This document shows, piece by piece, positions 1 to 62,495 of a stretch of 62,495 nucleotides of DNA (within the stretch, counting starts at the first letter, position 1; each line of letters begins with the position of its first letter). This DNA comes from Ignavibacteriota bacterium. Its GTDB lineage: Bacteria; Bacteroidota; Ignavibacteria; Tepidaquicellales; Tepidaquicellaceae. The notes beneath the pieces were generated by a model. It was not told the origin of the DNA. It saw nothing but the letters and a program-made list of their open reading frames with translations, and ran no database searches. Both the position numbers and the translations under genes were made by a program. The stretch spans positions 1 through 62,495 of the forward strand of contig JAPLFJ010000030.1 in the NCBI GenBank assembly GCA_026390735.1, in the 5' to 3' direction.

Positions 1-282
1 AATGTCGGAGTACCGGCTAAGTATGACCTGAGCCAGAACTATCCGAATCCGTTTAATCCGTTTACTAAGGTAGATTTTCAGCTGCCTAACGATTCAAAAG
101 TATCTGTAGTAATTTATGATATCACTGGCAAAGAAGTGAATGTAATTATTAATAATGAGTTCAGAAAAGCTGATTATTATACTGTAATGTTCAATGGAAG
201 CAATCTTTCCAGCGGAGTCTATTTCTACAGGATTATTGCAGATAAATTTGTGATGACTAAAAAAATGCTGCTTTTAAAATGA
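1..282 (+). CDS. T9SS sorting-domain protein, C-terminal fragment (cut by window edge)
   Basis: Frame 1 is open from the first base to a TGA at 280-282 and encodes about 93 residues, the end of a larger secreted protein. It contains the type A sorting signature (LSQNYPNPFNP) followed by the usual Ig-like strands (VSVVIYDITGKEV, SSGVYFYRI) and ends in KKMLLLK, the form recognised by the type IX secretion machinery and cleaved by a PorU-type sortase. The cargo domain lies outside the window, so its function is unknown. Its sorting domain has the short ordinary loop between the first strands (LPNDSKVSV) and lacks the palindromic insert found in many of the downstream paralogues. Confidence 0.85.
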   Translation, partial: NVGVPAKYDLSQNYPNPFNPFTKVDFQLPNDSKVSVVIYDITGKEVNVIINNEFRKADYYTVMFNGSNLSSGVYFYRIIADKFVMTKKMLLLK

Positions 283-340
283 TGATAATCAGACAGGTAT
301 ATATTGTTTAAAATGGTTAATTAATATTAATACCATAAAA

Positions 341-1159
341 TTGAAAACTTTATCAAAACAAATCAGCTTAATCTTATTGCTGCTTGCCCTCACCACTGCA
401 GGCAATACGGCTTATTCGCAAAGTAATGATTCTATTAAAAACTCCGAAATGAAAGTTATCGGTATCATCGGAGGTGTCAGCTGGGCTTCATCAATTGACT
501 ATTATAAACTTATGAACGAAATGGTCAGGGACAGGTTCGGCTCTCTGTATTCTGCCAATATCCTTATGTACTCCATTCCGTTCAAAGAATTCTCAGACCA
601 GGAAAGGCTTGCTGAAGCAGGTGACTGGAAACCGCTTATCAATATGATGATTGAATCTGCCAAAAGACTCGAACGCGGAGGAGCAGATTTTATAGTCATT
701 GCTTCTAACACAATGAACTCTACTATTGAAGAACTTGAAAAGCATGTTAAGATTCCTTTCCTGCACATCGCCGATGCTACAGGTGAAAAGATTAAAGGGC
801 AAGGTATGAAGAAAGTTGCATTACTCGGTACTAAATTTACGATGGAACATAAATTCTACAAAGAACGACTCAAAAATAAATTCGGACTTGATGTTGTTGT
901 CCCGGCACTTGAAGAACGTGATTACATCAATAAAATCATCTTCGATGAACTCTGTAATAATTACATCGTAGAAGATTCAAAAATTCAGTACCTGAAGATC
1001 ATCAACCGCCTGATTAAAGAAGAAGGAGCTGAAGGTATCATTCTTGGCTGCACTGAAATACCAATGCTCGTAAAACAGGAAGATGTATCAGTTCCTGTTT
1101 TCAACACAACAATTATACATTCAGAAGCAGCAGTTAAGTATTCAGCCGGCTTAAAATAG
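341..1159 (+). CDS. Secreted aspartate/glutamate racemase family protein
   Basis: 272 aa read from a TTG start. Residues 1-26 form a good signal peptide (hydrophobic LILLLLALTT, then AYSQ), so the enzyme is predicted to be periplasmic, which is odd for this normally cytoplasmic family. The mature part begins KVIGIIGGVSW, the classic N-terminus of Asp/Glu/hydantoin racemases. The second catalytic cysteine is present (C237 in ILGCTEIPML). The first position is a serine (S122 in ASNTMN) where most racemases have Cys; some one-base variants such as E. coli YgeA are known with Thr there. An internal ATG at 449 would give a cytoplasmic form starting MKVIGIIGG, but the in-frame signal peptide argues for the longer one. 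It may interconvert L/D-Asp or Glu in the envelope; the substrate is not readable. Confidence 0.8.
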   Translation: MKTLSKQISLILLLLALTTAGNTAYSQSNDSIKNSEMKVIGIIGGVSWASSIDYYKLMNEMVRDRFGSLYSANILMYSIPFKEFSDQERLAEAGDWKPLINMMIESAKRLERGGADFIVIASNTMNSTIEELEKHVKIPFLHIADATGEKIKGQGMKKVALLGTKFTMEHKFYKERLKNKFGLDVVVPALEERDYINKIIFDELCNNYIVEDSKIQYLKIINRLIKEEGAEGIILGCTEIPMLVKQEDVSVPVFNTTIIHSEAAVKYSAGLK

Positions 1160-1184
1160 ATTTATGATTATATATAATTTACTT

Positions 1185-3872
1185 ATGAAAAAATTTGTTT
1201 ATGTTGTTTTAGTAATAGTCGCCGTTTTCTCATTTTCTGATTCGCGTTCTCAATCAGATTACGGTAATATAATTAATTTGAGGGCATATCAGACCCCTTC
1301 AACCCCGCCTTTTATTTCAGCATGGGATAAAGTTCCTGCTAATGTAAAAAACAGAAATTCTTTCAGAAGACTCGAATGGTTCTACAGGCCGAGAGTTAAT
1401 GAGCATGGTATTTTCCCTAAAGAGTTTATTGATATGCAGAAGGAATCTGAGTATACAAAAATGCAGACTGACAATAATAATCTCCTGTACCAATGGAATA
1501 ACGTCGGTCCTGTCGGAATAGATTTTACTGATGGCAATATGGCTCAGCAATGGGGAATAGTCAGCGGAAGGGTAAGAGGAATTGCAGTTCACCCTACAAA
1601 TTCTGACATTGTCTATGCAGGTTCGGGCGGTGGTGGTATATGGAAAACCACAAACGGCGGTCAGACCTGGATTGATAAAAGCGGTTCATTAAACCTTATT
1701 ACTTTCGGTGCAATAGCAATCGACCAGTCAAACCCGAACATTATTTATGCAGGTTCGGGTGAATATATGTGGGCTATGAATGAAAGATTTTATAGCGGTG
1801 ACGGTCTCTATAAATCAACTAACGGTGGAGATAACTGGATTAAGATTAATTCTGACTTTGGTATCGTTACACATTTTACTGACGTCGTAGTTTCCCCTTA
1901 TAACTCAAACCTGGTAATTGCTGCAATCGCTAGTAATTATCAGAACGCAACTCCTAATCACGGTATCTGGCGTAGTTCTAACGCAGGCGCTAACTGGATT
2001 CGTATTCTTCCTGTGGAAGGCGTTTATGATTTATCTTTCCATCCGTCAAATCCAAATACCGTATTTGCAGCGTGTGGTAATGAACAGCCTCAGGCAGGTA
2101 TTATGATTTCAGTAGATGGAGGTTTGAATTTTTCAGCTTACAATTCAGGTTTGCCTGCATCTAATCATATAGGCAGAATTTATCTTGATGTTTCTAAATC
2201 AAATCCCTCAATCTTATACACAGTTATATATGACTCAGTTCCTATATCAGGAGGAAGAACCTCCTGCGCATATAAGTCCACTAACGGTGCTTCTTCCTGG
2301 TCGCAGATTTCACAGGGAGCTAACATTGCAGGCGGCGGAGACCAGGGATTCTATGACCTGTGCATCGCAATAGACCCTTTGAACCCTGATAAAGTTTTCA
2401 TCGGTAATCAGGAATTCAGTAAATCAACTAACGGTTCAACTTTCTCGTTCGTAAGAGACCCTAATGGGCCTGGTGGAGGAACTGACCCGTTCGATTCTTA
2501 CACACATCTTGACCATCACGTAATCACTTATGCACCTTCAAACCCTCTGATTATGTACGTTGGCTGCGATGGCGGTGTATTCAAATCTACTAACGGAGGA
2601 CAAACATTCTTTTCTGTCAATACAGGAATAAATTCAATTCAGGCATACCGTGTCGCTTCGCATAACACTAACCCTGATATAATTTATTCGGGGGCACAGG
2701 ATAACGGATTTATTTCTACTCACGACAGAGGTGCAACTCCTTATAAACTTGAAATGCTCGGAGACGGTACCGAGTGCTTTATGGATTATTCAAATCCTAG
2801 TTATATTTTCTTTGCAACTTATGCAGGTTATTTTGCAGGAAGTTCTAACGGAGGTCAAAGCTGGGAATTGCTCGTCGACCCGGGTACTTTCGATTCATCA
2901 GCATTCATTTGCCCTTACTGGCAGCATCCCGTTAACCCGGATATTTTATACGGATGCTTTAAACAAAAACTCTATAAGTCAACAGACAAAGGTCTTACAT
3001 GGGCTTTTACCACATCTTCTGCAATCGTCAGCAAGCCTGTTTATTCTGCCGCTCAGTCTTCACTTATTACAAACAACATTATGGTTGCCTCAAGAGAAGG
3101 TACAGTAAGTCTCGTGCGTTCTTCCAATGGCGGATACAACTGGCAGGATATTACGGGAAATCTCGGTGCACTCGCAGGCGGTTATTTCATGCGGCTTCAG
3201 GCAGACCCGTTTAACGGTAATACTTTTTATCTTATGAAAAGTGCGTATTCGGGTGCTATCGTTCTAAAAACAACAAACTTTGGTACTAATTGGATTGATA
3301 TTAGTTCTGACCTTCCGAAAGTACCCGTTAATGATATCTTTATAGATTCTGCAAACGCAGGCGTAATGTACATCGGCAATGATTTCGGAGTTTACAGAAC
3401 TACTAACAGCGGGGGTAACTGGTCACGGCTTAACAACGGAATGCCATTCGTTCCTGTTCTTGATTTCAGTTACTTCAATTATAATGGAACTAAACTCCTA
3501 AGGGTTGCCACTTTTGGCAGGGGTGTTTTCGAACTTAACATCAATCAACCAATATCAGTGAATGACCCTGTTGGTAACTTGCCGTCTAAATTTAGTTTAA
3601 GTCAGAATTATCCTAACCCGTTTAATCCAACAACACTTATCCGTTTTGGAATCCCCTCCTTGGAGGGGTACGTGCAGCGGGTGGTGGGTATGGTCACACT
3701 TAAAGTTTACGACATAACGGGTCGCGAAGTCCAGACCCTCATAAATGAAAAGTTACAACCCGGAACCTATGAAGTCACTTTCGATGGCAGTAACTTCCCA
3801 AGCGGTGTCTATTTCTGTAAATTATCAGCCGGTAATTATAACGGAACTAAAAAAATGATTATTTTAAAATAA
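1185..3872 (+). CDS. Secreted Asp-box/VPS10-like beta-propeller with T9SS sorting domain
   Basis: About 895 aa. An ATG at 1164 is also in frame, but the start at 1185 gives a cleaner signal peptide (KKFVYVVLVIVAVFSF...SRSQ). The body carries about ten Asp-box type turns (KTTNGGQTWID, KSTNGGDNWIKI, RSSNAGANWIRI, KSTDKGLTWAF, RTTNSGGNWSRL), the repeat of sialidase/VPS10 sortilin-like seven- to ten-bladed propellers. The last 90 residues are a T9SS type A domain (SLSQNYPNPFNP ... SGVYFCKL ... KKMIILK). The strand 1-2 loop of that domain holds the palindrome-encoded insert (GIPSLEGYVQRVVGM). No hydrolase catalytic residues are evident, so a surface binding or structural role is as likely as an enzymatic one. 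It is the first of ten consecutive cargo genes on this strand. Confidence 0.85.
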   Translation: MKKFVYVVLVIVAVFSFSDSRSQSDYGNIINLRAYQTPSTPPFISAWDKVPANVKNRNSFRRLEWFYRPRVNEHGIFPKEFIDMQKESEYTKMQTDNNNLLYQWNNVGPVGIDFTDGNMAQQWGIVSGRVRGIAVHPTNSDIVYAGSGGGGIWKTTNGGQTWIDKSGSLNLITFGAIAIDQSNPNIIYAGSGEYMWAMNERFYSGDGLYKSTNGGDNWIKINSDFGIVTHFTDVVVSPYNSNLVIAAIASNYQNATPNHGIWRSSNAGANWIRILPVEGVYDLSFHPSNPNTVFAACGNEQPQAGIMISVDGGLNFSAYNSGLPASNHIGRIYLDVSKSNPSILYTVIYDSVPISGGRTSCAYKSTNGASSWSQISQGANIAGGGDQGFYDLCIAIDPLNPDKVFIGNQEFSKSTNGSTFSFVRDPNGPGGGTDPFDSYTHLDHHVITYAPSNPLIMYVGCDGGVFKSTNGGQTFFSVNTGINSIQAYRVASHNTNPDIIYSGAQDNGFISTHDRGATPYKLEMLGDGTECFMDYSNPSYIFFATYAGYFAGSSNGGQSWELLVDPGTFDSSAFICPYWQHPVNPDILYGCFKQKLYKSTDKGLTWAFTTSSAIVSKPVYSAAQSSLITNNIMVASREGTVSLVRSSNGGYNWQDITGNLGALAGGYFMRLQADPFNGNTFYLMKSAYSGAIVLKTTNFGTNWIDISSDLPKVPVNDIFIDSANAGVMYIGNDFGVYRTTNSGGNWSRLNNGMPFVPVLDFSYFNYNGTKLLRVATFGRGVFELNINQPISVNDPVGNLPSKFSLSQNYPNPFNPTTLIRFGIPSLEGYVQRVVGMVTLKVYDITGREVQTLINEKLQPGTYEVTFDGSNFPSGVYFCKLSAGNYNGTKKMIILK
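3653..3668. repeat. Palindromic insert in sorting-domain coding sequence, copy 1
   Basis: CCCCTCCTTGGAGGGG: two 7-bp arms around TT, followed by a G-rich stretch (CAGCGGGTGGTGGG). It is read in frame as part of the C-terminal domain of the 1185-3872 gene. This copy is more diverged in its 3' half than the later ones. Confidence 0.85.
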
Positions 3873-3902
3873 TATAATAACCTTTTATTTAAAAATTAAA
3901 TA

Positions 3903-6683
3903 ATGAAGACAATGAGAAAATCAGTATTTAAACTTTTAGGAATCTCTTTAATGGTTGTGTCAGTATTGTACTTTCTGACATCTGATTCAGGAAAATCACT
4001 AATAAGAAATCAAAAGAACAAACCTTCTTCAACAGGAGATAAAGATGACCCGCAGGCACGTATGAATCAGGAATTTAAGATGCTAAGGGATATTAACACA
4101 AATAAAATTCCGGATAATATATATAACCTTGAACAGACCTTTGCTTCTGGGCTTCCGAAAGCTACTGACAGAGATAATCCCAATTCTCTCGTTTGGGTTG
4201 AAAGAGGTCCCAATAATGTCGGCGGAAGAACAAGGGCACTTGCAGCAGATATCAGCAATCCGAATATCTTTCTGGCAGGAGGTATTTCCGGAGGTATGTG
4301 GAGGTCTGTGAATTCAGGTGCTTCCTGGACTATCACTACTACTAACCTTCAGCTGCATTCAGCAACTTGTGTTTCTCAGGATAAAAGAACAGGTCATACT
4401 TCAAACTGGTATGTTGGAACAGGTGAATATGAAGGAAATTCCGCGGGGAATACCGGTAAGCCTGGTGCTTTTACTGGTAACGGTGTTTATAAATCAACTG
4501 ATAACGGATTAAGCTGGAATTTACTTCCTTCAACTTCGGGTATCCCTCCCAGTAGTTTTTCTTCTGACTGGCAATATGTCTGGAATGTAGCTACCGATGC
4601 ATCTAATACAACCCAGGATGAGGTTTATGCAGCAACTGTAGGTTCTATTTACAGAAGTACAAATGGCGGTACATACTGGAATCAGGTTCTCGGAAGTTCA
4701 ACTACCAGGTCTGCTTTTACAGACGTTACAGTCGCCCCTGGTGGAGTTGTCTATGCAGCAGGAAGTTACATCGCAGGTGGTTCTATGAACGGTATCTGGA
4801 GAACTACCGATGGTACAAACTGGGTTGATATTACGCCAACTTCAAATTTCCCCGCCACATATGGCAGAATTGTGATTACTTATGCACCTTCAAACCCTAA
4901 TGTTTTGTACGTTGCAATTCAGGGTGTTCCTGCAGCCGAACCAAATTCAGTAAACAAACATCAGTTGTGGAAATATACTTATATCAGCGGAAACGGTACA
5001 GGTACTGGTGGCACCTGGGAAAACAGAGGGGCCAATCTTCCTCAGGCTGGTCAGAATAATTATGGAAATTATAACGAACCTTTCGACACACAGGACGGAT
5101 ATGATTTGTGGATGTGCGTAAAACCTGATAACGAAAATGCTCTTATTCTGAATGCAGTAAATATGTATTACTCTACCGATGCTTTTGCAACTTCTACAAA
5201 TGCGAAGAGAATAGGGGGATATCTATCAGGACAGGAAAACGAAGAATATCCGGCCCATCATCCTGATGTCCATTCCGGATTTTTCAAACCGGGCAGCACA
5301 ATTGAGTTTATATCAGGACACGATGGTGGACTCTCAAGAACCGCCGATATTACTACAAATATAACAACCAGCAATCCTGTTACATGGCAGTCTCTGAACA
5401 ACGGTTATAATGTTACTCAGTTTTACGGAATCTCCATTGCACCGGAAGCTGGGAATAACAGGCTTGCGGGCGGATATCAGGACAATGGTTCATTTGCTAC
5501 GAATTCAGGTTTGCTGTCAACTCCATGGACTACAATAAACAGCGGTGATGGTGGATTCTGTTCTATATCTCCGGCATCTGATAACAGGATTTATTCATCT
5601 ACACAGAACGGCGGTTTAAACAGAATAAACTTCGACGGAACTAACGGAAAGGAAATAAAACCTTACGGGTCAAAACATCAGTTATTCATTAATCATCAGG
5701 CTCTCGACCAGAATAATTCATCTTTGTTTTACTATGCAGGCGGAAATTCTTTAACGTCTACAGGTATCTGGCGGAATAACAACATTAAGAATGCCGATAC
5801 CTTAACTGGATGGTCTTATCTTGCAGGCACAGACTTTGGTTCAAATTCTGCGCAGGTGAGTACAATAGGAATTTCTAAAGCAAATAATGCCAACGTTATT
5901 TATTACGGCTCTGATGAAGGCCACATTAGAAAAATTACAAATGCAGACGGGACTCCTGTTGTGAGCGCAGACCTGAACACTGGTTTGCCTACAGGGTACG
6001 TTTCTTGTCTGGCTATTGACCCGACAAATTCTGATAAGGTAATGGCAGTATACAGCAACTACAACATTCACAGCTTGTGGTATACTGAAAACGGCGGTGC
6101 TAACTGGACATCTGTGGAAGGTAACCTTTACGGAACAAACGGTCCTTCCGTCAGATGGGCTGAAATATTCTACATCAATTCAACTCTGCAAATCGTTCTC
6201 GCAACTTCAACAGGCATCTATTATACTAATGCTCTGAACGGTTCAAGTACTGTCTGGACTCAGGAAGCGGTTTCGTCAATCGGTAACGTTGTATGCGTGC
6301 ATATGGATTTCCGTCCTTCAGATAATACTCTTGTCGTAGGAACACACGGCAGAGGCTCATTCCAGACACATATTACTGAACCTATTTCCGTTCAGTTAAT
6401 ATCATCTGAAGTTCCGCAGAAATTTTCATTGTCGCAGAACTATCCGAACCCATTTAATCCGTCAACGAAGATTGCTTTTAATCTTCCTGTAAATTCCAGA
6501 GTATTACTGAAAATATTTGATGTTATGGGAAGGGAAGTTAGCCGTCTCATCAGTAATGAATCTAAAAGTGCCGGGGTTTATTCTGTTAACTTCGACGGAA
6601 GTAACCTCCCGAGTGGTGTGTATTTCTATCAGTTGACTTCAGAAAAATATACAGCAGTTAAAAAGATGTTGATGATAAAGTGA
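3903..6683 (+). CDS. Secreted Asp-box/VPS10-like beta-propeller with T9SS sorting domain
   Basis: 926 aa. The N-terminus has a single hydrophobic segment (residues about 10-26, LLGISLMVVSVLYFLT) acting as a signal or anchor. A spacer and then a propeller follow, with Asp-box turns such as RSVNSGASWTI, KSTDNGLSWNL, RSTNGGTYWNQ, RTTDGTNWVDI and YTENGGANWTSV. The C-terminus is a type A sorting domain (SLSQNYPNPFNPSTK ... PSGVYFYQL ... KKMLMIK). Unlike its upstream neighbour it has the short, uninterrupted strand 1-2 loop (NLPVNSRVLL), so the palindromic insert is not universal. It is more distant from the other large propellers and looks like an older paralogue. Its ligand and activity are not readable. 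Confidence 0.85.
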   Translation: MKTMRKSVFKLLGISLMVVSVLYFLTSDSGKSLIRNQKNKPSSTGDKDDPQARMNQEFKMLRDINTNKIPDNIYNLEQTFASGLPKATDRDNPNSLVWVERGPNNVGGRTRALAADISNPNIFLAGGISGGMWRSVNSGASWTITTTNLQLHSATCVSQDKRTGHTSNWYVGTGEYEGNSAGNTGKPGAFTGNGVYKSTDNGLSWNLLPSTSGIPPSSFSSDWQYVWNVATDASNTTQDEVYAATVGSIYRSTNGGTYWNQVLGSSTTRSAFTDVTVAPGGVVYAAGSYIAGGSMNGIWRTTDGTNWVDITPTSNFPATYGRIVITYAPSNPNVLYVAIQGVPAAEPNSVNKHQLWKYTYISGNGTGTGGTWENRGANLPQAGQNNYGNYNEPFDTQDGYDLWMCVKPDNENALILNAVNMYYSTDAFATSTNAKRIGGYLSGQENEEYPAHHPDVHSGFFKPGSTIEFISGHDGGLSRTADITTNITTSNPVTWQSLNNGYNVTQFYGISIAPEAGNNRLAGGYQDNGSFATNSGLLSTPWTTINSGDGGFCSISPASDNRIYSSTQNGGLNRINFDGTNGKEIKPYGSKHQLFINHQALDQNNSSLFYYAGGNSLTSTGIWRNNNIKNADTLTGWSYLAGTDFGSNSAQVSTIGISKANNANVIYYGSDEGHIRKITNADGTPVVSADLNTGLPTGYVSCLAIDPTNSDKVMAVYSNYNIHSLWYTENGGANWTSVEGNLYGTNGPSVRWAEIFYINSTLQIVLATSTGIYYTNALNGSSTVWTQEAVSSIGNVVCVHMDFRPSDNTLVVGTHGRGSFQTHITEPISVQLISSEVPQKFSLSQNYPNPFNPSTKIAFNLPVNSRVLLKIFDVMGREVSRLISNESKSAGVYSVNFDGSNLPSGVYFYQLTSEKYTAVKKMLMIK

Positions 6684-6718
6684 TCCGCCGCGACGTGGTG
6701 GATTGTTAATAAAGTAAT
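6683..6718. repeat. Intergenic palindromic element, copy 1 (partial left arm)
   Basis: ATCCGCC...GGTGGATT is an imperfect inverted repeat starting on the last base of the preceding stop codon, with right-hand arm GGATTGTTAATAAAGTAA. It resembles the elements at 9514, 14154, 14207, 18799 and 22767 but lacks their left arm. Confidence 0.6.
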
Positions 6719-6764
6719 ACTAAATATATAGTGTAAGATATTTTAGAAATTAAATAAAATAATT

Positions 6765-9437
6765 ATGAAAAGATTGATTCTGACATTTGTGTTTTTGCTG
6801 CTCGTTATTTCGCAGGTTTATTCACAGCAAAACAAAAGTGATAACCCTGACCAGAGATTATTCAAAAATCCTTCATCGGCTCCATTCGTTTCCGAATGGG
6901 ATAAAGTACCCGCTGAAATAAGGAATATGAATTCGTTTAAAAGGTTTGAATTGTTCTACAGGTCAAGGCTTGATTCAAAGAATGATTTTCCGAAAGAGTT
7001 TATTGAGGAGCAGAAGCAGATTGAAATGCGTAAGGTAAACAGCATGGATAAAAATAATGTATGGACAAACATCGGACCTATTGGAGTTAATTTGGCAGGC
7101 AGCCATGCTTCTCACTGGGGTGTAAACAGCGGAAGAATCAGAGGTCTTGCTATCCACCCCACAAACCCAGATATAGCGTATGTTGGTGCTGCCGCAGGTG
7201 GTATCTGGAAAACTACTAACGGTGGTGCAAACTGGGCAGATAAAAGCGGGGAGTTTAACCTTATTACATTCGGAGCGATTGCAATCGACCCTTTAAATCC
7301 AGCCATCATCTATGCAGGAACGGGTGAAACACGATATAGTTTTAATATGACTACTTATGAAGGTGACGGACTTTATAAATCAATTAACGGTGGAGATAAC
7401 TGGACTAAAATTACGAATGGCTTCGGCGCAAAAACACAATTCTCAGATATAGAAGTTTCTCCGACAAATCCTAACATCGTTCTCGCCACTATTGGAATGG
7501 GATACTGGAACAACCCGAATCCTGATAATGTGGGCTTGTGGAGAAGTACTGACGCCGGAATTAACTGGACGAGAGTAAGTGATTATTCAGGAGCTTTTGA
7601 TGTTGCCTTTCATCCTACGAACGGAAATATTGCTTATGCATCGTTCGGAAATAATACTGATTTAGGTTTCGTGATATCTACAAATGCAGGAGTTGACTGG
7701 ACGTCAAGCAATACCGGTCTGCCTGCTGCATCTTCAAGAGCAAGATTTCAGTTCGACATATCAAAAAATAATCCATCAGTTATTTACGGAATTATCTTCA
7801 GTCCGTATGCTGATACTTCAGGAATGAAAACAGGTGCATTTAAATCTACTAATTCAGGTGCAAGCTGGGTTCAGATTTCCGGCGGAGAAAATATCGCTGG
7901 GTCTTACAACGGTACAGCTGTTGATGACCAGGGTGGATATGACCTGTGCATAGCAGCTCATCCCGTAAACCCTCAGATTGCTTTCTTCGGCAATGTTGAA
8001 TTAAGCAAAACATCCGATGGTTCAGCTATTAACTTCATTAGAAATCCTGCAGGATATTACGGCGGAGTTAATGCCTGGGACGACTGGACTCATACAGATA
8101 TTCATATTATTAAATTTGCTCCTTCTAACCCGAACATTATGTACGTTGGCTGTGACGGAGGTGCTTATAAATCTACAAACGGTGGTGCAAGTTTCTTTCA
8201 CGTCAACAACGGAATAAACACAATACAATTTTCCAGACTTGCTTCTCATCCTACAAATCCAAATGTACTTTATGGAGGCGCACAGGATAACGGAAACTTC
8301 AGGACTGTAAATAAAGGAGCAACTGACTGGCTGTTTGTAGGAACAGGAGACGGAATGGAATGCTTTGTTGATTATTCTAATCCGGACAGGGTATTTATGA
8401 GCACGCAAACCGGTTCTTTAAAGAGATCTACTGACGGTGGTGTAAACTGGAGCGGCATACTATCGGGGTACAGTAATACTGCAGGGTTGGCTCCTTTCTG
8501 GCAGCATCCAACCGAATCTAATAAAATTTATGCCGCACTCGACAGGAGTATTTATATGTCTTCTAATTCAGGAACAAACTGGAGTGATATCTCAGGTGTA
8601 ATTTCAGGTACAAACCTTCTTACTACTGTTGCCCATTCACCCGCAAACACAAACAACATGATGGTAGCATTCAGTAGTTACACTACTTCACCAAAAGTAT
8701 TCATATCAACGAATGAAGGTGTGGACTTTTCGGATATTTCTGCAAATATTACAGGCTCGGGATTAACAGGTAAATTAATTCAAAGAGTTGTTGCAGACCC
8801 TCTTAATGGAAACACTTTTTATATCGCAAGAGCATCATACACAGATGGTCAGATTATTAAAACTACTAACCTTGGATCAAACTGGAGTGATATAAGTTCT
8901 GACCTTCCGAAAATTTCTACCAATGCTGTCTTTGCAGATCCTGTTAACGCAGGTCAGATATATGTTGGAAACGATTTCGGTGTTTACCGCTCATTGAACG
9001 GAGGAACAAACTGGGTAAGGCTCGGGATGAACATTCCTTATGTGCCTGTTCTCAGTTTCAGTTATTTCAACAACGGTATTTCAAGGTATCTCAGGGCAGG
9101 AACTCACGGCAGAGGTGCGTATGAACTGGACATTCTCGGCTCAGTCGGAATTCAGGGAAACAATGAAGAGGTACTGACTTATTCTTTATCACAGAATTAT
9201 CCGAACCCGTTTAACCCTGTTACAAAAATAAATTATAATTTACCTAAAGCAGGATTTGTGTCACTTAAAGTATACAATGTTCTCGGTAAAGAAATCGCAA
9301 CTCTTGCTAATGAATCAAAGAGTGCAGGAAAATATTCAGTCAGTTTCGATGCATCGAACTTTTCAAGCGGAGTATATTTCTATAAACTCGAAGTAAACGG
9401 ATTCAGCGATATTAGAAAAATGTTATTAGTTAAGTGA
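6765..9437 (+). CDS. Secreted Asp-box propeller with T9SS domain (tandem paralogue A)
   Basis: 890 aa with signal peptide (MKRLILTFVFLLLVISQVYSQQ). An N-terminal linker (PFVSEWDKVPAEIRNMNSF) is shared with the 1185 and 9614 genes. A long propeller follows with repeated Asp-box turns (KTTNGGANWADK, KSINGGDNWTKI, RSTDAGINWTRV, KSTNSGASWVQI, RSTDGGVNWSGI, KTTNLGSNWSDI, RSLNGGTNWVRL), then a type A sorting domain (SLSQNYPNPFNPVTK ... SSGVYFYKLEVNGF ... KMLLVK) with the ordinary short loop. It is closely similar along its whole length to the next gene, indicating a tandem duplication. Cell-surface or extracellular location is predicted; no catalytic triad is recognisable. Confidence 0.87.
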   Translation: MKRLILTFVFLLLVISQVYSQQNKSDNPDQRLFKNPSSAPFVSEWDKVPAEIRNMNSFKRFELFYRSRLDSKNDFPKEFIEEQKQIEMRKVNSMDKNNVWTNIGPIGVNLAGSHASHWGVNSGRIRGLAIHPTNPDIAYVGAAAGGIWKTTNGGANWADKSGEFNLITFGAIAIDPLNPAIIYAGTGETRYSFNMTTYEGDGLYKSINGGDNWTKITNGFGAKTQFSDIEVSPTNPNIVLATIGMGYWNNPNPDNVGLWRSTDAGINWTRVSDYSGAFDVAFHPTNGNIAYASFGNNTDLGFVISTNAGVDWTSSNTGLPAASSRARFQFDISKNNPSVIYGIIFSPYADTSGMKTGAFKSTNSGASWVQISGGENIAGSYNGTAVDDQGGYDLCIAAHPVNPQIAFFGNVELSKTSDGSAINFIRNPAGYYGGVNAWDDWTHTDIHIIKFAPSNPNIMYVGCDGGAYKSTNGGASFFHVNNGINTIQFSRLASHPTNPNVLYGGAQDNGNFRTVNKGATDWLFVGTGDGMECFVDYSNPDRVFMSTQTGSLKRSTDGGVNWSGILSGYSNTAGLAPFWQHPTESNKIYAALDRSIYMSSNSGTNWSDISGVISGTNLLTTVAHSPANTNNMMVAFSSYTTSPKVFISTNEGVDFSDISANITGSGLTGKLIQRVVADPLNGNTFYIARASYTDGQIIKTTNLGSNWSDISSDLPKISTNAVFADPVNAGQIYVGNDFGVYRSLNGGTNWVRLGMNIPYVPVLSFSYFNNGISRYLRAGTHGRGAYELDILGSVGIQGNNEEVLTYSLSQNYPNPFNPVTKINYNLPKAGFVSLKVYNVLGKEIATLANESKSAGKYSVSFDASNFSSGVYFYKLEVNGFSDIRKMLLVK

Positions 9438-9470
9438 CGATTAGGCTAAAAGGTGTTATGGAAAAATATA

Positions 9471-9486
9471 AGATATACGTATATCT
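9471..9486. repeat. Perfect palindrome AGATATACGTATATCT
   Basis: A 16-bp perfect palindrome 34 bp after the stop codon. Its core GATATACGTATATC recurs at 12324-12337, after the next paralogue, and a shorter core recurs at 12374-12385. It could be a hairpin or a dyad-binding site. Confidence 0.7.
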
Positions 9487-9513
9487 GAAAGAAGTAATCT
9501 GCTGCGGCGGATT

Positions 9514-9563
9514 TTAGCAGAAATCCCCGATAGCGAAGCGTATCGGGGTTGATGGTTAAGTAA
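9514..9563. repeat. Intergenic palindromic element, copy 2
   Basis: Left arm TTTTAGCAGAAATCC, hairpin CCCCGATA (9525-9532) with TATCGGGG (9541-9548), right arm TTGATGGTTAAGTAA. The arms match the other intergenic copies while the stem differs. Confidence 0.75.
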
Positions 9564-9613
9564 TAAGCAATATAAATAAATAGTGCAGATTTTTTATAAA
9601 CTAAAAATATAAT

Positions 9614-12289
9614 ATGAAAAGATTGATTCTGACATTTGTACTTTTGTCACTCGTTATTCCGCAGGTTTATTCACAACAAAACAAAGGCGATAACCCTGAC
9701 CAGAGATTATTCAAGAACCCTGTGTCAGCTCCATTTATTTCAGAATGGGATAAAGTACCCTCTGAAACAAGGAATATGAATTCGTTTAAAAGGTTTGAAT
9801 GGTTCTACAGGTCGAGACTTGATGCAAGAGGCGACTTTCCGAAAGAATTTATTGAACAGCAGAAACAGATTGAGATGCGTAAGGTAAAAAACATGGATAA
9901 AAACAATGTCTGGACAAACATCGGACCTCTTGGTGTTGATATGACAGGTAGTAATCCTTCTCATTGGGGCGTCAACAGCGGAAGAATCAGAGGACTCGCT
10001 ATTCACCCCACAAACCCTGATATTGTATACATTGGTGCCGCTGCAGGTGGAATCTGGAAAACCACAAACGGCGGCGTTAGCTGGGTTGATAAAAGCGGGC
10101 AGTTTAACCTTATAACATTCGGAGCTATTGCAATCGACCCTGTAAACACAAACATCATTTATGCAGGAACAGGTGAAACAAAATTTAATTTTAATATGAC
10201 TACTTTTGAAGGTGACGGTCTCTATAAATCTATAAATGGTGGAGACAACTGGACTAAGATTACAGATGGCTTCGGCTCAAAAACTCAATTCTCTGATATT
10301 GTTGTTTCCCCTGCAAATTCGAACATTGTACTTGCTTCTATTGGAATGGGAAACTTCTTCAACCAGAATCCTGATAATGTGGGTTTGTGGAGAAGTACTA
10401 ACGCAGGAATTAACTGGACGAGAGTAAGTGAGTATTCAGGGGCTTTTAACGTTGCTTTTCATCCTACGAACGGGAATATTGCTTATGCATCTTTCGGAAA
10501 CAATACTGAATTAGGTTTCGTGATATCTACAAATGCTGGAGTCAACTGGGATACAAGCAATACCGGTCTGCCGGATAAATTTTTCAGGGCAAGATTTCAT
10601 TTCGATATATCCAGAAATAATCCATCAGTTATTTACGGTATTATCTACAGTGTTTATGCTGATACTAATGGTATGAACACAATGGCATACAAGTCTACAA
10701 ATAGCGGGGCAAGCTGGTTTCAGATTTCTGCAGGTGAAAATATTGCAGGGTCATTCTACGGTGGTATTGATGACCAGGGTTCATATGACCTGTGCGTAGC
10801 AGCTCATCCACTTAACCCTCTGAATGCTTTCTTCGGCAACGTTGAATTAAGCAAAACAATCAACGGCTCAGCAATAACTTTTTCAAGAAATCCGGCTGGA
10901 CCTAACAGCGGATCAGGTGCATGGGACTGCTGGGCGCATGTTGATATTCATATTATCAAATATGCTCCTTCTAACCCAAACATTATGTATGTAGGATGTG
11001 ACGGCGGTGTTTATAAATCCACAAACGGTGGTACCAGTTTCTTCCACGTCAACAACGGAATTAACACAATACAGTTTTACAGTCTTGCTTCGCATCCGAC
11101 AAACCCAAATGTACTGTACGGAGGCGCACAGGATAACGGAAACTTCAGAACTGTAAATAAAGGTGCTACAAACTGGCTGTTCTCAACAACAGGAGATGGT
11201 ATGGAATGTTTTGTCGATTATTCTAATGCGGACAGGGTTTTTATCAGCACGCAAAAAGGTGGTTTACATAGAAGTACTAACGCTGGTGTGAACTGGAGCG
11301 TCCTTTTAAAGTCTTCTCCCAATACTGCTTGGGTTGCGCCTTTCTGGCAGCATCCCTCACAACCAAATAAAATCTTTGCTGCACTGAGCAGAAGAATAGC
11401 CAGGTCAACTAATTCAGGAGACAACTGGGTTTTTGTTTCACCAAGCTTAGGTACTTTAATCAATATTACTTCTGTAGCGCAATCCCCGGTTAATACAGAC
11501 AATATGATTGCGGTTTTAAGTCCTTACACAATAAATCCGGAAGTATTTGTTTCTACTAACGAAGGTGTGAACTTTTCTGATATTTCTGCAAATATTACAG
11601 GGTCGGGATTAACAAGTAAATTTATTCAAAGAGTCGTTGCAGACCCTTTTAATGGGAACACTTTTTATGCCGCAAGAACATCTTTTGATTCCTCGGGTCA
11701 GGTTATTAAAACTACTAACCTCGGAGCAGACTGGATTGATATAAGCTCTGGCCTTCCGCCCGTCTCGGCAAATACTGTTTTCGCTGACCCGGTTAACGCA
11801 GGGCAACTTTATGCCGGAACTGATTTCGGTGTGTACCGTTCGTTAAACGGCGGAACTAACTGGGTAAGGCTTGGGATGAACATTCCTTATGTCCCTGTTC
11901 TTAGTTTCAGTTATTTCAGCAATACTACTTCAAGGTATCTCAGGGCAGGAACTCACGGCAGAGGTGCTTACGAACTCGACATCAGCGGCTCTGTCGGTAT
12001 TCAGGGAAACAACGAAGAGGTCCCGGCTGTGTATTCTCTCTCGCAGAATTTCCCGAACCCGTTCAACCCTGTTACAAAAATTAATTACAATTTGTCAAAA
12101 AAAGGATTCGTATCTCTGAAAGTTTATGACATACTTGGAAAAGAAGTCGCAACTCTTGTTAATGAATCAATGAGTGCAGGGAAATATTCAGTCAGTTTCG
12201 ATGCATCAAACTTTTCAAGCGGAGTATATTTTTATAAACTTGAAATAAACGGTTTCAGCGATATTAGAAAAATGTTATTGGTTAAGTGA
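9614..12289 (+). CDS. Secreted Asp-box propeller with T9SS domain (tandem paralogue B)
   Basis: 891 aa, a close tandem copy of the gene at 6765-9437. It has the same signal peptide (MKRLILTFVLLSLVIPQVYSQQ), the same DKVPSETRNMNSFKRFEWFY linker, the same order of Asp-box turns (KTTNGGVSWVDK, KSINGGDNWTKI, RSTNAGINWTRV, KSTNSGASWFQI, RSTNSGDNWVFV, RSLNGGTNWVRL) and the same sorting domain (SLSQNFPNPFNPVTK, ending KMLLVK). Differences are scattered through the propeller, as expected for diverging duplicates. The segment after the stop (CAATTAGTCTAAAAGGTGTTATG) also resembles the one after paralogue A, so flanking DNA was duplicated too. Function is as for paralogue A and unknown in detail. Confidence 0.87.
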   Translation: MKRLILTFVLLSLVIPQVYSQQNKGDNPDQRLFKNPVSAPFISEWDKVPSETRNMNSFKRFEWFYRSRLDARGDFPKEFIEQQKQIEMRKVKNMDKNNVWTNIGPLGVDMTGSNPSHWGVNSGRIRGLAIHPTNPDIVYIGAAAGGIWKTTNGGVSWVDKSGQFNLITFGAIAIDPVNTNIIYAGTGETKFNFNMTTFEGDGLYKSINGGDNWTKITDGFGSKTQFSDIVVSPANSNIVLASIGMGNFFNQNPDNVGLWRSTNAGINWTRVSEYSGAFNVAFHPTNGNIAYASFGNNTELGFVISTNAGVNWDTSNTGLPDKFFRARFHFDISRNNPSVIYGIIYSVYADTNGMNTMAYKSTNSGASWFQISAGENIAGSFYGGIDDQGSYDLCVAAHPLNPLNAFFGNVELSKTINGSAITFSRNPAGPNSGSGAWDCWAHVDIHIIKYAPSNPNIMYVGCDGGVYKSTNGGTSFFHVNNGINTIQFYSLASHPTNPNVLYGGAQDNGNFRTVNKGATNWLFSTTGDGMECFVDYSNADRVFISTQKGGLHRSTNAGVNWSVLLKSSPNTAWVAPFWQHPSQPNKIFAALSRRIARSTNSGDNWVFVSPSLGTLINITSVAQSPVNTDNMIAVLSPYTINPEVFVSTNEGVNFSDISANITGSGLTSKFIQRVVADPFNGNTFYAARTSFDSSGQVIKTTNLGADWIDISSGLPPVSANTVFADPVNAGQLYAGTDFGVYRSLNGGTNWVRLGMNIPYVPVLSFSYFSNTTSRYLRAGTHGRGAYELDISGSVGIQGNNEEVPAVYSLSQNFPNPFNPVTKINYNLSKKGFVSLKVYDILGKEVATLVNESMSAGKYSVSFDASNFSSGVYFYKLEINGFSDIRKMLLVK

Positions 12290-12396
12290 CAATTAGTCTA
12301 AAAGGTGTTATGAAAAAATATCAGATATACGTATATCAGTAGAGAAGAATCTCGTAGGGATTTCAAATCTGTCAATATACGTATATCCGTGTATAA

Positions 12397-12444
12397 GAAT
12401 CTCGTATTCGAAGATCCGCCGCGGAGGAAGATTCCATATCTGTA
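12397..12444. repeat. 48-bp direct repeat, unit 1
   Basis: Contains CTCGTATTCGAAGATCCGCC followed by GCGGAGGAAGAT. It matches unit 2 at 12468-12515 with a few substitutions. Its core (ATCCGCCGCGG) is related to the TCCGCC stems of the intergenic palindromic elements. Confidence 0.8.
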
Positions 12445-12467
12445 TAAAAATGTGTCTCCGAAAATAA

Positions 12468-12515
12468 AAATCTCGTATTCGAAGATCCGCCGCAGAGGAA
12501 GATTTCATACCTGTA
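12468..12515. repeat. 48-bp direct repeat, unit 2
   Basis: Second copy of the 12397-12444 unit (CTCGTATTCGAAGATCCGCC then GCAGAGGAAGAT), 71 bp downstream of the first. Two copies with no constant spacer length series, so not a CRISPR. Confidence 0.8.
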
Positions 12516-12642
12516 AAATCTTTTTTTATTCATAGATAGAGTATTTTTTTAAATATTTATTTTATATATTCAAAATAATATTTGAAATCAATTCTGTTTG
12601 GGGCAAATTGCTTTTAAGTAAGAGAAAAACAAAAGGGGAACT

Positions 12643-14145
12643 ATGAAAAAACTATTCTACACTTTAGCATTTGTACTGTTTGTACAATGCACATTGACTA
12701 TTGAAAATTGTATGAGCCAATGGCAGCCAGATGTACGGCTGACGAATAATGCCGCAATTTCTTTAACAAACCAATATACTAACGGTCGGAACATTATTTC
12801 AAGCGGTGATACAGTGCACGTTGTATGGTCTGATACTCGTGACGGTGCAAGCCCTGAGATTTATTACAAACGCTCGATAGATGGCGGCATAAACTGGGGA
12901 GCAGATACACGTATTACAAATAATGTTTTTTATTCTTCAAATCCATCTGTAGCAGTATCAGGTTCGGTTGTACATATTGTATGGGATGATAATCGTGACG
13001 GGAACTATGAGATATATTATAACCGTTCGACAAACGGAGGTACAACCTGGGGAACAGACACACGTCTCACAAATGACCCTGCTACACAACAACTTCCTTG
13101 TGTTACATCTTTTGGTTTGGTTGTGATTGCAGCATGGAATGACAACAGAAATGCTCTTGGTACTGTGGGTTATTGTAAACGTTCATCAGACGGAGGCATA
13201 AGCTGGGGAGCAGATACTCGTCTGTCAGATTCAGGAGGTACCTGGTCCAGTGTATCATTATCAGGTTCGGTTGCGCACGCTTTATGGTTGTCCGCTTACG
13301 CCGGGCAACAGGAAATATATTATAAGCGCTCAACAGATGCAGGCATAACCTGGGGAACGCAAATGGCACTGACGAACGACACTAATCACAAAAATTCTCC
13401 TTCAATGTCAGTATCGGGTTCTAATATTCATGTTGCATTTTTGTATTCAGGATTCTCCTCACCGGGTCCATATGAGATATTCTACAATCATTCAACTAAT
13501 GGCGGAATAAGCTGGGGTGCAAATACACAGCTAACAACACATTACACTTCTGCATCAGCGCATTCAGTTATAGCTTCATCAGGTTCAAATGTTCACGTTG
13601 TATGGGACGACAACAGAAACAGTGCAACGAACTACGAAATATATTACAAAGGTTCTACAAACGGAGGAATTAACTGGGGAGCTGATACGCGCCTAACGTT
13701 CGACTCTTCTTTTTCAATGTATCCTTTTGTCTCAGCATCAGGTACGGCAGTTCATGTTCTATGGACGGACCTTCGTAACGGGAACTATGAGATATACTAC
13801 AAACGCAATCCGACAGGCAATCCTATAGGAATAACAAATATTAGTACAGGAATACCTTCGTCGTTTTCTCTAAATCAGAATTATCCTAATCCGTTCAACC
13901 CAAGTACAGTTATCCGTTTTGGAATCCCCTCCTTGGAGGGCTACTCGCAGAGGGGGGTGGGTATGGTCACTCTCAAAGTCTTTGACATCACTGGTCGCGA
14001 AATTCAAACCCTTGTAAATGAATCTCTCGCACCCGGTACTTATGAAACATCATTCGACGGTTCTAAATTAACAAGTGGAGTTTATTTTTACAAATTAATA
14101 ACTGAAGGATTCACCGAAACTAAAAAAATGTTGATGCTAAAATAA
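12643..14145 (+). CDS. Secreted sialidase-like repeat propeller with T9SS domain
   Basis: 500 aa. Signal peptide KKLFYTLAFVLFVQCTLTIENCMSQ, then six to seven repeats of about 55 residues. Each combines an Asp-box turn and strand (YYKRSIDGGINWGADTRIT) with a second half of the form PSVAVSGSVVHIVWDDNRDG. This is a six-bladed sialidase-superfamily fold, but the arginine triad and FRIP motif of true sialidases are not apparent, so enzymatic activity is doubtful. The sorting domain (SFSLNQNYPNPFNP ... TSGVYFYKL ... KKMLMLK) carries the palindromic insert in its first loop. The ATG follows AAAAGGGGAACT, an unusually clear ribosome binding site. It is the first of five close relatives. Confidence 0.87.
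   Translation: MKKLFYTLAFVLFVQCTLTIENCMSQWQPDVRLTNNAAISLTNQYTNGRNIISSGDTVHVVWSDTRDGASPEIYYKRSIDGGINWGADTRITNNVFYSSNPSVAVSGSVVHIVWDDNRDGNYEIYYNRSTNGGTTWGTDTRLTNDPATQQLPCVTSFGLVVIAAWNDNRNALGTVGYCKRSSDGGISWGADTRLSDSGGTWSSVSLSGSVAHALWLSAYAGQQEIYYKRSTDAGITWGTQMALTNDTNHKNSPSMSVSGSNIHVAFLYSGFSSPGPYEIFYNHSTNGGISWGANTQLTTHYTSASAHSVIASSGSNVHVVWDDNRNSATNYEIYYKGSTNGGINWGADTRLTFDSSFSMYPFVSASGTAVHVLWTDLRNGNYEIYYKRNPTGNPIGITNISTGIPSSFSLNQNYPNPFNPSTVIRFGIPSLEGYSQRGVGMVTLKVFDITGREIQTLVNESLAPGTYETSFDGSKLTSGVYFYKLITEGFTETKKMLMLK
13926..13941. repeat. Palindromic insert in sorting-domain coding sequence, copy 2
   Basis: CCCCTCCTTGGAGGGC, one base short of the perfect palindrome, followed by GCAGAGGGGGGTGGG. In frame, encoding PSLEGYSQRGVGM in the 12643-14145 protein. 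Confidence 0.85.
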
Positions 14146-14153
14146 TGAAATCA

Positions 14154-14200
14154 TTTTAGCAGAAATCCGCCGTCTTTATGGAGGATTGATGATAAATAGT
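14154..14200. repeat. Intergenic palindromic element, copy 3
   Basis: TTTTAGCAGAAATCCGCC, a short degenerate centre (GTCTTTATGG) and AGGATTGATGATAAATAG. Arms are shared with copies at 9514, 14207, 18799 and 22767; the stem is TCCGCC-like but decayed. Confidence 0.7.
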
Positions 14201-14206
14201 AAAATT

Positions 14207-14275
14207 ACTTAATCAGAAATCCGCCGTTTCGAAGACCCGCTGTGGCGGGTGGCGGACTAATGTTAAAATAGTATT
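14207..14275. repeat. Intergenic palindromic element, copy 4 (nested hairpins)
   Basis: Left arm ACTTAATCAGAAATCC. The outer stem is TCCGCC (14220-14225) with GGCGGA (14251-14256). Inside it lies a second hairpin ACCCGC-TGTG-GCGGGT (14235-14250). The right arm is ACTAATGTTAAAATAG. It looks like one palindrome carrying another. Confidence 0.75.
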
Positions 14276-14294
14276 CTAAAATGGTCCCAAATCT

Positions 14295-14350
14295 TTATCG
14301 CTTTAGGAGGCAGATAATTATTAAGCAAATGAAAAACAAAAGGGGAACAA
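14295..14350 (+). promoter_or_regulatory. Conserved leader with AGGAGG loop and SD, copy 1
   Basis: TTATCGCTTTAGGAGGCAGA then TAATTATTAA, followed by AAAACAAAAGGGGAACAA and the ATG of the next gene. TTATC and GATAA can pair and would display AGGAGG in the loop. The functional Shine-Dalgarno is probably the second one (AAGGGGAAC). The same 30-bp block recurs at 15974, 18921 and 20558. Confidence 0.65.
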
Positions 14351-15892
14351 ATGAAAAAACTAATCTACTTATTAGCATTGTTACTGTTCTTACAATGCAC
14401 ATTGACGATTGAAAATTGTATGAGCCAGTGGCAGCCTGAAGTACGGCTGACGAATAATGCCGCTGTTTCTTTGACCAATCTTTATACTAACGGTCGGAAC
14501 ATTGCCTCAAGCGGAGATACTGTGCACGTTGTATGGCACGACACCCGTGATGGTGCAAGTCCTGAAATATATTACAAACGTTCTTTAGATGGAGGCATAA
14601 CCTGGGGAGCAGATACCCGGATTACGAATAATATTTATTATTCATCAAATCCTTCAGTAGCAGTATCAGGTTCTAATGTATATATTGTCTGGGAAGACGA
14701 TCGTGACGGAATCTCGGGAGTCTATGAGATTTACTTCAATCACTCAACGAACGGCGGTACAACCTGGGGAACAGATACAAGACTCACGAATGACCCTACT
14801 ATGTCACAGTGGGCATGTGTATCAGCTTCAGGCTCGGTTGTTAATGTTGTATGGTCTGACAATCGTAATGGTGCTCAATATGAGGTTTACTACAAACGTT
14901 CATCAGACGGAGGAATAACCTGGGGACCAGATACTAGGTTTACGAGTGTTCAGGGAGGTTCCTGGTCGGCGTCAGTATCATCATCAGGTTCGGTTGTGCA
15001 CGTTTCATGGCTGGACGGCCGCAATGGGCATAATGATATGTACTACAAACGCTCAACAGATTCAGGTATTAACTGGGGAGCCGATATACAACTGACTAAT
15101 GACACTATTCTAAGGTATAATCCTTCTATGTCAGTATCCGGTTTAAATGTGCATGTATTATTCCTGGATTCACGTGACCATGACCCGGGTCCATACGAGA
15201 TATACTACAAACATTCAGCAGACGGGGGTATAACCTGGGGAGCAGATACACGGTTAACTACGCATTACAAATCTTCAGCATTACATTCAGCTATAGCCTC
15301 ATCTGGCTCTAATGTTCACGTTGTATGGGACGATCAAAGAAACAGCGCGACGAACTACGAAATTTATTACAGAGGCTCTACAAACGGAGGAACAACCTGG
15401 GGAACAGAAACACGCCTGACCTTCGACTCTTCTTATTCAATGTATCCTTTTATCTCAGCATCAGGTACTACAGTGCATTGCATCTGGTCGGACTTTCGCA
15501 ACGGAAACTGGGAGATATACTATAAACGCAACCCGACAGGGAATCCTATCGGGATAACTAATATCAGTACGGGAATACCTCCATCATTTTCATTAAGTCA
15601 GAATTATCCGAATCCGTTTAACCCAACAACAGTTATCCGTTTCACAATCCCCGTGCGTTCTTTGCATCCCGATGTATCGGGAGATGGGTACGCGCAGCGG
15701 GGGGTGGGTATGGTCACTCTCAAAGTCTTCGACATCGCAGGTCGCGAAGTACAAACTCTCGTAAATGAATCTCTCGCACCCGGAACTTATAAAACTTCAT
15801 TCGATGGAAGCAAACTTAATTCAGGTGTCTACTTTTATAAATTATCAACCGAAGGATTCACCAATGTCAAGAAGATGTTATTTGTAAAATAG
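14351..15892 (+). CDS. Secreted sialidase-like repeat propeller with T9SS domain
   Basis: 513 aa. Signal peptide KKLIYLLALLLFLQCTLTIENCMSQ, then the same blade repeats as the gene at 12643 (YYKRSLDGGITWGADTRIT, YFNHSTNGGTTWGTDTRLT, YYKRSSDGGITWGPDTRFT and others). The ordinary sorting signature follows (SLSQNYPNPFNPTT ... KKMLFVK). The insert in the first sorting-domain loop is longer than in all siblings: the left half is replaced by a different palindrome (residues IPVRSLHPDVSGDGYAQRGV), while the right half is unchanged. It is preceded by the conserved leader and a clear SD (AAAAGGGGAACAA). Activity is unknown; no sialidase active-site triad is seen. Confidence 0.87.
   Translation: MKKLIYLLALLLFLQCTLTIENCMSQWQPEVRLTNNAAVSLTNLYTNGRNIASSGDTVHVVWHDTRDGASPEIYYKRSLDGGITWGADTRITNNIYYSSNPSVAVSGSNVYIVWEDDRDGISGVYEIYFNHSTNGGTTWGTDTRLTNDPTMSQWACVSASGSVVNVVWSDNRNGAQYEVYYKRSSDGGITWGPDTRFTSVQGGSWSASVSSSGSVVHVSWLDGRNGHNDMYYKRSTDSGINWGADIQLTNDTILRYNPSMSVSGLNVHVLFLDSRDHDPGPYEIYYKHSADGGITWGADTRLTTHYKSSALHSAIASSGSNVHVVWDDQRNSATNYEIYYRGSTNGGTTWGTETRLTFDSSYSMYPFISASGTTVHCIWSDFRNGNWEIYYKRNPTGNPIGITNISTGIPPSFSLSQNYPNPFNPTTVIRFTIPVRSLHPDVSGDGYAQRGVGMVTLKVFDIAGREVQTLVNESLAPGTYKTSFDGSKLNSGVYFYKLSTEGFTNVKKMLFVK
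15667..15682. repeat. Variant palindrome in sorting-domain insert
   Basis: TCCCGATGTATCGGGA (7-bp arms around GT) takes the place of CCCCTCCTTGGAGGGG found at the same position in six paralogues. The flanking right half (GGGTACGCGCAGCGGGGGGT) is identical to theirs. The reading frame is kept. Its stem resembles the CGATA/TATCG stems of the intergenic copies at 9525 and 22783. Confidence 0.85.
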
Positions 15893-15909
15893 CAGTATAA
15901 AGTTTATGC

Positions 15910-15941
15910 AATACCGCAGTGCTAAAAATCATTGCGGTATT
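15910..15941 (+). terminator. Conserved hairpin after gene stop, copy 1
   Basis: AATACCGCAGTG and CATTGCGGTATT form a 12-bp stem with one G-T pair, 18 bp after the stop of the preceding gene. Only a short T tract follows, so termination may be weak. Repeated at 18857 and 20495. Confidence 0.7.
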
Positions 15942-15973
15942 CTTCAATAATAGGAAATATTAGATTTAAAAAG

Positions 15974-16029
15974 TTATCGCTTTAGGAGGCAGATAATTAT
16001 TAAACAAATGAAAAACAAAAGGAGAATAA
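15974..16029 (+). promoter_or_regulatory. Conserved leader with AGGAGG loop and SD, copy 2
   Basis: Same 30-bp block as at 14295, with AGGAGG at 15984-15989 in the loop of a TTATC/GATAA stem. It is followed by AAAACAAAAGGAGAATAA directly before the ATG at 16030, so two SD-like sequences lie about 30 bp apart. Confidence 0.65.
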
Positions 16030-17529
16030 ATGAAAAACATAATCTACACTTTAGCATTGGTACTGTTTGTACAATGCACATTGACAATTGAAAATTGTAT
16101 GAGTCAGTGGCAGCCCGATGTAAGGCTGACGAATAACACACAAACTTCATATACTACCTTCAATGCCAGATGTATAGCATCAAGCGGGGATACTTTGCAC
16201 GTTGTATGGCGTGACTATCGTGACGGGCAATCTGAGATATACTATAAACGCTCAATAGACGGAGGCACAAGCTGGGGAGCAGACACACGTTTAACGTTTG
16301 GATCTATTACTTTTAATTTCTACTATCCTTCTGTAACAGTATCAGGCTCAGTAGTGCACGTTATATGGGACGGTAATGCTGACTCGAGCAACACGAACTA
16401 TGAGATATACTACAAACGCTCGTTAGATGGCGGTGTAAACTGGAGCCCGGTTTCACAACTGACTACTGACGCTGCTCGTTCGGAGGGTCCTTCTATCATA
16501 GCATCAGGTTCAACTGTTCATGCTGTGTGGTCAGACAATCGTTTTGGGAACTATGAGATATACTATAAACGCTCAATAGACGGAGGCGCAGGCTGGGGTG
16601 CAGATACACGACTTTCTAATACCTCTGGATTTTCTGAGTCTCCTTCTGTATCAGTTTCCGGCTTACTTGTAAATGTAGTCTGGCAGGATGATAGCGACGG
16701 CAACTATGAGATATACTACAAGCGTTCTACAGACGGAGGTTTAAGCTGGGGAGCAGATACACGGCTGACTAATAACTCTTCTTCCTCATATATGCCTTCT
16801 GTATCAGTATTCGGCTCAAATGTAAATGTAGTCTGGCATGACAGTCGCGGTGTGGGATATTATAAGATTTACTACAAACGTTCAACAGATGCAGGCATAA
16901 GCTGGGGAACAGATACACAACTAAATGATACCTCTCATCATGACTCATTTTACGCTGGTGTCATTGCATCAGGCGCAGTGGTTCACGTTGTATGGTGTGA
17001 CCAACGTGACGGGAACTACGAAATCTACTACAAACGTTCAACAGATGTTGGAATAAGTTGGGGAGCGGACACACGTCTGACTAATAACTTTGCAGATTCT
17101 GAGTCTCCTTCTGTCGCAGTATCCGGCTCTGCTGTCCACGTTTTATGGTATGACAAACGTGATGGTAACTATGAGGTATATTACAAACGCAATCCGACTG
17201 GTAATTCCGTCGGTATAATAAATATTAATTCAGAAATCCCTGGAAAGTTTTCACTATCTCAAAACTATCCGAACCCTTTTAACCCGAGTACAGTTATTCG
17301 TTTTGGAATCCCCTCCTTGGAGGGGCACGCGAAGCGGGGGGTGGGTATGGTCACTCTCAAAGTCTATGACATCGCAGGTCGCGAAGTGCAAACACTCGTA
17401 AATGAAAATCTTCAACCCGGAACTTATGAAACCACATTCGATGGTTCTCACTTAACAAGCGGTGTATATTTTTATAAACTCGAAACTAATGGGATTGTCG
17501 AAACAAAGAAATTGATGTTATTAAAGTAA
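16030..17529 (+). CDS. Secreted sialidase-like repeat propeller with T9SS domain (duplicate block A)
   Basis: 499 aa. Signal peptide KNIIYTLALVLFVQCTLTIENCMSQ, seven blade repeats (YYKRSIDGGTSWGADTRLT, YYKRSLDGGVNWSPVSQLT, YYKRSTDGGLSWGADTRLT and others), then the sorting domain (SLSQNYPNPFNP ... TSGVYFYKL ... KKLMLLK) with the palindromic insert. It is near-identical to 18978-20477, and the similarity extends into the upstream hairpin and leader, so a block of about 1.6 kb was duplicated on both sides of the 409-aa gene. The strong SD (AAAAGGAGAATAA) fixes the start. Likely a surface-exposed binding or structural protein. Confidence 0.87.
   Translation: MKNIIYTLALVLFVQCTLTIENCMSQWQPDVRLTNNTQTSYTTFNARCIASSGDTLHVVWRDYRDGQSEIYYKRSIDGGTSWGADTRLTFGSITFNFYYPSVTVSGSVVHVIWDGNADSSNTNYEIYYKRSLDGGVNWSPVSQLTTDAARSEGPSIIASGSTVHAVWSDNRFGNYEIYYKRSIDGGAGWGADTRLSNTSGFSESPSVSVSGLLVNVVWQDDSDGNYEIYYKRSTDGGLSWGADTRLTNNSSSSYMPSVSVFGSNVNVVWHDSRGVGYYKIYYKRSTDAGISWGTDTQLNDTSHHDSFYAGVIASGAVVHVVWCDQRDGNYEIYYKRSTDVGISWGADTRLTNNFADSESPSVAVSGSAVHVLWYDKRDGNYEVYYKRNPTGNSVGIININSEIPGKFSLSQNYPNPFNPSTVIRFGIPSLEGHAKRGVGMVTLKVYDIAGREVQTLVNENLQPGTYETTFDGSHLTSGVYFYKLETNGIVETKKLMLLK
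17310..17325. repeat. Palindromic insert in sorting-domain coding sequence, copy 3
   Basis: CCCCTCCTTGGAGGGG followed by CACGCGAAGCGGGGGGTGGG, in frame in the 16030-17529 gene (PSLEGHAKRGVGM). Confidence 0.85.
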
Positions 17530-17560
17530 AGAAGGAAGAAATTAAATTTAAATAATTAAT

Positions 17561-18790
17561 ATGAAAAAGCTATTTGTAGTCTTAGTAATGCTCGCAGCAA
17601 TGAGTGCGAATGCACAGTGGTCAAAGTCGTCAGGCGGTATGATGAAAGATTCGCTTGTTTATTCTTTTACTTCCATAGGAAGTAATATATATGCAGGGGC
17701 AAACGGAAGTTCCAACGGAACAGGCAGGATATATGTTTCTTCAAATGGAGGTACGAACTGGTCAGAATTGAATGGATTGTTTAATGTTGTGAATTGTATT
17801 GCAGCTCAGGGCTCGAATCTGCTCGTTGGTGCTAATGGTGGTCTTTTTATTACATCCAATAATGGAGCTAACTGGATAAGTACTTTAACCGACCAGAATA
17901 TCATCAGTCTTGGTATCAGTGGAAACACAATACTTGCAGGGACGTATTCCAGCGCAACTACCTATGGTGTATTTCGCTCTACAAACAACGGTTCAAACTG
18001 GACTTTAAGTGACTTGACAGGGAAAGTTGTTCAATCGATTTACTTTTATGGTTTTACAATAGCACCTTGTGGAAAGAGGTTAGAACCTTTTTCGATAACT
18101 TATAATGGAGGATTAAACTGGATTACATATTCATCTATGCTGAAAGATGTTCGTACCTTTTCATCAATTGGAACAAATATTTTTGCAGGGTCTGACAGCG
18201 GTGTTTATGTTTCCTCTGATACAGGAAAAAACTGGACTCCTACTTCATTAATGAATCAACTTGTTACTTCTCTTGCCGTCAACGGAAATAATCTTTTTGC
18301 AGCAGCAGGAGGCAAAGTCTATCTTTCAAAGAATAATGGTTTAAGTTGGGTTCAGAAAAGTGAAGGGTTAGTCACAAATGTAAGTGCATTATCTTTATTC
18401 GTTAATGGCAATTATATATATCTCGGTTGCAACGGGCAGTCCGTTTGGCGACGATTGCTTTCGGATATTATATCTGTCCAAAACATCAGCACTGAAATAC
18501 CATCTGCATTTTCATTAAGTCAAAACTATCCGAACCCGTTCAACCCAACAACAGTTATCCGTTTTGGAATCCCCTCCTTGGAGGGGTACGCGCAGCGGGG
18601 GGTGGGTATGGTCACTCTCAAAGTCTTCGACATCGCAGGTCGCGAAATCCAGAGTCTCGTAAACGAAAATCTTCAACCCGGAACATACGAAACATCATTC
18701 GATGGTTCGCGATTAACAAGCGGTGTATATTTCTATAAACTCGAAACTAACCGTTTCAGCGATGTTAAGAAAATGTTGATGATTAAGTAA
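17561..18790 (+). CDS. Secreted Asp-box/YCF48-like propeller with T9SS domain
   Basis: 409 aa. Signal peptide KKLFVVLVMLAAMSANAQ, then a small propeller with Asp-box turns (YVSSNGGTNWSEL, ITSNNGANWIST, RSTNNGSNWTLS, VSSDTGKNWTPT, LSKNNGLSWVQK) separated by GSNIYAG-type strands. The sorting domain is SLSQNYPNPFNP ... TSGVYFYKL ... KKMLMIK. The propeller is unlike the flanking 500-aa family, yet its sorting domain is almost the same as theirs, including the palindromic insert, which suggests exchange of the 3' module by recombination. It starts 31 bp after the preceding stop, without the hairpin/leader module, so it is probably co-transcribed with the 16030 gene. Confidence 0.85.
   Translation: MKKLFVVLVMLAAMSANAQWSKSSGGMMKDSLVYSFTSIGSNIYAGANGSSNGTGRIYVSSNGGTNWSELNGLFNVVNCIAAQGSNLLVGANGGLFITSNNGANWISTLTDQNIISLGISGNTILAGTYSSATTYGVFRSTNNGSNWTLSDLTGKVVQSIYFYGFTIAPCGKRLEPFSITYNGGLNWITYSSMLKDVRTFSSIGTNIFAGSDSGVYVSSDTGKNWTPTSLMNQLVTSLAVNGNNLFAAAGGKVYLSKNNGLSWVQKSEGLVTNVSALSLFVNGNYIYLGCNGQSVWRRLLSDIISVQNISTEIPSAFSLSQNYPNPFNPTTVIRFGIPSLEGYAQRGVGMVTLKVFDIAGREIQSLVNENLQPGTYETSFDGSRLTSGVYFYKLETNRFSDVKKMLMIK
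18571..18586. repeat. Palindromic insert in sorting-domain coding sequence, copy 4
   Basis: CCCCTCCTTGGAGGGG followed by TACGCGCAGCGGGGGGTGGG, in frame in the 17561-18790 gene. Confidence 0.85.
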
Positions 18791-18798
18791 TGAAATCA

Positions 18799-18842
18799 CT
18801 TAATCAGAAATCCGCCGTGGCGGAATGTTTATCAAATAATAG
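18799..18842. repeat. Intergenic palindromic element, copy 5
   Basis: Left arm ACTTAATCAGAAA, perfect minimal stem TCCGCCGTGGCGGA (18811-18824), right arm ATGTTTATCAAATAATAG. It lies directly after the stop of the 409-aa gene and is the simplest member of the family. Confidence 0.75.
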
Positions 18843-18856
18843 TATAAAGTTTATAC

Positions 18857-18888
18857 AATACCGCAGTGCTAAAAATCATTGCGGTATT
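18857..18888 (+). terminator. Conserved hairpin after gene stop, copy 2
   Basis: AATACCGCAGTG / CATTGCGGTATT stem identical to the copy at 15910, at the left edge of duplicate block B. Confidence 0.7.
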
Positions 18889-18920
18889 CTTCAATAATAG
18901 GAAATATTAGATTTAAAAAG

Positions 18921-18977
18921 TTATCGCTTTAGGAGGCAGATAATTATTAAACAAATGAAAAATAAAAGGAGAGAAAA
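18921..18977 (+). promoter_or_regulatory. Conserved leader with AGGAGG loop and SD, copy 3
   Basis: Identical TTATCGCTTTAGGAGGCAGA block, then AAAAATAAAAGGAGAGAAAA and the ATG at 18978. Confidence 0.65.
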
Positions 18978-20477
18978 ATGAAAAACATAATCTACACTTT
19001 AGCATTGGTACTGTTTGTACAATGCACATTAATGATCGAAAATTGTATTAGCCAGTGGCAGTCTGATGTCAGGCTGACGAATAACACACAAACTTCATAT
19101 ACTTCCTTCAATGCCAGGTGTGTGGCATCAAGCGGTGATACTGTACACGTTGTATGGCGTGACTATCGTGACGGACAATCCGAGATATACTATAAACGCT
19201 CAATAGACGGAGGCACAAGCTGGGGAACAGACACACGTTTAACGTTTGGATCTATTACTTTTAATTTCTACTATCCTTCTGTAACAGTATCAGGCTCAGT
19301 AGTGCACGTTATATGGGACGGTAATGCTGATTCCAGCAACACGAACTATGAGATATACTACAAACGTTCATTAGATGGCGGTGTAAACTGGAGCCCGGTT
19401 TCACAACTGACTACTAACTCTGCTCGTTCGGAGACTCCTTCTATCATAGTATCAGGTTCTATTGTTCATGCTGTGTGGTCAGACAATCGCGATGGGAACT
19501 ATGAGATATATTACAAACGCTCGATAGATGGTGGCGCAAGCTGGGGAACAGATACACGGCTTTCTAATACGTCGGCATTTTCTGAGTCACCCTCTGTATC
19601 AGTATCCGGCTTGTTTGTAAATGTAGTCTGGCAAGATGATAGTGACGGTAACTATGAGATATACTACAAACGTTCTACAGACGGAGGTTTAAGCTGGGGA
19701 GCAGATTCACGGCTAACGAATAACTCTGCTTCTTCATATTATCCTTCTGTATCAGTATTCGGCTCAAATGTAAATGTTGTTTGGCAAGACAATCGTGATG
19801 CGGGATATTTGAAGATATACTACAAACGTTCAACAGATTCAGGCATAAGCTGGGGAACAGATACACGTCTTAATGATACCTCTCATCATGATTCATTTCA
19901 TTCTTGTGTCTCGGTATCAGGTGCAGTGGTTCATGTTGTATGGTGTGACCAGCGTGACGGGAATTACGAAATCTACTACAAGCGTTCAACAGATGAAGGT
20001 TTAAGTTGGGGAGCAGACACACGGCTGACTAATAACTTTGCATCTTCTGAGTATCCTTCCATAGCATTATCTGGTTCGGTTGTGCATGTTTTATGGACTG
20101 ACAAACGTGATGGTAACTATGAGGTATATTACAAACGCAATCCGACTGGTAATTCTGTCGGTATAATAAATATTAATTCAGAAATCCCTGGAAAGTTTTC
20201 ACTATCTCAAAACTACCCGAACCCTTTTAACCCAACAACAGTTATCCGTTTTGGAATCCCCTCCTTGGAGGGGTACGCGAAGCGGGGGGTGGGTATGGTC
20301 ACTCTCAAAGTCTATGACATCGCAGGTCGCGAAGTGCAAACACTCGTAAATGAAAATCTTCAACCCGGATCTTATGAAACCACATTCGACGGCTCTAAAT
20401 TAACAAGTGGTGTATATTTCTATAAACTCGAAACTGACGGATACAGTAATGTTAAAAAAATGATAATGCTAAAATAA
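18978..20477 (+). CDS. Secreted sialidase-like repeat propeller with T9SS domain (duplicate block B)
   Basis: 499 aa, near-identical partner of the 16030-17529 protein. It has the same signal peptide (one variation: QCTLMIENCISQ), the same blade order and the same GNSVGIININSEIPGKFSL linker. The sorting domain (SLSQNYPNPFNPTT ... TSGVYFYKL ... KKMIMLK) carries the palindromic insert. Differences are concentrated in a few blade loops (for example KRSTDEGLSWGADTRLTNNF). The SD AAAAGGAGAG precedes the ATG. The upstream 140 bp (hairpin plus leader) is also duplicated, so each copy has its own terminator and expression signals. Confidence 0.87.
   Translation: MKNIIYTLALVLFVQCTLMIENCISQWQSDVRLTNNTQTSYTSFNARCVASSGDTVHVVWRDYRDGQSEIYYKRSIDGGTSWGTDTRLTFGSITFNFYYPSVTVSGSVVHVIWDGNADSSNTNYEIYYKRSLDGGVNWSPVSQLTTNSARSETPSIIVSGSIVHAVWSDNRDGNYEIYYKRSIDGGASWGTDTRLSNTSAFSESPSVSVSGLFVNVVWQDDSDGNYEIYYKRSTDGGLSWGADSRLTNNSASSYYPSVSVFGSNVNVVWQDNRDAGYLKIYYKRSTDSGISWGTDTRLNDTSHHDSFHSCVSVSGAVVHVVWCDQRDGNYEIYYKRSTDEGLSWGADTRLTNNFASSEYPSIALSGSVVHVLWTDKRDGNYEVYYKRNPTGNSVGIININSEIPGKFSLSQNYPNPFNPTTVIRFGIPSLEGYAKRGVGMVTLKVYDIAGREVQTLVNENLQPGSYETTFDGSKLTSGVYFYKLETDGYSNVKKMIMLK
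20258..20273. repeat. Palindromic insert in sorting-domain coding sequence, copy 5
   Basis: CCCCTCCTTGGAGGGG followed by TACGCGAAGCGGGGGGTGGG, in frame in the 18978-20477 gene. Confidence 0.85.
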
Positions 20478-20494
20478 CAGAATAAAGTTTATAC

Positions 20495-20529
20495 AATACC
20501 GCAGTGCTTAAAAACATTGCGGTATTTTT
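20495..20529 (+). terminator. Conserved hairpin after gene stop, copy 3
   Basis: AATACCGCAGTG / CATTGCGGTATT stem followed by a five-T tract (20525-20529). Of the three copies this one looks most like a Rho-independent terminator. Confidence 0.75.
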
Positions 20530-20557
20530 CAATATAGGAAATATTAGATTTAAGAAG

Positions 20558-20613
20558 TTATCGCTTTAGGAGGCAGATAATTATTAAACAATGAAAAACA
20601 AAAGGAGAGAGAA
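20558..20613 (+). promoter_or_regulatory. Conserved leader with AGGAGG loop and SD, copy 4
   Basis: Same TTATCGCTTTAGGAGGCAGA block, then AAAACAAAAGGAGAGAA before the ATG at 20614. Confidence 0.65.
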
Positions 20614-22095
20614 ATGAAAAAATTATTCTACACGTTAGCATTTGTACTAATTGTACAATGCACATTTACAATTAATAATGTTATGAGTCAGTGGCAGACC
20701 GATGTAAGGCTTACAAATGACCCCGGTCTTTCTTACACATCCAGCTATGGTAACGAAAAGGGAATAGCCTCAAGCGGTGATACTGTGCATGTTGTATGGT
20801 ATGACAATCGTGCCGCGCAGGGGTATGAAATATACTATAAACGCTCAATAGATGGAGGTATAAACTGGGGAGCTGACACGCGTCTTACAAATAATGTTTA
20901 TTTCTCAGCAGATCCTTCTGTCGCTGTATCTGGTTCTGTTGTACATGTCGTATGGGATGACCTGCGTGATGGGAATGATGAGATATACTACAAACACTCA
21001 ACAGATGGTGGTTCTACCTGGGGAGCCGATACAAGGGTTACGTTCGATTCTTCTCTTTCAAGAAATCCTTGTGTATCAGCATCAGGTTTATTTGTACATG
21101 TTGTATGGAATGATTACAACACGCTGGATATATTCTACAAACGTTCAACAGATGGCGGATTAACCTGGGGAGCAGCTACAAGGTTTTCAAATGACTCATC
21201 GCCTTCATGGTATCCTAGTGTTTCAGTTTCAGGTTCAATTGTACATGTTGCATGGCAGGACGGTCGTGGTGGGAATGCGAATATTTACTACAAACGCTCC
21301 TCTGATGGAGGCATAAACTGGGGTGCTGATTCAGCACTGACGAATAATCCCCCAACCACTTATTTAAGTATTCCTTCTATGTATGTATCAGGTTCAGTTG
21401 TGCATGTTGTTTGGACCAACCCGGCTGATGGTGGTATAAATCATAGAAGTTCAACTAATGGTGGCATAACCTGGGGTCTGGATACACGGGTGACAAATAA
21501 TCCTGCTGTCACGTACACTCCTTCTGTAACATTTTCAGGTTCAATTGTGCATGTAGTATGGTCTGTCAATCGTGATGGCAACTATGAAATATACTACAAT
21601 CGCTCAACAGATGGCGGTCTAACATGGGGAACTGATACAAGATTAACGAATGACCCTGGCTATTCCTTAAGATCTTTTGTCTCTGTATCGGGTACGGCAT
21701 TGCATGTTCTATGGACTGACAATCGTGATGGAAATTTCGAGATATACTATAAACGAAACCCGACAGGCAATCCTATCGGAATAACAAATATCAGTATAGG
21801 AATACCTTCATCGTTTTCTTTAAGTCAGAACTACCCGAACCCTTTTAACCCGAGTACAGTTATTCGTTTTGGAATCCCCTCCTTGGAGGGGTACGCGCAG
21901 CGGGGGGTGGGTATGGTCACTTTCAAAGTCTACGACATCGCAGGTCGCGAAGTGCAAACACTCGTAAATGAAAATCTCGCACCCGGAACATACGAAACAT
22001 CATTCGATGGTTCTAAATTAACAAGCGGAGTCTATTTCTATAAACTGACTTCGGGAGATTTCTCAGAGACGAAAAGAATGCTGATGATAAAATAA
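20614..22095 (+). CDS. Secreted sialidase-like repeat propeller with T9SS domain
   Basis: 493 aa. Signal peptide KKLFYTLAFVLIVQCTFTINNVMSQ, blade repeats (YYKRSIDGGINWGADTRLT, YYKHSTDGGSTWGADTRVT, YYKRSSDGGINWGADSALT, YYNRSTDGGLTWGTDTRLT), sorting domain SLSQNYPNPFNP ... TSGVYFYKL ... KRMLMIK with the palindromic insert. It is the last member of the sialidase-like series and is more diverged in its blades than the block A/B pair, although the leader and sorting domain remain almost the same. The clear SD AAAGGAGAGAA decides the start. No catalytic arginine triad was found. Confidence 0.87.
   Translation: MKKLFYTLAFVLIVQCTFTINNVMSQWQTDVRLTNDPGLSYTSSYGNEKGIASSGDTVHVVWYDNRAAQGYEIYYKRSIDGGINWGADTRLTNNVYFSADPSVAVSGSVVHVVWDDLRDGNDEIYYKHSTDGGSTWGADTRVTFDSSLSRNPCVSASGLFVHVVWNDYNTLDIFYKRSTDGGLTWGAATRFSNDSSPSWYPSVSVSGSIVHVAWQDGRGGNANIYYKRSSDGGINWGADSALTNNPPTTYLSIPSMYVSGSVVHVVWTNPADGGINHRSSTNGGITWGLDTRVTNNPAVTYTPSVTFSGSIVHVVWSVNRDGNYEIYYNRSTDGGLTWGTDTRLTNDPGYSLRSFVSVSGTALHVLWTDNRDGNFEIYYKRNPTGNPIGITNISIGIPSSFSLSQNYPNPFNPSTVIRFGIPSLEGYAQRGVGMVTFKVYDIAGREVQTLVNENLAPGTYETSFDGSKLTSGVYFYKLTSGDFSETKRMLMIK
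21876..21891. repeat. Palindromic insert in sorting-domain coding sequence, copy 6
   Basis: CCCCTCCTTGGAGGGG followed by TACGCGCAGCGGGGGGTGGG, in frame in the 20614-22095 gene. Confidence 0.85.
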
Positions 22096-22154
22096 CAATA
22101 AGTCTTGAATAAATTTAATTAACTTAAATAATTTATAAACATAATCTAAACTAT

Positions 22155-22748
22155 ATGAGTAAAATAGTATTTATCTTAGTTCTTTTGGGAATGTACATAA
22201 ATCTGTACCCTCAAACTTACGATGTGAATTATACTGCTGAATATGTTTTAAAAGATGCAAGAGGAAATGAAATCAGCAGACTTAAGCATTACAGAAACGG
22301 AAATAAACTGAAGTTTCTTAAAGTTGATAACAGCGGTAAGAGCAATGAAACCACAACTGAAATATTTGTAATCAAAGATGATGCAAAAATAATTACCGTC
22401 ATAACAAATTCAGCAGGTAAAACAGGTACAAAGGCAGCTTTGGATATAATGTATGTAGGTATGCAGACAGGCATATATATTTTAGACCTTGGTAATATTG
22501 ATTATATATTTAACAATACGTCTAGGGCGGGTACCGGTAATGTACTCGGAATGGAGTGCGTGAAATATACTGTAGCTTCAAATGGCGAGGCATCAAGCGA
22601 TTATTATATGTATCAGAATAATTTAATGTTGAAACGTTCGGTCGGTAGTTCCACAGAAGGGAATACTATTGAAGCATTGTCATACGATACAAACATTGTA
22701 CCTGAGAGTATTTTTACTATACCCGCAGATGTACAATATATAAATTAG
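22155..22748 (+). CDS. Secreted protein of unknown function, DUF4412/LolA-like
   Basis: 197 aa. Signal peptide MSKIVFILVLLGMYINLYPQ, mature part all-beta in appearance: paired strands YTAEYVLKDARGNEISRLKHYRNGNKLKFLKVD, a GNVLGMECVKYTV turn (about residue 130), and a C-terminal TIEALSYDTNIVPESIFTIPAD. The pattern of a sensitive-to-context N-terminal strand pair, an internal 'G.ec.kY' turn and a closing 'p.s.F..P' strand recalls DUF4412 and other lipoprotein-carrier-like families, but this is a weak resemblance. It has no sorting domain, so it should remain periplasmic. It lies 60 bp after the last T9SS cargo gene on the same strand and closes the island. Confidence 0.6.
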   Translation: MSKIVFILVLLGMYINLYPQTYDVNYTAEYVLKDARGNEISRLKHYRNGNKLKFLKVDNSGKSNETTTEIFVIKDDAKIITVITNSAGKTGTKAALDIMYVGMQTGIYILDLGNIDYIFNNTSRAGTGNVLGMECVKYTVASNGEASSDYYMYQNNLMLKRSVGSSTEGNTIEALSYDTNIVPESIFTIPADVQYIN

Positions 22749-22766
22749 CAGAATTTTCTATTCAGC

Positions 22767-22820
22767 TTAATCAGAAAACCACGATAGCGAATCGTATCGG
22801 GATTGATAATTAAGTAACCT
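22767..22820. repeat. Intergenic palindromic element, copy 6
   Basis: Left arm CTTAATCAGAAAACC, decayed stem ACGATA-GCGAATC-GTATCGG, right arm GATTGATAATTAAGTAA. The stem is a degenerate version of the copy at 9525-9548, while the arms match all other copies. Confidence 0.7.
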
Positions 22821-22854
22821 GTCACACAGCAGAAAAGTCAGGTACTCTTATTTT

Positions 22855-22886
22855 AAAGGGAACAATCAACCATTGTTCCCTTTTTT
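22855..22886 (+). terminator. Rho-independent terminator
   Basis: AAAGGGAACAAT (22855-22866), loop CAACC, ATTGTTCCCTTT (22872-22883), T-run to 22886. A 12-bp perfect stem with a T tract; it ends the T9SS island transcripts. Confidence 0.88.
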
Positions 22887-23333
22887 ACTCTGATTAAATA
22901 CCCCGTCGCTTACGACGACATAGTTGTATTGTTTGCACAAAAAAGTCCTATAGGGAAGGTATATTTGTTTTAAAGATACTCCGCTGCCTTCAGTGGGGAC
23001 GTTCATTACAATATTCTCGTTTCACTATTTTTCTCTTGACATTTCAGAATTAATTTATTAACTTAAATATATACAAAATACTGCATTTAATGCAATATAT
23101 TCTATTGAAAGCCCTAATTATAATAGTTGTATAAACAGAAACTTATTAACTTTCAATCCAATTTGAACACAATATGAACCCAACTTCAACCCAATTCTAA
23201 CGTGTACCCCTCAGTATCACTCCGTGTTACTCACCTGTGCCTCTAATATAACCCTATAGATTGTGAATAATCATTATTATATTACTTTTTATTGCTTTTA
23301 TTTATATTTTAATGAAAAATTAATAAACCATTA

Positions 23334-24107
23334 ATGGCAATAATTGACAGACCTAATGTAGGTAGACTCAGAGGGAAATACGGAAATTCAGTGATTCAAA
23401 GAAGATTCGGTAAAGATGTAGTGTCACTTCGTCCAGACCATTATAAACCTACTGAATCGAAAAAACTGATCGAAGTCAGGAAAGAATTTGCAGTAAAAGT
23501 ATTGTATGCAAAAGCACTAAACCAAAATAAATTGTTAATCCAATGCTGGAAAAACTGCACTCTTAAATCTATCAGTGGTTACCATAAAGCATTAAGTTAT
23601 AATTCTAAATACATCCTGAACGAAGTTCCTACGAAGGAATGCACAATTACTCCACCAGATTTGTATTATCCTGATGAAAACAAATCTAAATTTCTTACTT
23701 CAAAATATTGTTTTAGTGGTAACGGGATTTCCTTTGACTACAAAATAGATATTTTGCAGCCGTTAAATCCTGAAGATAGAACAAATTTTGATATACCTTA
23801 TGTAGGTATTGTTTTTCTGGTATTAATTTATTCTGACGGTAAAGCTGACAGGATTTCAACTATTATGATTCAGCAGGATGTAGAAATTGAGGAAAAAGAT
23901 TCAGATGGGTACAGAAAGATTGAATTTAAATTCACAGATGAGGAGAAGGAAATGGTTGAAAAGTACAGACTGCTAAGAGGATACTTTGCATTTGTGAAAC
24001 CTCATACTACAAATCCTAAAAAAACGGACTGGACATCAACGAATTTTATTGAAGTTAATTTGAACGACTATTATAAGGATTATAAACAAGGAAAAGAAAC
24101 TAAATAA
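23334..24107 (+). CDS. DUF6266-like protein of unknown function
   Basis: 257 aa, no signal peptide or membrane segment. The N-terminus has the spacing GRLRGKYGNSVIQRRFGKDVVSLRP followed by a KLIEVRKEFA helix. This matches the general plan of DUF6266 proteins of Bacteroidota (G-GK-G-V, G-V-R-P, R-F), a family without known function. The remainder is mixed beta (FDYKIDILQPL, YVGIVFLVLIYSDGKADR) and ends in a lysine/tyrosine-rich tail. It stands alone between a 585-bp spacer and the PASTA gene, with no visible phage or conjugation genes nearby. The call rests on one motif and could be wrong. Confidence 0.6.
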   Translation: MAIIDRPNVGRLRGKYGNSVIQRRFGKDVVSLRPDHYKPTESKKLIEVRKEFAVKVLYAKALNQNKLLIQCWKNCTLKSISGYHKALSYNSKYILNEVPTKECTITPPDLYYPDENKSKFLTSKYCFSGNGISFDYKIDILQPLNPEDRTNFDIPYVGIVFLVLIYSDGKADRISTIMIQQDVEIEEKDSDGYRKIEFKFTDEEKEMVEKYRLLRGYFAFVKPHTTNPKKTDWTSTNFIEVNLNDYYKDYKQGKETK

Positions 24108-24164
24108 TCATAAATATACGCTTATTTAAGTTTTATTTTTCATAAGATATAGTTAATTTTTCAA

Positions 24165-25103
24165 ATGCTTAAAAAGTTAGGAATATTATCGTTAATCGTC
24201 GTGGCTTTTATACTGTTATTCAACAGTATTCTGATGCCGTGGTATGTCAAACATTCAAACCTTGTTAAGGTGCCGAATGTTACGGGCTTGAATTTTCTCG
24301 ATGCTAAAAAAGTGCTCGAACAGTCAGGTCTCGATGTTAAACAGGGCGATATCAGATACGATGAATCAAAACCTATTGGGTTTGTGATGGATCAGGCTCC
24401 TGCTGTCGATGAAATGGTTAAAAACGGCAGAAGGGTTTATCTTACAGTTTGCGGAGGCGAACAACTTATGGAAGTCCCGCGGCTTATAGGTAAATCTGAA
24501 CGTGATGCGCGATTCTCTTTGGTCCAGAGAAATCTGCAGGTTGGGGAAATCGTTAAAAAGTTTACTACCGAACAACCCGAAGACTTCGTTATTTCACAGG
24601 TTATTCAGCCGGGTTCGAAAGTTAAAAAGGGTACAAAGGTTGATTTAATCATCAGCAACGGACAACTTCTCGGAAGTATTATCGTTCCTGATGTTGTAGG
24701 TAAAAAACTTGCAGATGCCAGGAAATTAATCGAAGATAAGAAACTCAAACTCGGAAAGATTACATACCAGTCAAGCGATTTGCCTGTCGGTCAGGTTATT
24801 GACCAGTATCCGAAAAAAGATAAATCTGCCAAGGATAATACACCTGTGGATTTATTCATTGCAAAGAAGAAAACTGAGAACGAAAAAGCTGCAGAAGATA
24901 TAGGCGATAACGATAAAGAACCGAAGGAAAAGAAGACCACTGATGATAAAGAGAAAAAGGAAAAAACGAAACCTGCAGATGAACAGCCGAAAGATAAGAC
25001 ATCCGATAAGTCAAAGGAAAAAGTAAATGATAAGGCTAAGGAAAAGACACCGGATAAGCCAAAGGAAAAGACACAGGATAAATCAAAGGAAAAGACAAAT
25101 TAA
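24165..25103 (+). CDS. Membrane-anchored PASTA-domain protein
   Basis: 312 aa. One transmembrane helix at residues 6-27 (ILSLIVVAFILLFNSILMPW), then three PASTA domains (about 36-102, 103-172, 173-238), each opening with V-P-x-V/L-x-G and closing with V-D-L-x-I-type strands. A highly charged Lys/Glu/Asp tail (239-312) ends in four 24-bp tandem repeats. PASTA modules bind peptidoglycan or muropeptides and are usually attached to Ser/Thr kinases or penicillin-binding proteins. Here there is no catalytic domain, so a structural or regulatory role in the envelope is likely. It is 19 bp upstream of rpe and probably heads the housekeeping operon. Confidence 0.85.
   Translation: MLKKLGILSLIVVAFILLFNSILMPWYVKHSNLVKVPNVTGLNFLDAKKVLEQSGLDVKQGDIRYDESKPIGFVMDQAPAVDEMVKNGRRVYLTVCGGEQLMEVPRLIGKSERDARFSLVQRNLQVGEIVKKFTTEQPEDFVISQVIQPGSKVKKGTKVDLIISNGQLLGSIIVPDVVGKKLADARKLIEDKKLKLGKITYQSSDLPVGQVIDQYPKKDKSAKDNTPVDLFIAKKKTENEKAAEDIGDNDKEPKEKKTTDDKEKKEKTKPADEQPKDKTSDKSKEKVNDKAKEKTPDKPKEKTQDKSKEKTN
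25005..25100 (+). repeat. Four 24-bp tandem repeats in PASTA protein tail
   Basis: Units at 25005, 25029, 25053 and 25077 are of the form GATAAGCCAAAGGAAAAGAC plus four bases. They encode DKSKEKVN, DKAKEKTP, DKPKEKTQ and DKSKEKTN, directly before the stop codon. Changes in copy number would keep the reading frame. Confidence 0.85.
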
Positions 25104-25122
25104 GATAACTTAAAGCAGATAA

Positions 25123-25776
25123 ATGAAGAAAATATGTCCATCAATACTCTCTGCTGACTTTGCTAAACTTGCAGAAGAAATCTCTGAGGTTGAAAAAGCA
25201 GGTGCCGATATTATTCATTGTGATATTATGGACGGACATTTTGTGCCTAATATTACATTCGGTGCCGATGTTGTTTCTCACGTGAACACTATCACGGATT
25301 TACCGCTCGATGTACATCTTATGATTGAGAATTCTGACAAGTATGTGGAATCCTTCGCTAAAGCAGGCGCTGATTTCATTTCCGTACATTACGAAAATAA
25401 TCATCATCTTAACAGGCTTGTTGATAAAATCAAATCTCTCGGAGTTAAGGCAGGTGTTGTTTTAAACCCCGCTACTCCTGTTCCAATGCTTAAAAATATT
25501 GTACAATATCTTGACTTCGTTCTTATTATGAGCGTCAATCCGGGTTTCGGCGGACAGAAGTTTATTATGAATGCTGTTGATAAAGTTCTTGAAGTTAAAA
25601 AGATGATTAACGAATTCAATCCTGAATGTCAGATAGAAATTGACGGCGGTATTGGTCTTAACAACATAAAACTTGTTTCCGACGCAGGTGTTGATATGTT
25701 CGTCTGTGGTGCATCGGTCTTTAAATCGGTTGACAGAACCGGTGTAATTAAAGAAATGAAAAGGCTGATATCATAG
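25123..25776 (+). CDS. rpe: Ribulose-phosphate 3-epimerase
   Basis: 217 aa, full family length. A TIM barrel with the metal and phosphate motifs in order: HCDIMDGHFVPNITFG (about residues 34-49), DVHLMIE (about 66-72), MSVNPGFGGQKFI (about 138-150) and IEIDGGIG (about 174-181). It interconverts ribulose 5-phosphate and xylulose 5-phosphate in the pentose phosphate pathway, in the cytoplasm. Its stop codon is followed at once by the ATG of the NAD(P)HX repair gene, so the two are translationally linked. Confidence 0.97.
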   Translation: MKKICPSILSADFAKLAEEISEVEKAGADIIHCDIMDGHFVPNITFGADVVSHVNTITDLPLDVHLMIENSDKYVESFAKAGADFISVHYENNHHLNRLVDKIKSLGVKAGVVLNPATPVPMLKNIVQYLDFVLIMSVNPGFGGQKFIMNAVDKVLEVKKMINEFNPECQIEIDGGIGLNNIKLVSDAGVDMFVCGASVFKSVDRTGVIKEMKRLIS

Positions 25777-27369
25777 ATGAAAAATGTATTCTTTAATACT
25801 GATGTTCTTGCTGCAGAGAAAAAACTGATGGAAAAGTATAGCATCCCGTCAATCGTTCTTATGGAAAACGCAGGGATGAAATCTGCTGAGATTATCTGGG
25901 ATTGTTTCATTAAAGAAAACTGCAGCCGTATCGTTATACTTGCGGGTAAAGGCAATAACGCAGGCGATGGTTACGTAATCGCAAGACACCTGCACTCGAA
26001 AAACCTTTCAGATGATGTTTATGCTCCTATACATATTTTTCAGTGCTATCCTCTCACAGATTTAAAAGGCGATGCTCTCATAAATTTTAATATTGTAAAA
26101 GAATTATTCAGAAGTGATTATTTCGAAATATTCGACGATGCTACTAAACTTATCGATATAACTGAAATTGACAACGAGAAGATTCTTTTTGTCGATGCTG
26201 TATTCGGAATTGGTTTTAAAGGAATACTCGATGAGAAGATAAAGAATATCTTTTCTGATATCACACAATACGTTGACAATAAATTTGTAATAGCGATAGA
26301 TACACCTTCTGGACTTGATGATTATACTTATGCTGATGACTGCCTGAAAGCAGACCTTACAATAACGATGGGTGTCAGAAAGTTTAATACTCTTTTCTAT
26401 TCAGGTAAAGAAGTATCAGGCAGAACAGAGGTTGTTGATATCGGAATATCCACCACAAAGTTTGACGACTATAACGATAAGGAAATATATCTGACTGAAC
26501 TGTACGATACTTTCTTCGATGAAATTCACAGAGGTGTGAATTCACACAAATATAACAACGGTAAGTTATTCGTTCTTGCAGGAAGTGAAGGTTTCTCTGG
26601 TGCTGCATACCTATCTGCACAGTCGGCTCTTCGCACTGGCTGCGGAGCGGTTGTTCTCGGTATTCCTGAAGGATTGAACTCAATAATGGAAGCCAAGACA
26701 ACCGAAGTAATCACCTTGCCGCTCAGGTCGGAGAAGTATCTGACGAATGATTCTTACGATAAGATTAATGATAAAATGGAATGGTCCGATGCTGTGCTGG
26801 TTGGTCCGGGTATCGGCAGGGAAAGCAATACGATGTCTTTCGTAAGGAACCTCGTAAAGAAGTACGATAAGAATTATGTTATCGATGCTGACGGTATTTA
26901 TGCTTTCAAAGGACATCTTGATTGTCTTAAGAAAGAAACCCGTTCAGTGGTATTAACTCCTCACTTCGGTGAGTTTGCAAACCTGCTTGATATTACATCT
27001 GAAGAACTTAAGAAAGATTTTTACAACATATCAAAAGAGTTTGCTCTCAATTACAACGTTATTCTTGTGCTGAAAAATTCACCTACCGTTGTAACAAACG
27101 GTAACGGATTTTATATTAATTCCTGCGGACACGAAAACCTTGCAACTATCGGAAGCGGTGATGTGCTCTCAGGTATCATTGCTTCTTTACTCGGACAGTC
27201 GGGTGATGTTTTCAACAGCAGTATCTCGGGAGTTTTTCTTCACAGTTTCTGCGGCGACAAACTTTACGATAAACTCGGGAACAGCGGGACAATCGCAGGT
27301 GATTTGATTAAACTGATTCCCGAAGCAAAGAATGAAATTATAAAGATTATAAGACAAAACAATAAATGA
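25777..27369 (+). CDS. nnrE-nnrD fusion: Bifunctional NAD(P)H-hydrate epimerase / ADP-dependent dehydratase
   Basis: 530 aa. The N-terminal YjeF_N epimerase domain (1 to about 215) has AGKGNNAGDGYVIARHL and AIDTPSGLD. The C-terminal ribokinase-like dehydratase (about 240-530) has GSEGFSGAAYLSAQSALRTG, VGPGIGR, VIDADG, LTPHFGEFANLL and GSGDVLSGIIASLLG. It repairs hydrated NADH/NADPH, epimerising R-NAD(P)HX and dehydrating S-NAD(P)HX. The fusion is the usual bacterial arrangement. It overlaps nuoN by 4 bp (ATGATAA), indicating coupling. Confidence 0.95.
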   Translation: MKNVFFNTDVLAAEKKLMEKYSIPSIVLMENAGMKSAEIIWDCFIKENCSRIVILAGKGNNAGDGYVIARHLHSKNLSDDVYAPIHIFQCYPLTDLKGDALINFNIVKELFRSDYFEIFDDATKLIDITEIDNEKILFVDAVFGIGFKGILDEKIKNIFSDITQYVDNKFVIAIDTPSGLDDYTYADDCLKADLTITMGVRKFNTLFYSGKEVSGRTEVVDIGISTTKFDDYNDKEIYLTELYDTFFDEIHRGVNSHKYNNGKLFVLAGSEGFSGAAYLSAQSALRTGCGAVVLGIPEGLNSIMEAKTTEVITLPLRSEKYLTNDSYDKINDKMEWSDAVLVGPGIGRESNTMSFVRNLVKKYDKNYVIDADGIYAFKGHLDCLKKETRSVVLTPHFGEFANLLDITSEELKKDFYNISKEFALNYNVILVLKNSPTVVTNGNGFYINSCGHENLATIGSGDVLSGIIASLLGQSGDVFNSSISGVFLHSFCGDKLYDKLGNSGTIAGDLIKLIPEAKNEIIKIIRQNNK

Positions 27370-28802
27370 TAAATTTTAACGACTTAAAAGAAATTATTCC
27401 GCTGATTATTATTGCTGCTTCAGCATTAATATCATTGCTTATTGCCGTGTACTCGAAGAAGTCTGGTATGCCTGTTTATGTTTTCTCTCTGCTGGCAGTT
27501 CTGGCAGCACTGATATTTACAGGATTAAACGTAACAAAAGATGTTATCATCATAAGCGAGATGCTCAGGATAAACCCTTATTCAAACGCATTCTGTATGA
27601 TTGCATTACTCTCGGTTTTTATCACATTCATGGCTTCGAAAGATTATCTTGAGAAACTCGGAATAAACTTCGGAGAATATTATTCTATATTGCTTTTTGC
27701 TCTTTTCGGTATGATGACTATGATTTATGCCAACGATATGCTTACTGTCTTTATCGGACTTGAAACGATGTCAATTTGCTTTTATGTCTTAACCGGACTC
27801 TTAAGAAAGAGAATGAAGTCAAACGAAAGTGCGATGAAGTATTTCCTTCTCGGTGCTTTTATGACAGGCTTTCTTCTTTACGGTATGTCACTCATTTATG
27901 GTGCTACAGGATACACAAACATCACTAAAATATTAGCTACTTATACTGCAATAAGAACTCCGATGTTCTTAATCGGACTGGCTCTCTTTATGATTGGCTT
28001 CTTCTTCAAGATTGGAATCTTCCCGTTCCAGATGTGGATTCCTGATGTTTATGAAGGCGCACCAACTGTGGTTTCTGGGATGATGTCAACTGCGGGAAAG
28101 GTTGCCGCAGTAGGAACACTCATTCCGGTATTAATTACTTTAAATCTTGTTGAGTATAAAATGCTGTTCTCTATACTCGCAACTTTAACGATGCTGTATG
28201 GAAACATAGTCGCCCTTTCGCAGTCTAATCTCAAACGTTTGCTCGCATATTCGTCTATAGCAAGTGCAGGTTACATAATGGTTGGTATTACTTCAATGTC
28301 GGATTTATCTATAAAGGGTATCGCATTCTATCTCCTGGCTTATGTATTTATGCAGCTCGGTGCTTTTATAGTTGTTTCTGTGTTTGAAAATTCAACTCCC
28401 GATGGCAAAGATTTCAGGAACGTTACCTTCGATGAATACAAAGGACTTGCTAAAAGAAGCCCTGTGCTCGCAATTGCTTTAACTGTATTTCTGCTTTCAC
28501 TTGCAGGCATACCGCCGTTTGCAGGCTTCTGGGGTAAATACTATATCTTTTATGCAGCTATTAAATCAGATTTAATCTGGTTATCAGTTATTGCAATCTT
28601 ATTAAGCGTTATATCAGTTTATTACTACCTGAAAGTTATAGTCTATATGTGGTTCAAAGAACCTGAGGGCGAAACTTCAGGCGAAGCAGTACCGGTAAAA
28701 GCATTGTCATACGCAGCAATTATGGTTTCTCTGGCAGGCACATTGTTATTCGGACTTTATCCCGACTTATTCTTCACGTTCTTTAAGTTTTTAATAAAAT
28801 AG
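27366..28802 (+). CDS. nuoN: NADH-quinone oxidoreductase subunit N (orphan)
   Basis: 478 aa, about 14 hydrophobic helices, a Proton_antipo_M (antiporter-like) protein. Diagnostic stretches are KIGIFPFQMWIPDVYEGAPT (about 218-237) and SNLKRLLAYSSIASAGYIMVG (about 285-305), with the conserved membrane lysines of NuoN-type subunits. It is a proton-pumping membrane-arm subunit of complex I. NuoN is normally the last gene of a nuo operon after nuoL and nuoM, but here it sits between NAD(P)HX repair and a propeller gene with no other nuo gene in the window. It may complete a complex encoded elsewhere. Confidence 0.9.
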   Translation: MINFNDLKEIIPLIIIAASALISLLIAVYSKKSGMPVYVFSLLAVLAALIFTGLNVTKDVIIISEMLRINPYSNAFCMIALLSVFITFMASKDYLEKLGINFGEYYSILLFALFGMMTMIYANDMLTVFIGLETMSICFYVLTGLLRKRMKSNESAMKYFLLGAFMTGFLLYGMSLIYGATGYTNITKILATYTAIRTPMFLIGLALFMIGFFFKIGIFPFQMWIPDVYEGAPTVVSGMMSTAGKVAAVGTLIPVLITLNLVEYKMLFSILATLTMLYGNIVALSQSNLKRLLAYSSIASAGYIMVGITSMSDLSIKGIAFYLLAYVFMQLGAFIVVSVFENSTPDGKDFRNVTFDEYKGLAKRSPVLAIALTVFLLSLAGIPPFAGFWGKYYIFYAAIKSDLIWLSVIAILLSVISVYYYLKVIVYMWFKEPEGETSGEAVPVKALSYAAIMVSLAGTLLFGLYPDLFFTFFKFLIK

Positions 28803-28803
28803 T

Positions 28804-29658
28804 ATGTACCTGTTACTCTTTTTGAATCTGTTCCTGTTTAATTCAGACAGTGTTCTTGTTAAGTCGTCTGAAGTAGGGGACTATCTTAATGCCGTTTCTA
28901 CAACATCGGACGGTAAGGGTAACATCTATGTTCTCGACGCAGTTAAGAATGAAATTATAAAGTACGATGAAAACCTGAAGGAAGTAAAACGTGCGGGTAA
29001 AAAGGGATGGGCTAACGGTGAGTTTGATTCTCCTACATCCATCGACGGTTCTTCAGGACTTGAGTTAAACGTTTCCGACGGTAAGAATTACAGAATCCAG
29101 AAGTTTGATTTGAACCTAAGCTATACGGGAGTAATATTTCCTAACTATGAAACATATCAGGATAACTATAAGTACCAGACACCCGTAGCCACTGTTTACA
29201 TAAATCCGTATCTGTATGCCATAGACGGTGAAAACAACAGGATTGTTACATACCAGAGCCAGACACAGAGTATGTGGATTCCTGCTTTTTCTTTCGGTGG
29301 CTTTCAGTCTGCACAGAAACCTATGGCAAAACCTACTAAGATTGTCAGAGACGGTTTCAATAATATTTACATTCTGGACAAGAAACTCCACACTGTTTTC
29401 AAGTACGATAACTTCGGTAACTATTTCAACTCATTCGAAAATGAAAAGATAATCTCTATCTCTGCATTCAACAACACTTTGTTCATCCTTACGGATTCTG
29501 AAGTACTCGTTTATGATGCCAAAAGAAATGCTTTCACCGATAAAATACTTTTTACAGAGAAAATAAATACTGAAAAGATACAGGATTTTATGGTTTTTTC
29601 TTCCTCTAAATTTTATATACTTGAGAGAAACAAACTTATCGAACTTATTTTAAAATAA
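28804..29658 (+). CDS. NHL-like beta-propeller protein, probably exported
   Basis: 284 aa. A short hydrophobic N-terminus (MYLLLFLNLFLFNSD) may be a signal peptide. The rest shows propeller strands with NHL-type turns: DGKGNIYVLDAVKNEIIKYD (about 36-55), NVSDGKNYRIQKFD, PYLYAIDGENNRIVTY and DGFNNIYILDKKLHTVFKYD. No catalytic motif is seen, and scaffold or ligand-binding roles are typical for such folds. It begins immediately after nuoN stops and ends 15 bp before ssb, so it belongs to the operon. Specific function not recognised. Confidence 0.75.
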   Translation: MYLLLFLNLFLFNSDSVLVKSSEVGDYLNAVSTTSDGKGNIYVLDAVKNEIIKYDENLKEVKRAGKKGWANGEFDSPTSIDGSSGLELNVSDGKNYRIQKFDLNLSYTGVIFPNYETYQDNYKYQTPVATVYINPYLYAIDGENNRIVTYQSQTQSMWIPAFSFGGFQSAQKPMAKPTKIVRDGFNNIYILDKKLHTVFKYDNFGNYFNSFENEKIISISAFNNTLFILTDSEVLVYDAKRNAFTDKILFTEKINTEKIQDFMVFSSSKFYILERNKLIELILK

Positions 29659-29673
29659 CTTAAAATTTGCATT

Positions 29674-30087
29674 ATGTCAAAATCACTAAACAAAGTAACT
29701 TTAATAGGGCATTTGGGGAAAGATCCTGAGTTAAAATTTACGGCTGATGGTACTGCTTATGCACGATTTAGTGTGGCTACGAGTGATACTTATAAAAATA
29801 AAGAGGGTAAGGATGTAGACAGGACTGAATGGCACAACATTACTGTCTGGAGAAAACTGGCGGAGATTTGCGCCCAGTATTTAAAGAAAGGTTCGAAGAT
29901 TTACATGGAAGGCAGAATCAGAAGCTATGTTGACTCTAAAGATGATAGTAAGAAATATTATGGCGTGGAAATGACAGAGATGATTATGCTCGATAATAAG
30001 AAGGCCGAGAAAACGGATGGTGTAAAAGATTCTGCACCAGATAATTTCATGCCTGAGCCTAAGGGTGAAGACGATTTACCATTTTAA
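29674..30087 (+). CDS. ssb: Single-stranded DNA-binding protein
   Basis: 137 aa. OB fold with NKVTLIGHLGKDPELKF at the N-terminus, WHNITVWRKLAE (about 53-64) and GSKIYMEGRIR, then a flexible linker and the acidic tip DDLPF that docks replication and repair partners. It is a normal-length bacterial SSB. It lies between the NHL-like gene and pgsA, not next to rpsF/rpsR as is common, so it may be one of two ssb genes in the genome. Confidence 0.96.
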   Translation: MSKSLNKVTLIGHLGKDPELKFTADGTAYARFSVATSDTYKNKEGKDVDRTEWHNITVWRKLAEICAQYLKKGSKIYMEGRIRSYVDSKDDSKKYYGVEMTEMIMLDNKKAEKTDGVKDSAPDNFMPEPKGEDDLPF

Positions 30088-30109
30088 TCATTAAAACAAG
30101 AACCGGAGT

Positions 30110-30697
30110 ATGACAATCCCAAATATTCTTTCAATAATCAGGATTATCCTATCTCCGGTTTTTCTTATATTTTTTCTGAAAGACGATCCTGTCAGCAGGA
30201 GAATTTCTCTTGTCATTTTCTTCGTTGCTGTTCTAACCGACTGGTACGACGGCTGGCACGCGAGGAAATACAAGTCTGTCACAAGTCTCGGAATATTCTT
30301 AGACCCTCTCGCAGATAAGGTTCTTACTTCATTCGCATTCTACCTTTTCTACGCTCTTGGCTTTATGCCGTTATGGATGCTTGTGATTATTGTAGCCCGT
30401 GATATATTCGTTACTTTCATACGTTCATACGATGAATACAAAGGACTTATTATGAAAACTTCTTTTGTGGCAAAGACTAAAACGTTTATTCAGATGACTT
30501 ATCTCTTCCTGATATTATCACTGCTGATTCTGGTTACTTATCCAATCGGTGAAGCTAATGTCACAGCTATAAATGATTTTATATTCAAATCACAGATAAA
30601 TTATTATCTGCTTCTCCTTGTAACAGGTTTAACTCTATACACTGGTATCGATTATTTACTAAAGAAACAGTACATCGCAAAGAATGAGATTAATTAA
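30110..30697 (+). CDS. pgsA: CDP-diacylglycerol--glycerol-3-phosphate 3-phosphatidyltransferase
   Basis: 195 aa integral membrane protein. The CDP-alcohol phosphotransferase motif D-G-x2-A-R-x8-G-x3-D-x3-D is complete (DGWHARKYKSVTSLGIFLDP then LAD). It makes phosphatidylglycerol phosphate from CDP-DAG and glycerol 3-phosphate. The next gene, pgpA, overlaps it by 14 bp and encodes the following step, so the pair makes phosphatidylglycerol. CCGGAG precedes the ATG closely. Confidence 0.94.
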   Translation: MTIPNILSIIRIILSPVFLIFFLKDDPVSRRISLVIFFVAVLTDWYDGWHARKYKSVTSLGIFLDPLADKVLTSFAFYLFYALGFMPLWMLVIIVARDIFVTFIRSYDEYKGLIMKTSFVAKTKTFIQMTYLFLILSLLILVTYPIGEANVTAINDFIFKSQINYYLLLLVTGLTLYTGIDYLLKKQYIAKNEIN

Positions 30698-31199
30698 AAC
30701 CAAAAAGATAGTAGATGAAAACGTTAAGATAGACTTTTTCACTATGTTTCTTGCCTCTGCATTTTTCACAGGGTACTTTCCCGTTGCAAGCGGAACTGTC
30801 GGGAGTTTGTTCGCAGTGTTGTTTGTTTTAATCCCGGGATTCTATTCTCCCGTCGTACTTCTGACTCTCTCATTAATCTTCTTCTTCGTGGGAATTGTAG
30901 TCTCTAACAGGATGATGCAGAGATACGGAGAAGATCCTTCAGTAGTCGTTATTGACGAAGTGGTAGGCGTGTGGATTAGTTTATTCATTATTACAATGTT
31001 CGGTTACGATAACCTGTTCCTTGTTTCTGTATTATCATTCCTGACTTTCAGGGTGTTCGATATTCTTAAAGTGTATCCGGGGAATTATTTTGACAGGATG
31101 AACAGCGGTGTTGGTATTATGATGGATGATGTGGTAGCAGGTGTCTACAGCGGATTCGCTTCCGTTTTATTAATCAAAGTTTATTTAGGTTTATGGTAA
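30684..31199 (+). CDS. pgpA: Phosphatidylglycerophosphatase A
   Basis: 171 aa, four hydrophobic segments. PgpA signature: GYFPVASGTVGSL (about 30-42) and VVIDEVVGVWISL (about 93-105), with DVVAGVYSG near the C-terminus (about 149-157). It removes phosphate from phosphatidylglycerol phosphate. It overlaps pgsA by 14 bp and cinA by 7 bp; such overlaps suggest strict co-expression. Confidence 0.94.
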   Translation: MRLIKTKKIVDENVKIDFFTMFLASAFFTGYFPVASGTVGSLFAVLFVLIPGFYSPVVLLTLSLIFFFVGIVVSNRMMQRYGEDPSVVVIDEVVGVWISLFIITMFGYDNLFLVSVLSFLTFRVFDILKVYPGNYFDRMNSGVGIMMDDVVAGVYSGFASVLLIKVYLGLW

Positions 31200-32446
31200 C
31201 AGCAAAGGTAATATCTATAGGTGATGAAATATTAATAGGGCAGATTGTTAACACAAATGCCTCATACATTAATGACAAACTTTTCTCAATCGGCGTTCAG
31301 GTTAAAAAGGTTGTTACAATAGGCGATAACAGAGAAGACCTTTTCCACGAACTTCATGACTCAATGCAGAATTATGATATTACTCTCATCACTGGCGGAC
31401 TCGGTCCGACTCACGACGACATAACAAAACCAATCCTTGTCGATTTCTTCAAAGATGAACTTATTCTCGATGAAGAAGTCCTCGTGAAAGTGAGAAGTAT
31501 CTTTGAAAGCAGAAACGTAGTTATGCCCGAGACAAACTTAGGACAGGCAATGAAACCTTCACGTTCAAAAGTTATCTGGAATGACAACGGCACCGCTCCA
31601 GGAATTTATATGGAAGAAGAAGGACGTGTCTTCATCGCAATGCCGGGTGTGCCTTTTGAAATGAAAGCAATGATGGAAAATTCTGTTCTTTATCTTTTAA
31701 AAGCAAAGTTTCTTCAGAATCCGGAATACGTTCTCAGGAATAAAACACTTTTAACCACTGGCATCGGTGAATCTTTCCTCTTTGAAAGTATCGGTGACCT
31801 TAATGAACTTCTGCAGGGACAGAAAATGGCATTCCTGCCTTCTCCTTACGGAGTGAGATTAAGAATGGACGTGAAAGCTGCTACTGATGCAGAGGCAGAA
31901 GAAGAGATTACAAGAATAGAAAAAGGATTGTATGAAAAAGTCGGAGAATTTATTTACGGAGCAAACGAAGACCTTCTCGAAAAAACAGTAGGGGACTTGC
32001 TCAGGGATAAAGGTCTGACTCTCGCAACTGCAGAATCGTGCACAGGCGGTTTCATCTCGCAGAGAATCACAGACATCAGCGGAAGTTCAGAATACTATAA
32101 AGGCGGAGTAATATCTTATTCAAACGAAGCAAAGGAAAACATTATAAATGTAGATAGAAATACTCTGGTAAATTACGGCGCAGTCAGCAGCGAAACTGCT
32201 GTCGAAATGGCTGTTGGTGTTAAAAAGACAATGAATGCCGATGTGGGTATCTCCGCAACAGGAATTGCAGGTCCCACAGGTGCAACCGAAACAAAACCGA
32301 TCGGACTCACATACATTGCAATATCTATTGGTGATAAAGTATACTCAAAAGAATTATTCCTTGGCGATAACCGCCACCGTAACAGAATCCGTGCCGCTCA
32401 GGCAGCACTCAATATGCTAAGAAAAGAACTCCTGCTAATTAAGTAG
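31193..32446 (+). CDS. cinA: CinA-family nicotinamide-nucleotide amidase
   Basis: 417 aa, two domains. The N-terminal MoCF/COG1058 domain (1 to about 170) has ISIGDEILIGQIVNTNA and TGGLGPTHDDITKP. The C-terminal PncC deamidase domain (about 260-417) has LATAESCTGGFISQRITD, SYSNEAKE and GISATGIAGPTG. It is known to deamidate NMN to NaMN in the NAD salvage cycle, and the N-terminal domain acts as an ADP-ribose pyrophosphatase in studied members. With nnrE-nnrD upstream, this gives the operon two pyridine-nucleotide maintenance functions. Confidence 0.94.
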   Translation: MVTAKVISIGDEILIGQIVNTNASYINDKLFSIGVQVKKVVTIGDNREDLFHELHDSMQNYDITLITGGLGPTHDDITKPILVDFFKDELILDEEVLVKVRSIFESRNVVMPETNLGQAMKPSRSKVIWNDNGTAPGIYMEEEGRVFIAMPGVPFEMKAMMENSVLYLLKAKFLQNPEYVLRNKTLLTTGIGESFLFESIGDLNELLQGQKMAFLPSPYGVRLRMDVKAATDAEAEEEITRIEKGLYEKVGEFIYGANEDLLEKTVGDLLRDKGLTLATAESCTGGFISQRITDISGSSEYYKGGVISYSNEAKENIINVDRNTLVNYGAVSSETAVEMAVGVKKTMNADVGISATGIAGPTGATETKPIGLTYIAISIGDKVYSKELFLGDNRHRNRIRAAQAALNMLRKELLLIK

Positions 32447-32703
32447 TCTTTCTCTTTACTAATAAAAATCTTTTACGTTCTTTGGCTTATTGTTATTTTG
32501 TAATATGGTGTTTTTGTGGTGAAATATTTAAACCTAAAAAATCTCTGCGCGTTCTTTGCGTCCGCCATCTTGCTGGGCGGATGTTCTCTTTGACTCCTCT
32601 GTGCACTCTGTGAACCTATTCTAAAACTCTCTTATCTCTTTGCCTGAAAAAGCTCTGTGCTCTCTGTGTGCTCTGCGGTAAAATTCTTTTAAAACCTTTT
32701 TCC
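32447..32703. other. Convergent spacer with CTCTGTG-type low-complexity repeat and hairpin
   Basis: No gene. From about 32541 to 32681 the DNA alternates short units such as TCTCTGCGCGTTCTTTGCG, CTCTGTGCACTCTGTG and CTCTGTGTGCTCTGCGG. In the middle lies TCCGCC (32561-32566) ... GGCGGA (32576-32581), a hairpin with the same stem as the intergenic palindromic elements of the T9SS island. It separates cinA (+) from the SpoU methyltransferase (-). Confidence 0.65.
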
Positions 32704-33474
32704 TTATCTTAACGCCCTTCTAAAATCACTTATCAGTATCCCCGCCGACACAGCCACATTCAGCGACTCGCACTCAGTATACGACTCTATCTTTATCTGC
32801 CTGTAATCTTTATTCTCCTGAATATCATAAGAAACACCATTCGCCTCATTACCAAAAACCAACACGCACTTATCCGTTTTTACTCCCGTGCCAAGAGGTT
32901 TCCCGTCAAGAGAAGTAACATAAACATCAAATCCGCTCTTCGAAAGACTCTCAAGCTTCGTCTTCAGATTAACATCAGTCTCAATACTGAGATGAAACAG
33001 CGAACCCTGAGTCGATCGTATAGTCTTCGGATTAAATATGTCCGCTGAGTTTTCGCTTATCAGCACTTTATCCACACCAAACCAGTAACACGTCCGCAGA
33101 ATTGTTCCAAGGTTTCCAGGGTCATTAATATTTTCCAGCGCTACAACAAACCTGTTCTGTTCGTTCGAATAAATCATCTTCTTCTCAATCACTGCAAGAA
33201 TTCCCTGCGGCGACTTGGTATCGCAGAGTTTATCGAACTTAGCACGGTTTAAGGTATGAATATTAAAACCCGCAACCTTTTCTTCTAGATCATAATTCTG
33301 ATAATCGTTTCTCGCAATAATATATTTTACGTTTTCATTCGGTAAATCAGATTTCAGGTATTCGTCAATCAGATGTTCGCCTTCAATCACGTAAAGATTA
33401 TTAATGTCCCTGAACTTTTTGTTCTGCAGGCTTCCGATTAATTTCAGTTCGTTATTCGTTAAAGTATCACTCAT
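32704..33474 (-). CDS. TrmH/SpoU-family RNA 2'-O-methyltransferase
   Basis: 256 aa. An N-terminal substrate-binding region (residues 1 to about 100, KKFRDINNLYVIEGEHLIDEYL) precedes a SPOUT knot domain. SpoU motifs: NINDPGNLGTILRT (motif 1), FGNEANGVSYDI (motif 2) and IKIESYTECESLNVAVSAGI (motif 3). It uses SAM to methylate ribose in rRNA or tRNA; the position cannot be read. It starts inside the last 8 bp of the upstream queD-like gene on the same strand, so the two are coupled. Confidence 0.92.
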   Translation of the reverse strand: MSDTLTNNELKLIGSLQNKKFRDINNLYVIEGEHLIDEYLKSDLPNENVKYIIARNDYQNYDLEEKVAGFNIHTLNRAKFDKLCDTKSPQGILAVIEKKMIYSNEQNRFVVALENINDPGNLGTILRTCYWFGVDKVLISENSADIFNPKTIRSTQGSLFHLSIETDVNLKTKLESLSKSGFDVYVTSLDGKPLGTGVKTDKCVLVFGNEANGVSYDIQENKDYRQIKIESYTECESLNVAVSAGILISDFRRALR

Positions 33475-33874
33475 CGCCTTTATAGATTACAAAGTTCTTT
33501 TCGGTCTCGTAAAGTTTTATTGAGTAAAGCCTGTGATTGTCAGCTTTCAGTACATCCTTCAGTTCTTTCCAGAAGACCATTGCCATATTTTCTGTAGTGG
33601 GAATTATGCTCTTAAAGATTCCCACATCGTTCAGGAATTTATGGTCAACTATGTTAATCACTTTATCCAGTAATATCTCATTCAGTTTCTTCAGGTCCAT
33701 CACGTAACCGCTTTTGGGATTAATTTCGCCCGCCAGTGTAACTTCCATATAGTAGTTATGTCCGTGGAAAGAATTGCACTTCCCGAACAGTACTTCATTC
33801 TCTTCCTTCGATAGGTTTTTGTTGTGAAGCGTATGTGAAGCCGAAAAATGTTCGCGTCTTGTTATGTATAGCAT
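33467..33874 (-). CDS. queD: 6-carboxytetrahydropterin synthase / 6-pyruvoyl-tetrahydropterin synthase family
   Basis: 135 aa. T-fold enzyme with zinc histidines (HFSASH near residue 9 and HGHNY near 38), a Cys before the second pair (KCNSFHGH) as in QueD, DHKFLN (about 76) and the PTTENMA motif (about 91-97). It most likely converts dihydroneopterin triphosphate to 6-carboxytetrahydropterin in queuosine synthesis; a pterin role is possible because no other queuosine gene is nearby. Coupled to the SpoU methyltransferase by an 8-bp overlap. Divergently placed from the TolC operon. Confidence 0.88.
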   Translation of the reverse strand: MLYITRREHFSASHTLHNKNLSKEENEVLFGKCNSFHGHNYYMEVTLAGEINPKSGYVMDLKKLNEILLDKVINIVDHKFLNDVGIFKSIIPTTENMAMVFWKELKDVLKADNHRLYSIKLYETEKNFVIYKGDE

Positions 33875-34021
33875 ATAATGTTTAATTCAGTTAATTTTTC
33901 ACAATATTATGAAATTCTGAATTAAAAATAAGGATAAAAGAAAAAGTTTTATTTTAAGCCCTGAAATGAAACCTTTTGTCCTTTAAATCGTTTAATTAAC
34001 TAGTAATAAATTTAATTATAT

Positions 34022-35365
34022 ATGAGAAAAATATTTGTCTTAATTTTCATTTTTACATTATCCGTTGGTTATCTGAGTGCACAGGAAGTTTATGACTTAA
34101 CAAAATCAGTGAACACAGCCTTACAGAACAGTACGGCTGTATCTACATTTCAAAACAACATCACACTGCAAAAATTCAACGTTAAATCATCTTACGGAGA
34201 TTTGATTCCGACTTTAAACTTCTCAGGTCAGTGGAGCAGGAATAATACTGATTCCAAAGGTGGTACAATTTATCAGAATGGTATTCCTATTGCCATTCCT
34301 GATAACAACACTACTGCCGATAACTTTTCCCTGGGTTTAAATTCTTCAATGACACTTTTTAACGGACTTGCAAATTATGAGAGCATCGACCTTCAGAAGA
34401 AAAGTCTTGCATCTCTTTATACGGATCTGGAAAAGACCAGGTACGACATTATTATGAGTGTCTATCAGAGGTTCTTTGATGTGATTAAGAAGGATAAGAT
34501 TGTCGAAACAAACAATAATAACCTTTTGACTTCGATTGACCAGCTTAACAAAATTAAGGAGTACGTTAACGTCGGCAAAAAGACAAAATCGGATGTTTAT
34601 AAACAGGATGTTCAGGTAGGGCAGAATGAACTTACAGTAGTAACTTCAAAGAATGATTTTGAAAAATCGAAGGTTGATTTTCTGACTACTCTCAATGATG
34701 ATGTTACAAAATCAATCACCATCGATTATGGTAAAATGGCTTTTCCGCTTACTTTAGAGGAACTTCGCACTGTGATTCAGAAGAATTCAAACTTTGAAGG
34801 TCTCGTGCAGAATGCTTTGAAAACAAGGTACGATTATTCATCGGCTAAACAGAATATTGAAATCAATGAAACCAAACTGAGTATCGCAAAGAAGAATCTG
34901 TATTTCCCGAGTTTGTCTGCATTTGGAACGTATAACTGGAGCAGTAATAATCTCAACAGTATGGATAAGAACAAAGTCCTTTCTTACGGTCTCACACTTA
35001 GTTATCCGATTCTGCAGGGATTCAAGACAGACCTGAACAGACAGGCTGCCGAAGTAAACATAAAACAGAAACAGGAAGACATAGCAAAACTTGAAAAGCA
35101 GATCCGTTCTGATTTAAAGAAATCAATCTATGACCTTGAATCAGCTTATAAGCAGATAGAAATACTTGACAGGAACATAATATCGGCTGAACAGGATAAG
35201 ATTTTATCGGAAGAGAATTTCAGGATTGGTTACGGAACATTGCTCGATGTTCAGGTAGCAACAACAAACCTGAATAATTTATACATTAACCGTATAAATG
35301 CATTATACAATTTTGTACTATCACAAAAACAGATAGAATATCTATCTGGTCAACTTAAATATTAA
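34022..35365 (+). CDS. TolC-like outer membrane efflux protein
   Basis: 447 aa. Signal peptide MRKIFVLIFIFTLSVGYLSAQ, then two tandem OEP repeats of long helices with TolC-type motifs (GLNSSMTLFNGL about 115-126, YGLTLSYPILQGFK about 320-333, LSEENFRIGYGTLLDVQVA near 400). It forms the outer-membrane duct of a tripartite exporter. It heads a five-gene operon (34022-39898) with gaps of 2-20 bp, including its own periplasmic adaptor and ABC pump. Confidence 0.92.
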   Translation: MRKIFVLIFIFTLSVGYLSAQEVYDLTKSVNTALQNSTAVSTFQNNITLQKFNVKSSYGDLIPTLNFSGQWSRNNTDSKGGTIYQNGIPIAIPDNNTTADNFSLGLNSSMTLFNGLANYESIDLQKKSLASLYTDLEKTRYDIIMSVYQRFFDVIKKDKIVETNNNNLLTSIDQLNKIKEYVNVGKKTKSDVYKQDVQVGQNELTVVTSKNDFEKSKVDFLTTLNDDVTKSITIDYGKMAFPLTLEELRTVIQKNSNFEGLVQNALKTRYDYSSAKQNIEINETKLSIAKKNLYFPSLSAFGTYNWSSNNLNSMDKNKVLSYGLTLSYPILQGFKTDLNRQAAEVNIKQKQEDIAKLEKQIRSDLKKSIYDLESAYKQIEILDRNIISAEQDKILSEENFRIGYGTLLDVQVATTNLNNLYINRINALYNFVLSQKQIEYLSGQLKY

Positions 35366-35385
35366 AAGTTTAATCATTAAAGAAT

Positions 35386-36735
35386 ATGGAAGACAGTAAA
35401 CCAAACACAGAAATCAAACAGATTAACACAAAGAAGAATAAGAAGAAGAAAAAACGCATTCTCTGGATTGGGATAATAGCAGTGATTATTCTTATCGTTG
35501 TTGCAGTTGTGCTCTCAGGTAAGAAAGAGAAACTGATTGAAGTCCAGACTGAAAAGGTCATGAGGCAGAACATAACGCAAATCGTTACTGCAACGGGTAA
35601 GATTCAGGCAGAAACAAAGGTCGTTATCAGTGCCGAAGTCAGTGGTGAAATCATTTCGCTTCCTTTCAAGGAAGGCGATGTGGTTAAGAAAGGTGATGTA
35701 GTTGTTAAGATAAGACCGGATTCTTATATGCCGAAATTAAAACAGGAGCAGGCAGGAATAAACGTACAGCAGAGTAATCTGGCAGCACAGGAAGTCAATC
35801 TTAAGAAGTACAAACTTGAACTCGACAGAATAAAGACTTTAACCGATAAAGGACTCGCCTCACAGCAGGATTTAGATAATGCACAGACGAATTTCGATGC
35901 AACACTTGCACAGATGAATACCGTAAGAGCACAGATTCAGCAGCAGAGAGCATCTTTATCATCGGTTGAATACGATGTTTCAAAGACAACTATTAACGCT
36001 CCAATGTCAGGAACAGTTACTCAACTTAACAATGAAGAAGGTGAAAAAGTACTCGGTACGTCTTTTAATATAGGTTCGCAGATTATGACAATTTCCGATT
36101 TGAACTCAATGGAATGCCAGGTTGAAGTCGGTGAAACGGATGTTACACTCGTAAAACTCGGTGACACAGCAAGAATACAGATTGATGCATTTCCGGGAAA
36201 ATCATTTACAGGTTACGTCTACGAAATAGCAAATACAGCAAAGGCAAAAAATACAGGAACACAAGAAGAAGTGGTAAATTTCATAGTAAAAATCAGAGTC
36301 AGTAAGGAAGATTATGAACTTCGCCCGGGTATGAGTTGTACAGTTGATATTGAAGTTCAGAGAAAAGATAACGTTGTAGCAGTTCCTATACAGTCAGTCA
36401 CGACACGTGAAGATGATATGCAGGGACAAATGACGCTTAAGGGTGACGAGAAAGATAAATCGATGCCGGACAATCTTTCAAGCCAGCGCGATGATAAGAT
36501 TATGAAGAAGCAAAAGCCTAAAGAAATTGTCTTCGTAGTTGAAAATGGCACAGCAGTTAAGAAAGAAGTTAAAACAGGTATTAGCAATGATGCTTACATT
36601 GAGATTATTGAGGGTGTGCCCGATGGCGTGGAAGTGATAAAGGGGAGCTTTAAAGCAATCAATAAAGACCTTGATAATAATATGAAAGTGAAAGTAAACA
36701 ATGAGAAGAAAGTTGTGAAAAAAGATAAAGAATAA
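35386..36735 (+). CDS. MacA-like periplasmic adaptor (membrane fusion protein)
   Basis: 449 aa. A lysine-rich cytoplasmic N-terminus precedes a single helix (residues about 24-43, [20 protein letters not shown]). The lipoyl half-motifs flank a coiled-coil hairpin (about 105-205). A beta-barrel region follows ([20 protein letters not shown]) and a membrane-proximal domain ([11 protein letters not shown]). HlyD/MacA family. It links the inner membrane ABC pump with the TolC-like duct. A poorly conserved charged insertion (about 345-385) sits before the last domain. Confidence 0.92.
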
Positions 36736-36737
36736 TA

Positions 36738-37433
36738 ATGAGCACTATAATTGACATAAAGAATATCACAAAACTCTATGAGATGGGTACGGAAAAGCTT
36801 TACGCCTTAAAAGGAGTGGATGTGGTTATAGAAAGAAACGAATACGTAGCAATCATGGGACCTTCAGGTTCGGGAAAATCCACACTGATGAACATAATCG
36901 GATGTCTTGATACTCCGACTTCGGGTGACTATGTTTTGAACGGAAAAGATGTACATGAAATGGATGATGATGAACTTGCAGAAATCCGTAATAAGGAAAT
37001 TGGTTTTGTTTTCCAGACGTTTAATCTGCTGCCAAGAAGTAATGCTCTTCATAACGTAGAATTACCTTTGATTTATTCGGGTTTATCCAAAACAGCCAGA
37101 ATAAAACGGGCTGAAGAATCTCTTGCGAATGTCGGGCTTGCAGACAGGATGAAGCATAAGCCGAATGAACTCTCAGGTGGTCAGAGGCAGCGTGTTGCTG
37201 TTGCAAGAGCTTTAGTTAATAATCCTTCGATTATACTCGCAGACGAACCTACGGGTAACCTTGATACAAAAACCGGTGAGGAAATCATGGCGCTTTTCGC
37301 TGAACTGAATAAGAAGGGGAATACAATAATTCTCGTTACTCATGAGGAGGATATCGCAAAGCACGCAAACCGTATCATAAAAATCCGTGACGGAATGATT
37401 GAATCCGACACATATCAAACTGCGAGACATTAA
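36738..37433 (+). CDS. MacB/LolD-type ABC transporter ATPase
   Basis: 231 aa. Walker [13 protein letters not shown] (about 41-52), Q-loop [10 protein letters not shown], signature [15 protein letters not shown] (about 143-157), Walker [13 protein letters not shown] (about 163-174), H-loop LVTHE. It powers the exporter encoded by the two following permeases. In MacB proper the ATPase and permease are one polypeptide; here they are separate, as in many FCB-group mechanotransmitter systems. Confidence 0.94.
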
Positions 37434-37436
37434 CAG

Positions 37437-38663
37437 ATGAATATATTTGTTGAAATAAAAGAAAGTTTCATAATCGCTTACAATGCTATTACCGGAAACA
37501 AGATGCGTTCTATTCTTGCCGCTTTGGGAATAGTGATAGGTATAACAGCCGTAACACTTATGCAGACTGCAATCGAAGGTATTAACCGTGCATTCGAAAG
37601 CAGTATCGGCGCAATCGGTGCTGATGTGCTTTATGTCCAGAAATTTGAATGGTTTGGTAAAGAGGATTTCGAAGTTTACAGAAACAGAAAAGATATTAAC
37701 CTTCAGCATTATGAATTTCTGAAGAAGTATATACAGTCTGCATCTTCTGTAAGTCCTACAGTTGGTTCTCCGAGAACTGTACAGTACGGCAGTCTGAGTC
37801 TTGAAAGTGTTTTTGTTATCGGTACTACAGAAGAATATCAGAAAACTGTGGGTCTCAATGTTGATGAGGGACGTTTCTTTACATCAAAGGAATCTGAAGG
37901 CGGATATCCCGTTTGTATGATTGGTACTGATGTGAAAAATGGTTTTTTCAACAATATGAACCCTATCGGGAAAATAATTAAAGTCGGAAGTTATTCATTC
38001 CGTGTTGTGGGAGTAATCGAAAAGCAGGGGAGTATGCTCGGGCTTTTCAGTCTTGATAACAGGGTTATTATTCCAATAACCAAGTTTTACAAACTTTTCG
38101 GAACAAGACGCAGTGTCTCTATTAACATAAAGGCGAATGATTTAAATAATCTCGAAGAAACTAAAGAAGAAGTAAAATCTATAATGAGGAAGGCAAGAAA
38201 GATACCCGCCGGAGGCAGAGACGATTTTGGCGTTAACGAACAGGCAGCATTTAAGGATACTTACAATCAGTTAACTTCTCTGATAAAGGTTATAGGATTA
38301 TTAATAACTGGTTTATCATTAATCGTCGGTTCTGTTGGTATTGCAAACATTATGTTTGTTTCCGTTAAGGAAAGAACGAAAGAAATCGGAATCAGAAAGG
38401 CAATCGGTGCAAGGCGAAGGACAATAATGATACAGTTCCTGATTGAATCGGTAGTGATTTGTCTCGGAGGCGGTATGATAGGTCTGATGATTTCTTTCCC
38501 GATAAGTCTTATAATAGATGCTTTTGCACTCCCGACTGCAATGCCATTATGGGTAGTAGTTCTCGGTTTATTTATTTCAATGTTCTTCGGTGTGCTGTCG
38601 GGTTTCTTCCCTGCATACAATGCTGCAAAACTTGATCCTGTTGAATCTTTAAGGTATGAATAA
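37437..38663 (+). CDS. MacB/FtsX-type ABC permease, first of pair
   Basis: 408 aa. N-terminal helix (about 20-42), a large periplasmic MacB_PCD domain, then three C-terminal helices of the FtsX domain, including the conserved [20 protein letters not shown] and [16 protein letters not shown]. Transmits ATP hydrolysis to the periplasmic adaptor and TolC duct. 3 bp after the ATPase gene. Similar in plan to the next gene; the two probably form a heterodimer. Confidence 0.92.
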
Positions 38664-38665
38664 TT

Positions 38666-39898
38666 ATGATAGTAGGTGAAACATTAAGATTATCGGTCGA
38701 TACAATTAGAAGTAATAAATTAAGAACTTCATTAACTCTTGCAGGGATAGCAATTGGTGTGTTTTCTATTATTGCAATTATGACTTTGCTGAATGCTTTA
38801 CAATCAGGAATAGACTCAGGTCTTAGCCAGCTTGGAAGCAACACATTCCAGATACAGAAATTTCCTGCGATGAACTTCGGAGGGCCTCCTTCGATGAAAT
38901 TCAGAAACAGACCTGATATTACTTATGAACAGGGAATTCAGCTTATGGAAAAAGCTACTATGTACAAATATATTTCCCTTGAAGACTGGAAAGGTGCTAA
39001 AGTTTTCAAGAACGGACAGAATGCCACTAATCCTAATATGCAGCTTGGCGGAGTCAATATGGACTACCTGCCTTGCAACGACTATACTATTAAAGAAGGA
39101 AGATATTTCACAAACTCGGAAATGAACAGTGCAAGTTCTGTAACCGTTATCGGTATGGAAGTTGTCGATAAACTGTTTCCAAAGGAAACACCTTTAGGAA
39201 AGAAAGTAATTCTCGATAAGAATGAATTCACAGTTGTTGGTATTCTTGAGCCTAAAGGTGAAAGTTTCGGACAAAGCCGTGATAACATTGCTCTGGTGCC
39301 TATAACAAAAACACTTCAGATATACAGAGGCGAAGAACATCATTCTATCAACATTGCCGTACAGGCGCCAAACAGAGAGTCGTACAACGAGACGGTCGAA
39401 CATATAACGGGTATGATGAGAATTATAAGGAAAGTGAAACCGGGTGAGGAAAATAATTTTGAAATATATTCGAACGAATCTTTAATAACACAGGTAAGTG
39501 CTTTTACAAAGTATTTTAAATACGGAGCAGGTTTTATTTCTTTCATAGCTCTTCTTGCGGCAGGTATAGGCATTATGAATATTATGCTCGTATCGGTAAC
39601 TGAAAGAACCAAAGAAATAGGTATAAGGAAATCAATCGGCGCAAAACGCAAGAATATTCTTTACCAGTTCCTGTTTGAAGCCGTTATACTTTCCCTTATG
39701 GGTGGTATTGTAGGGATACTGCTCGGAATACTTTCAGGAAATTTACTCGCTGTATATCTGAGTTCGCCTGTGGTTATTCCTATAGACTGGATTATAATCG
39801 GACTGGTTATCTGTACTATCGTTGGACTGATATTCGGAGTATATCCCGCATACAAGGCGGCAAAGCTGAATCCTATTGATGCTTTGAGGTATGAATAA
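38666..39898 (+). CDS. MacB/FtsX-type ABC permease, second of pair
   Basis: 410 aa with the same layout as the previous permease: helix at about 20-43, a periplasmic domain, FtsX helices with [20 protein letters not shown] and [12 protein letters not shown]. Starts 2 bp after its partner. Its last 26 bp overlap the 3' end of the minus-strand kinase gene, so the two genes converge without a terminator between them. Substrate (peptide, lipid or macrolide-like) cannot be told. Confidence 0.92.
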
Positions 39899-40874
39899 AA
39901 TGACTGTCTAAAATAAATTCCTGTACTAACTTTAAATTATTGTCCTGAAGCTTTAAGGTCTTAAGATTCTCTATTGCTGTAGGGATTTTTTCTGAAATAT
40001 TCTTATTGCCTTTTTCAAAATACGAGTAGCAGTAACTACCAAGTACTTGTATAATTCTTAACAGAGCAAAATAATCGAGTGATTCCATCTGTCTGCCCTT
40101 GTCTGTCTTTTCGTATTTACTGAATTCATCAAAATAAAATCCTGAGAGTATTATCCTTTCGTCCTGCGTTACGTTAATACTTCCTGAATAAAGAAAAGAT
40201 ATAAGATCGTATTGCGGCGGTCCGAGCCTTCCCGACTGGTAATCAACAAAGTACAGGTCATCGTTGTTGTGCACTATGTTTCTCGGCTGAAAATCCCTGT
40301 ACATGAAGTAATTATCAGATACTTTTACTGTAACATTCAATATGTTATTTATAAAACTGTCTTTATGAAACTTACTTTTTGAGTTCAGGAATTTATCTAT
40401 GTAATATGTCTCAAACTTGCTGGTGTCCAGATAAATCTGTTCTTTATCGAAAATTCTTGTTTCAAAGCAGTATGAGAAGTCTATCTTCTGCTTGCCGTAG
40501 TACTGAAATTTTATCAGATATCCGAGTGCCTTTCTGTACAGAGAAATCAGCGATTCCCTGTCTGTAGCAGTTTTCACAGTATCGTAAAGAGTATTCTCCC
40601 CGAGGTCGGAAAGAAAATAAACTTTAAAATCGTCCGATACATACAATATCTTTGGGACGTTTAAACCCAAACTGTTAAATACTTTTGTGAATTCCAGAAA
40701 TGTAATATTCTCTTTTGAATATGAATTATAAATACCGATTATGCTCTTTCCTGTAGTCTTTATACGTACTATTAATTTATCCGAAACACCTGATTTCAGA
40801 TGCTCGTAACTCTTATATCCTTCCGTGAAGTTTTTACCGTATATCTGCAGTATTGTCTCTAAGTATTTAATCAA
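39873..40874 (-). CDS. Aminoglycoside phosphotransferase-fold kinase, AmgK-like
   Basis: 333 aa. APH/choline-kinase fold. The catalytic loop is [20 protein letters not shown] (about 216-235) followed by [18 protein letters not shown]. The RDF-x-PRN and GP-x-x-YDL spacing resembles AmgK-type sugar kinases that phosphorylate MurNAc/GlcNAc at C1 in cell wall recycling, rather than drug-modifying enzymes. The usual partner, a MurU-like nucleotidyltransferase, is not adjacent. Overlaps the start of the upstream epimerase by 8 bp region (40867-40874), so both are co-translated. Substrate is inferred, not proven. Confidence 0.78.
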
Positions 40875-41790
40875 TCTGTTTTACTATATTAATTAATGCT
40901 GTTTCTATTCCTTTAAACTCAAAACGAAATCCTTTGTCAGTTAGTTTCTTTGGTATTGCTCTCTGGCTTCCTGTGAGAAATTCGGCAAACTCTCCAACAG
41001 CTATCTTTAACACAAACTTCGGGACGCTGAATATTGAAGGACGTTTTAATACTTTACCTAAAGTATTACTGAATTCTTTATTCGTTACTGGATTTGGTGC
41101 CGTTCCGTTAACGATTCCCGATAACGATTTGCAGGTAATCGCTTCTTTGTATATGTTTACTATATCATTAACGTGTATCCAGGGGAGGTACTGTCTGCCG
41201 TTTCCAAGCGGACCGCCTGCAAATAGCCTGAACGGCTGTGCCATCTTCGTAAACCCGCCTTCTTTCTTATCAAGGACTACTCCGACTCTTATACATACTG
41301 TCCTCACACCGTATTCAATTGATTTCAAAGCTGAAGTTTCCCAGTCTTTGCACAGGTTTGCGAGATAATCAACACCGTTCGCCGATGATTCATCGAGTAT
41401 TTCGTCACCCCGGTCGCCGTAAATACCAGTCGCAGATGTACTTACAAATGTATGCGGTTTATTTTCGCATTTACCAATTGCTTCTGAAATAAGATTTGTA
41501 GTATTAATTCTGCTGTCGTGCATAACCTTCTTATATTCTTCATTCCATCTTCTTCCCGCAATAGATGCTCCTGAGAAATTAACTACTATACCTGCACCTT
41601 CAATTATACTTAAATAAGAATCAATATTATCAGAATAATGTGTGTATTCAACATTCTTAATGCCCGATATTTTCCCTTCACTTCTTGTCGCGAGTACTAT
41701 TCTATAATCATCTTTAAGTATATTGGTAAGCCTGCTTCCCAGAAATCCGGAACCTCCAAACATAACAACTTTTTCAACCATAATAGGCAT
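40867..41790 (-). CDS. TIGR01777 family NAD-dependent epimerase/dehydratase
   Basis: 307 aa from the ATG at 41790. A TTG at 41820 and another ATG at 41781 are also in frame; the Rossmann strand VVMFGGSGFLGSRL begins only a few residues later, which favours 41790 or 41781. Extended SDR with GGSGFLG nucleotide site, SATGIYGDRG with the active-site Tyr, IRVGVVLDKKEGGF and LPWIHVNDIVNIY, then a C-terminal DUF1731-like segment (ALKRPSIFSVPKFVLK region). Matches the YfcH/SDR39U1 family, whose substrate is not known. Divergent from hpnC. Confidence 0.88.
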   Translation of the reverse strand: MPIMVEKVVMFGGSGFLGSRLTNILKDDYRIVLATRSEGKISGIKNVEYTHYSDNIDSYLSIIEGAGIVVNFSGASIAGRRWNEEYKKVMHDSRINTTNLISEAIGKCENKPHTFVSTSATGIYGDRGDEILDESSANGVDYLANLCKDWETSALKSIEYGVRTVCIRVGVVLDKKEGGFTKMAQPFRLFAGGPLGNGRQYLPWIHVNDIVNIYKEAITCKSLSGIVNGTAPNPVTNKEFSNTLGKVLKRPSIFSVPKFVLKIAVGEFAEFLTGSQRAIPKKLTDKGFRFEFKGIETALINIVKQID

Positions 41791-41871
41791 TGTTTTATAT
41801 TTCTGTTTATGTATAGACAATTTAATATATATTTACAATATTTTAAGTTCATTTAACAATTAAATTAATTA

Positions 41872-42741
41872 ATTATCAGCTTTACTGAAGCCGCATATTA
41901 TTATTGTGAGAACTTAACGAAGAGCAATTACGAGAACTTTCCGGTTGCGTCATTCTTTATACCTAAAAACAGGAGAAATTATATATTTAGTATATATGCT
42001 TTTGCACGAACAGCAGATAATATTGCAGATTCAATATACCTGAAACCTGCGGATAAGATGGATAAACTCGAGTTTATGGAAGACCTGCTCCTGAACTTTG
42101 GTGATTATGACGATAATCTTGAAATGCATTTCAGGAATATCTTCGTTGCCCTTCACGATACAATCAAGAAACTTAACTTACGAAGCGATGATTTGCTTAA
42201 TCTGTTAAAAGCATTCAAGCAGGATGTGAATGTTAACCGTTATGAAAGGTTTGATGATATCCTGGGTTACTCAGAGAATTCTGCGAACCCCGTAGGGAGA
42301 CTGGTTCTCAGGGTTTTTGATTATGATTATGAAAAGGATAAACATATGTATGCTCTGTCAGATAAAATCTGCTCGGCATTACAGTTTACAAATTTCTGGC
42401 AGGATATTGCTGTTGATTTAAGGATGAGCAGAATATACATACCAACTGAAATAATGGATAAATATGGTTATTCTGTAGATGATTTGTACCTGAAGGTAGA
42501 GAACGAAAAATTTAAGAAAGTGATGAAGGATTTAGTCGACAGGACTGAACAGATGTTCATAGAAGGAAACGAACTTACCGGTTTACTTAAGGGAAGGTTA
42601 AAGATGGAGATAAAAGCAACTGTTAAAGGCGGTATGAAAATACTCGAATTGATAAAGGAATCAAAGTATAAAGTTCTATCGGACAGGGTTAAACTCTCAA
42701 AATCTGACAAAATTAAAATATTAGTGACGTCAATATTCTGA
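41872..42741 (+). CDS. hpnC: Squalene synthase HpnC (hydroxysqualene pathway), non-ATG start
   Basis: 289 aa if begun at the ATT at 41872. The conserved family N-terminus AAYYYCENLTKSNYENFPVA, then FFIPKNRR, IYAFARTADNIAD (first Asp-rich motif) are encoded upstream of the first ATG (42058), and a stop (TAA, 41866-41868) closes the frame just before. No ATG, GTG or TTG exists in between, only ATT and ATC. The second Asp motif is FWQDIAVDLRMSRIYIP. HpnC converts presqualene diphosphate to hydroxysqualene. TGATG coupling to hpnD. Starting at 42058 would delete the first Asp-rich motif and about 62 residues. Confidence 0.85.
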   Translation: MISFTEAAYYYCENLTKSNYENFPVASFFIPKNRRNYIFSIYAFARTADNIADSIYLKPADKMDKLEFMEDLLLNFGDYDDNLEMHFRNIFVALHDTIKKLNLRSDDLLNLLKAFKQDVNVNRYERFDDILGYSENSANPVGRLVLRVFDYDYEKDKHMYALSDKICSALQFTNFWQDIAVDLRMSRIYIPTEIMDKYGYSVDDLYLKVENEKFKKVMKDLVDRTEQMFIEGNELTGLLKGRLKMEIKATVKGGMKILELIKESKYKVLSDRVKLSKSDKIKILVTSIF

Positions 42742-43610
42742 TGCAGGAGAACATCAATACTCATAAGGAAGTACTGGATGTAATGAAGAAAAGTAAGACA
42801 AATTTCTTCTATTCATCGGTTTTCCTGAATAAATCAAAGAGCGAAGGTCTGAGGATTATTTATGCTTTTTGCCGATTAACGGATGATATTGTTGATAACG
42901 AAGAACTCTCACCTGAACAGAAGATAGTTGAAATAAGGAAATGGAAAGACAGGCTTAATAACTCTCTTAACAACGATTCTGACGATGAATTTTTTTCAAT
43001 ACTGAAAGAACAGATAAATATTTTCAATATTCCGCATAAACCTTTCTTTGATTTAATAGAAGGAATGGAGATGGACATAGAAAAGAACAGGTATGAAACT
43101 TTTGATGAACTCTACAGGTATTGTTACTGTGCTGCTTCGGCAGTCGGTTTGATGACGATAGAAATATTCGGTTATAAGAATACGGATATTAAGAAATATG
43201 CCGAATATCTCGGACTGGCACTGCAACTGACGAACATATTAAGGGACGTAAAGAAAGATGCTCTTAATAACAGGATATACATACCGCTTGAGGATATGAA
43301 AAAGTATAATTACACTGAAACTGATTTGATGAATTCGGTTTACAACGATAAATTCCGCAGGCTTATGGAATATGAGTACAGCAGGGCCTTAGAATATTAT
43401 GCAAAAGCCGAATCATTTCTTACTGAAGAAGATAAAGCTAATATGATAGCGGCAGAGATTATGGGAAAGATTTATTATAAACTTCTTGAAAAGATTAAAT
43501 CGTCAGGATTCAATGTTTATAATCGCAGCGTAAGGATATCAAAATTATGGAAGCTGATACTGGCTTATTCGGTATTTATAAAATATAAATTGCTGTACAA
43601 AACACATTAA
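42741..43610 (+). CDS. hpnD: Presqualene diphosphate synthase HpnD
   Basis: 289 aa, isoprenoid synthase fold. Motifs: FYSSVFLNKSKSEGLRIIYA, FCRLTDDIVDNEE (first Asp-rich motif, about 43-55), YCYCAASAVGLMTIEIFGY, and LQLTNILRDVKKDALNNRIYIP (second motif). Condenses two farnesyl diphosphates to presqualene diphosphate, the first step of the hpnCDE route. Its ATG overlaps the hpnC stop by one base, and its TAA overlaps the hpnE ATG by one base. Confidence 0.94.
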   Translation: MQENINTHKEVLDVMKKSKTNFFYSSVFLNKSKSEGLRIIYAFCRLTDDIVDNEELSPEQKIVEIRKWKDRLNNSLNNDSDDEFFSILKEQINIFNIPHKPFFDLIEGMEMDIEKNRYETFDELYRYCYCAASAVGLMTIEIFGYKNTDIKKYAEYLGLALQLTNILRDVKKDALNNRIYIPLEDMKKYNYTETDLMNSVYNDKFRRLMEYEYSRALEYYAKAESFLTEEDKANMIAAEIMGKIYYKLLEKIKSSGFNVYNRSVRISKLWKLILAYSVFIKYKLLYKTH

Positions 43611-44932
43611 TGGGAAAAACTGTATCAATTATCGGAGGTGGTCTGGCAGGTATTTCTGCTGCGGTGTATCTGCGTGAAAGCGGTTACGACGTCAGGCTGT
43701 TTGAATCCACTTCAAAAATCGGCGGACGTACATTCAGTTACTACGATGCTGAAACAGGTCTGACTCTCGATAATGGCCAGCATATTCTTGCGGGATGGTA
43801 TGAAAATACTTTTGAACTCCTTGAGAAAATGAACAAGACTCCTGATCTTAATATGTCGCAGAACCTTCACGTTTTCTTCAAGGAGAAAAACGGAAATGAA
43901 CTGGAGTTCTTCGCTAAAGGGGACGAGCCTTTCCTTTCAATAGCAAAGGGTTTTATGAACTATCCACCGCTTACGTATAAAGATAAGTTTAAATTGCTGA
44001 GACTGAGGGAAATGATTGAAATAGATTTCTCCGAAAGATTGAAAGGTAAGAAACTAAGCTGGCTTCTTGATTACCTTAAACAAACAGATAATCTGAAGAA
44101 GTATTTCTGGGAACCCTTCGCCTTCGCAGTTTTCAACGCACCGCCTGAGTATATAGATGCTGAATTATTCTATAACGTACTGGTTAAAGCATTTGAGTAT
44201 CCAACGGCATTCTCATTGGTCGTACCTGGTGAGTCTCTGAGTGAATTATTCTGCGTTCCTTTTGTTAAATATTCAGAGGGTAAAATCGGACTGAACCTGA
44301 GCTCGAAAGTTGAACAAATTGAAATAGAAGCAAATCAGGTTAAAGGGCTGAAAATGGAGAACGGGGATTATATTACTTCTGATTATTATGTCTCTGCAGT
44401 ACCGTTTTATAATTTTGAACGATTGTTCACTGAGGATTCTTTTACTGCGCATTTTGGCAATTATAAAGAATTAAAACCTGCTTCAATATTATCCGTGTTT
44501 CTGGTTCCTGAAAAGATGCCTGACGGGTTTAATAATAAGTATTATTTTGGTATGGCTGGAATAATTGACGGGTTCTCGCAATGGGTGTTTTTTAAGGATG
44601 AATATGTTTCTGTGATAGTAAGTGCTCCTGAGTATACTATCGCTGAATATGAAGGTATGACTAAAGAGACTGTCTGTGAAATGGTTGAAAAGGAAATAAG
44701 GAATTATTTCCCTGAATTTAAAAATATTAAATTTAAAAAGATCAAATACTTCAGAGAAAAGAGAGCTACATTTCTGCCAGTGACAAACAACGCTGCTTCA
44801 AGGATTGATTCAGCTTGTAATGTCAGTAATTTATTTATAGCAGGAGACTGGACCAACACAGGTTTGCCTTCTACTGTTGAAGGGGCTGTTACAAGCGGCC
44901 GTAAGTGTGCAGAATTAATATCGGGGTCATAA
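43610..44932 (+). CDS. hpnE: Hydroxysqualene dehydroxylase HpnE
   Basis: 440 aa, FAD-dependent amine-oxidase/phytoene-desaturase fold. Dinucleotide-binding N-terminus SIIGGGLAGISAAVYL (about 5-20), then FESTSKIGGRTFSYYD and DNGQHILAGWY. C-terminal FAD segment NLFIAGDWTNTGLPSTVEGA (about 405-424). Reduces hydroxysqualene to squalene, completing the pathway. No squalene-hopene cyclase or carotenoid gene follows in the window; the next gene starts at the very next base and is a CoA-dehydratase activase. Confidence 0.93.
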   Translation: MGKTVSIIGGGLAGISAAVYLRESGYDVRLFESTSKIGGRTFSYYDAETGLTLDNGQHILAGWYENTFELLEKMNKTPDLNMSQNLHVFFKEKNGNELEFFAKGDEPFLSIAKGFMNYPPLTYKDKFKLLRLREMIEIDFSERLKGKKLSWLLDYLKQTDNLKKYFWEPFAFAVFNAPPEYIDAELFYNVLVKAFEYPTAFSLVVPGESLSELFCVPFVKYSEGKIGLNLSSKVEQIEIEANQVKGLKMENGDYITSDYYVSAVPFYNFERLFTEDSFTAHFGNYKELKPASILSVFLVPEKMPDGFNNKYYFGMAGIIDGFSQWVFFKDEYVSVIVSAPEYTIAEYEGMTKETVCEMVEKEIRNYFPEFKNIKFKKIKYFREKRATFLPVTNNAASRIDSACNVSNLFIAGDWTNTGLPSTVEGAVTSGRKCAELISGS

Positions 44933-47900
44933 ATGTTTATTGAAAAGGAAATATTATCCGCTGGAATCTGTATCGGCTCTGCCACTATTTCGATAGTAAA
45001 GATGTCAGGCGGAATTCTGCCCAAAATTAATTCCGTTGAACAGTTTGCACACGAAGGTAATCCAAAAGAACTCTTAAAGAAGTATTTCGCAGAGAAAAAC
45101 TTCTCAAAGTATTCTGTAGTAGTTACAGGACGTAAATTCAAGAACCTTATTAACGCATCATCCGTACCCGAACCAAAATGCATAGAAAATGCATTAAGGT
45201 ATACAGGACATACGGGTAAGAAACTTGCAATCGCAAGTCTTGGTGCAGAGAACTTTATGGTGTACAGCGTTAATGAAAAAGGCGGACTTGAGAATGTCAT
45301 GACTGGAAATAAATGTGCCTCAGGAACAGGGGAGTTCTTCCTCCAGCAAATCAGCAGAATGAATATATCTGTTGATGAGGCAGTGAATATTTCCGAGAAT
45401 CAGACACCATACAGCGTATCTGGAAGATGCTCTGTGTTCTGTAAAAGCGATTGTACGCACGCATTAAACAAAGGCATTCCGATGCCGAACGTAGTATCTG
45501 GTCTAAGTAAAATGATTGCTGATAAGACAGTTGAACTGCTTTCCAAACAAAAGTATAAGAAAGTTATACTTATCGGAGGTGTCTCGAAGAATAAATCAGT
45601 TTATGAATTTATAAAGAAGGATTATCCTCTTGCGATAGTTCCCGAACAGTCTTCTTATTTTGAAGCACTCGGTGCTGCCATTGAAGGTCTGAATAAACAT
45701 TATTCATTCGATACTAATAACATATTCAAAGAACACAGCCACCAGTTTTCTTTCCACAAACCTTTAAACAGCAGTGAAGCAAAAGTTGTTTTTAAAACTA
45801 TAGAAAAGTGTGTAGCATCCGAAGGTGATGTATGTGTCCTGGGACTTGATGTCGGTTCCACAACTACAAAAGCAGTTATCGTCAGAAAAGCAGATGATGC
45901 AATACTTGCTTCGATATACCTCAGAACAAACGGTAACCCCGTTAAAGCATCGATAGAATGTTACAGGGAACTTAAGAAACAGATAACAGCAAAGATAAAC
46001 ATAACAGGCATAGGTGTTACAGGCTCTGGAAGACACATTGCAGCATTGCACGCAATCACAGACGGTGATATTAACGAAATTATATCTCACGCTGTAGCAG
46101 CAGCTTTCTTCGATAAAGAAGTTGATACTATATTTGAAATAGGCGGTCAGGATGCAAAGTATACTCATTTAACGAGCGGAGTTGCGAGTGACTATGCGAT
46201 GAACGAAGCATGCTCTGCGGGTACAGGCTCATTCCTTGAAGAAGCTGCAAAAGAATCTTTAAACATACATTATACTGAAATATCCGATATAGCTTTCAAG
46301 GCAAAGAATCCAATTAACTTTAACGACCAGTGTGCAGCTTTCATTTCAAGCGATATAAAAAACGCAGGACACGAGGGTGCAAATCAGGAAGATATTGTAT
46401 CAGGACTCGTTTATTCAATCTGCTTAAACTACGTGAACAGAGTCAAGGGTAACAGACCTGTCGGTAATAAAGTGTTTATGCAGGGTGGTGTCTGCTACAA
46501 TAAAGCTGTCCCATTTGCAATGTCGCTTCTAACGGGAAAAGAAATCATCGTTCCGCCCGAACCGGGCTTAATGGGTGCGTTCGGAGTCGCACTTGAAATA
46601 AAGAACAGGATTGAGTTAGGCCTGTATGAAGAGAAACAGTATGACCTGGATGAACTCATAAACAGGGAGTTTAAGTATTCAAACAGTTTCACGTGTGCAG
46701 GCGGTAAGGAAAAATGCGACCTGAAATGTAATATTAACATGGTCGAAATAAATGGTAAGAAATATCCGTTCGGTGGTGCATGCAGTAAGTACTACAACGA
46801 ACGCCGTAATATTTCTGCCGATGCAGAGAAGAATAATCTGGTAAAAGTAAGACAGGACTTTGTCTTTAATAAATACATTCTACCGATAAATAGTGAGGGC
46901 AAGAGGATTGGAATCTCAAGAAGTCTATTAACCAATACGATGTATCCTTTCTATCATAATTTATTCACAAGACTCGGGCTTGAAGTTGTACTCTCGGATA
47001 ATGTGGATAAATCAGGTTCCGACAAAATAAGAAGCTCTTATTGTCATCCTATAGAAATATCTCACGGGTTCTTCCAGAACCTTATTGCAAAGCAGGTTGA
47101 TTATATATTCCTGCCGCATATAGGACAGATGGAAGGGCGCGACAAGTTCGAATACAACAGAATGTGTGTATTCGTTCAGGGCGAATCGTATTTCCTTAAA
47201 TCGACATTCCGAGATGAGATTGAAACTGAAAACAGTGCATTAATACTCTCGCCTGTACTGGACTTTGCCAAAGGCCTTGATAAGACAAAAGATGTGTTCT
47301 TTAATATGTTCCGTGAAAACAATATCGCAATAAGAGATTTTGATGATAGTTTCGCATACGCTGCAGATAGTTTTAATAAGATGAAGATAGATTACAAAGA
47401 AAGAGGCAAAGCAATACTCAGGGAAATTGAAGACAATCCTGATGAAATAGCACTGGTATTGTTCGGCAGACCGTACAATGCTTTTGCACAGGAAGCCAAT
47501 CTTAACATTCCTCATAAAATTGCCTCGCACGGATATAAGATAATTCCTTATGATTTTCTTCCGTATGATGAACATTCCTCTTATGAAAATATGTACTGGT
47601 ACAGCGGTAACGAAATACTGTCAGCTGCACGATTCGTAAAAGAACATAAACAATTGTTCGGAGTGTTTATAACGAACTTCTCCTGCGGACCGGATTCATT
47701 CATCATTCCTTATTTCAGGAAGATTATGGGAGTGAAACCTTCTCTGACTCTTGAACTTGACAGTCATACAGCAGACGTTGGTGTTGAAACCCGCATTGAG
47801 GCAGCAGTGGATATAATAAAGAATTATTTACTTATCAATAATGAAACTGATGACGACAGATTCATGGAATATGATTCTCTTAATGTTGTCAGCCAGAATC

Positions 47901-49237
47901 ATAACATATACGTTAAAGATTATAAAGGTAATGAATTTCCGTTAAAGTCTCAGGAAGTTGAAGTTCTTATTCCATCGATGGGAAGGTTCAGTGCAGAGGC
48001 TTTTGCCGGTGTATTCCGTTCTTTAGGAGTGAATTGCAGACCATTACCTGTTCCGACTTTCGAAACACTTAAAGAAGGAAGGGGAGTGGCAACGTGCAAG
48101 GAATGTCTGCCGTTCTTATTAACTACTGGTTCTTTACTTGAGTACCTGAAGAGCAAGAATGATTCAAACATGAAAACCCTTTTCTTTATGCCTCACGGTT
48201 ACGGACCCTGCAGACAGGGACAATACCATACAAGGCTTAAGGACATTCTGCAGACATCAGGAATAACGAATGCAGGTGTTATATCAATGGACGATGAGTC
48301 ATCTTTCAGCGATTTCGGGAATGACTTCTTCATCAGTCAGTGGCTGAGTATGACAATTGCCGATACTATTCACGATATTGAAAATGCAATAAACGTTCTT
48401 GCCATCAATAAGGAAGAAGGAATGAAAGTCCTGGAAAGTGAATGGGCTAAAATAGTTGAAAAGTTCGAGACCGGGGATAAGAACAAAGTATATAAACAAC
48501 TTGAAGTACTCGCTGAAAAAGTATCTCACATTCCGCTGAAATATGAATTCAAAAAAGCCAAGGTAGTTTCATTGATTGGTGAAATATACGTCAGAAGGGA
48601 AGAGTACTCGCGTCTCGACCTGGTGAAAGTTTTAACGGAAAACGGATTCATCGTCAAAACGGCTCCGATAACTGAATACATTTATTACACAAATTACCTG
48701 CAGAAGAAAAATATAGTAAGAGCATTATCACCAAAGGAGAAAATATCTTTATACCTTAAAGAAAAGGTTCAGCACCGTATAGAAAAGAAAGTAAAGAAAA
48801 TACTGGCAAAGTCTAACCTTTGTTCTTCTGAAATGATTGACGTGGAAAAGACTATAGAATACGGTAAAGATTTAGTCTCTGAAAAATTAATAGGGGAAAG
48901 TATACTTACTGTAGGTTTATCATTACGCGAAATACTCGATGAATCCTGCGGTATAATTACCATAGGGCCTTTTAACTGCATACCAAGCAGACTCGCAGAG
49001 GGTATACTCACCAAAGAAATGACACTCGAAGGAAAGTACCGCTTCGGAAAACTTCACAGAAACGGTTATCCTGAATCAGTTCAGAACCTGCCATACCTTC
49101 ACATAGAAACTGACGGGAACACTTTCCCGCAGATAACACAGTCCAGGATTGAAATATTTATGGTACAGTCGAATAAATTGTACGATGAAATGAATAAGGT
49201 GAAGGCAAAAGAAAAGACTAAAGTTAAAACGTTCTAA
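44933..49237 (+). CDS. Fused acyl-CoA dehydratase activase (two ASKHA domains + DUF2229/dehydratase-like)
   Basis: 1434 aa. First BadF/BadG ASKHA ATPase domain (about 1-290: ICIGSATISIVKMSGG, CASGTGEFFLQQIS, IGGVSKNKSV). Second, better conserved (about 300-590: LGLDVGSTTTKAVI, GVTGSGRHIAA, EIGGQDAKYTHL, CSAGTGSFLEEAA, CAAFISSDI, QGGVCYNKA). From about 650 a DUF2229-like part (ISRSLLTNTMYPFYHNLF, YCHPIEISHG) and a C-terminal part with isolated cysteines (SCGPDS, CKECLPF, GPCRQGQYH, GPFNC). Both ASKHA domains keep the Cys pair that in HgdC-type dimers holds one [4Fe-4S] cluster, so the cluster could be intramolecular. Family members use ATP to drive electrons to very low potential. Directly abuts hpnE. 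Confidence 0.88.
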   Translation: MFIEKEILSAGICIGSATISIVKMSGGILPKINSVEQFAHEGNPKELLKKYFAEKNFSKYSVVVTGRKFKNLINASSVPEPKCIENALRYTGHTGKKLAIASLGAENFMVYSVNEKGGLENVMTGNKCASGTGEFFLQQISRMNISVDEAVNISENQTPYSVSGRCSVFCKSDCTHALNKGIPMPNVVSGLSKMIADKTVELLSKQKYKKVILIGGVSKNKSVYEFIKKDYPLAIVPEQSSYFEALGAAIEGLNKHYSFDTNNIFKEHSHQFSFHKPLNSSEAKVVFKTIEKCVASEGDVCVLGLDVGSTTTKAVIVRKADDAILASIYLRTNGNPVKASIECYRELKKQITAKINITGIGVTGSGRHIAALHAITDGDINEIISHAVAAAFFDKEVDTIFEIGGQDAKYTHLTSGVASDYAMNEACSAGTGSFLEEAAKESLNIHYTEISDIAFKAKNPINFNDQCAAFISSDIKNAGHEGANQEDIVSGLVYSICLNYVNRVKGNRPVGNKVFMQGGVCYNKAVPFAMSLLTGKEIIVPPEPGLMGAFGVALEIKNRIELGLYEEKQYDLDELINREFKYSNSFTCAGGKEKCDLKCNINMVEINGKKYPFGGACSKYYNERRNISADAEKNNLVKVRQDFVFNKYILPINSEGKRIGISRSLLTNTMYPFYHNLFTRLGLEVVLSDNVDKSGSDKIRSSYCHPIEISHGFFQNLIAKQVDYIFLPHIGQMEGRDKFEYNRMCVFVQGESYFLKSTFRDEIETENSALILSPVLDFAKGLDKTKDVFFNMFRENNIAIRDFDDSFAYAADSFNKMKIDYKERGKAILREIEDNPDEIALVLFGRPYNAFAQEANLNIPHKIASHGYKIIPYDFLPYDEHSSYENMYWYSGNEILSAARFVKEHKQLFGVFITNFSCGPDSFIIPYFRKIMGVKPSLTLELDSHTADVGVETRIEAAVDIIKNYLLINNETDDDRFMEYDSLNVVSQNHNIYVKDYKGNEFPLKSQEVEVLIPSMGRFSAEAFAGVFRSLGVNCRPLPVPTFETLKEGRGVATCKECLPFLLTTGSLLEYLKSKNDSNMKTLFFMPHGYGPCRQGQYHTRLKDILQTSGITNAGVISMDDESSFSDFGNDFFISQWLSMTIADTIHDIENAINVLAINKEEGMKVLESEWAKIVEKFETGDKNKVYKQLEVLAEKVSHIPLKYEFKKAKVVSLIGEIYVRREEYSRLDLVKVLTENGFIVKTAPITEYIYYTNYLQKKNIVRALSPKEKISLYLKEKVQHRIEKKVKKILAKSNLCSSEMIDVEKTIEYGKDLVSEKLIGESILTVGLSLREILDESCGIITIGPFNCIPSRLAEGILTKEMTLEGKYRFGKLHRNGYPESVQNLPYLHIETDGNTFPQITQSRIEIFMVQSNKLYDEMNKVKAKEKTKVKTF

Positions 49238-49656
49238 ACGCTGAATTTCCTGTCGTTAAAATAATCCTTACACGCCGAAAGGTCTTCGAGTAATAAATTC
49301 AGGTTCATAAAACATTCAGGAGTTAACTCTAAGTACTTGCGCACGAATGAATCTTTTATAATCGGGTCGGTCTCTGAGATGGCAGTATTAATTAATTCAG
49401 TAAGTGACCTTAATTCTGCTGAGTATTCGGCAAAGAGTTTTTCTCTCTTATCTTCGCTTTCGTTATAACCTGCCATTACTTTACTGAGTCCTTTTAAGAA
49501 CTTTGCCCTGAAAATAATGTCTTCGAAAGTCTTTCTGTTTTGCCTGTTAATCGTAAACTCAATAAGAGCGGAAAGCTCAAATTCGTTCTTAAGCTTTCCG
49601 CCTGAATATTCTTTTATATCAAGAATGAGGTCTATTGTTTCCTCTGAGAACCTCAT
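49234..49656 (-). CDS. Hypothetical helical protein coupled to secA
   Basis: 140 aa, not recognised. Predicted mostly helical and acidic (MRFSEETIDLILDIKEY, EYSAELRSLTELINTAISE), with no signal peptide or membrane segment. Its ATG overlaps the secA stop codon by one base (TAATG on the minus strand), so it is translated with SecA and could be a partner or just a passenger. Its own 3' end overlaps the convergent activase gene by 4 bp. Confidence 0.7.
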   Translation of the reverse strand: MRFSEETIDLILDIKEYSGGKLKNEFELSALIEFTINRQNRKTFEDIIFRAKFLKGLSKVMAGYNESEDKREKLFAEYSAELRSLTELINTAISETDPIIKDSFVRKYLELTPECFMNLNLLLEDLSACKDYFNDRKFSV

Positions 49657-52600
49657 TATTGTCCTTTACCGTGACATGCTTTGTATTTCTTACCGCTTCC
49701 GCATGGACAAGGGTCGTTACGTCCTGTTTTTTCTGCAACGTGTACAGGCTGATGTTTCCCTGTGCGTGCAGCTTCATTCTCAACTGGGTCAAGGTTTGAA
49801 GATGCAGTGTAACCCATTCCGTCAGAAGTATCGTGACGTGTCTGAAGTCTTGATGTACTCACAGATTTAGGTCCTTTAATATCTGCCTCTTCCTGTGATT
49901 GTATTGTAAACTTGAATATAAAGTTAATAGCATCTATCGCAATAGTATCCAGCATTGCTTCGAATAACTTGAAGCCGTCCATCTTGTACTCAACCAGCGG
50001 GTCTTTCTGTCCGTATGCTCTGAAATTGATACCTTCTTTAAGGTCATCCATTTCGCGTAAATGTTCTTTCCATTTATCATCGATAATACTGAGCATTGCG
50101 AACCTTTCAATCTTACCCATCAGTTCAGAACCGTATCTGTCTTCTTTTCTCTTGTAGAATGCTTTTGCCTCTGTCAGAATTAAATTCTTTAACCCTGCTT
50201 CACCGTGGCTTAAGAAACTTTCAGGCGTAAGATTAAGTCTTACGAGGAAAGTTCTCTGAACTTCATCAACAAGCCCGTCCATATCCGATTCAGGGAAATG
50301 CGTCGCGACAATCTTCTCAACATTCTTCTCAACCATCTCAAACAGTTCGTCCTTCAGTCTTTCGCCTAAAAGTGCCTGACGGCGTTTTTCGTAAATAACC
50401 TCTCTCTGCTGATTCATCGTATTGTCATATTCGAGAAGTCTTTTTCTGATAGCAAAGTTATTCTCTTCCACTTTCTTCTGTGCACGTTCAACTGAGTTCG
50501 TAATCATCTTGTGTTCGATTGCCTGTCCGTCTTCAACGCCGAGCCTCTGCATAACGTTTGCAATTCTTTCACTTCCGAACAATCTCATTAAATCATCCTC
50601 GAGTGATAAAAAGAACTTCGATGAACCGGGGTCACCCTGACGTCCTGCACGACCTCTTAACTGTCTGTCTATACGTCTTGATTCGTGTCGTTCAGTACCC
50701 ATGATATGAAGTCCGCCTGCTTCTGCAACACCTGGTCCGAGTTTAATGTCCGTACCTCTTCCCGCCATGTTTGTGGCAATCGTTATTGCACCGGGTAAAC
50801 CTGCATTCGCAACAATCTGTGCTTCACGCTGATGCTGTTTCGCATTAAGTACTTCGTGCGGTATTCCTTTTCTTTTCAGTATTCTTGAAATAGTTTCGGA
50901 GACTTCAACGCTGGTAGTACCAACGAGTACAGGTCTCATTATCTTCCTCATTGCTTCGATTTCGTCACTAACTGCATTGTACTTCTCACGCCTTGTTCTG
51001 TATACGTGGTCATTCTCATCGTTTCTTATGCATTTCACGTTTGTAGGAATAACTACTACATCGAGTTTATATATTTCAAAAAATTCCTGTGCTTCTGTTT
51101 CGGCAGTACCCGTCATACCTGCAAGCTTTTTGTAAAGCCTGAAGTAATTCTGTAAAGTTACTGTTGCAAGTGTCTGTGTATCCTTCTCAACTTTAACACC
51201 TTCTTTGGCTTCGATTGCCTGATGGAGTCCTTCAGAATATCTTCTGCCTGCAAGTATACGTCCTGTGAATTCATCAACAATCATAATCTTGTCATCCTGT
51301 ATAACATACTCAACATCTTTTTCATAAAGTCCGTATGCTTTTAATAACTGCTGAACTGTATGTAGCCTGTCGCTTCTTTCGGCATACACTTTATATAGCT
51401 GTTCGCGTTTCGTTTCTCTGTCTTCAATCGAAATGGTATCGTCATTCTCCAGAAGTGCAATCTCTGAACCAAGGTCAGGCAGAGTGAAGAAGTCTCTTTC
51501 CTGAGCTGAAGGTGCAAGGTATTCGCGTCCTTTTTCTGTTAAATCTGTAATGTGTGACTTTTCATCGATAACAAAGTACAACTCATCATCAACGATATGC
51601 ATATCTCTTGCCTTGTCCCTGTTGTAAAAGTTGTCTGTATCTAGCATAAGTCTTTTATTCGAAGGTTCGGATAAAAGTTTCTGCAGTCTTTTATGTTTAG
51701 GGAATCCGTGATTTGCTCTTAAAAGGTACAACCCTGCTTTTTCAAGTTCCTCGGAACTCGGTTTTTCCTGTGCAAGAATCTTTTCGCATTCGCCTGTTAA
51801 TGAGTTAACCAGAGTCTTCTGAGCTTCAACAACTCTCTTTATCCTGATGTTCATCTCGTCAAACTTATGCGTTGGTGCTTCAACAGGTCCTGATATGATA
51901 AGCGGTGTTCTTGCTTCGTCAACAAGAACGGAGTCAACTTCGTCAACGATTGCGTAGAAATGTTCTCTCTGAACAAGATGGTCAACTTCAGTTACCATAT
52001 TATCCCTCAGGTAGTCAAAACCAAATTCATTGTTCGTACCGTACGTAATGTCCGAGTGATACATCTTTCTTCTCAGTTCAGAACTCTGGTCGTTAAGTAT
52101 AACACCGACAGTCAGTCCGTGAAACTTGAATATCTCACCCATCCATTCACTGTCACGTTTTGCGAGGTAATCGTTAACTGTTACAAGGTGAACACCTTTC
52201 CCTGCGAGTGAATTAAGGAACAGGGGAAGTGTTGCCACGAGTGTTTTACCTTCTCCCGTTGCCATTTCCGAAATCTTTCCCTGATGTAGAACGATAGCAC
52301 CGATTAACTGAACATCGAATGGAACCATATTCCAGTTGACCTTCGTTCCTGCTGCTTCCCATTCCTTGCCGACAAGTCTGCGGCAGGTATCTTTTACTAT
52401 CGCAAAAGCTTCAGGAAGTATCTCGTCAAGTGTAGCTTTTATTGTCTCGTAATAATCCTTTGTAAGCTCGTCAAGTTCGTCATAAATTGCATATCTTTCT
52501 TCGTGTTCAATATCAGTCTTTAATTTTTCTTTTAATTCTAATATTTTATCTTCAAGTTCTTTAACTTCAGATTTAATTTTATCTTTAAGTTCCTGAGTCT

Positions 52601-52733
52601 TTGCTCTCAGTTCATCGTCTGAAAATGAATTGTATTCAGCGTATAAACGGTTAATCTCTTCAACCAAAGGCTGAACAGATTTAACATCTTTTTCGTGTTT
52701 ACTTGGAAATAACTTTGATATAATCTTTAACAT
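49656..52733 (-). CDS. secA: Preprotein translocase ATPase SecA
   Basis: 1025 aa, within the longer range for Bacteroidota-type SecA. Walker A MATGEGKTLVATLPL (about 158-172), DEAD-like DEVDSVLVDEARTPLIISG, GRAGRQGDPGSSKFFLSLED in the second motor domain, scaffold and wing regions, then the C-terminal zinc tail (CPCGSGKKYKACHG) that binds SecB or phospholipid. Extra residues near 300-430 enlarge the region between the motor parts. Drives Sec-dependent export, including the many signal-peptide proteins in this window. Divergent from the ferredoxin gene. Confidence 0.97.
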   Translation of the reverse strand: MLKIISKLFPSKHEKDVKSVQPLVEEINRLYAEYNSFSDDELRAKTQELKDKIKSEVKELEDKILELKEKLKTDIEHEERYAIYDELDELTKDYYETIKATLDEILPEAFAIVKDTCRRLVGKEWEAAGTKVNWNMVPFDVQLIGAIVLHQGKISEMATGEGKTLVATLPLFLNSLAGKGVHLVTVNDYLAKRDSEWMGEIFKFHGLTVGVILNDQSSELRRKMYHSDITYGTNNEFGFDYLRDNMVTEVDHLVQREHFYAIVDEVDSVLVDEARTPLIISGPVEAPTHKFDEMNIRIKRVVEAQKTLVNSLTGECEKILAQEKPSSEELEKAGLYLLRANHGFPKHKRLQKLLSEPSNKRLMLDTDNFYNRDKARDMHIVDDELYFVIDEKSHITDLTEKGREYLAPSAQERDFFTLPDLGSEIALLENDDTISIEDRETKREQLYKVYAERSDRLHTVQQLLKAYGLYEKDVEYVIQDDKIMIVDEFTGRILAGRRYSEGLHQAIEAKEGVKVEKDTQTLATVTLQNYFRLYKKLAGMTGTAETEAQEFFEIYKLDVVVIPTNVKCIRNDENDHVYRTRREKYNAVSDEIEAMRKIMRPVLVGTTSVEVSETISRILKRKGIPHEVLNAKQHQREAQIVANAGLPGAITIATNMAGRGTDIKLGPGVAEAGGLHIMGTERHESRRIDRQLRGRAGRQGDPGSSKFFLSLEDDLMRLFGSERIANVMQRLGVEDGQAIEHKMITNSVERAQKKVEENNFAIRKRLLEYDNTMNQQREVIYEKRRQALLGERLKDELFEMVEKNVEKIVATHFPESDMDGLVDEVQRTFLVRLNLTPESFLSHGEAGLKNLILTEAKAFYKRKEDRYGSELMGKIERFAMLSIIDDKWKEHLREMDDLKEGINFRAYGQKDPLVEYKMDGFKLFEAMLDTIAIDAINFIFKFTIQSQEEADIKGPKSVSTSRLQTRHDTSDGMGYTASSNLDPVENEAARTGKHQPVHVAEKTGRNDPCPCGSGKKYKACHGKGQ

Positions 52734-52983
52734 AATACATTAATATTTTTAAACAACTTGTAATTTAGCATATTATAAGAACAAATAATATTCATAAAAC
52801 GATTCATTTTCCCGCACAGAAATCCCTCAATTACAACTCAAAACCCCTGTTTCCACTCCCAAATGGCCGTTTCTGCATCTATGCCGCTGCTGCCTTACGC
52901 CTTTCATCTATTTTATATAGAAAGTTACTAAAAAATAATGTAATTTAGACAACATTTAAAATTATAAATAAAAGGATCTAATT

Positions 52984-53316
52984 ATGGCAATAGTGATAAC
53001 ATCAGAGTGCATTAACTGCGGAGCATGCGAACCGGAATGTCCTAATACTGCTATCTATGAAGGTGGTGCGGATTGGGCTTTAGCCGGAAAAAATTATTCT
53101 GAATCTGATCAGGCGCCATCGGGTGCAGAAGGATTCTTTTCAACGGATTTTTTCTACATCGTTCCTGATAAATGTACTGAATGTAAGGGATTTCATGATG
53201 AGCCTCAGTGTGCAGCCGTATGTCCTGTGGACTGCTGTGTGCCTGACGAAAAACATGTTGAAAGTGAAGAAGAATTACTTAAGAAAAAGGATTATCTAGA
53301 CGGTTTAGGAAGATAA
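52984..53316 (+). CDS. 2[4Fe-4S] ferredoxin, Chlorobium type
   Basis: 110 aa. First cluster C-x2-C-x2-C-x3-CP at residues 9-20 (CINCGACEPECP). Second cluster CTEC-x8-C-x3-CP near residues 60-80, with the extra residues between the second and third cysteines and a C-terminal helix, as in Chlorobium/Allochromatium ferredoxins of very low potential. The segment between clusters is unusually long. AAAAGGATCTAATT before the ATG supplies a ribosome binding site. Its 3' end overlaps lspA by 12 bp. It could supply electrons to the activase upstream, but this is only a guess. Confidence 0.92.
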   Translation: MAIVITSECINCGACEPECPNTAIYEGGADWALAGKNYSESDQAPSGAEGFFSTDFFYIVPDKCTECKGFHDEPQCAAVCPVDCCVPDEKHVESEEELLKKKDYLDGLGR

Positions 53317-53991
53317 TTCACCGTTTTCTTTCAACTCAGTCTGCTTGATTTCTGTATGAATTTCTTCTTTCTGGGTATCCTGATTTAAATTTCCGTTTTC
53401 CACTGAAATATCAGAATTTAACTGAGTGCTGTCTGTATCTATGGCAGCACTTTGCTTTTTAAATATCTTGTTGTACCCCAGTAATATCATCAAAAACCCT
53501 GCAGTCACTGAGATATCTGCCACGTTGAATATCGGCCATGAATAAAAAGATTTTCCGAAAAGATTAAATTCGGGTATATTAAAGTGGAAGAAATCAACTA
53601 CCTTGCCGTAAAATAATGGTGCATATCCGTACATAACTCCGTAGAATAACCTGTCAATCAGATTCCCGACCGCTCCGCCAAGTATAAATGCCAGCGACAA
53701 CCTTAAATAAAAACTTTCGTTTCTGTTCTTGAAAATAAAGTATATTATCAGGAAGGTTGCTAACAACGTAAATATTGACAGTGTTAACTTTCCGCCAAGT
53801 TCTATACCGAATGCCATTCCGGGGTTCTCTATGAAAGTAATCTTGAAAAAGTTACCAAAAACTTCCTTGCTTGAACCCAGTGTCATTCCTTCAATGTTCA
53901 GGTTTAAAAAGGGTATTTTTATACCCTTAACCTTCAGCTTTGTAAGCTGGTCAACTATAACAATTATCAATGACAGATAAAATACTCTCAA
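53305..53991 (-). CDS. lspA: Lipoprotein signal peptidase II
   Basis: 228 aa, four membrane helices. Conserved boxes: DQLTKLKVK near the N-terminus, NPGMAFGI, GNLIDRLFYG with the first catalytic Asp, and NVADISVTAG with the second. Cleaves prolipoproteins after lipidation in the inner membrane. A polar tail of about 50 residues (AIDTDSTQLNSDIS ... ELKENGELSS) extends beyond the usual end of the family. Follows the DksA-like gene by 7 bp on the same strand, so the two probably share a transcript. Confidence 0.94.
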   Translation of the reverse strand: MRVFYLSLIIVIVDQLTKLKVKGIKIPFLNLNIEGMTLGSSKEVFGNFFKITFIENPGMAFGIELGGKLTLSIFTLLATFLIIYFIFKNRNESFYLRLSLAFILGGAVGNLIDRLFYGVMYGYAPLFYGKVVDFFHFNIPEFNLFGKSFYSWPIFNVADISVTAGFLMILLGYNKIFKKQSAAIDTDSTQLNSDISVENGNLNQDTQKEEIHTEIKQTELKENGELSS

Positions 53992-53998
53992 TTATGTA

Positions 53999-54892
53999 TT
54001 ATCCTCTGATGTTTTTACATTCTATGCAATGCTGTGTAATAGGTACTATTTCCAGTCTCTCCCTCGGGATTAACGGGCAGGTTGCACATAAATTCTTCGG
54101 CTCGTCAATACAGTCAATACATAATCCGTATGTTCCCTGGTCAACTCTTGTTAATGCTTCTTCGATGTAACCAAGATATTTTTCGTCTCTCTGTACGAAC
54201 ATATAGTTCTTTTCTCTTTCCATCTCATCTGAACCCTGTTCCGCCATATGTGATGCATACGATGAATCATCACCAACGTAATCACCCGATTCACTGTCAA
54301 CAAGTGTTCTCATGTTTGCACGTGCACTCGCTATGATTCTTTCTTTTTCTTCAAGAAGAACTTTCTTGAAATGCAGTAATTCTTTTGCAGTGTATCTGGT
54401 CTTGCTGTTTTTCTTGAAAAGTTTAACTTTCTTAGCAACAGGTTTCTGAGAAATCTTCTCAGCTACTTTATGCGGTAATCTTTCTTTAGGTGCTTTCTTT
54501 GCAGCAACTTTCTTAACAACCACTTTTACTTCAGCCTTCTTAACTGGCTTCATAGCAATCGCTTTCTTTGCAATAACCTTTTTAGCAACTACCTTTTTGA
54601 CAGCCACTTTTTTAGCAACTACCTTTTTAGCAACAACCTTTTTGGCAACTACCTTTTTAGCAACTACCTTTTTAGCAACTACCTTTTTGGCAACTACCTT
54701 TTTGGCAACTACCTTTTTGGCAACTACCTTTTTGGCAACTACCTTTTTGGCAACTACCTTTTTGGCAACTACCTTTTTGGCAACAACTTTCTTTGCTGGT
54801 GCCTTTTTAATCGCTGCTTTTTTTACAACCTTTTTCGGTGCTGCAGATTTTTTTGCAGTCTTTACCGGCTTTTTGATTTTCGCTTTTGCCAT
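53999..54892 (-). CDS. DksA/TraR zinc-finger protein with KKVVA repeat arm
   Basis: 297 aa. The N-terminal 130 residues are a basic Lys/Ala/Val array, including 12 successive KKVVA pentads (residues 34-93) with degenerate ones on each side, reminiscent of histone H1-like tails. The C-terminal part (about 165-297) is a DksA/TraR domain: a coiled coil (ELLHFKKVLLEEKERIIA ...) then the finger C-x2-C-x17-C-x2-C (YGLCIDCIDEPKNLC onward). DksA-type proteins bind RNA polymerase through the secondary channel; the arm probably binds nucleic acid. Precedes lspA. Confidence 0.88.
   Translation of the reverse strand: MAKAKIKKPVKTAKKSAAPKKVVKKAAIKKAPAKKVVAKKVVAKKVVAKKVVAKKVVAKKVVAKKVVAKKVVAKKVVAKKVVAKKVVAKKVVAKKVAVKKVVAKKVIAKKAIAMKPVKKAEVKVVVKKVAAKKAPKERLPHKVAEKISQKPVAKKVKLFKKNSKTRYTAKELLHFKKVLLEEKERIIASARANMRTLVDSESGDYVGDDSSYASHMAEQGSDEMEREKNYMFVQRDEKYLGYIEEALTRVDQGTYGLCIDCIDEPKNLCATCPLIPRERLEIVPITQHCIECKNIRG
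54614..54793 (-). repeat. 12 tandem 15-bp repeats (KKVVA coding)
   Basis: Twelve consecutive 15-bp units of the form CAACTACCTTTTTGG on the + strand, differing at one or two positions, with several neighbouring units identical. Further degenerate units flank the array. Copy-number change by slippage would add or remove pentads without changing frame. Confidence 0.9.
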
Positions 54893-54910
54893 AACTATAT
54901 TCTTTAAAAT

Positions 54911-57900
54911 TTAAATTTTCTCAATATAAAACTCGCAATATACATCATTTATATCTGTATTAATATACTCTTTTCCTTCTAAAATCTTATTTCCCATCTT
55001 CTCGCATCCAACCTCTTTCTTGATAAACTCCGTATTATTGCTTAAAATACTGTTAATTTCGTCATTTGTTTTCACAAATATACTGATTTTATCGTTTACT
55101 TCGAAATCATTATTCTTTCTGTAATTCTGTACTCTGTTGATAAATTCCCTCACAAATCCTTCATCCGCGAGTTCTTTATCAAGTTTTGTGTCCAGAGCAA
55201 TCGTTACTGCATTGTTCGATTCCACAATCCATCCTTCGATGTTTTCAGTGAACAGTTCCACATCATCATTAGTAAACGTAAATCCTTCTTTTTCTACTTT
55301 GCCTGCCTTCTGAAGTTCCGATATGTCTGCTTTATCAAAGCTCAGAATAATCTTCTGTACCTGCTTAACGTCTTTACCGAACTTAGGACCGATTGACTTA
55401 AAGTTAGGTTTTGCTTTTTTAACTATAATATCAGAATCACCTTCAAGTATCTTAAGTTCCTTAACGTTTATTTCTTCTAAAATAATATCTTTTACCCTTA
55501 ATAATCTATTCTTTTCTTCTTCACTTAAAACAGGTACTAATAACTGTCTTAAAGGCTGACGTACTTTTAAATTATTCTTAACTCTCACTGCTCTGACAAG
55601 ATAAACAATCTCCTGTGCCATTGCCATCTGCTCTTCTAATTCATTTACGATATTTGCTTCATCAAAGTTAGTAAATTCGCTTAAATGTACCGAACCTTCA
55701 TTCGGAAGTAGATTACAGTATAATTTCTCAGCTATAAAAGGTGATACAGGTGCAATCATCTTTACAATCTCACGCAGACATTCGAACAATGTCTGGTATG
55801 CCGAGTTTTTATCTGCCTCGTTTTCAGGATATCTGAACCTTTTGCGGTTTCTTCTTACGAACCAGTTAGAAAGCTCATCAATCGTGAAATCGTGTACAAC
55901 TCTTATTGCCTTCGTTATTTCGTATCCTTCAAGGTTCTCAAAGTATTTCTTCTTCACTGAATTTAACTTCGATATTATCCATCTGTCAATTTCCTGTCTT
56001 TCATTAACGTCAACTTTTTCCGACGCTGTATAATCAAATCCTATCATGTTTGAATACAGCACAAAGAACTTGTATGTGTTGATTAACGTATCGAAGAATT
56101 TATTCTTAACGTCAACCATTTCATCTTCGTTGAAGTTCTTCGATTTTCCGATAGGGGAGTTACCCACTAAATACCATCTCAGAACGTCTGCACCGTGCTT
56201 GTCCATCATATCAAAAGGATTCACAACGTTACCAACCGACTTGCTCATCTTTTTCCCGAGCTTATCCAGAATCAAACCGTTAACGATTAGGTTCTTGTAA
56301 GCAGGTTTATCAAAAAGGAAAGTTCCTATTGCGTGTAGCGAATAGAACCAGCCTCTTGTCTGGTCAACACCCTCTGCTATAAAGTCCGCAGGATAGTTTT
56401 CTTCAAACCATTCCTTGTTCTCAAACGGATAGTGGTACTGTGCAAAAGGCATAGAGCCGCTGTCAAACCAGCAGTCTATCACTTCAGTCACGCGTTTCAT
56501 TTCCTTGCCGTTTTCTGAAACAAGCTTTATGTTATCTATATACGGTTTATGTAAATCAAAAGGTATATCCTTGTAAACTTCATCAAAATTAGTTGACTTC
56601 TTTTTTAACTCCTCAATACTTCCAACGCATTCATAAACTTCCTTACCGTCATCGTCTAAATAATACCATACAGGCAGGGGAGTGCCCCAGAACCTGTTTC
56701 TCGATATTGCCCAGTCCTTGTTCTCTTCAAGCCAGTTACCGAACCTTCCCGAACCAAACTCAGGCGGATTCCAGTTTATCTGCTTGTTCATTTCAATCAT
56801 CTTGTCCTTGTATGTCGTTGTCTTCACAAACCAAGAATCAGTTGCGTAGTACATAAGAGGAACCTTATGTCTCCAGCAATGCGGATATGAGTGTGTGAAC
56901 ATTTCTTTCTTATAAAGTCTTCCGTTTGCTTTCAGTTCAAGTATTAAATCAGGATCGCATTCCTTAAAGTTTCTGCCGGCGTATTTTCCCGCAGCTTTAA
57001 CAAAAAGTCCGTCCCTGTATACTGCCTGAAGAACAGGTAAATCATATTTCTGACCAATGTTATAATCGTCTTCACCATAAGCAGGTGCAATGTGAACAAT
57101 TCCTGTACCGTCATCCAGTGTTACAAAATCACCAAGCGTCACGTAATAAGCCTTTTTCTCAACCTCCATAAAACTGAAAAGAGGTTCATATTCCATTCCT
57201 TCAAGTTCAGTGCCTTTAAATCTTTTTACTATTTCGTATTCGTCCTTAACCACTGATAAACGTGATTCTGACAGTATAAACTTTTCGTCTTTCTTGGTAT
57301 TAATTAAAACGTAATCCGATGTAGGGTTAACGCAAAGTGCTACGTTTGATGGCAGAGTCCACGGAGTAGTAGTCCATACGAGGAACTCAGTATCTTTATA
57401 TTCTTCGTTCTTAATCTTAAAAGTAACATACACAGACGGGTCTTTTAAATCGACGTATCCCTGTGCAACTTCGTGCGAAGATAAAGGTGATTCGCAGATA
57501 GGGCAGAAAGGCAGAATCTTAAAACCTTTTACCATTAATCCAGCATCAAAAAACTTCTTCAGTGCCCACCAAACTGACTCTATATATTCATTATGGAATG
57601 TTACGTATGCATCATCAAGGTTAATCCAGTACGCCATTTTCTGAGTAAGGATTTCCCACTGTGATAAGTATTTAAATATAGATTTCTTGCATTCTTCATT
57701 AAAATTAATCGCGCCAAACTCATAAATATCGTGTCTCGATTTCAGTCCGAGTTGTTTTTCCACTTCCACTTCAACCGGCAGTCCGTGAGTATCCCATCCT
57801 GCCTTACGGTTAACGCGGTATCCCTGCATAGTTTTATACCTGCAGATAATATCCTTGACTGTACGGGCAATAACGTGATGAATTCCCGGCAAACCATTTG

Positions 57901-58051
57901 CAGTAGGCGGACCTTCATAGAAAGTAAAATGTTTCTTCGGGTCTTTTTCGTTTACACTCTTGTTAAAAGTATCATCTTTTGCCCAAAAATCAAGCATTTC
58001 ATCTGCTAATCCTGGTAAACTAAATTTATCGTCTAAATTCTTGTACATCAT
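54911..58051 (-). CDS. ileS: Isoleucyl-tRNA synthetase
   Basis: 1046 aa, class I synthetase of the longer archaeal/eukaryote-like (type 2) form. HIGH-equivalent at FYEGPPTANGLPGIHHVIAR (about 45-64), KMSKS loop LGKKMSKSVGNVVNP (about 620), editing domain between, and an anticodon-binding domain near 680-830. Charges tRNA-Ile. The longer form is often linked with resistance to mupirocin. Begins at 58051, downstream of a bidirectional gap with a terminator for the neighbouring operon. Confidence 0.97.
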   Translation of the reverse strand: MMYKNLDDKFSLPGLADEMLDFWAKDDTFNKSVNEKDPKKHFTFYEGPPTANGLPGIHHVIARTVKDIICRYKTMQGYRVNRKAGWDTHGLPVEVEVEKQLGLKSRHDIYEFGAINFNEECKKSIFKYLSQWEILTQKMAYWINLDDAYVTFHNEYIESVWWALKKFFDAGLMVKGFKILPFCPICESPLSSHEVAQGYVDLKDPSVYVTFKIKNEEYKDTEFLVWTTTPWTLPSNVALCVNPTSDYVLINTKKDEKFILSESRLSVVKDEYEIVKRFKGTELEGMEYEPLFSFMEVEKKAYYVTLGDFVTLDDGTGIVHIAPAYGEDDYNIGQKYDLPVLQAVYRDGLFVKAAGKYAGRNFKECDPDLILELKANGRLYKKEMFTHSYPHCWRHKVPLMYYATDSWFVKTTTYKDKMIEMNKQINWNPPEFGSGRFGNWLEENKDWAISRNRFWGTPLPVWYYLDDDGKEVYECVGSIEELKKKSTNFDEVYKDIPFDLHKPYIDNIKLVSENGKEMKRVTEVIDCWFDSGSMPFAQYHYPFENKEWFEENYPADFIAEGVDQTRGWFYSLHAIGTFLFDKPAYKNLIVNGLILDKLGKKMSKSVGNVVNPFDMMDKHGADVLRWYLVGNSPIGKSKNFNEDEMVDVKNKFFDTLINTYKFFVLYSNMIGFDYTASEKVDVNERQEIDRWIISKLNSVKKKYFENLEGYEITKAIRVVHDFTIDELSNWFVRRNRKRFRYPENEADKNSAYQTLFECLREIVKMIAPVSPFIAEKLYCNLLPNEGSVHLSEFTNFDEANIVNELEEQMAMAQEIVYLVRAVRVKNNLKVRQPLRQLLVPVLSEEEKNRLLRVKDIILEEINVKELKILEGDSDIIVKKAKPNFKSIGPKFGKDVKQVQKIILSFDKADISELQKAGKVEKEGFTFTNDDVELFTENIEGWIVESNNAVTIALDTKLDKELADEGFVREFINRVQNYRKNNDFEVNDKISIFVKTNDEINSILSNNTEFIKKEVGCEKMGNKILEGKEYINTDINDVYCEFYIEKI

Positions 58052-58155
58052 GTAAAAAATTAATAAACGTCAAATGTAATCAAATTTTAAGGGAATTTCA
58101 ATGTAGAAGGCTTGCCTAACCTCTTATAAATTTAAGCAATTACGGCTTTTTTACA

Positions 58156-58188
58156 AAAAGCCCTGTCTTAGCAGAAGACGGGGCTTTT
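58156..58188 (-). terminator. Intrinsic terminator for the sigma/anti-sigma/Spy operon
   Basis: On the + strand AAAAGCCCTGTCTT, loop AGCAG, AAGACGGGGCTTTT; a 14-bp stem with one G-T pair. Read on the minus strand, the stem is followed by T-rich sequence, so it ends transcripts of the operon 58218-60015 before ileS. Confidence 0.82.
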
Positions 58189-58217
58189 GGATATTGATGT
58201 TTAAATTATGTTAGTGT

Positions 58218-58709
58218 TTAGAACAGTTCGCGATTGCCATCGTCCTGTTTTTTATCTTTCTCTTTTTTCTCGAGCTTCATTTCCTTCTTCATAAACTTCA
58301 CAAGTTCTTTCTGAAATACCATCGATTGTGCAATCTGTGTCGGTGTCAGGAATACTTTCAGCTTTGCATAGTGGTCGTTCCTTAACTGATTTATCTTATT
58401 CTGTGCTTCAAGCAAGTCTTCAATCTTTGTACCAACATCGCTGCTTTGTGGATTATCGAAAATGTAGTCAGTCAAATCCTTTTCTTTCTTCCTCAGTTCT
58501 TTCATTTCTTTTCTGTTTGCTGTTGAGAGTTCAATAAATTTGGTAGCTGTTGCATCATCTAAATTCATCTTCTCCATTAACTTTTCCTTTACTATCTTTT
58601 TTAACTTCTCCTTTGCCGCAGCTCGGGATGTGTCGTTCTGTGAGTAAGAACCTGTACTCGTTAACACTATGAATGACAGTACAAGCAATAAAAGATTAAG
58701 TGTTTTCAT
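58218..58709 (-). CDS. Periplasmic Spy/CpxP-like helical protein
   Basis: 163 aa. Signal peptide (MKTLNLLLLVLSFIVLTSTGSYSQ), then an all-helical charged body (EKLKKIVKEKLMEKMNLDDATATKFIEL, ELRKKEKDLTDYIFD) with LTPTQIAQSMVFQKELVKFMKK near the C-terminus. The LTP-x-Q motif and helices recall the Spy/CpxP or ZraP class of periplasmic chaperones and sensors. It is the last gene of an ECF sigma operon, where such proteins often act with the anti-sigma factor. Function inferred from context and resemblance only. Confidence 0.72.
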   Translation of the reverse strand: MKTLNLLLLVLSFIVLTSTGSYSQNDTSRAAAKEKLKKIVKEKLMEKMNLDDATATKFIELSTANRKEMKELRKKEKDLTDYIFDNPQSSDVGTKIEDLLEAQNKINQLRNDHYAKLKVFLTPTQIAQSMVFQKELVKFMKKEMKLEKKEKDKKQDDGNRELF

Positions 58710-58717
58710 ATTTTATT

Positions 58718-59431
58718 TTAGAATTTTGTGTTTGATAATTTTTTAATTAAGTCAGCCTGTTCTTTTCCTGAAAGTGTGCTGAAGTCAGTTTCGTAAACGT
58801 AGTCATCAAAGTTTTCGGTCTGTTCTGTATCAGCGAACAATGATTCTATGTTATTTGCAACGGGTTTTTCAGTAACGGTTTTCACTGTCTGGTTTGTATT
58901 CTTTTCTCTGTTTACCTTATGTGATGTGTTTACCGTTGTGTTATCCGTTAATTCTTTCTCTTCTGTTGCATTGCTTTCCACAGTTTTTTCTATTGTCTTA
59001 ATAGTGTCCTTATTGTTTTTCATAATTTCTGTTATCGTGTCTTCAGTATGGACGAACATGTTTTCGTTCTTGCTGCTTTTATTCGAAAACGTAAAAATGA
59101 ATATTAGGACTATCACTGAAACAGCCGGCAGGGCATACTTGAATAAGTTTGCCAGTCTGAAAATATGTGCAAAAGTGAAACCGCTGTTACTCCCAATCCT
59201 CTGATTAATACGCGGCACCATATTCGTGAAGTAATGTGCAGGAGGTTCGCTGAACTCAAGGTCTTTAATTGATGAAAAAGTTTCCTTCATCAGTTCATAC
59301 TCTTCCCTGAAGCCAGCATTGATTCTTATTTCTTCCTCTATGTTGTGTCTAATCCCTTCGTCATTCAGCTTACCCGTTATGTAATCGGGCAGACTGTAAA
59401 GAAGGTCCTCGTTATTTTTGTTTGTTTCCAT
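58718..59431 (-). CDS. Anti-sigma-like membrane protein
   Basis: 237 aa. The cytoplasmic N-terminus (1-95, LYSLPDYITGKLNDEGIRHNIEEEI...) resembles short zinc-free anti-sigma domains that begin with a helix and an 'DYLLG-like' motif. One membrane helix lies at about 98-116 (YALPAVSVIVLIFIFTFS). The remaining part is a Thr/Asn/Glu-rich periplasmic region with little conserved structure. Directly follows the sigma factor gene (2-bp gap) and precedes the Spy-like gene by 8 bp. Gene order is the main reason for the call. Confidence 0.68.
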   Translation of the reverse strand: METNKNNEDLLYSLPDYITGKLNDEGIRHNIEEEIRINAGFREEYELMKETFSSIKDLEFSEPPAHYFTNMVPRINQRIGSNSGFTFAHIFRLANLFKYALPAVSVIVLIFIFTFSNKSSKNENMFVHTEDTITEIMKNNKDTIKTIEKTVESNATEEKELTDNTTVNTSHKVNREKNTNQTVKTVTEKPVANNIESLFADTEQTENFDDYVYETDFSTLSGKEQADLIKKLSNTKF

Positions 59432-59433
59432 TA

Positions 59434-60015
59434 TTAGTCTATGAAACCTTTTAATTTTTTCTCTTTCAAAAAAGCCTGAATCTTTTTAAATGCGTGAAAG
59501 TAATTCGCTTTTAAGCCTCCGACAGATTTATTTAAAACTGCCGCAATCTCTTCGTATGTCATATCATCGTAAAACCTCATATTGAATACTGCTCTCTGCT
59601 GATCGGGTAAAACCAATATTGCATCCGCAATTAATTTATTCTTCCTTGTAATTTCCATCTCGTTGTCTGACTCTGATTTATCCGAGTACTTGTCCGTAAA
59701 TTCATTGTCAATCGGTACTTCCCTTGTCATTTTATTCTTGTTTTTCTTTATGTGGTTCAGCGAATAGTTTATTGCCATCTTGTACAGGTACGTAAACAGC
59801 ATCGATTCACCGCGAAAATCTTTCAAAGAACTGTGTAACTTAATGAACACTTCCTGTGTAATATCATCCGCATCGTCGTGGTCAACAACCATCTTTCTTA
59901 TTGTCCAGTAAACCCTTTTCTGGTACTTCAATACAATAATATTAAACGCACTGTTATTCCCATCCAAAAAACTGTCGATTATTTCTTTATCTTCGCTTTG
60001 AATATTTAATTCCAC
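59434..60015 (-). CDS. ECF RNA polymerase sigma factor
   Basis: 193 aa. Region 2 at about 20-90 (FNIIVLKYQKRVYWTIRKMV ... DDADDITQEVFIKLHSSL) and region 4 near 130-185 (LPDQQRAVFNMRFYDDMTYEEIAAVLNKSVGGLKANYFHAFKK), with no region 3. It is the first gene of the operon with a membrane anti-sigma-like protein and a periplasmic Spy-like protein, a typical envelope-stress switch. The ATG at 60015 is preceded by the divergent gap shared with the lytic transglycosylase. Confidence 0.94.
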   Translation of the reverse strand: MELNIQSEDKEIIDSFLDGNNSAFNIIVLKYQKRVYWTIRKMVVDHDDADDITQEVFIKLHSSLKDFRGESMLFTYLYKMAINYSLNHIKKNKNKMTREVPIDNEFTDKYSDKSESDNEMEITRKNKLIADAILVLPDQQRAVFNMRFYDDMTYEEIAAVLNKSVGGLKANYFHAFKKIQAFLKEKKLKGFID

Positions 60016-60242
60016 TTGTGTCCGATTTTATCCTAAAGATTTTAATAAGATTAAATATATTAATGTTAATAATCAACTGTTTATTATGTCCTTACATTAC
60101 TATGACAATCCCACTCCCCCAATGGTTTAATTTCTTTCAAATTCATCCCTCCTTTTTATACTGATAATAACCTCTAAAATAATTACTTTACAATATATGC
60201 TTAGTTATAAATACATATATTATCAATAACATAGTAGCAAAT

Positions 60243-61205
60243 ATCAGGAAGAGGTACTTCATCTGGGTTGTTGCATTACTTCTATTAGTAATCTTCGGCA
60301 TTGCCATACAACAGGCTTTAGCTCCCAAAAAGCAGGTCAATAAAATAGAAAGCGACCAGGCTTTCTTCCCTACATCAGCCGATACAAACAAAAATCAGTT
60401 CAACACATTAACATCAAAGTACATTCTTTACAAACTCGAAAAGTATTTAATCAACTGGAAAGACATTCTCGACATCATCGCATTCAATAAATCTTTTGCA
60501 CTCATCGACACCGTTCACGGCGTAGAAAAGTTCGAGATGATTATCAAAACCATCGACCGCAAGAATATGACATTCACTCCGGGCAACGTTGCAGAACTCG
60601 TCGAGAAATACGGTGATATGATAAAAGAACAATGCACTCATTACAAACTAGACTGGCGCATAATTCTTGCAATGATTCGCCAGGAATCTTATTTCAATCC
60701 TACTGCAGTTTCTCGCGCAGGCGCTTACGGCTTTATGCAGATTATGCCTGGCACTGGCAGGGGACTGCAGAACGAACTGAACCTCGAGGATACAAAGACT
60801 CCCGTGAACAATCTCACTGCGGGAATGTATTACTACGCCACACTCGTTGCATCGTTTGAATTCACGGGCGATGACAAGTACAAGTTCGCACTCGCCGCTT
60901 ACAACGCAGGTCTCGGCAGGGTAGTGGACGCTATGACAATCGCAAACTACTTCGGCAAAAATTATAACAAGTGGGACGAAGTCAAAGAGTTCTATCCTTA
61001 TCTCGCTTCAAACAAAGACTCCATACACAAACTCGTATGGCCTAAAATCGGCAGACCTCCGGGCGGCTCTTTAAACAACTGGCAGGAACCATACAAGTAT
61101 GTCGAATACATAACTTTCTATTACGAAAATTATAAGCAGTATTATCCTAATAATCTTGCTGAACCAAAGCAAAAGAAAACCCAAAAGAAGAAGAAAAACA
61201 AATGA
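60243..61205 (+). CDS. Membrane-anchored lytic transglycosylase (SLT), non-ATG start
   Basis: About 320 aa if begun at the ATC at 60243. The frame is open from 60183 and encodes a plausible anchor (RKRYFIWVVALLLLVIFGIAI) and a conserved-looking linker, yet has no ATG, GTG or TTG until 60537. Starting at 60537 would leave the anchor out. The SLT goose-lysozyme-like domain has the catalytic Glu in MIRQESYFNP, then SRAGAYGFMQIMPGTG, AGMYYYATLV, ALAAYNAGLGRV and EYITFYYENYKQYYP. Cleaves the MurNAc-GlcNAc bond to leave 1,6-anhydro ends. Stop overlaps the next start (ATGA). Confidence 0.85.
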   Translation: MRKRYFIWVVALLLLVIFGIAIQQALAPKKQVNKIESDQAFFPTSADTNKNQFNTLTSKYILYKLEKYLINWKDILDIIAFNKSFALIDTVHGVEKFEMIIKTIDRKNMTFTPGNVAELVEKYGDMIKEQCTHYKLDWRIILAMIRQESYFNPTAVSRAGAYGFMQIMPGTGRGLQNELNLEDTKTPVNNLTAGMYYYATLVASFEFTGDDKYKFALAAYNAGLGRVVDAMTIANYFGKNYNKWDEVKEFYPYLASNKDSIHKLVWPKIGRPPGGSLNNWQEPYKYVEYITFYYENYKQYYPNNLAEPKQKKTQKKKKNK

Positions 61206-62350
61206 ACATAAACAGTTTTGAAGAAGCAAGAAAAATGTTCCCTATGGCAGAGAGCTGCGTGTACCTAGACTCTGCGCACTATTCGCCTTATTCAACCGAC
61301 ACACGCGACAGATTAATAAACTTCATAGAAGAGTTTACAAACACAAATTACAACCTAAGCATATTCAACAACGAAATCCCCGAAAGGTTAAAGGAAAAGA
61401 TTGCACTTCTTATAAACTCCGAACCTGCAGACGTCATTATCACTTCTTCGGCAACTCACGGACTTAACATCTTCACAAACGGAATACCAGCAGAACTATG
61501 CAGAAACGTTGCCTACGCAGACTCCGAGTTTCCAGCAATAGTCTATTCCTGGATGAATCAGCAAAAACTAAGGGGAATAAAGAATCATCTCATCCCTTCC
61601 GTAAACGGAAAGATTAAACTATCAGACGTTGAAAAAGTACTCAGCGAAAACAAAATAGACGTGCTCACAGTAAGTTCAGTGGAATTTCTCGGCTACAGAA
61701 ACGATTTATCAGCACTCAGGGAATTAACCAATAAATACAACTCAATGCTCGTAGTAGATGCCATTCAGAGCATCGGAGCAGTGCCGATGGACGTACAGAA
61801 ATACGGCTTGGACTTTCTCGCAACAGGTTCTCAGAAGTGGATGATGTCGCCTGCAGGAATCGGCTTCGCATACATCCCCGAAAGAATGCGAAAAGTTATA
61901 AACCCGTCATACGTCAGCACCAAAAACGTAAACTACGACTTCACAAACTTCCTCGATTACAAACTCGAACTCCGCGGCGACGGCTCCGCATACGAAAACT
62001 CAACACCCAACACACTCGGAATGATAGGACTCGAATCATCAGTAGAACTCTTCCTCCACCTCGGCGTCGAAAACATATACAAACAAATAATCTCTTTGCT
62101 CAGCATCTTCGCCGAAGGACTCTCATCACTCCCAGACTTCTACATCGAATCCGACCTCTCCGACGAGCACCGTTCAAACATACTAATCTTCTCCCACAAA
62201 GACAAAAGCCTCAATCCCCAAATCCAATCCGAACTCGAATCCAAAAACATCTTCATTGCCATCCGCGAAGGCTACTTGCGCGTCTCTCCGCACCTCTTCA
62301 ACAACACCGAAGACATCACAAAATTAATCACCGCATTAAAAAACAAATAA
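61202..62350 (+). CDS. Class V (PLP-dependent) aminotransferase/cysteine desulfurase family
   Basis: 382 aa. PLP-binding Lys212 in ATGSQKWMMSP, with D186 and Q189 (VVDAIQSIGAVPMDV) contacting the cofactor, and SSATHGLNIF for the phosphate. No desulfurase catalytic Cys loop was recognised in the second half, so a general class V transaminase or isopenicillin-epimerase-like activity is more likely; substrate unknown. Overlaps the transglycosylase by 4 bp, suggesting a joint transcript. Ends 145 bp before the window edge. Confidence 0.88.
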   Translation: MNINSFEEARKMFPMAESCVYLDSAHYSPYSTDTRDRLINFIEEFTNTNYNLSIFNNEIPERLKEKIALLINSEPADVIITSSATHGLNIFTNGIPAELCRNVAYADSEFPAIVYSWMNQQKLRGIKNHLIPSVNGKIKLSDVEKVLSENKIDVLTVSSVEFLGYRNDLSALRELTNKYNSMLVVDAIQSIGAVPMDVQKYGLDFLATGSQKWMMSPAGIGFAYIPERMRKVINPSYVSTKNVNYDFTNFLDYKLELRGDGSAYENSTPNTLGMIGLESSVELFLHLGVENIYKQIISLLSIFAEGLSSLPDFYIESDLSDEHRSNILIFSHKDKSLNPQIQSELESKNIFIAIREGYLRVSPHLFNNTEDITKLITALKNK

Positions 62351-62361
62351 CAAAAAAAGAT

Positions 62362-62376
62362 TCCCCTCCTTGGAGT
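62362..62376. repeat. Truncated palindromic motif after aminotransferase
   Basis: TCCCCTCCTTGGAGT repeats the left arm and centre of the CCCCTCCTTGGAGGGG palindrome found in the sorting-domain genes, here 12 bp after a stop codon in non-coding DNA. Confidence 0.6.
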
Positions 62377-62495
62377 AATGGCGCTAACATAAGAGTTCAT
62401 ATGTATTTCTTATATCCTTTTAACTTTGTTCTTCTTGGAAAGTGCCTACCTGGTCTTTGTGGTATTAACTTACTTCGTATTCTCGTTCTCAACTT

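Follow-up and report, generated by a model that had tools for sequence, protein, structure and literature searches.

A conserved ATC codon as the most likely start of the squalene synthase gene hpnC in a genus of Ignavibacteria

In Escherichia coli the infC gene starts with AUU, and translation of pcnB in the same organism is reportedly limited by an inefficient AUU start codon. Starts at AUU, AUC and AUA (AUH starts) occur in bacteria, and AUG, GUG and UUG escape discrimination by initiation factor IF3, unlike other start codons, with AUC falling in the discriminated class (PMC4611024); an excerpt of a further paper describes how IF3 rejects weak pairs at the third position (PMC10158994). Few conserved AUH starts outside infC were found, and those of Staphylococcus aureus come with strong Shine-Dalgarno pairing: in the portion available of PMC13009471, infC of this species starts with AUA, the conserved AUU and AUA starts express at about 10% of the AUG level in poor medium, with ccpN reaching up to 30% in rich medium, and these starts carry extended Shine-Dalgarno motifs. 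Bacteroidetes generally do not use Shine-Dalgarno pairing, according to an excerpt of PMC10783764. As regards ATC, partial texts describe a start inferred for the gene of a ribosomal protein in an archaeon, Staphylothermus marinus (PMC2678158), a disrupted Neisseria gene whose ATG start had mutated to ATC (PMC10210955), and an AUC mutant made as a laboratory construct (PMC10303841). An AUC start of hpnC was not found in the titles and abstract openings of the literature searched, a body of text that most subscription papers lie outside. Non-canonical AUH starts are already known, and what is new in the present case is a conserved one without a Shine-Dalgarno sequence; where such sequences are mostly lacking, as in this lineage, a metabolic gene with a conserved AUC would test how ribosomes select a mismatched start.

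The gene was analysed in a stretch of 62,495 nucleotides (the window) from an Ignavibacteriota genome, G000. The features of the locus, in window coordinates, are the following.

40867-41820, minus strand: TIGR01777-family oxidoreductase gene, divergent, upstream of hpnC (TIGR01777, 315.7 bits)
41866-41868, plus strand: in-frame stop codon TAA, which rules out a longer hpnC N-terminus
41872-41874, plus strand: ATT, an alternative rare start that is not conserved (ATT elsewhere only in G009; TTT, GGT and GTC in other members of the genus)
41875-41877, plus strand: most likely AUC start codon of hpnC (conserved ATC, at which codon structure begins)
41875-42741, plus strand: hpnC, squalene synthase HpnC, from the AUC to TGA (TIGR03464, 276.4 bits, cutoff 250.45)
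42741-43610, plus strand: hpnD, whose ATG shares one base with the hpnC stop, TGATG (best match TIGR03465, 259.3 bits, cutoff 278.6)
43610-44932, plus strand: hpnE, whose ATG shares one base with the hpnD stop, TAATG (TIGR03467, 282.1 bits, cutoff 283.05)

After the TAA the hpnC frame reads TTA ATT ATC AGC TTT ACT GAA GCC GCA TAT, and from this stop to the ATG at 42058 it contains no ATG, GTG or TTG, as an earlier note on this DNA had pointed out, with coordinates that are correct on re-reading. Scanned from 41869, the frame matches the HpnC profile over positions 2-265 of 267 and scores above the curated cutoff, which places the product in the HpnC family. The Pfam SQS_PSY match of the full frame covers profile positions 5-262 (205.6 bits), and that of the version starting at ATG 42058 covers positions 50-262 (161.8 bits). 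A start at this ATG costs about 45 positions of the synthase domain, including the conserved ARTADNIAD stretch, which we take to be the first Asp-rich motif. The prediction that automatic callers would shorten the gene holds for the mechanical ORF caller used here, which places hpnC at 42058-42741 and loses the ARTADNIAD region; with a caller restricted to ATG, GTG and TTG the gene is 61 codons shorter and its conserved active-site stretch is gone. This is a practical problem for annotation, and other genes of G000 seem to be affected likewise.

To compare the 5' ends of hpnC among relatives, orthologues were searched for in 59 genomes. HpnC orthologues are present in 23 of the 29 genomes of the family (f1), and the 5' ends of 22 genes in the family and of 27 outside it were read, the latter comprising 8 + 19 genes from 26 genomes, since G036 appears twice. 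This reading omitted G039, G051 and weaker, paralogue-like matches, and the G003 gene is cut off before its 5' end. Outside the family a canonical start is present in all 27 genes (ATG in 26 of them). Inside it, a canonical start lies ahead of the conserved N-terminus in 15 of the 22 genes, eight with ATG and the other seven with TTG at best, and the seven genes that lack one belong to G000, G004, G001, G002, G009, G019 and G018. The absence extends to all three other members of the genus with an intact 5' end (G004, G001 and G002, with 57-75% protein identity to G000), and likewise to G009, which belongs to another genus (52% protein identity), so that the lack of a canonical start before ATG 42058 is borne out by the relatives as well as by the sequence itself.

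The aligned codon is ATC in all four genus members with a 5' end, as well as in G009. Of the 22 family orthologues, the remaining 17 lack it and have ATG (8), TTG (7) or, as the likeliest codon, ATA (2; G019 and G018, of which G018 is ambiguous). The ATC lies 6 residues ahead of a conserved [AS]-Y, and the ATG of the eight family orthologues that have one lies 5-8 residues ahead of it. A sequencing or assembly error, which the earlier note had held out as the alternative, or a pseudogene without a start, is scarcely credible in view of these data. The assembly does consist of 69 contigs, with other frames that look broken, such as that of an outer-membrane protein with a TAG at L094:708-710, but the separate assemblies of three other species of the genus and of G009 have the same lack and the same ATC, the hpnC frame runs unbroken to its stop and is constrained at the protein level, and hpnD and hpnE are intact.

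The comparison with close relatives, a check that the earlier note had proposed, also bears on which of the rare codons is used. The suggestion of a rare ATT or ATC start stands in so far as a rare AUH start is favoured, but the conserved codon is the ATC at 41875 and not the ATT at 41872, and conservation of ATT among the relatives is limited to G009. Initiation at the adjacent ATT, with ATC as the second codon, would be in keeping with its position directly before the ATC in G000 and G009 and with the predominance of ATT among the infC starts of the family; it is nevertheless improbable, given that G004, G001 and G002 have TTT, GGT or GTC at this place.

Substitution patterns in the four genus members indicate where the coding sequence begins. 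The differences at codon positions 1/2/3 are 0.09/0.08/0.62 in hpnC codons 13-60 and 0.17/0.14/0.36 in codons 1-12, and for the 20 codons that precede the ATC they amount to 0.57/0.54/0.58. The coding constraint ends at the ATC, and the region upstream is without codon structure. In the five hpnC sequences with ATC, a set which G009 entered because of this codon, seven columns are occupied by Ile throughout, and only at the start is a single codon, ATC, used in all five; among the 96 columns with an invariant residue, the codon is the same in every sequence at 12. Of the 115 Ile codons in these genes ATC accounts for the fewest (22), and ATT and ATA, which are rare starts as well, are avoided at the start codon in the five sequences. 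For the four genus members alone this is a weak test, as a single codon is found throughout in two of eight all-Ile columns (one ATC and one ATA). Judging from the sequences compared, the hpnC start is almost certainly non-canonical, and it is most likely AUC.

Translation might instead begin at an upstream start in another frame, combined with a programmed frameshift, or at a longer N-terminus. An out-of-frame upstream ATG stays open across the ATC in G001 and G009, and the hpnC frame itself is open upstream to stops 26 (G004) and 28 (G001) codons before the ATC. We regard both possibilities as very improbable. In G000, G004 and G002 all out-of-frame starts within 110 bases upstream terminate before the ATC, which excludes frameshift entry in these three; G000 and G009 have an in-frame stop 3 codons ahead of the ATC; and the upstream region lacks codon structure. 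Downstream, 13 codons past the ATC and inside the conserved region, an in-frame ATG is found in G002 and a TTG in G004, from which these two could make a slightly shorter HpnC; in the 30 codons after the ATC a canonical codon is absent from G000 and G009, and the sole one in G001 is a GTG at codon 23. On the HpnC tree, in which support is low (62/87) and the placement of G009 is weakly supported, one change is enough to separate the five ATC rows from the two ATA rows, a result matched by 78 of 500 shuffles.

The use of start codons in the family was also assessed with infC, which was found in 28 of the 29 genomes. In 27 of these 28 there is no canonical start at the N-terminus, whereas G006 has TTG. 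A script assigned ATT to 24 of 29 loci, ATC to three and ATA to two, with G006, G018 and G021 ambiguous; by eye, ATC is found at the aligned place in G007, G021 and G017, and ATA in G019. The starts mostly read ATT AAA, and 9 of the 29 infC loci, not including that of G000, are preceded by a Shine-Dalgarno-like motif. In a sample of 87 G000 genes with unambiguous starts, ATG is used in 68, TTG in 15 and GTG in 4, and Shine-Dalgarno-like motifs are present in 11 of the 87 versus 4 after shuffling. No such motif lies within 100 bases upstream of the hpnC ATC in any of the five sequences, and an AUC without a Shine-Dalgarno sequence might be too weak to supply an enzyme, although motifs of this kind are uncommon in G000 generally.

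All 40 tRNA matches of G000 were run through ARAGORN. The initiator tRNA has a CAU anticodon and a C1 x U72 mismatch, and its anticodon stem contains three G-C pairs. A special initiator tRNA that reads AUC was considered and rejected, since none of the 40 matches is initiator-like with an AUC-reading anticodon: one of the two CAU tRNAs is initiator-like, and the sole other tRNA capable of reading AUH codons has the anticodon UAU and no initiator features. The latter is a tRNA-Ile at L218:1501-1575 (plus strand), and tRNA-Ile(GAU) is absent among the 40 found. In G000 a modified CAU tRNA-Ile may be dispensable for reading AUA, and the assembly may lack tRNAs of the rRNA operons.

An RNA structure or riboswitch near the hpnC start was likewise rejected, as three sequences gave no stable common fold (z of -1.74, -0.11 and -0.17), and there are no Rfam matches near the start at E values up to 1. 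A promoter scan near hpnC gave four sigma-70-like sites against a shuffle mean of 1.4, which is uninformative in such AT-rich DNA.

Further AUH starts in the lineage were sought with a coding-potential scan that demands at least 10 codons of coding signal before the first canonical start, and therefore overlooks AUH genes in which an in-frame ATG comes early; some antisense frames remain among the homologous ORF pairs (194 in one set and 85 in another). The scan of 1.07 Mb of G000 flagged 16 of 697 coding ORFs (13 of 472 in an earlier run over 732 kb), and the 13 ORFs of the 732-kb run were looked at together with two in the newly added stretches. Five probable AUH starts result among the 697 coding ORFs of G000, all in genes without a canonical start whose N-terminus looks intact: hpnC, infC and the genes for a lytic transglycosylase, an APC amino-acid permease and the specificity subunit HsdS.

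The lytic transglycosylase (window 60183-61205, plus strand; Pfam SLT, 2.6e-23) has no canonical start until codon 119 of its frame, and its best start is the ATC at 60243-60245, ahead of a membrane anchor. At this start G002 and G001 have ATG, and G008 has TTG at the site aligned by eye, which indicates that AUH starts can arise here without conservation. The permease frame (L095:4921-6219, plus strand) has an ATT right after a TAA, with GGAG just upstream by eye, and no canonical start until codon 20; its Pfam match begins at profile position 2, and a search of the 28 other genomes of the family at E 1e-60 gave no orthologue. The HsdS frame (L141:3175-4449, minus strand) has an ATT (4449) shortly behind an AGGAGG, again by eye, has no canonical start until about codon 92 and apparently overlaps the upstream frame; the geometry of its match suggests that the N-terminus is intact.

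Other flagged frames of G000 were dropped. L094:711-1262 is cut by a TAG, L139:6664-7686 and L101:14086-14853 are fragments of repeat-like proteins, L098:1814-2992 has no family match, and L262:133-1140 and L273:3009-3443 lack their start and look truncated. The frames at window 61163, L100:10979, L139:10263 and L142:1260 resemble short leaders before a nearby ATG. The L094 region holds an outer-membrane beta-barrel frame (L094:580-1262, plus strand), interrupted by an in-frame TAG at 708-710.

In G002, 22 of 580 coding ORFs were flagged, and five of them (L157, L194, L160, L172 and L156) were sent to Pfam. Two are probable AUH cases in addition to infC and hpnC, namely L157:7499-8125 (minus strand; signal-peptide-like, no Pfam match) and L194:13197-14483 (minus strand; flippase-like). 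L160 looks truncated, the domain of L156 falls after the first canonical start, and L172 was left outside the count. In G029, from another family of the order, nine of 317 coding ORFs were flagged, and one probable AUH case was found, an aspartate carbamoyltransferase (TIGR00670; L210:11476-12546, plus strand) without a canonical start until codon 82. This was the only one of the nine that was followed up; L197:6061-6705 looks truncated. The use of AUH starts in the lineage is rare and not confined to infC, and hpnC appears from these sequences to be the sole case outside infC with conservation among those analysed.

These cases lend some weight to the idea that the ATC of hpnC is a weak start tolerated through drift, in a lineage with lax start-codon use, rather than a selected throttle: G000 has other probable AUH starts, in infC, the transglycosylase, the permease (ATT) and HsdS (ATT), and the ATC of the transglycosylase is not common to G002 and G001. 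We think that drift is the less likely account, though a possible one. ATG, a far better start, is one base away from ATC, yet ATC is kept in four genus members and in G009, and it has stayed constant while third positions of hpnC were scrambled, with ATT and ATA also avoided there in all five sequences.

The surroundings of hpnC bear on what a weak start would do. A short intergenic region separates hpnC from the divergent oxidoreductase gene, and the run of hpn genes begins with hpnC. A long divergent frame is found upstream in G004, G001, G002, G009 and G019 as well, and the G002 counterpart is homologous to that of G000. With this divergent arrangement, no upstream gene feeds initiation at hpnC. 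Both downstream neighbours, hpnD and hpnE, are present as best NCBIfam matches, somewhat below their own cutoffs, and in the other four genomes the first candidate start of hpnD falls in the interval from 5 bases before the first base of the hpnC stop to 7 bases after it.

We consider it likely, from the sequence comparisons, that the AUC start has been kept in the genus because low initiation throttles the hpnC run, probably under discrimination by IF3. The gene would be translated from the AUC at 41875-41877 by the normal initiator tRNA (CAU), with the third codon position mismatched, and the codon would be retained because initiation stays low. As hpnC comes first in the hpnC-hpnD-hpnE run, whose genes are tightly packed and overlap by one base from stop to start, a weak start at its head would throttle HpnC and probably, by way of coupling, hpnD and hpnE too. 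Since IF3 normally rejects AUH starts, hpnC output would rise when IF3 activity falls. Such IF3 sensitivity is plausible by analogy, because AUC is an IF3-discriminated codon and infC in this family mostly starts on ATT. Initiation at AUC, its low level, the control by IF3 and the coupling to the neighbours are all features that we infer from sequence.

A wider proposal, which we put forward tentatively and with less than even confidence, is that the genus ties membrane-lipid synthesis to the level of IF3, or to the stringency of initiation, via an AUC without a Shine-Dalgarno sequence on its squalene operon. If true, this would be the clearest case in a lineage where a noticeable share of the genes begin with AUH (5 probable in the 697 coding ORFs of the G000 sample). 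Squalene-hopene cyclase (TIGR01507) was found in none of the 29 family genomes, including G000, by a search of unproven sensitivity, as the 14 controls gave two matches and none over the cutoff. Because no cyclase was found, the squalene pathway of the family may end at squalene or another product, and not at hopanoids.

The hpnC gene has two of the features of conserved AUH starts, namely no canonical codon before the conserved N-terminus and the same codon in aligned relatives. It resembles infC in that an AUH start is kept across relatives and would be open to IF3 discrimination, and differs from it in being a metabolic gene, with ATC instead of ATT, no Shine-Dalgarno-like motif and no evident autoregulatory loop. 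The pcnB gene of E. coli differs from hpnC in codon, gene and lineage. The L12ae gene of S. marinus is similar in that no valid start codon is present and ATC was assigned by alignment with relatives, but it encodes a ribosomal protein of an archaeon, and the passage available gives no conservation of the ATC in relatives (PMC2678158). In the available part of the S. aureus work, ccpN (AUA) and cvfC1 (AUU) have extended Shine-Dalgarno motifs and were characterized by ribosome profiling and reporters (PMC13009471), whereas hpnC, described here from sequence, has no Shine-Dalgarno-like motif in any of the five genomes. These S. aureus genes likewise have conserved non-canonical starts, which in their case lower expression, and cvfC1 is the first gene of its operon, as is hpnC (PMC13009471).
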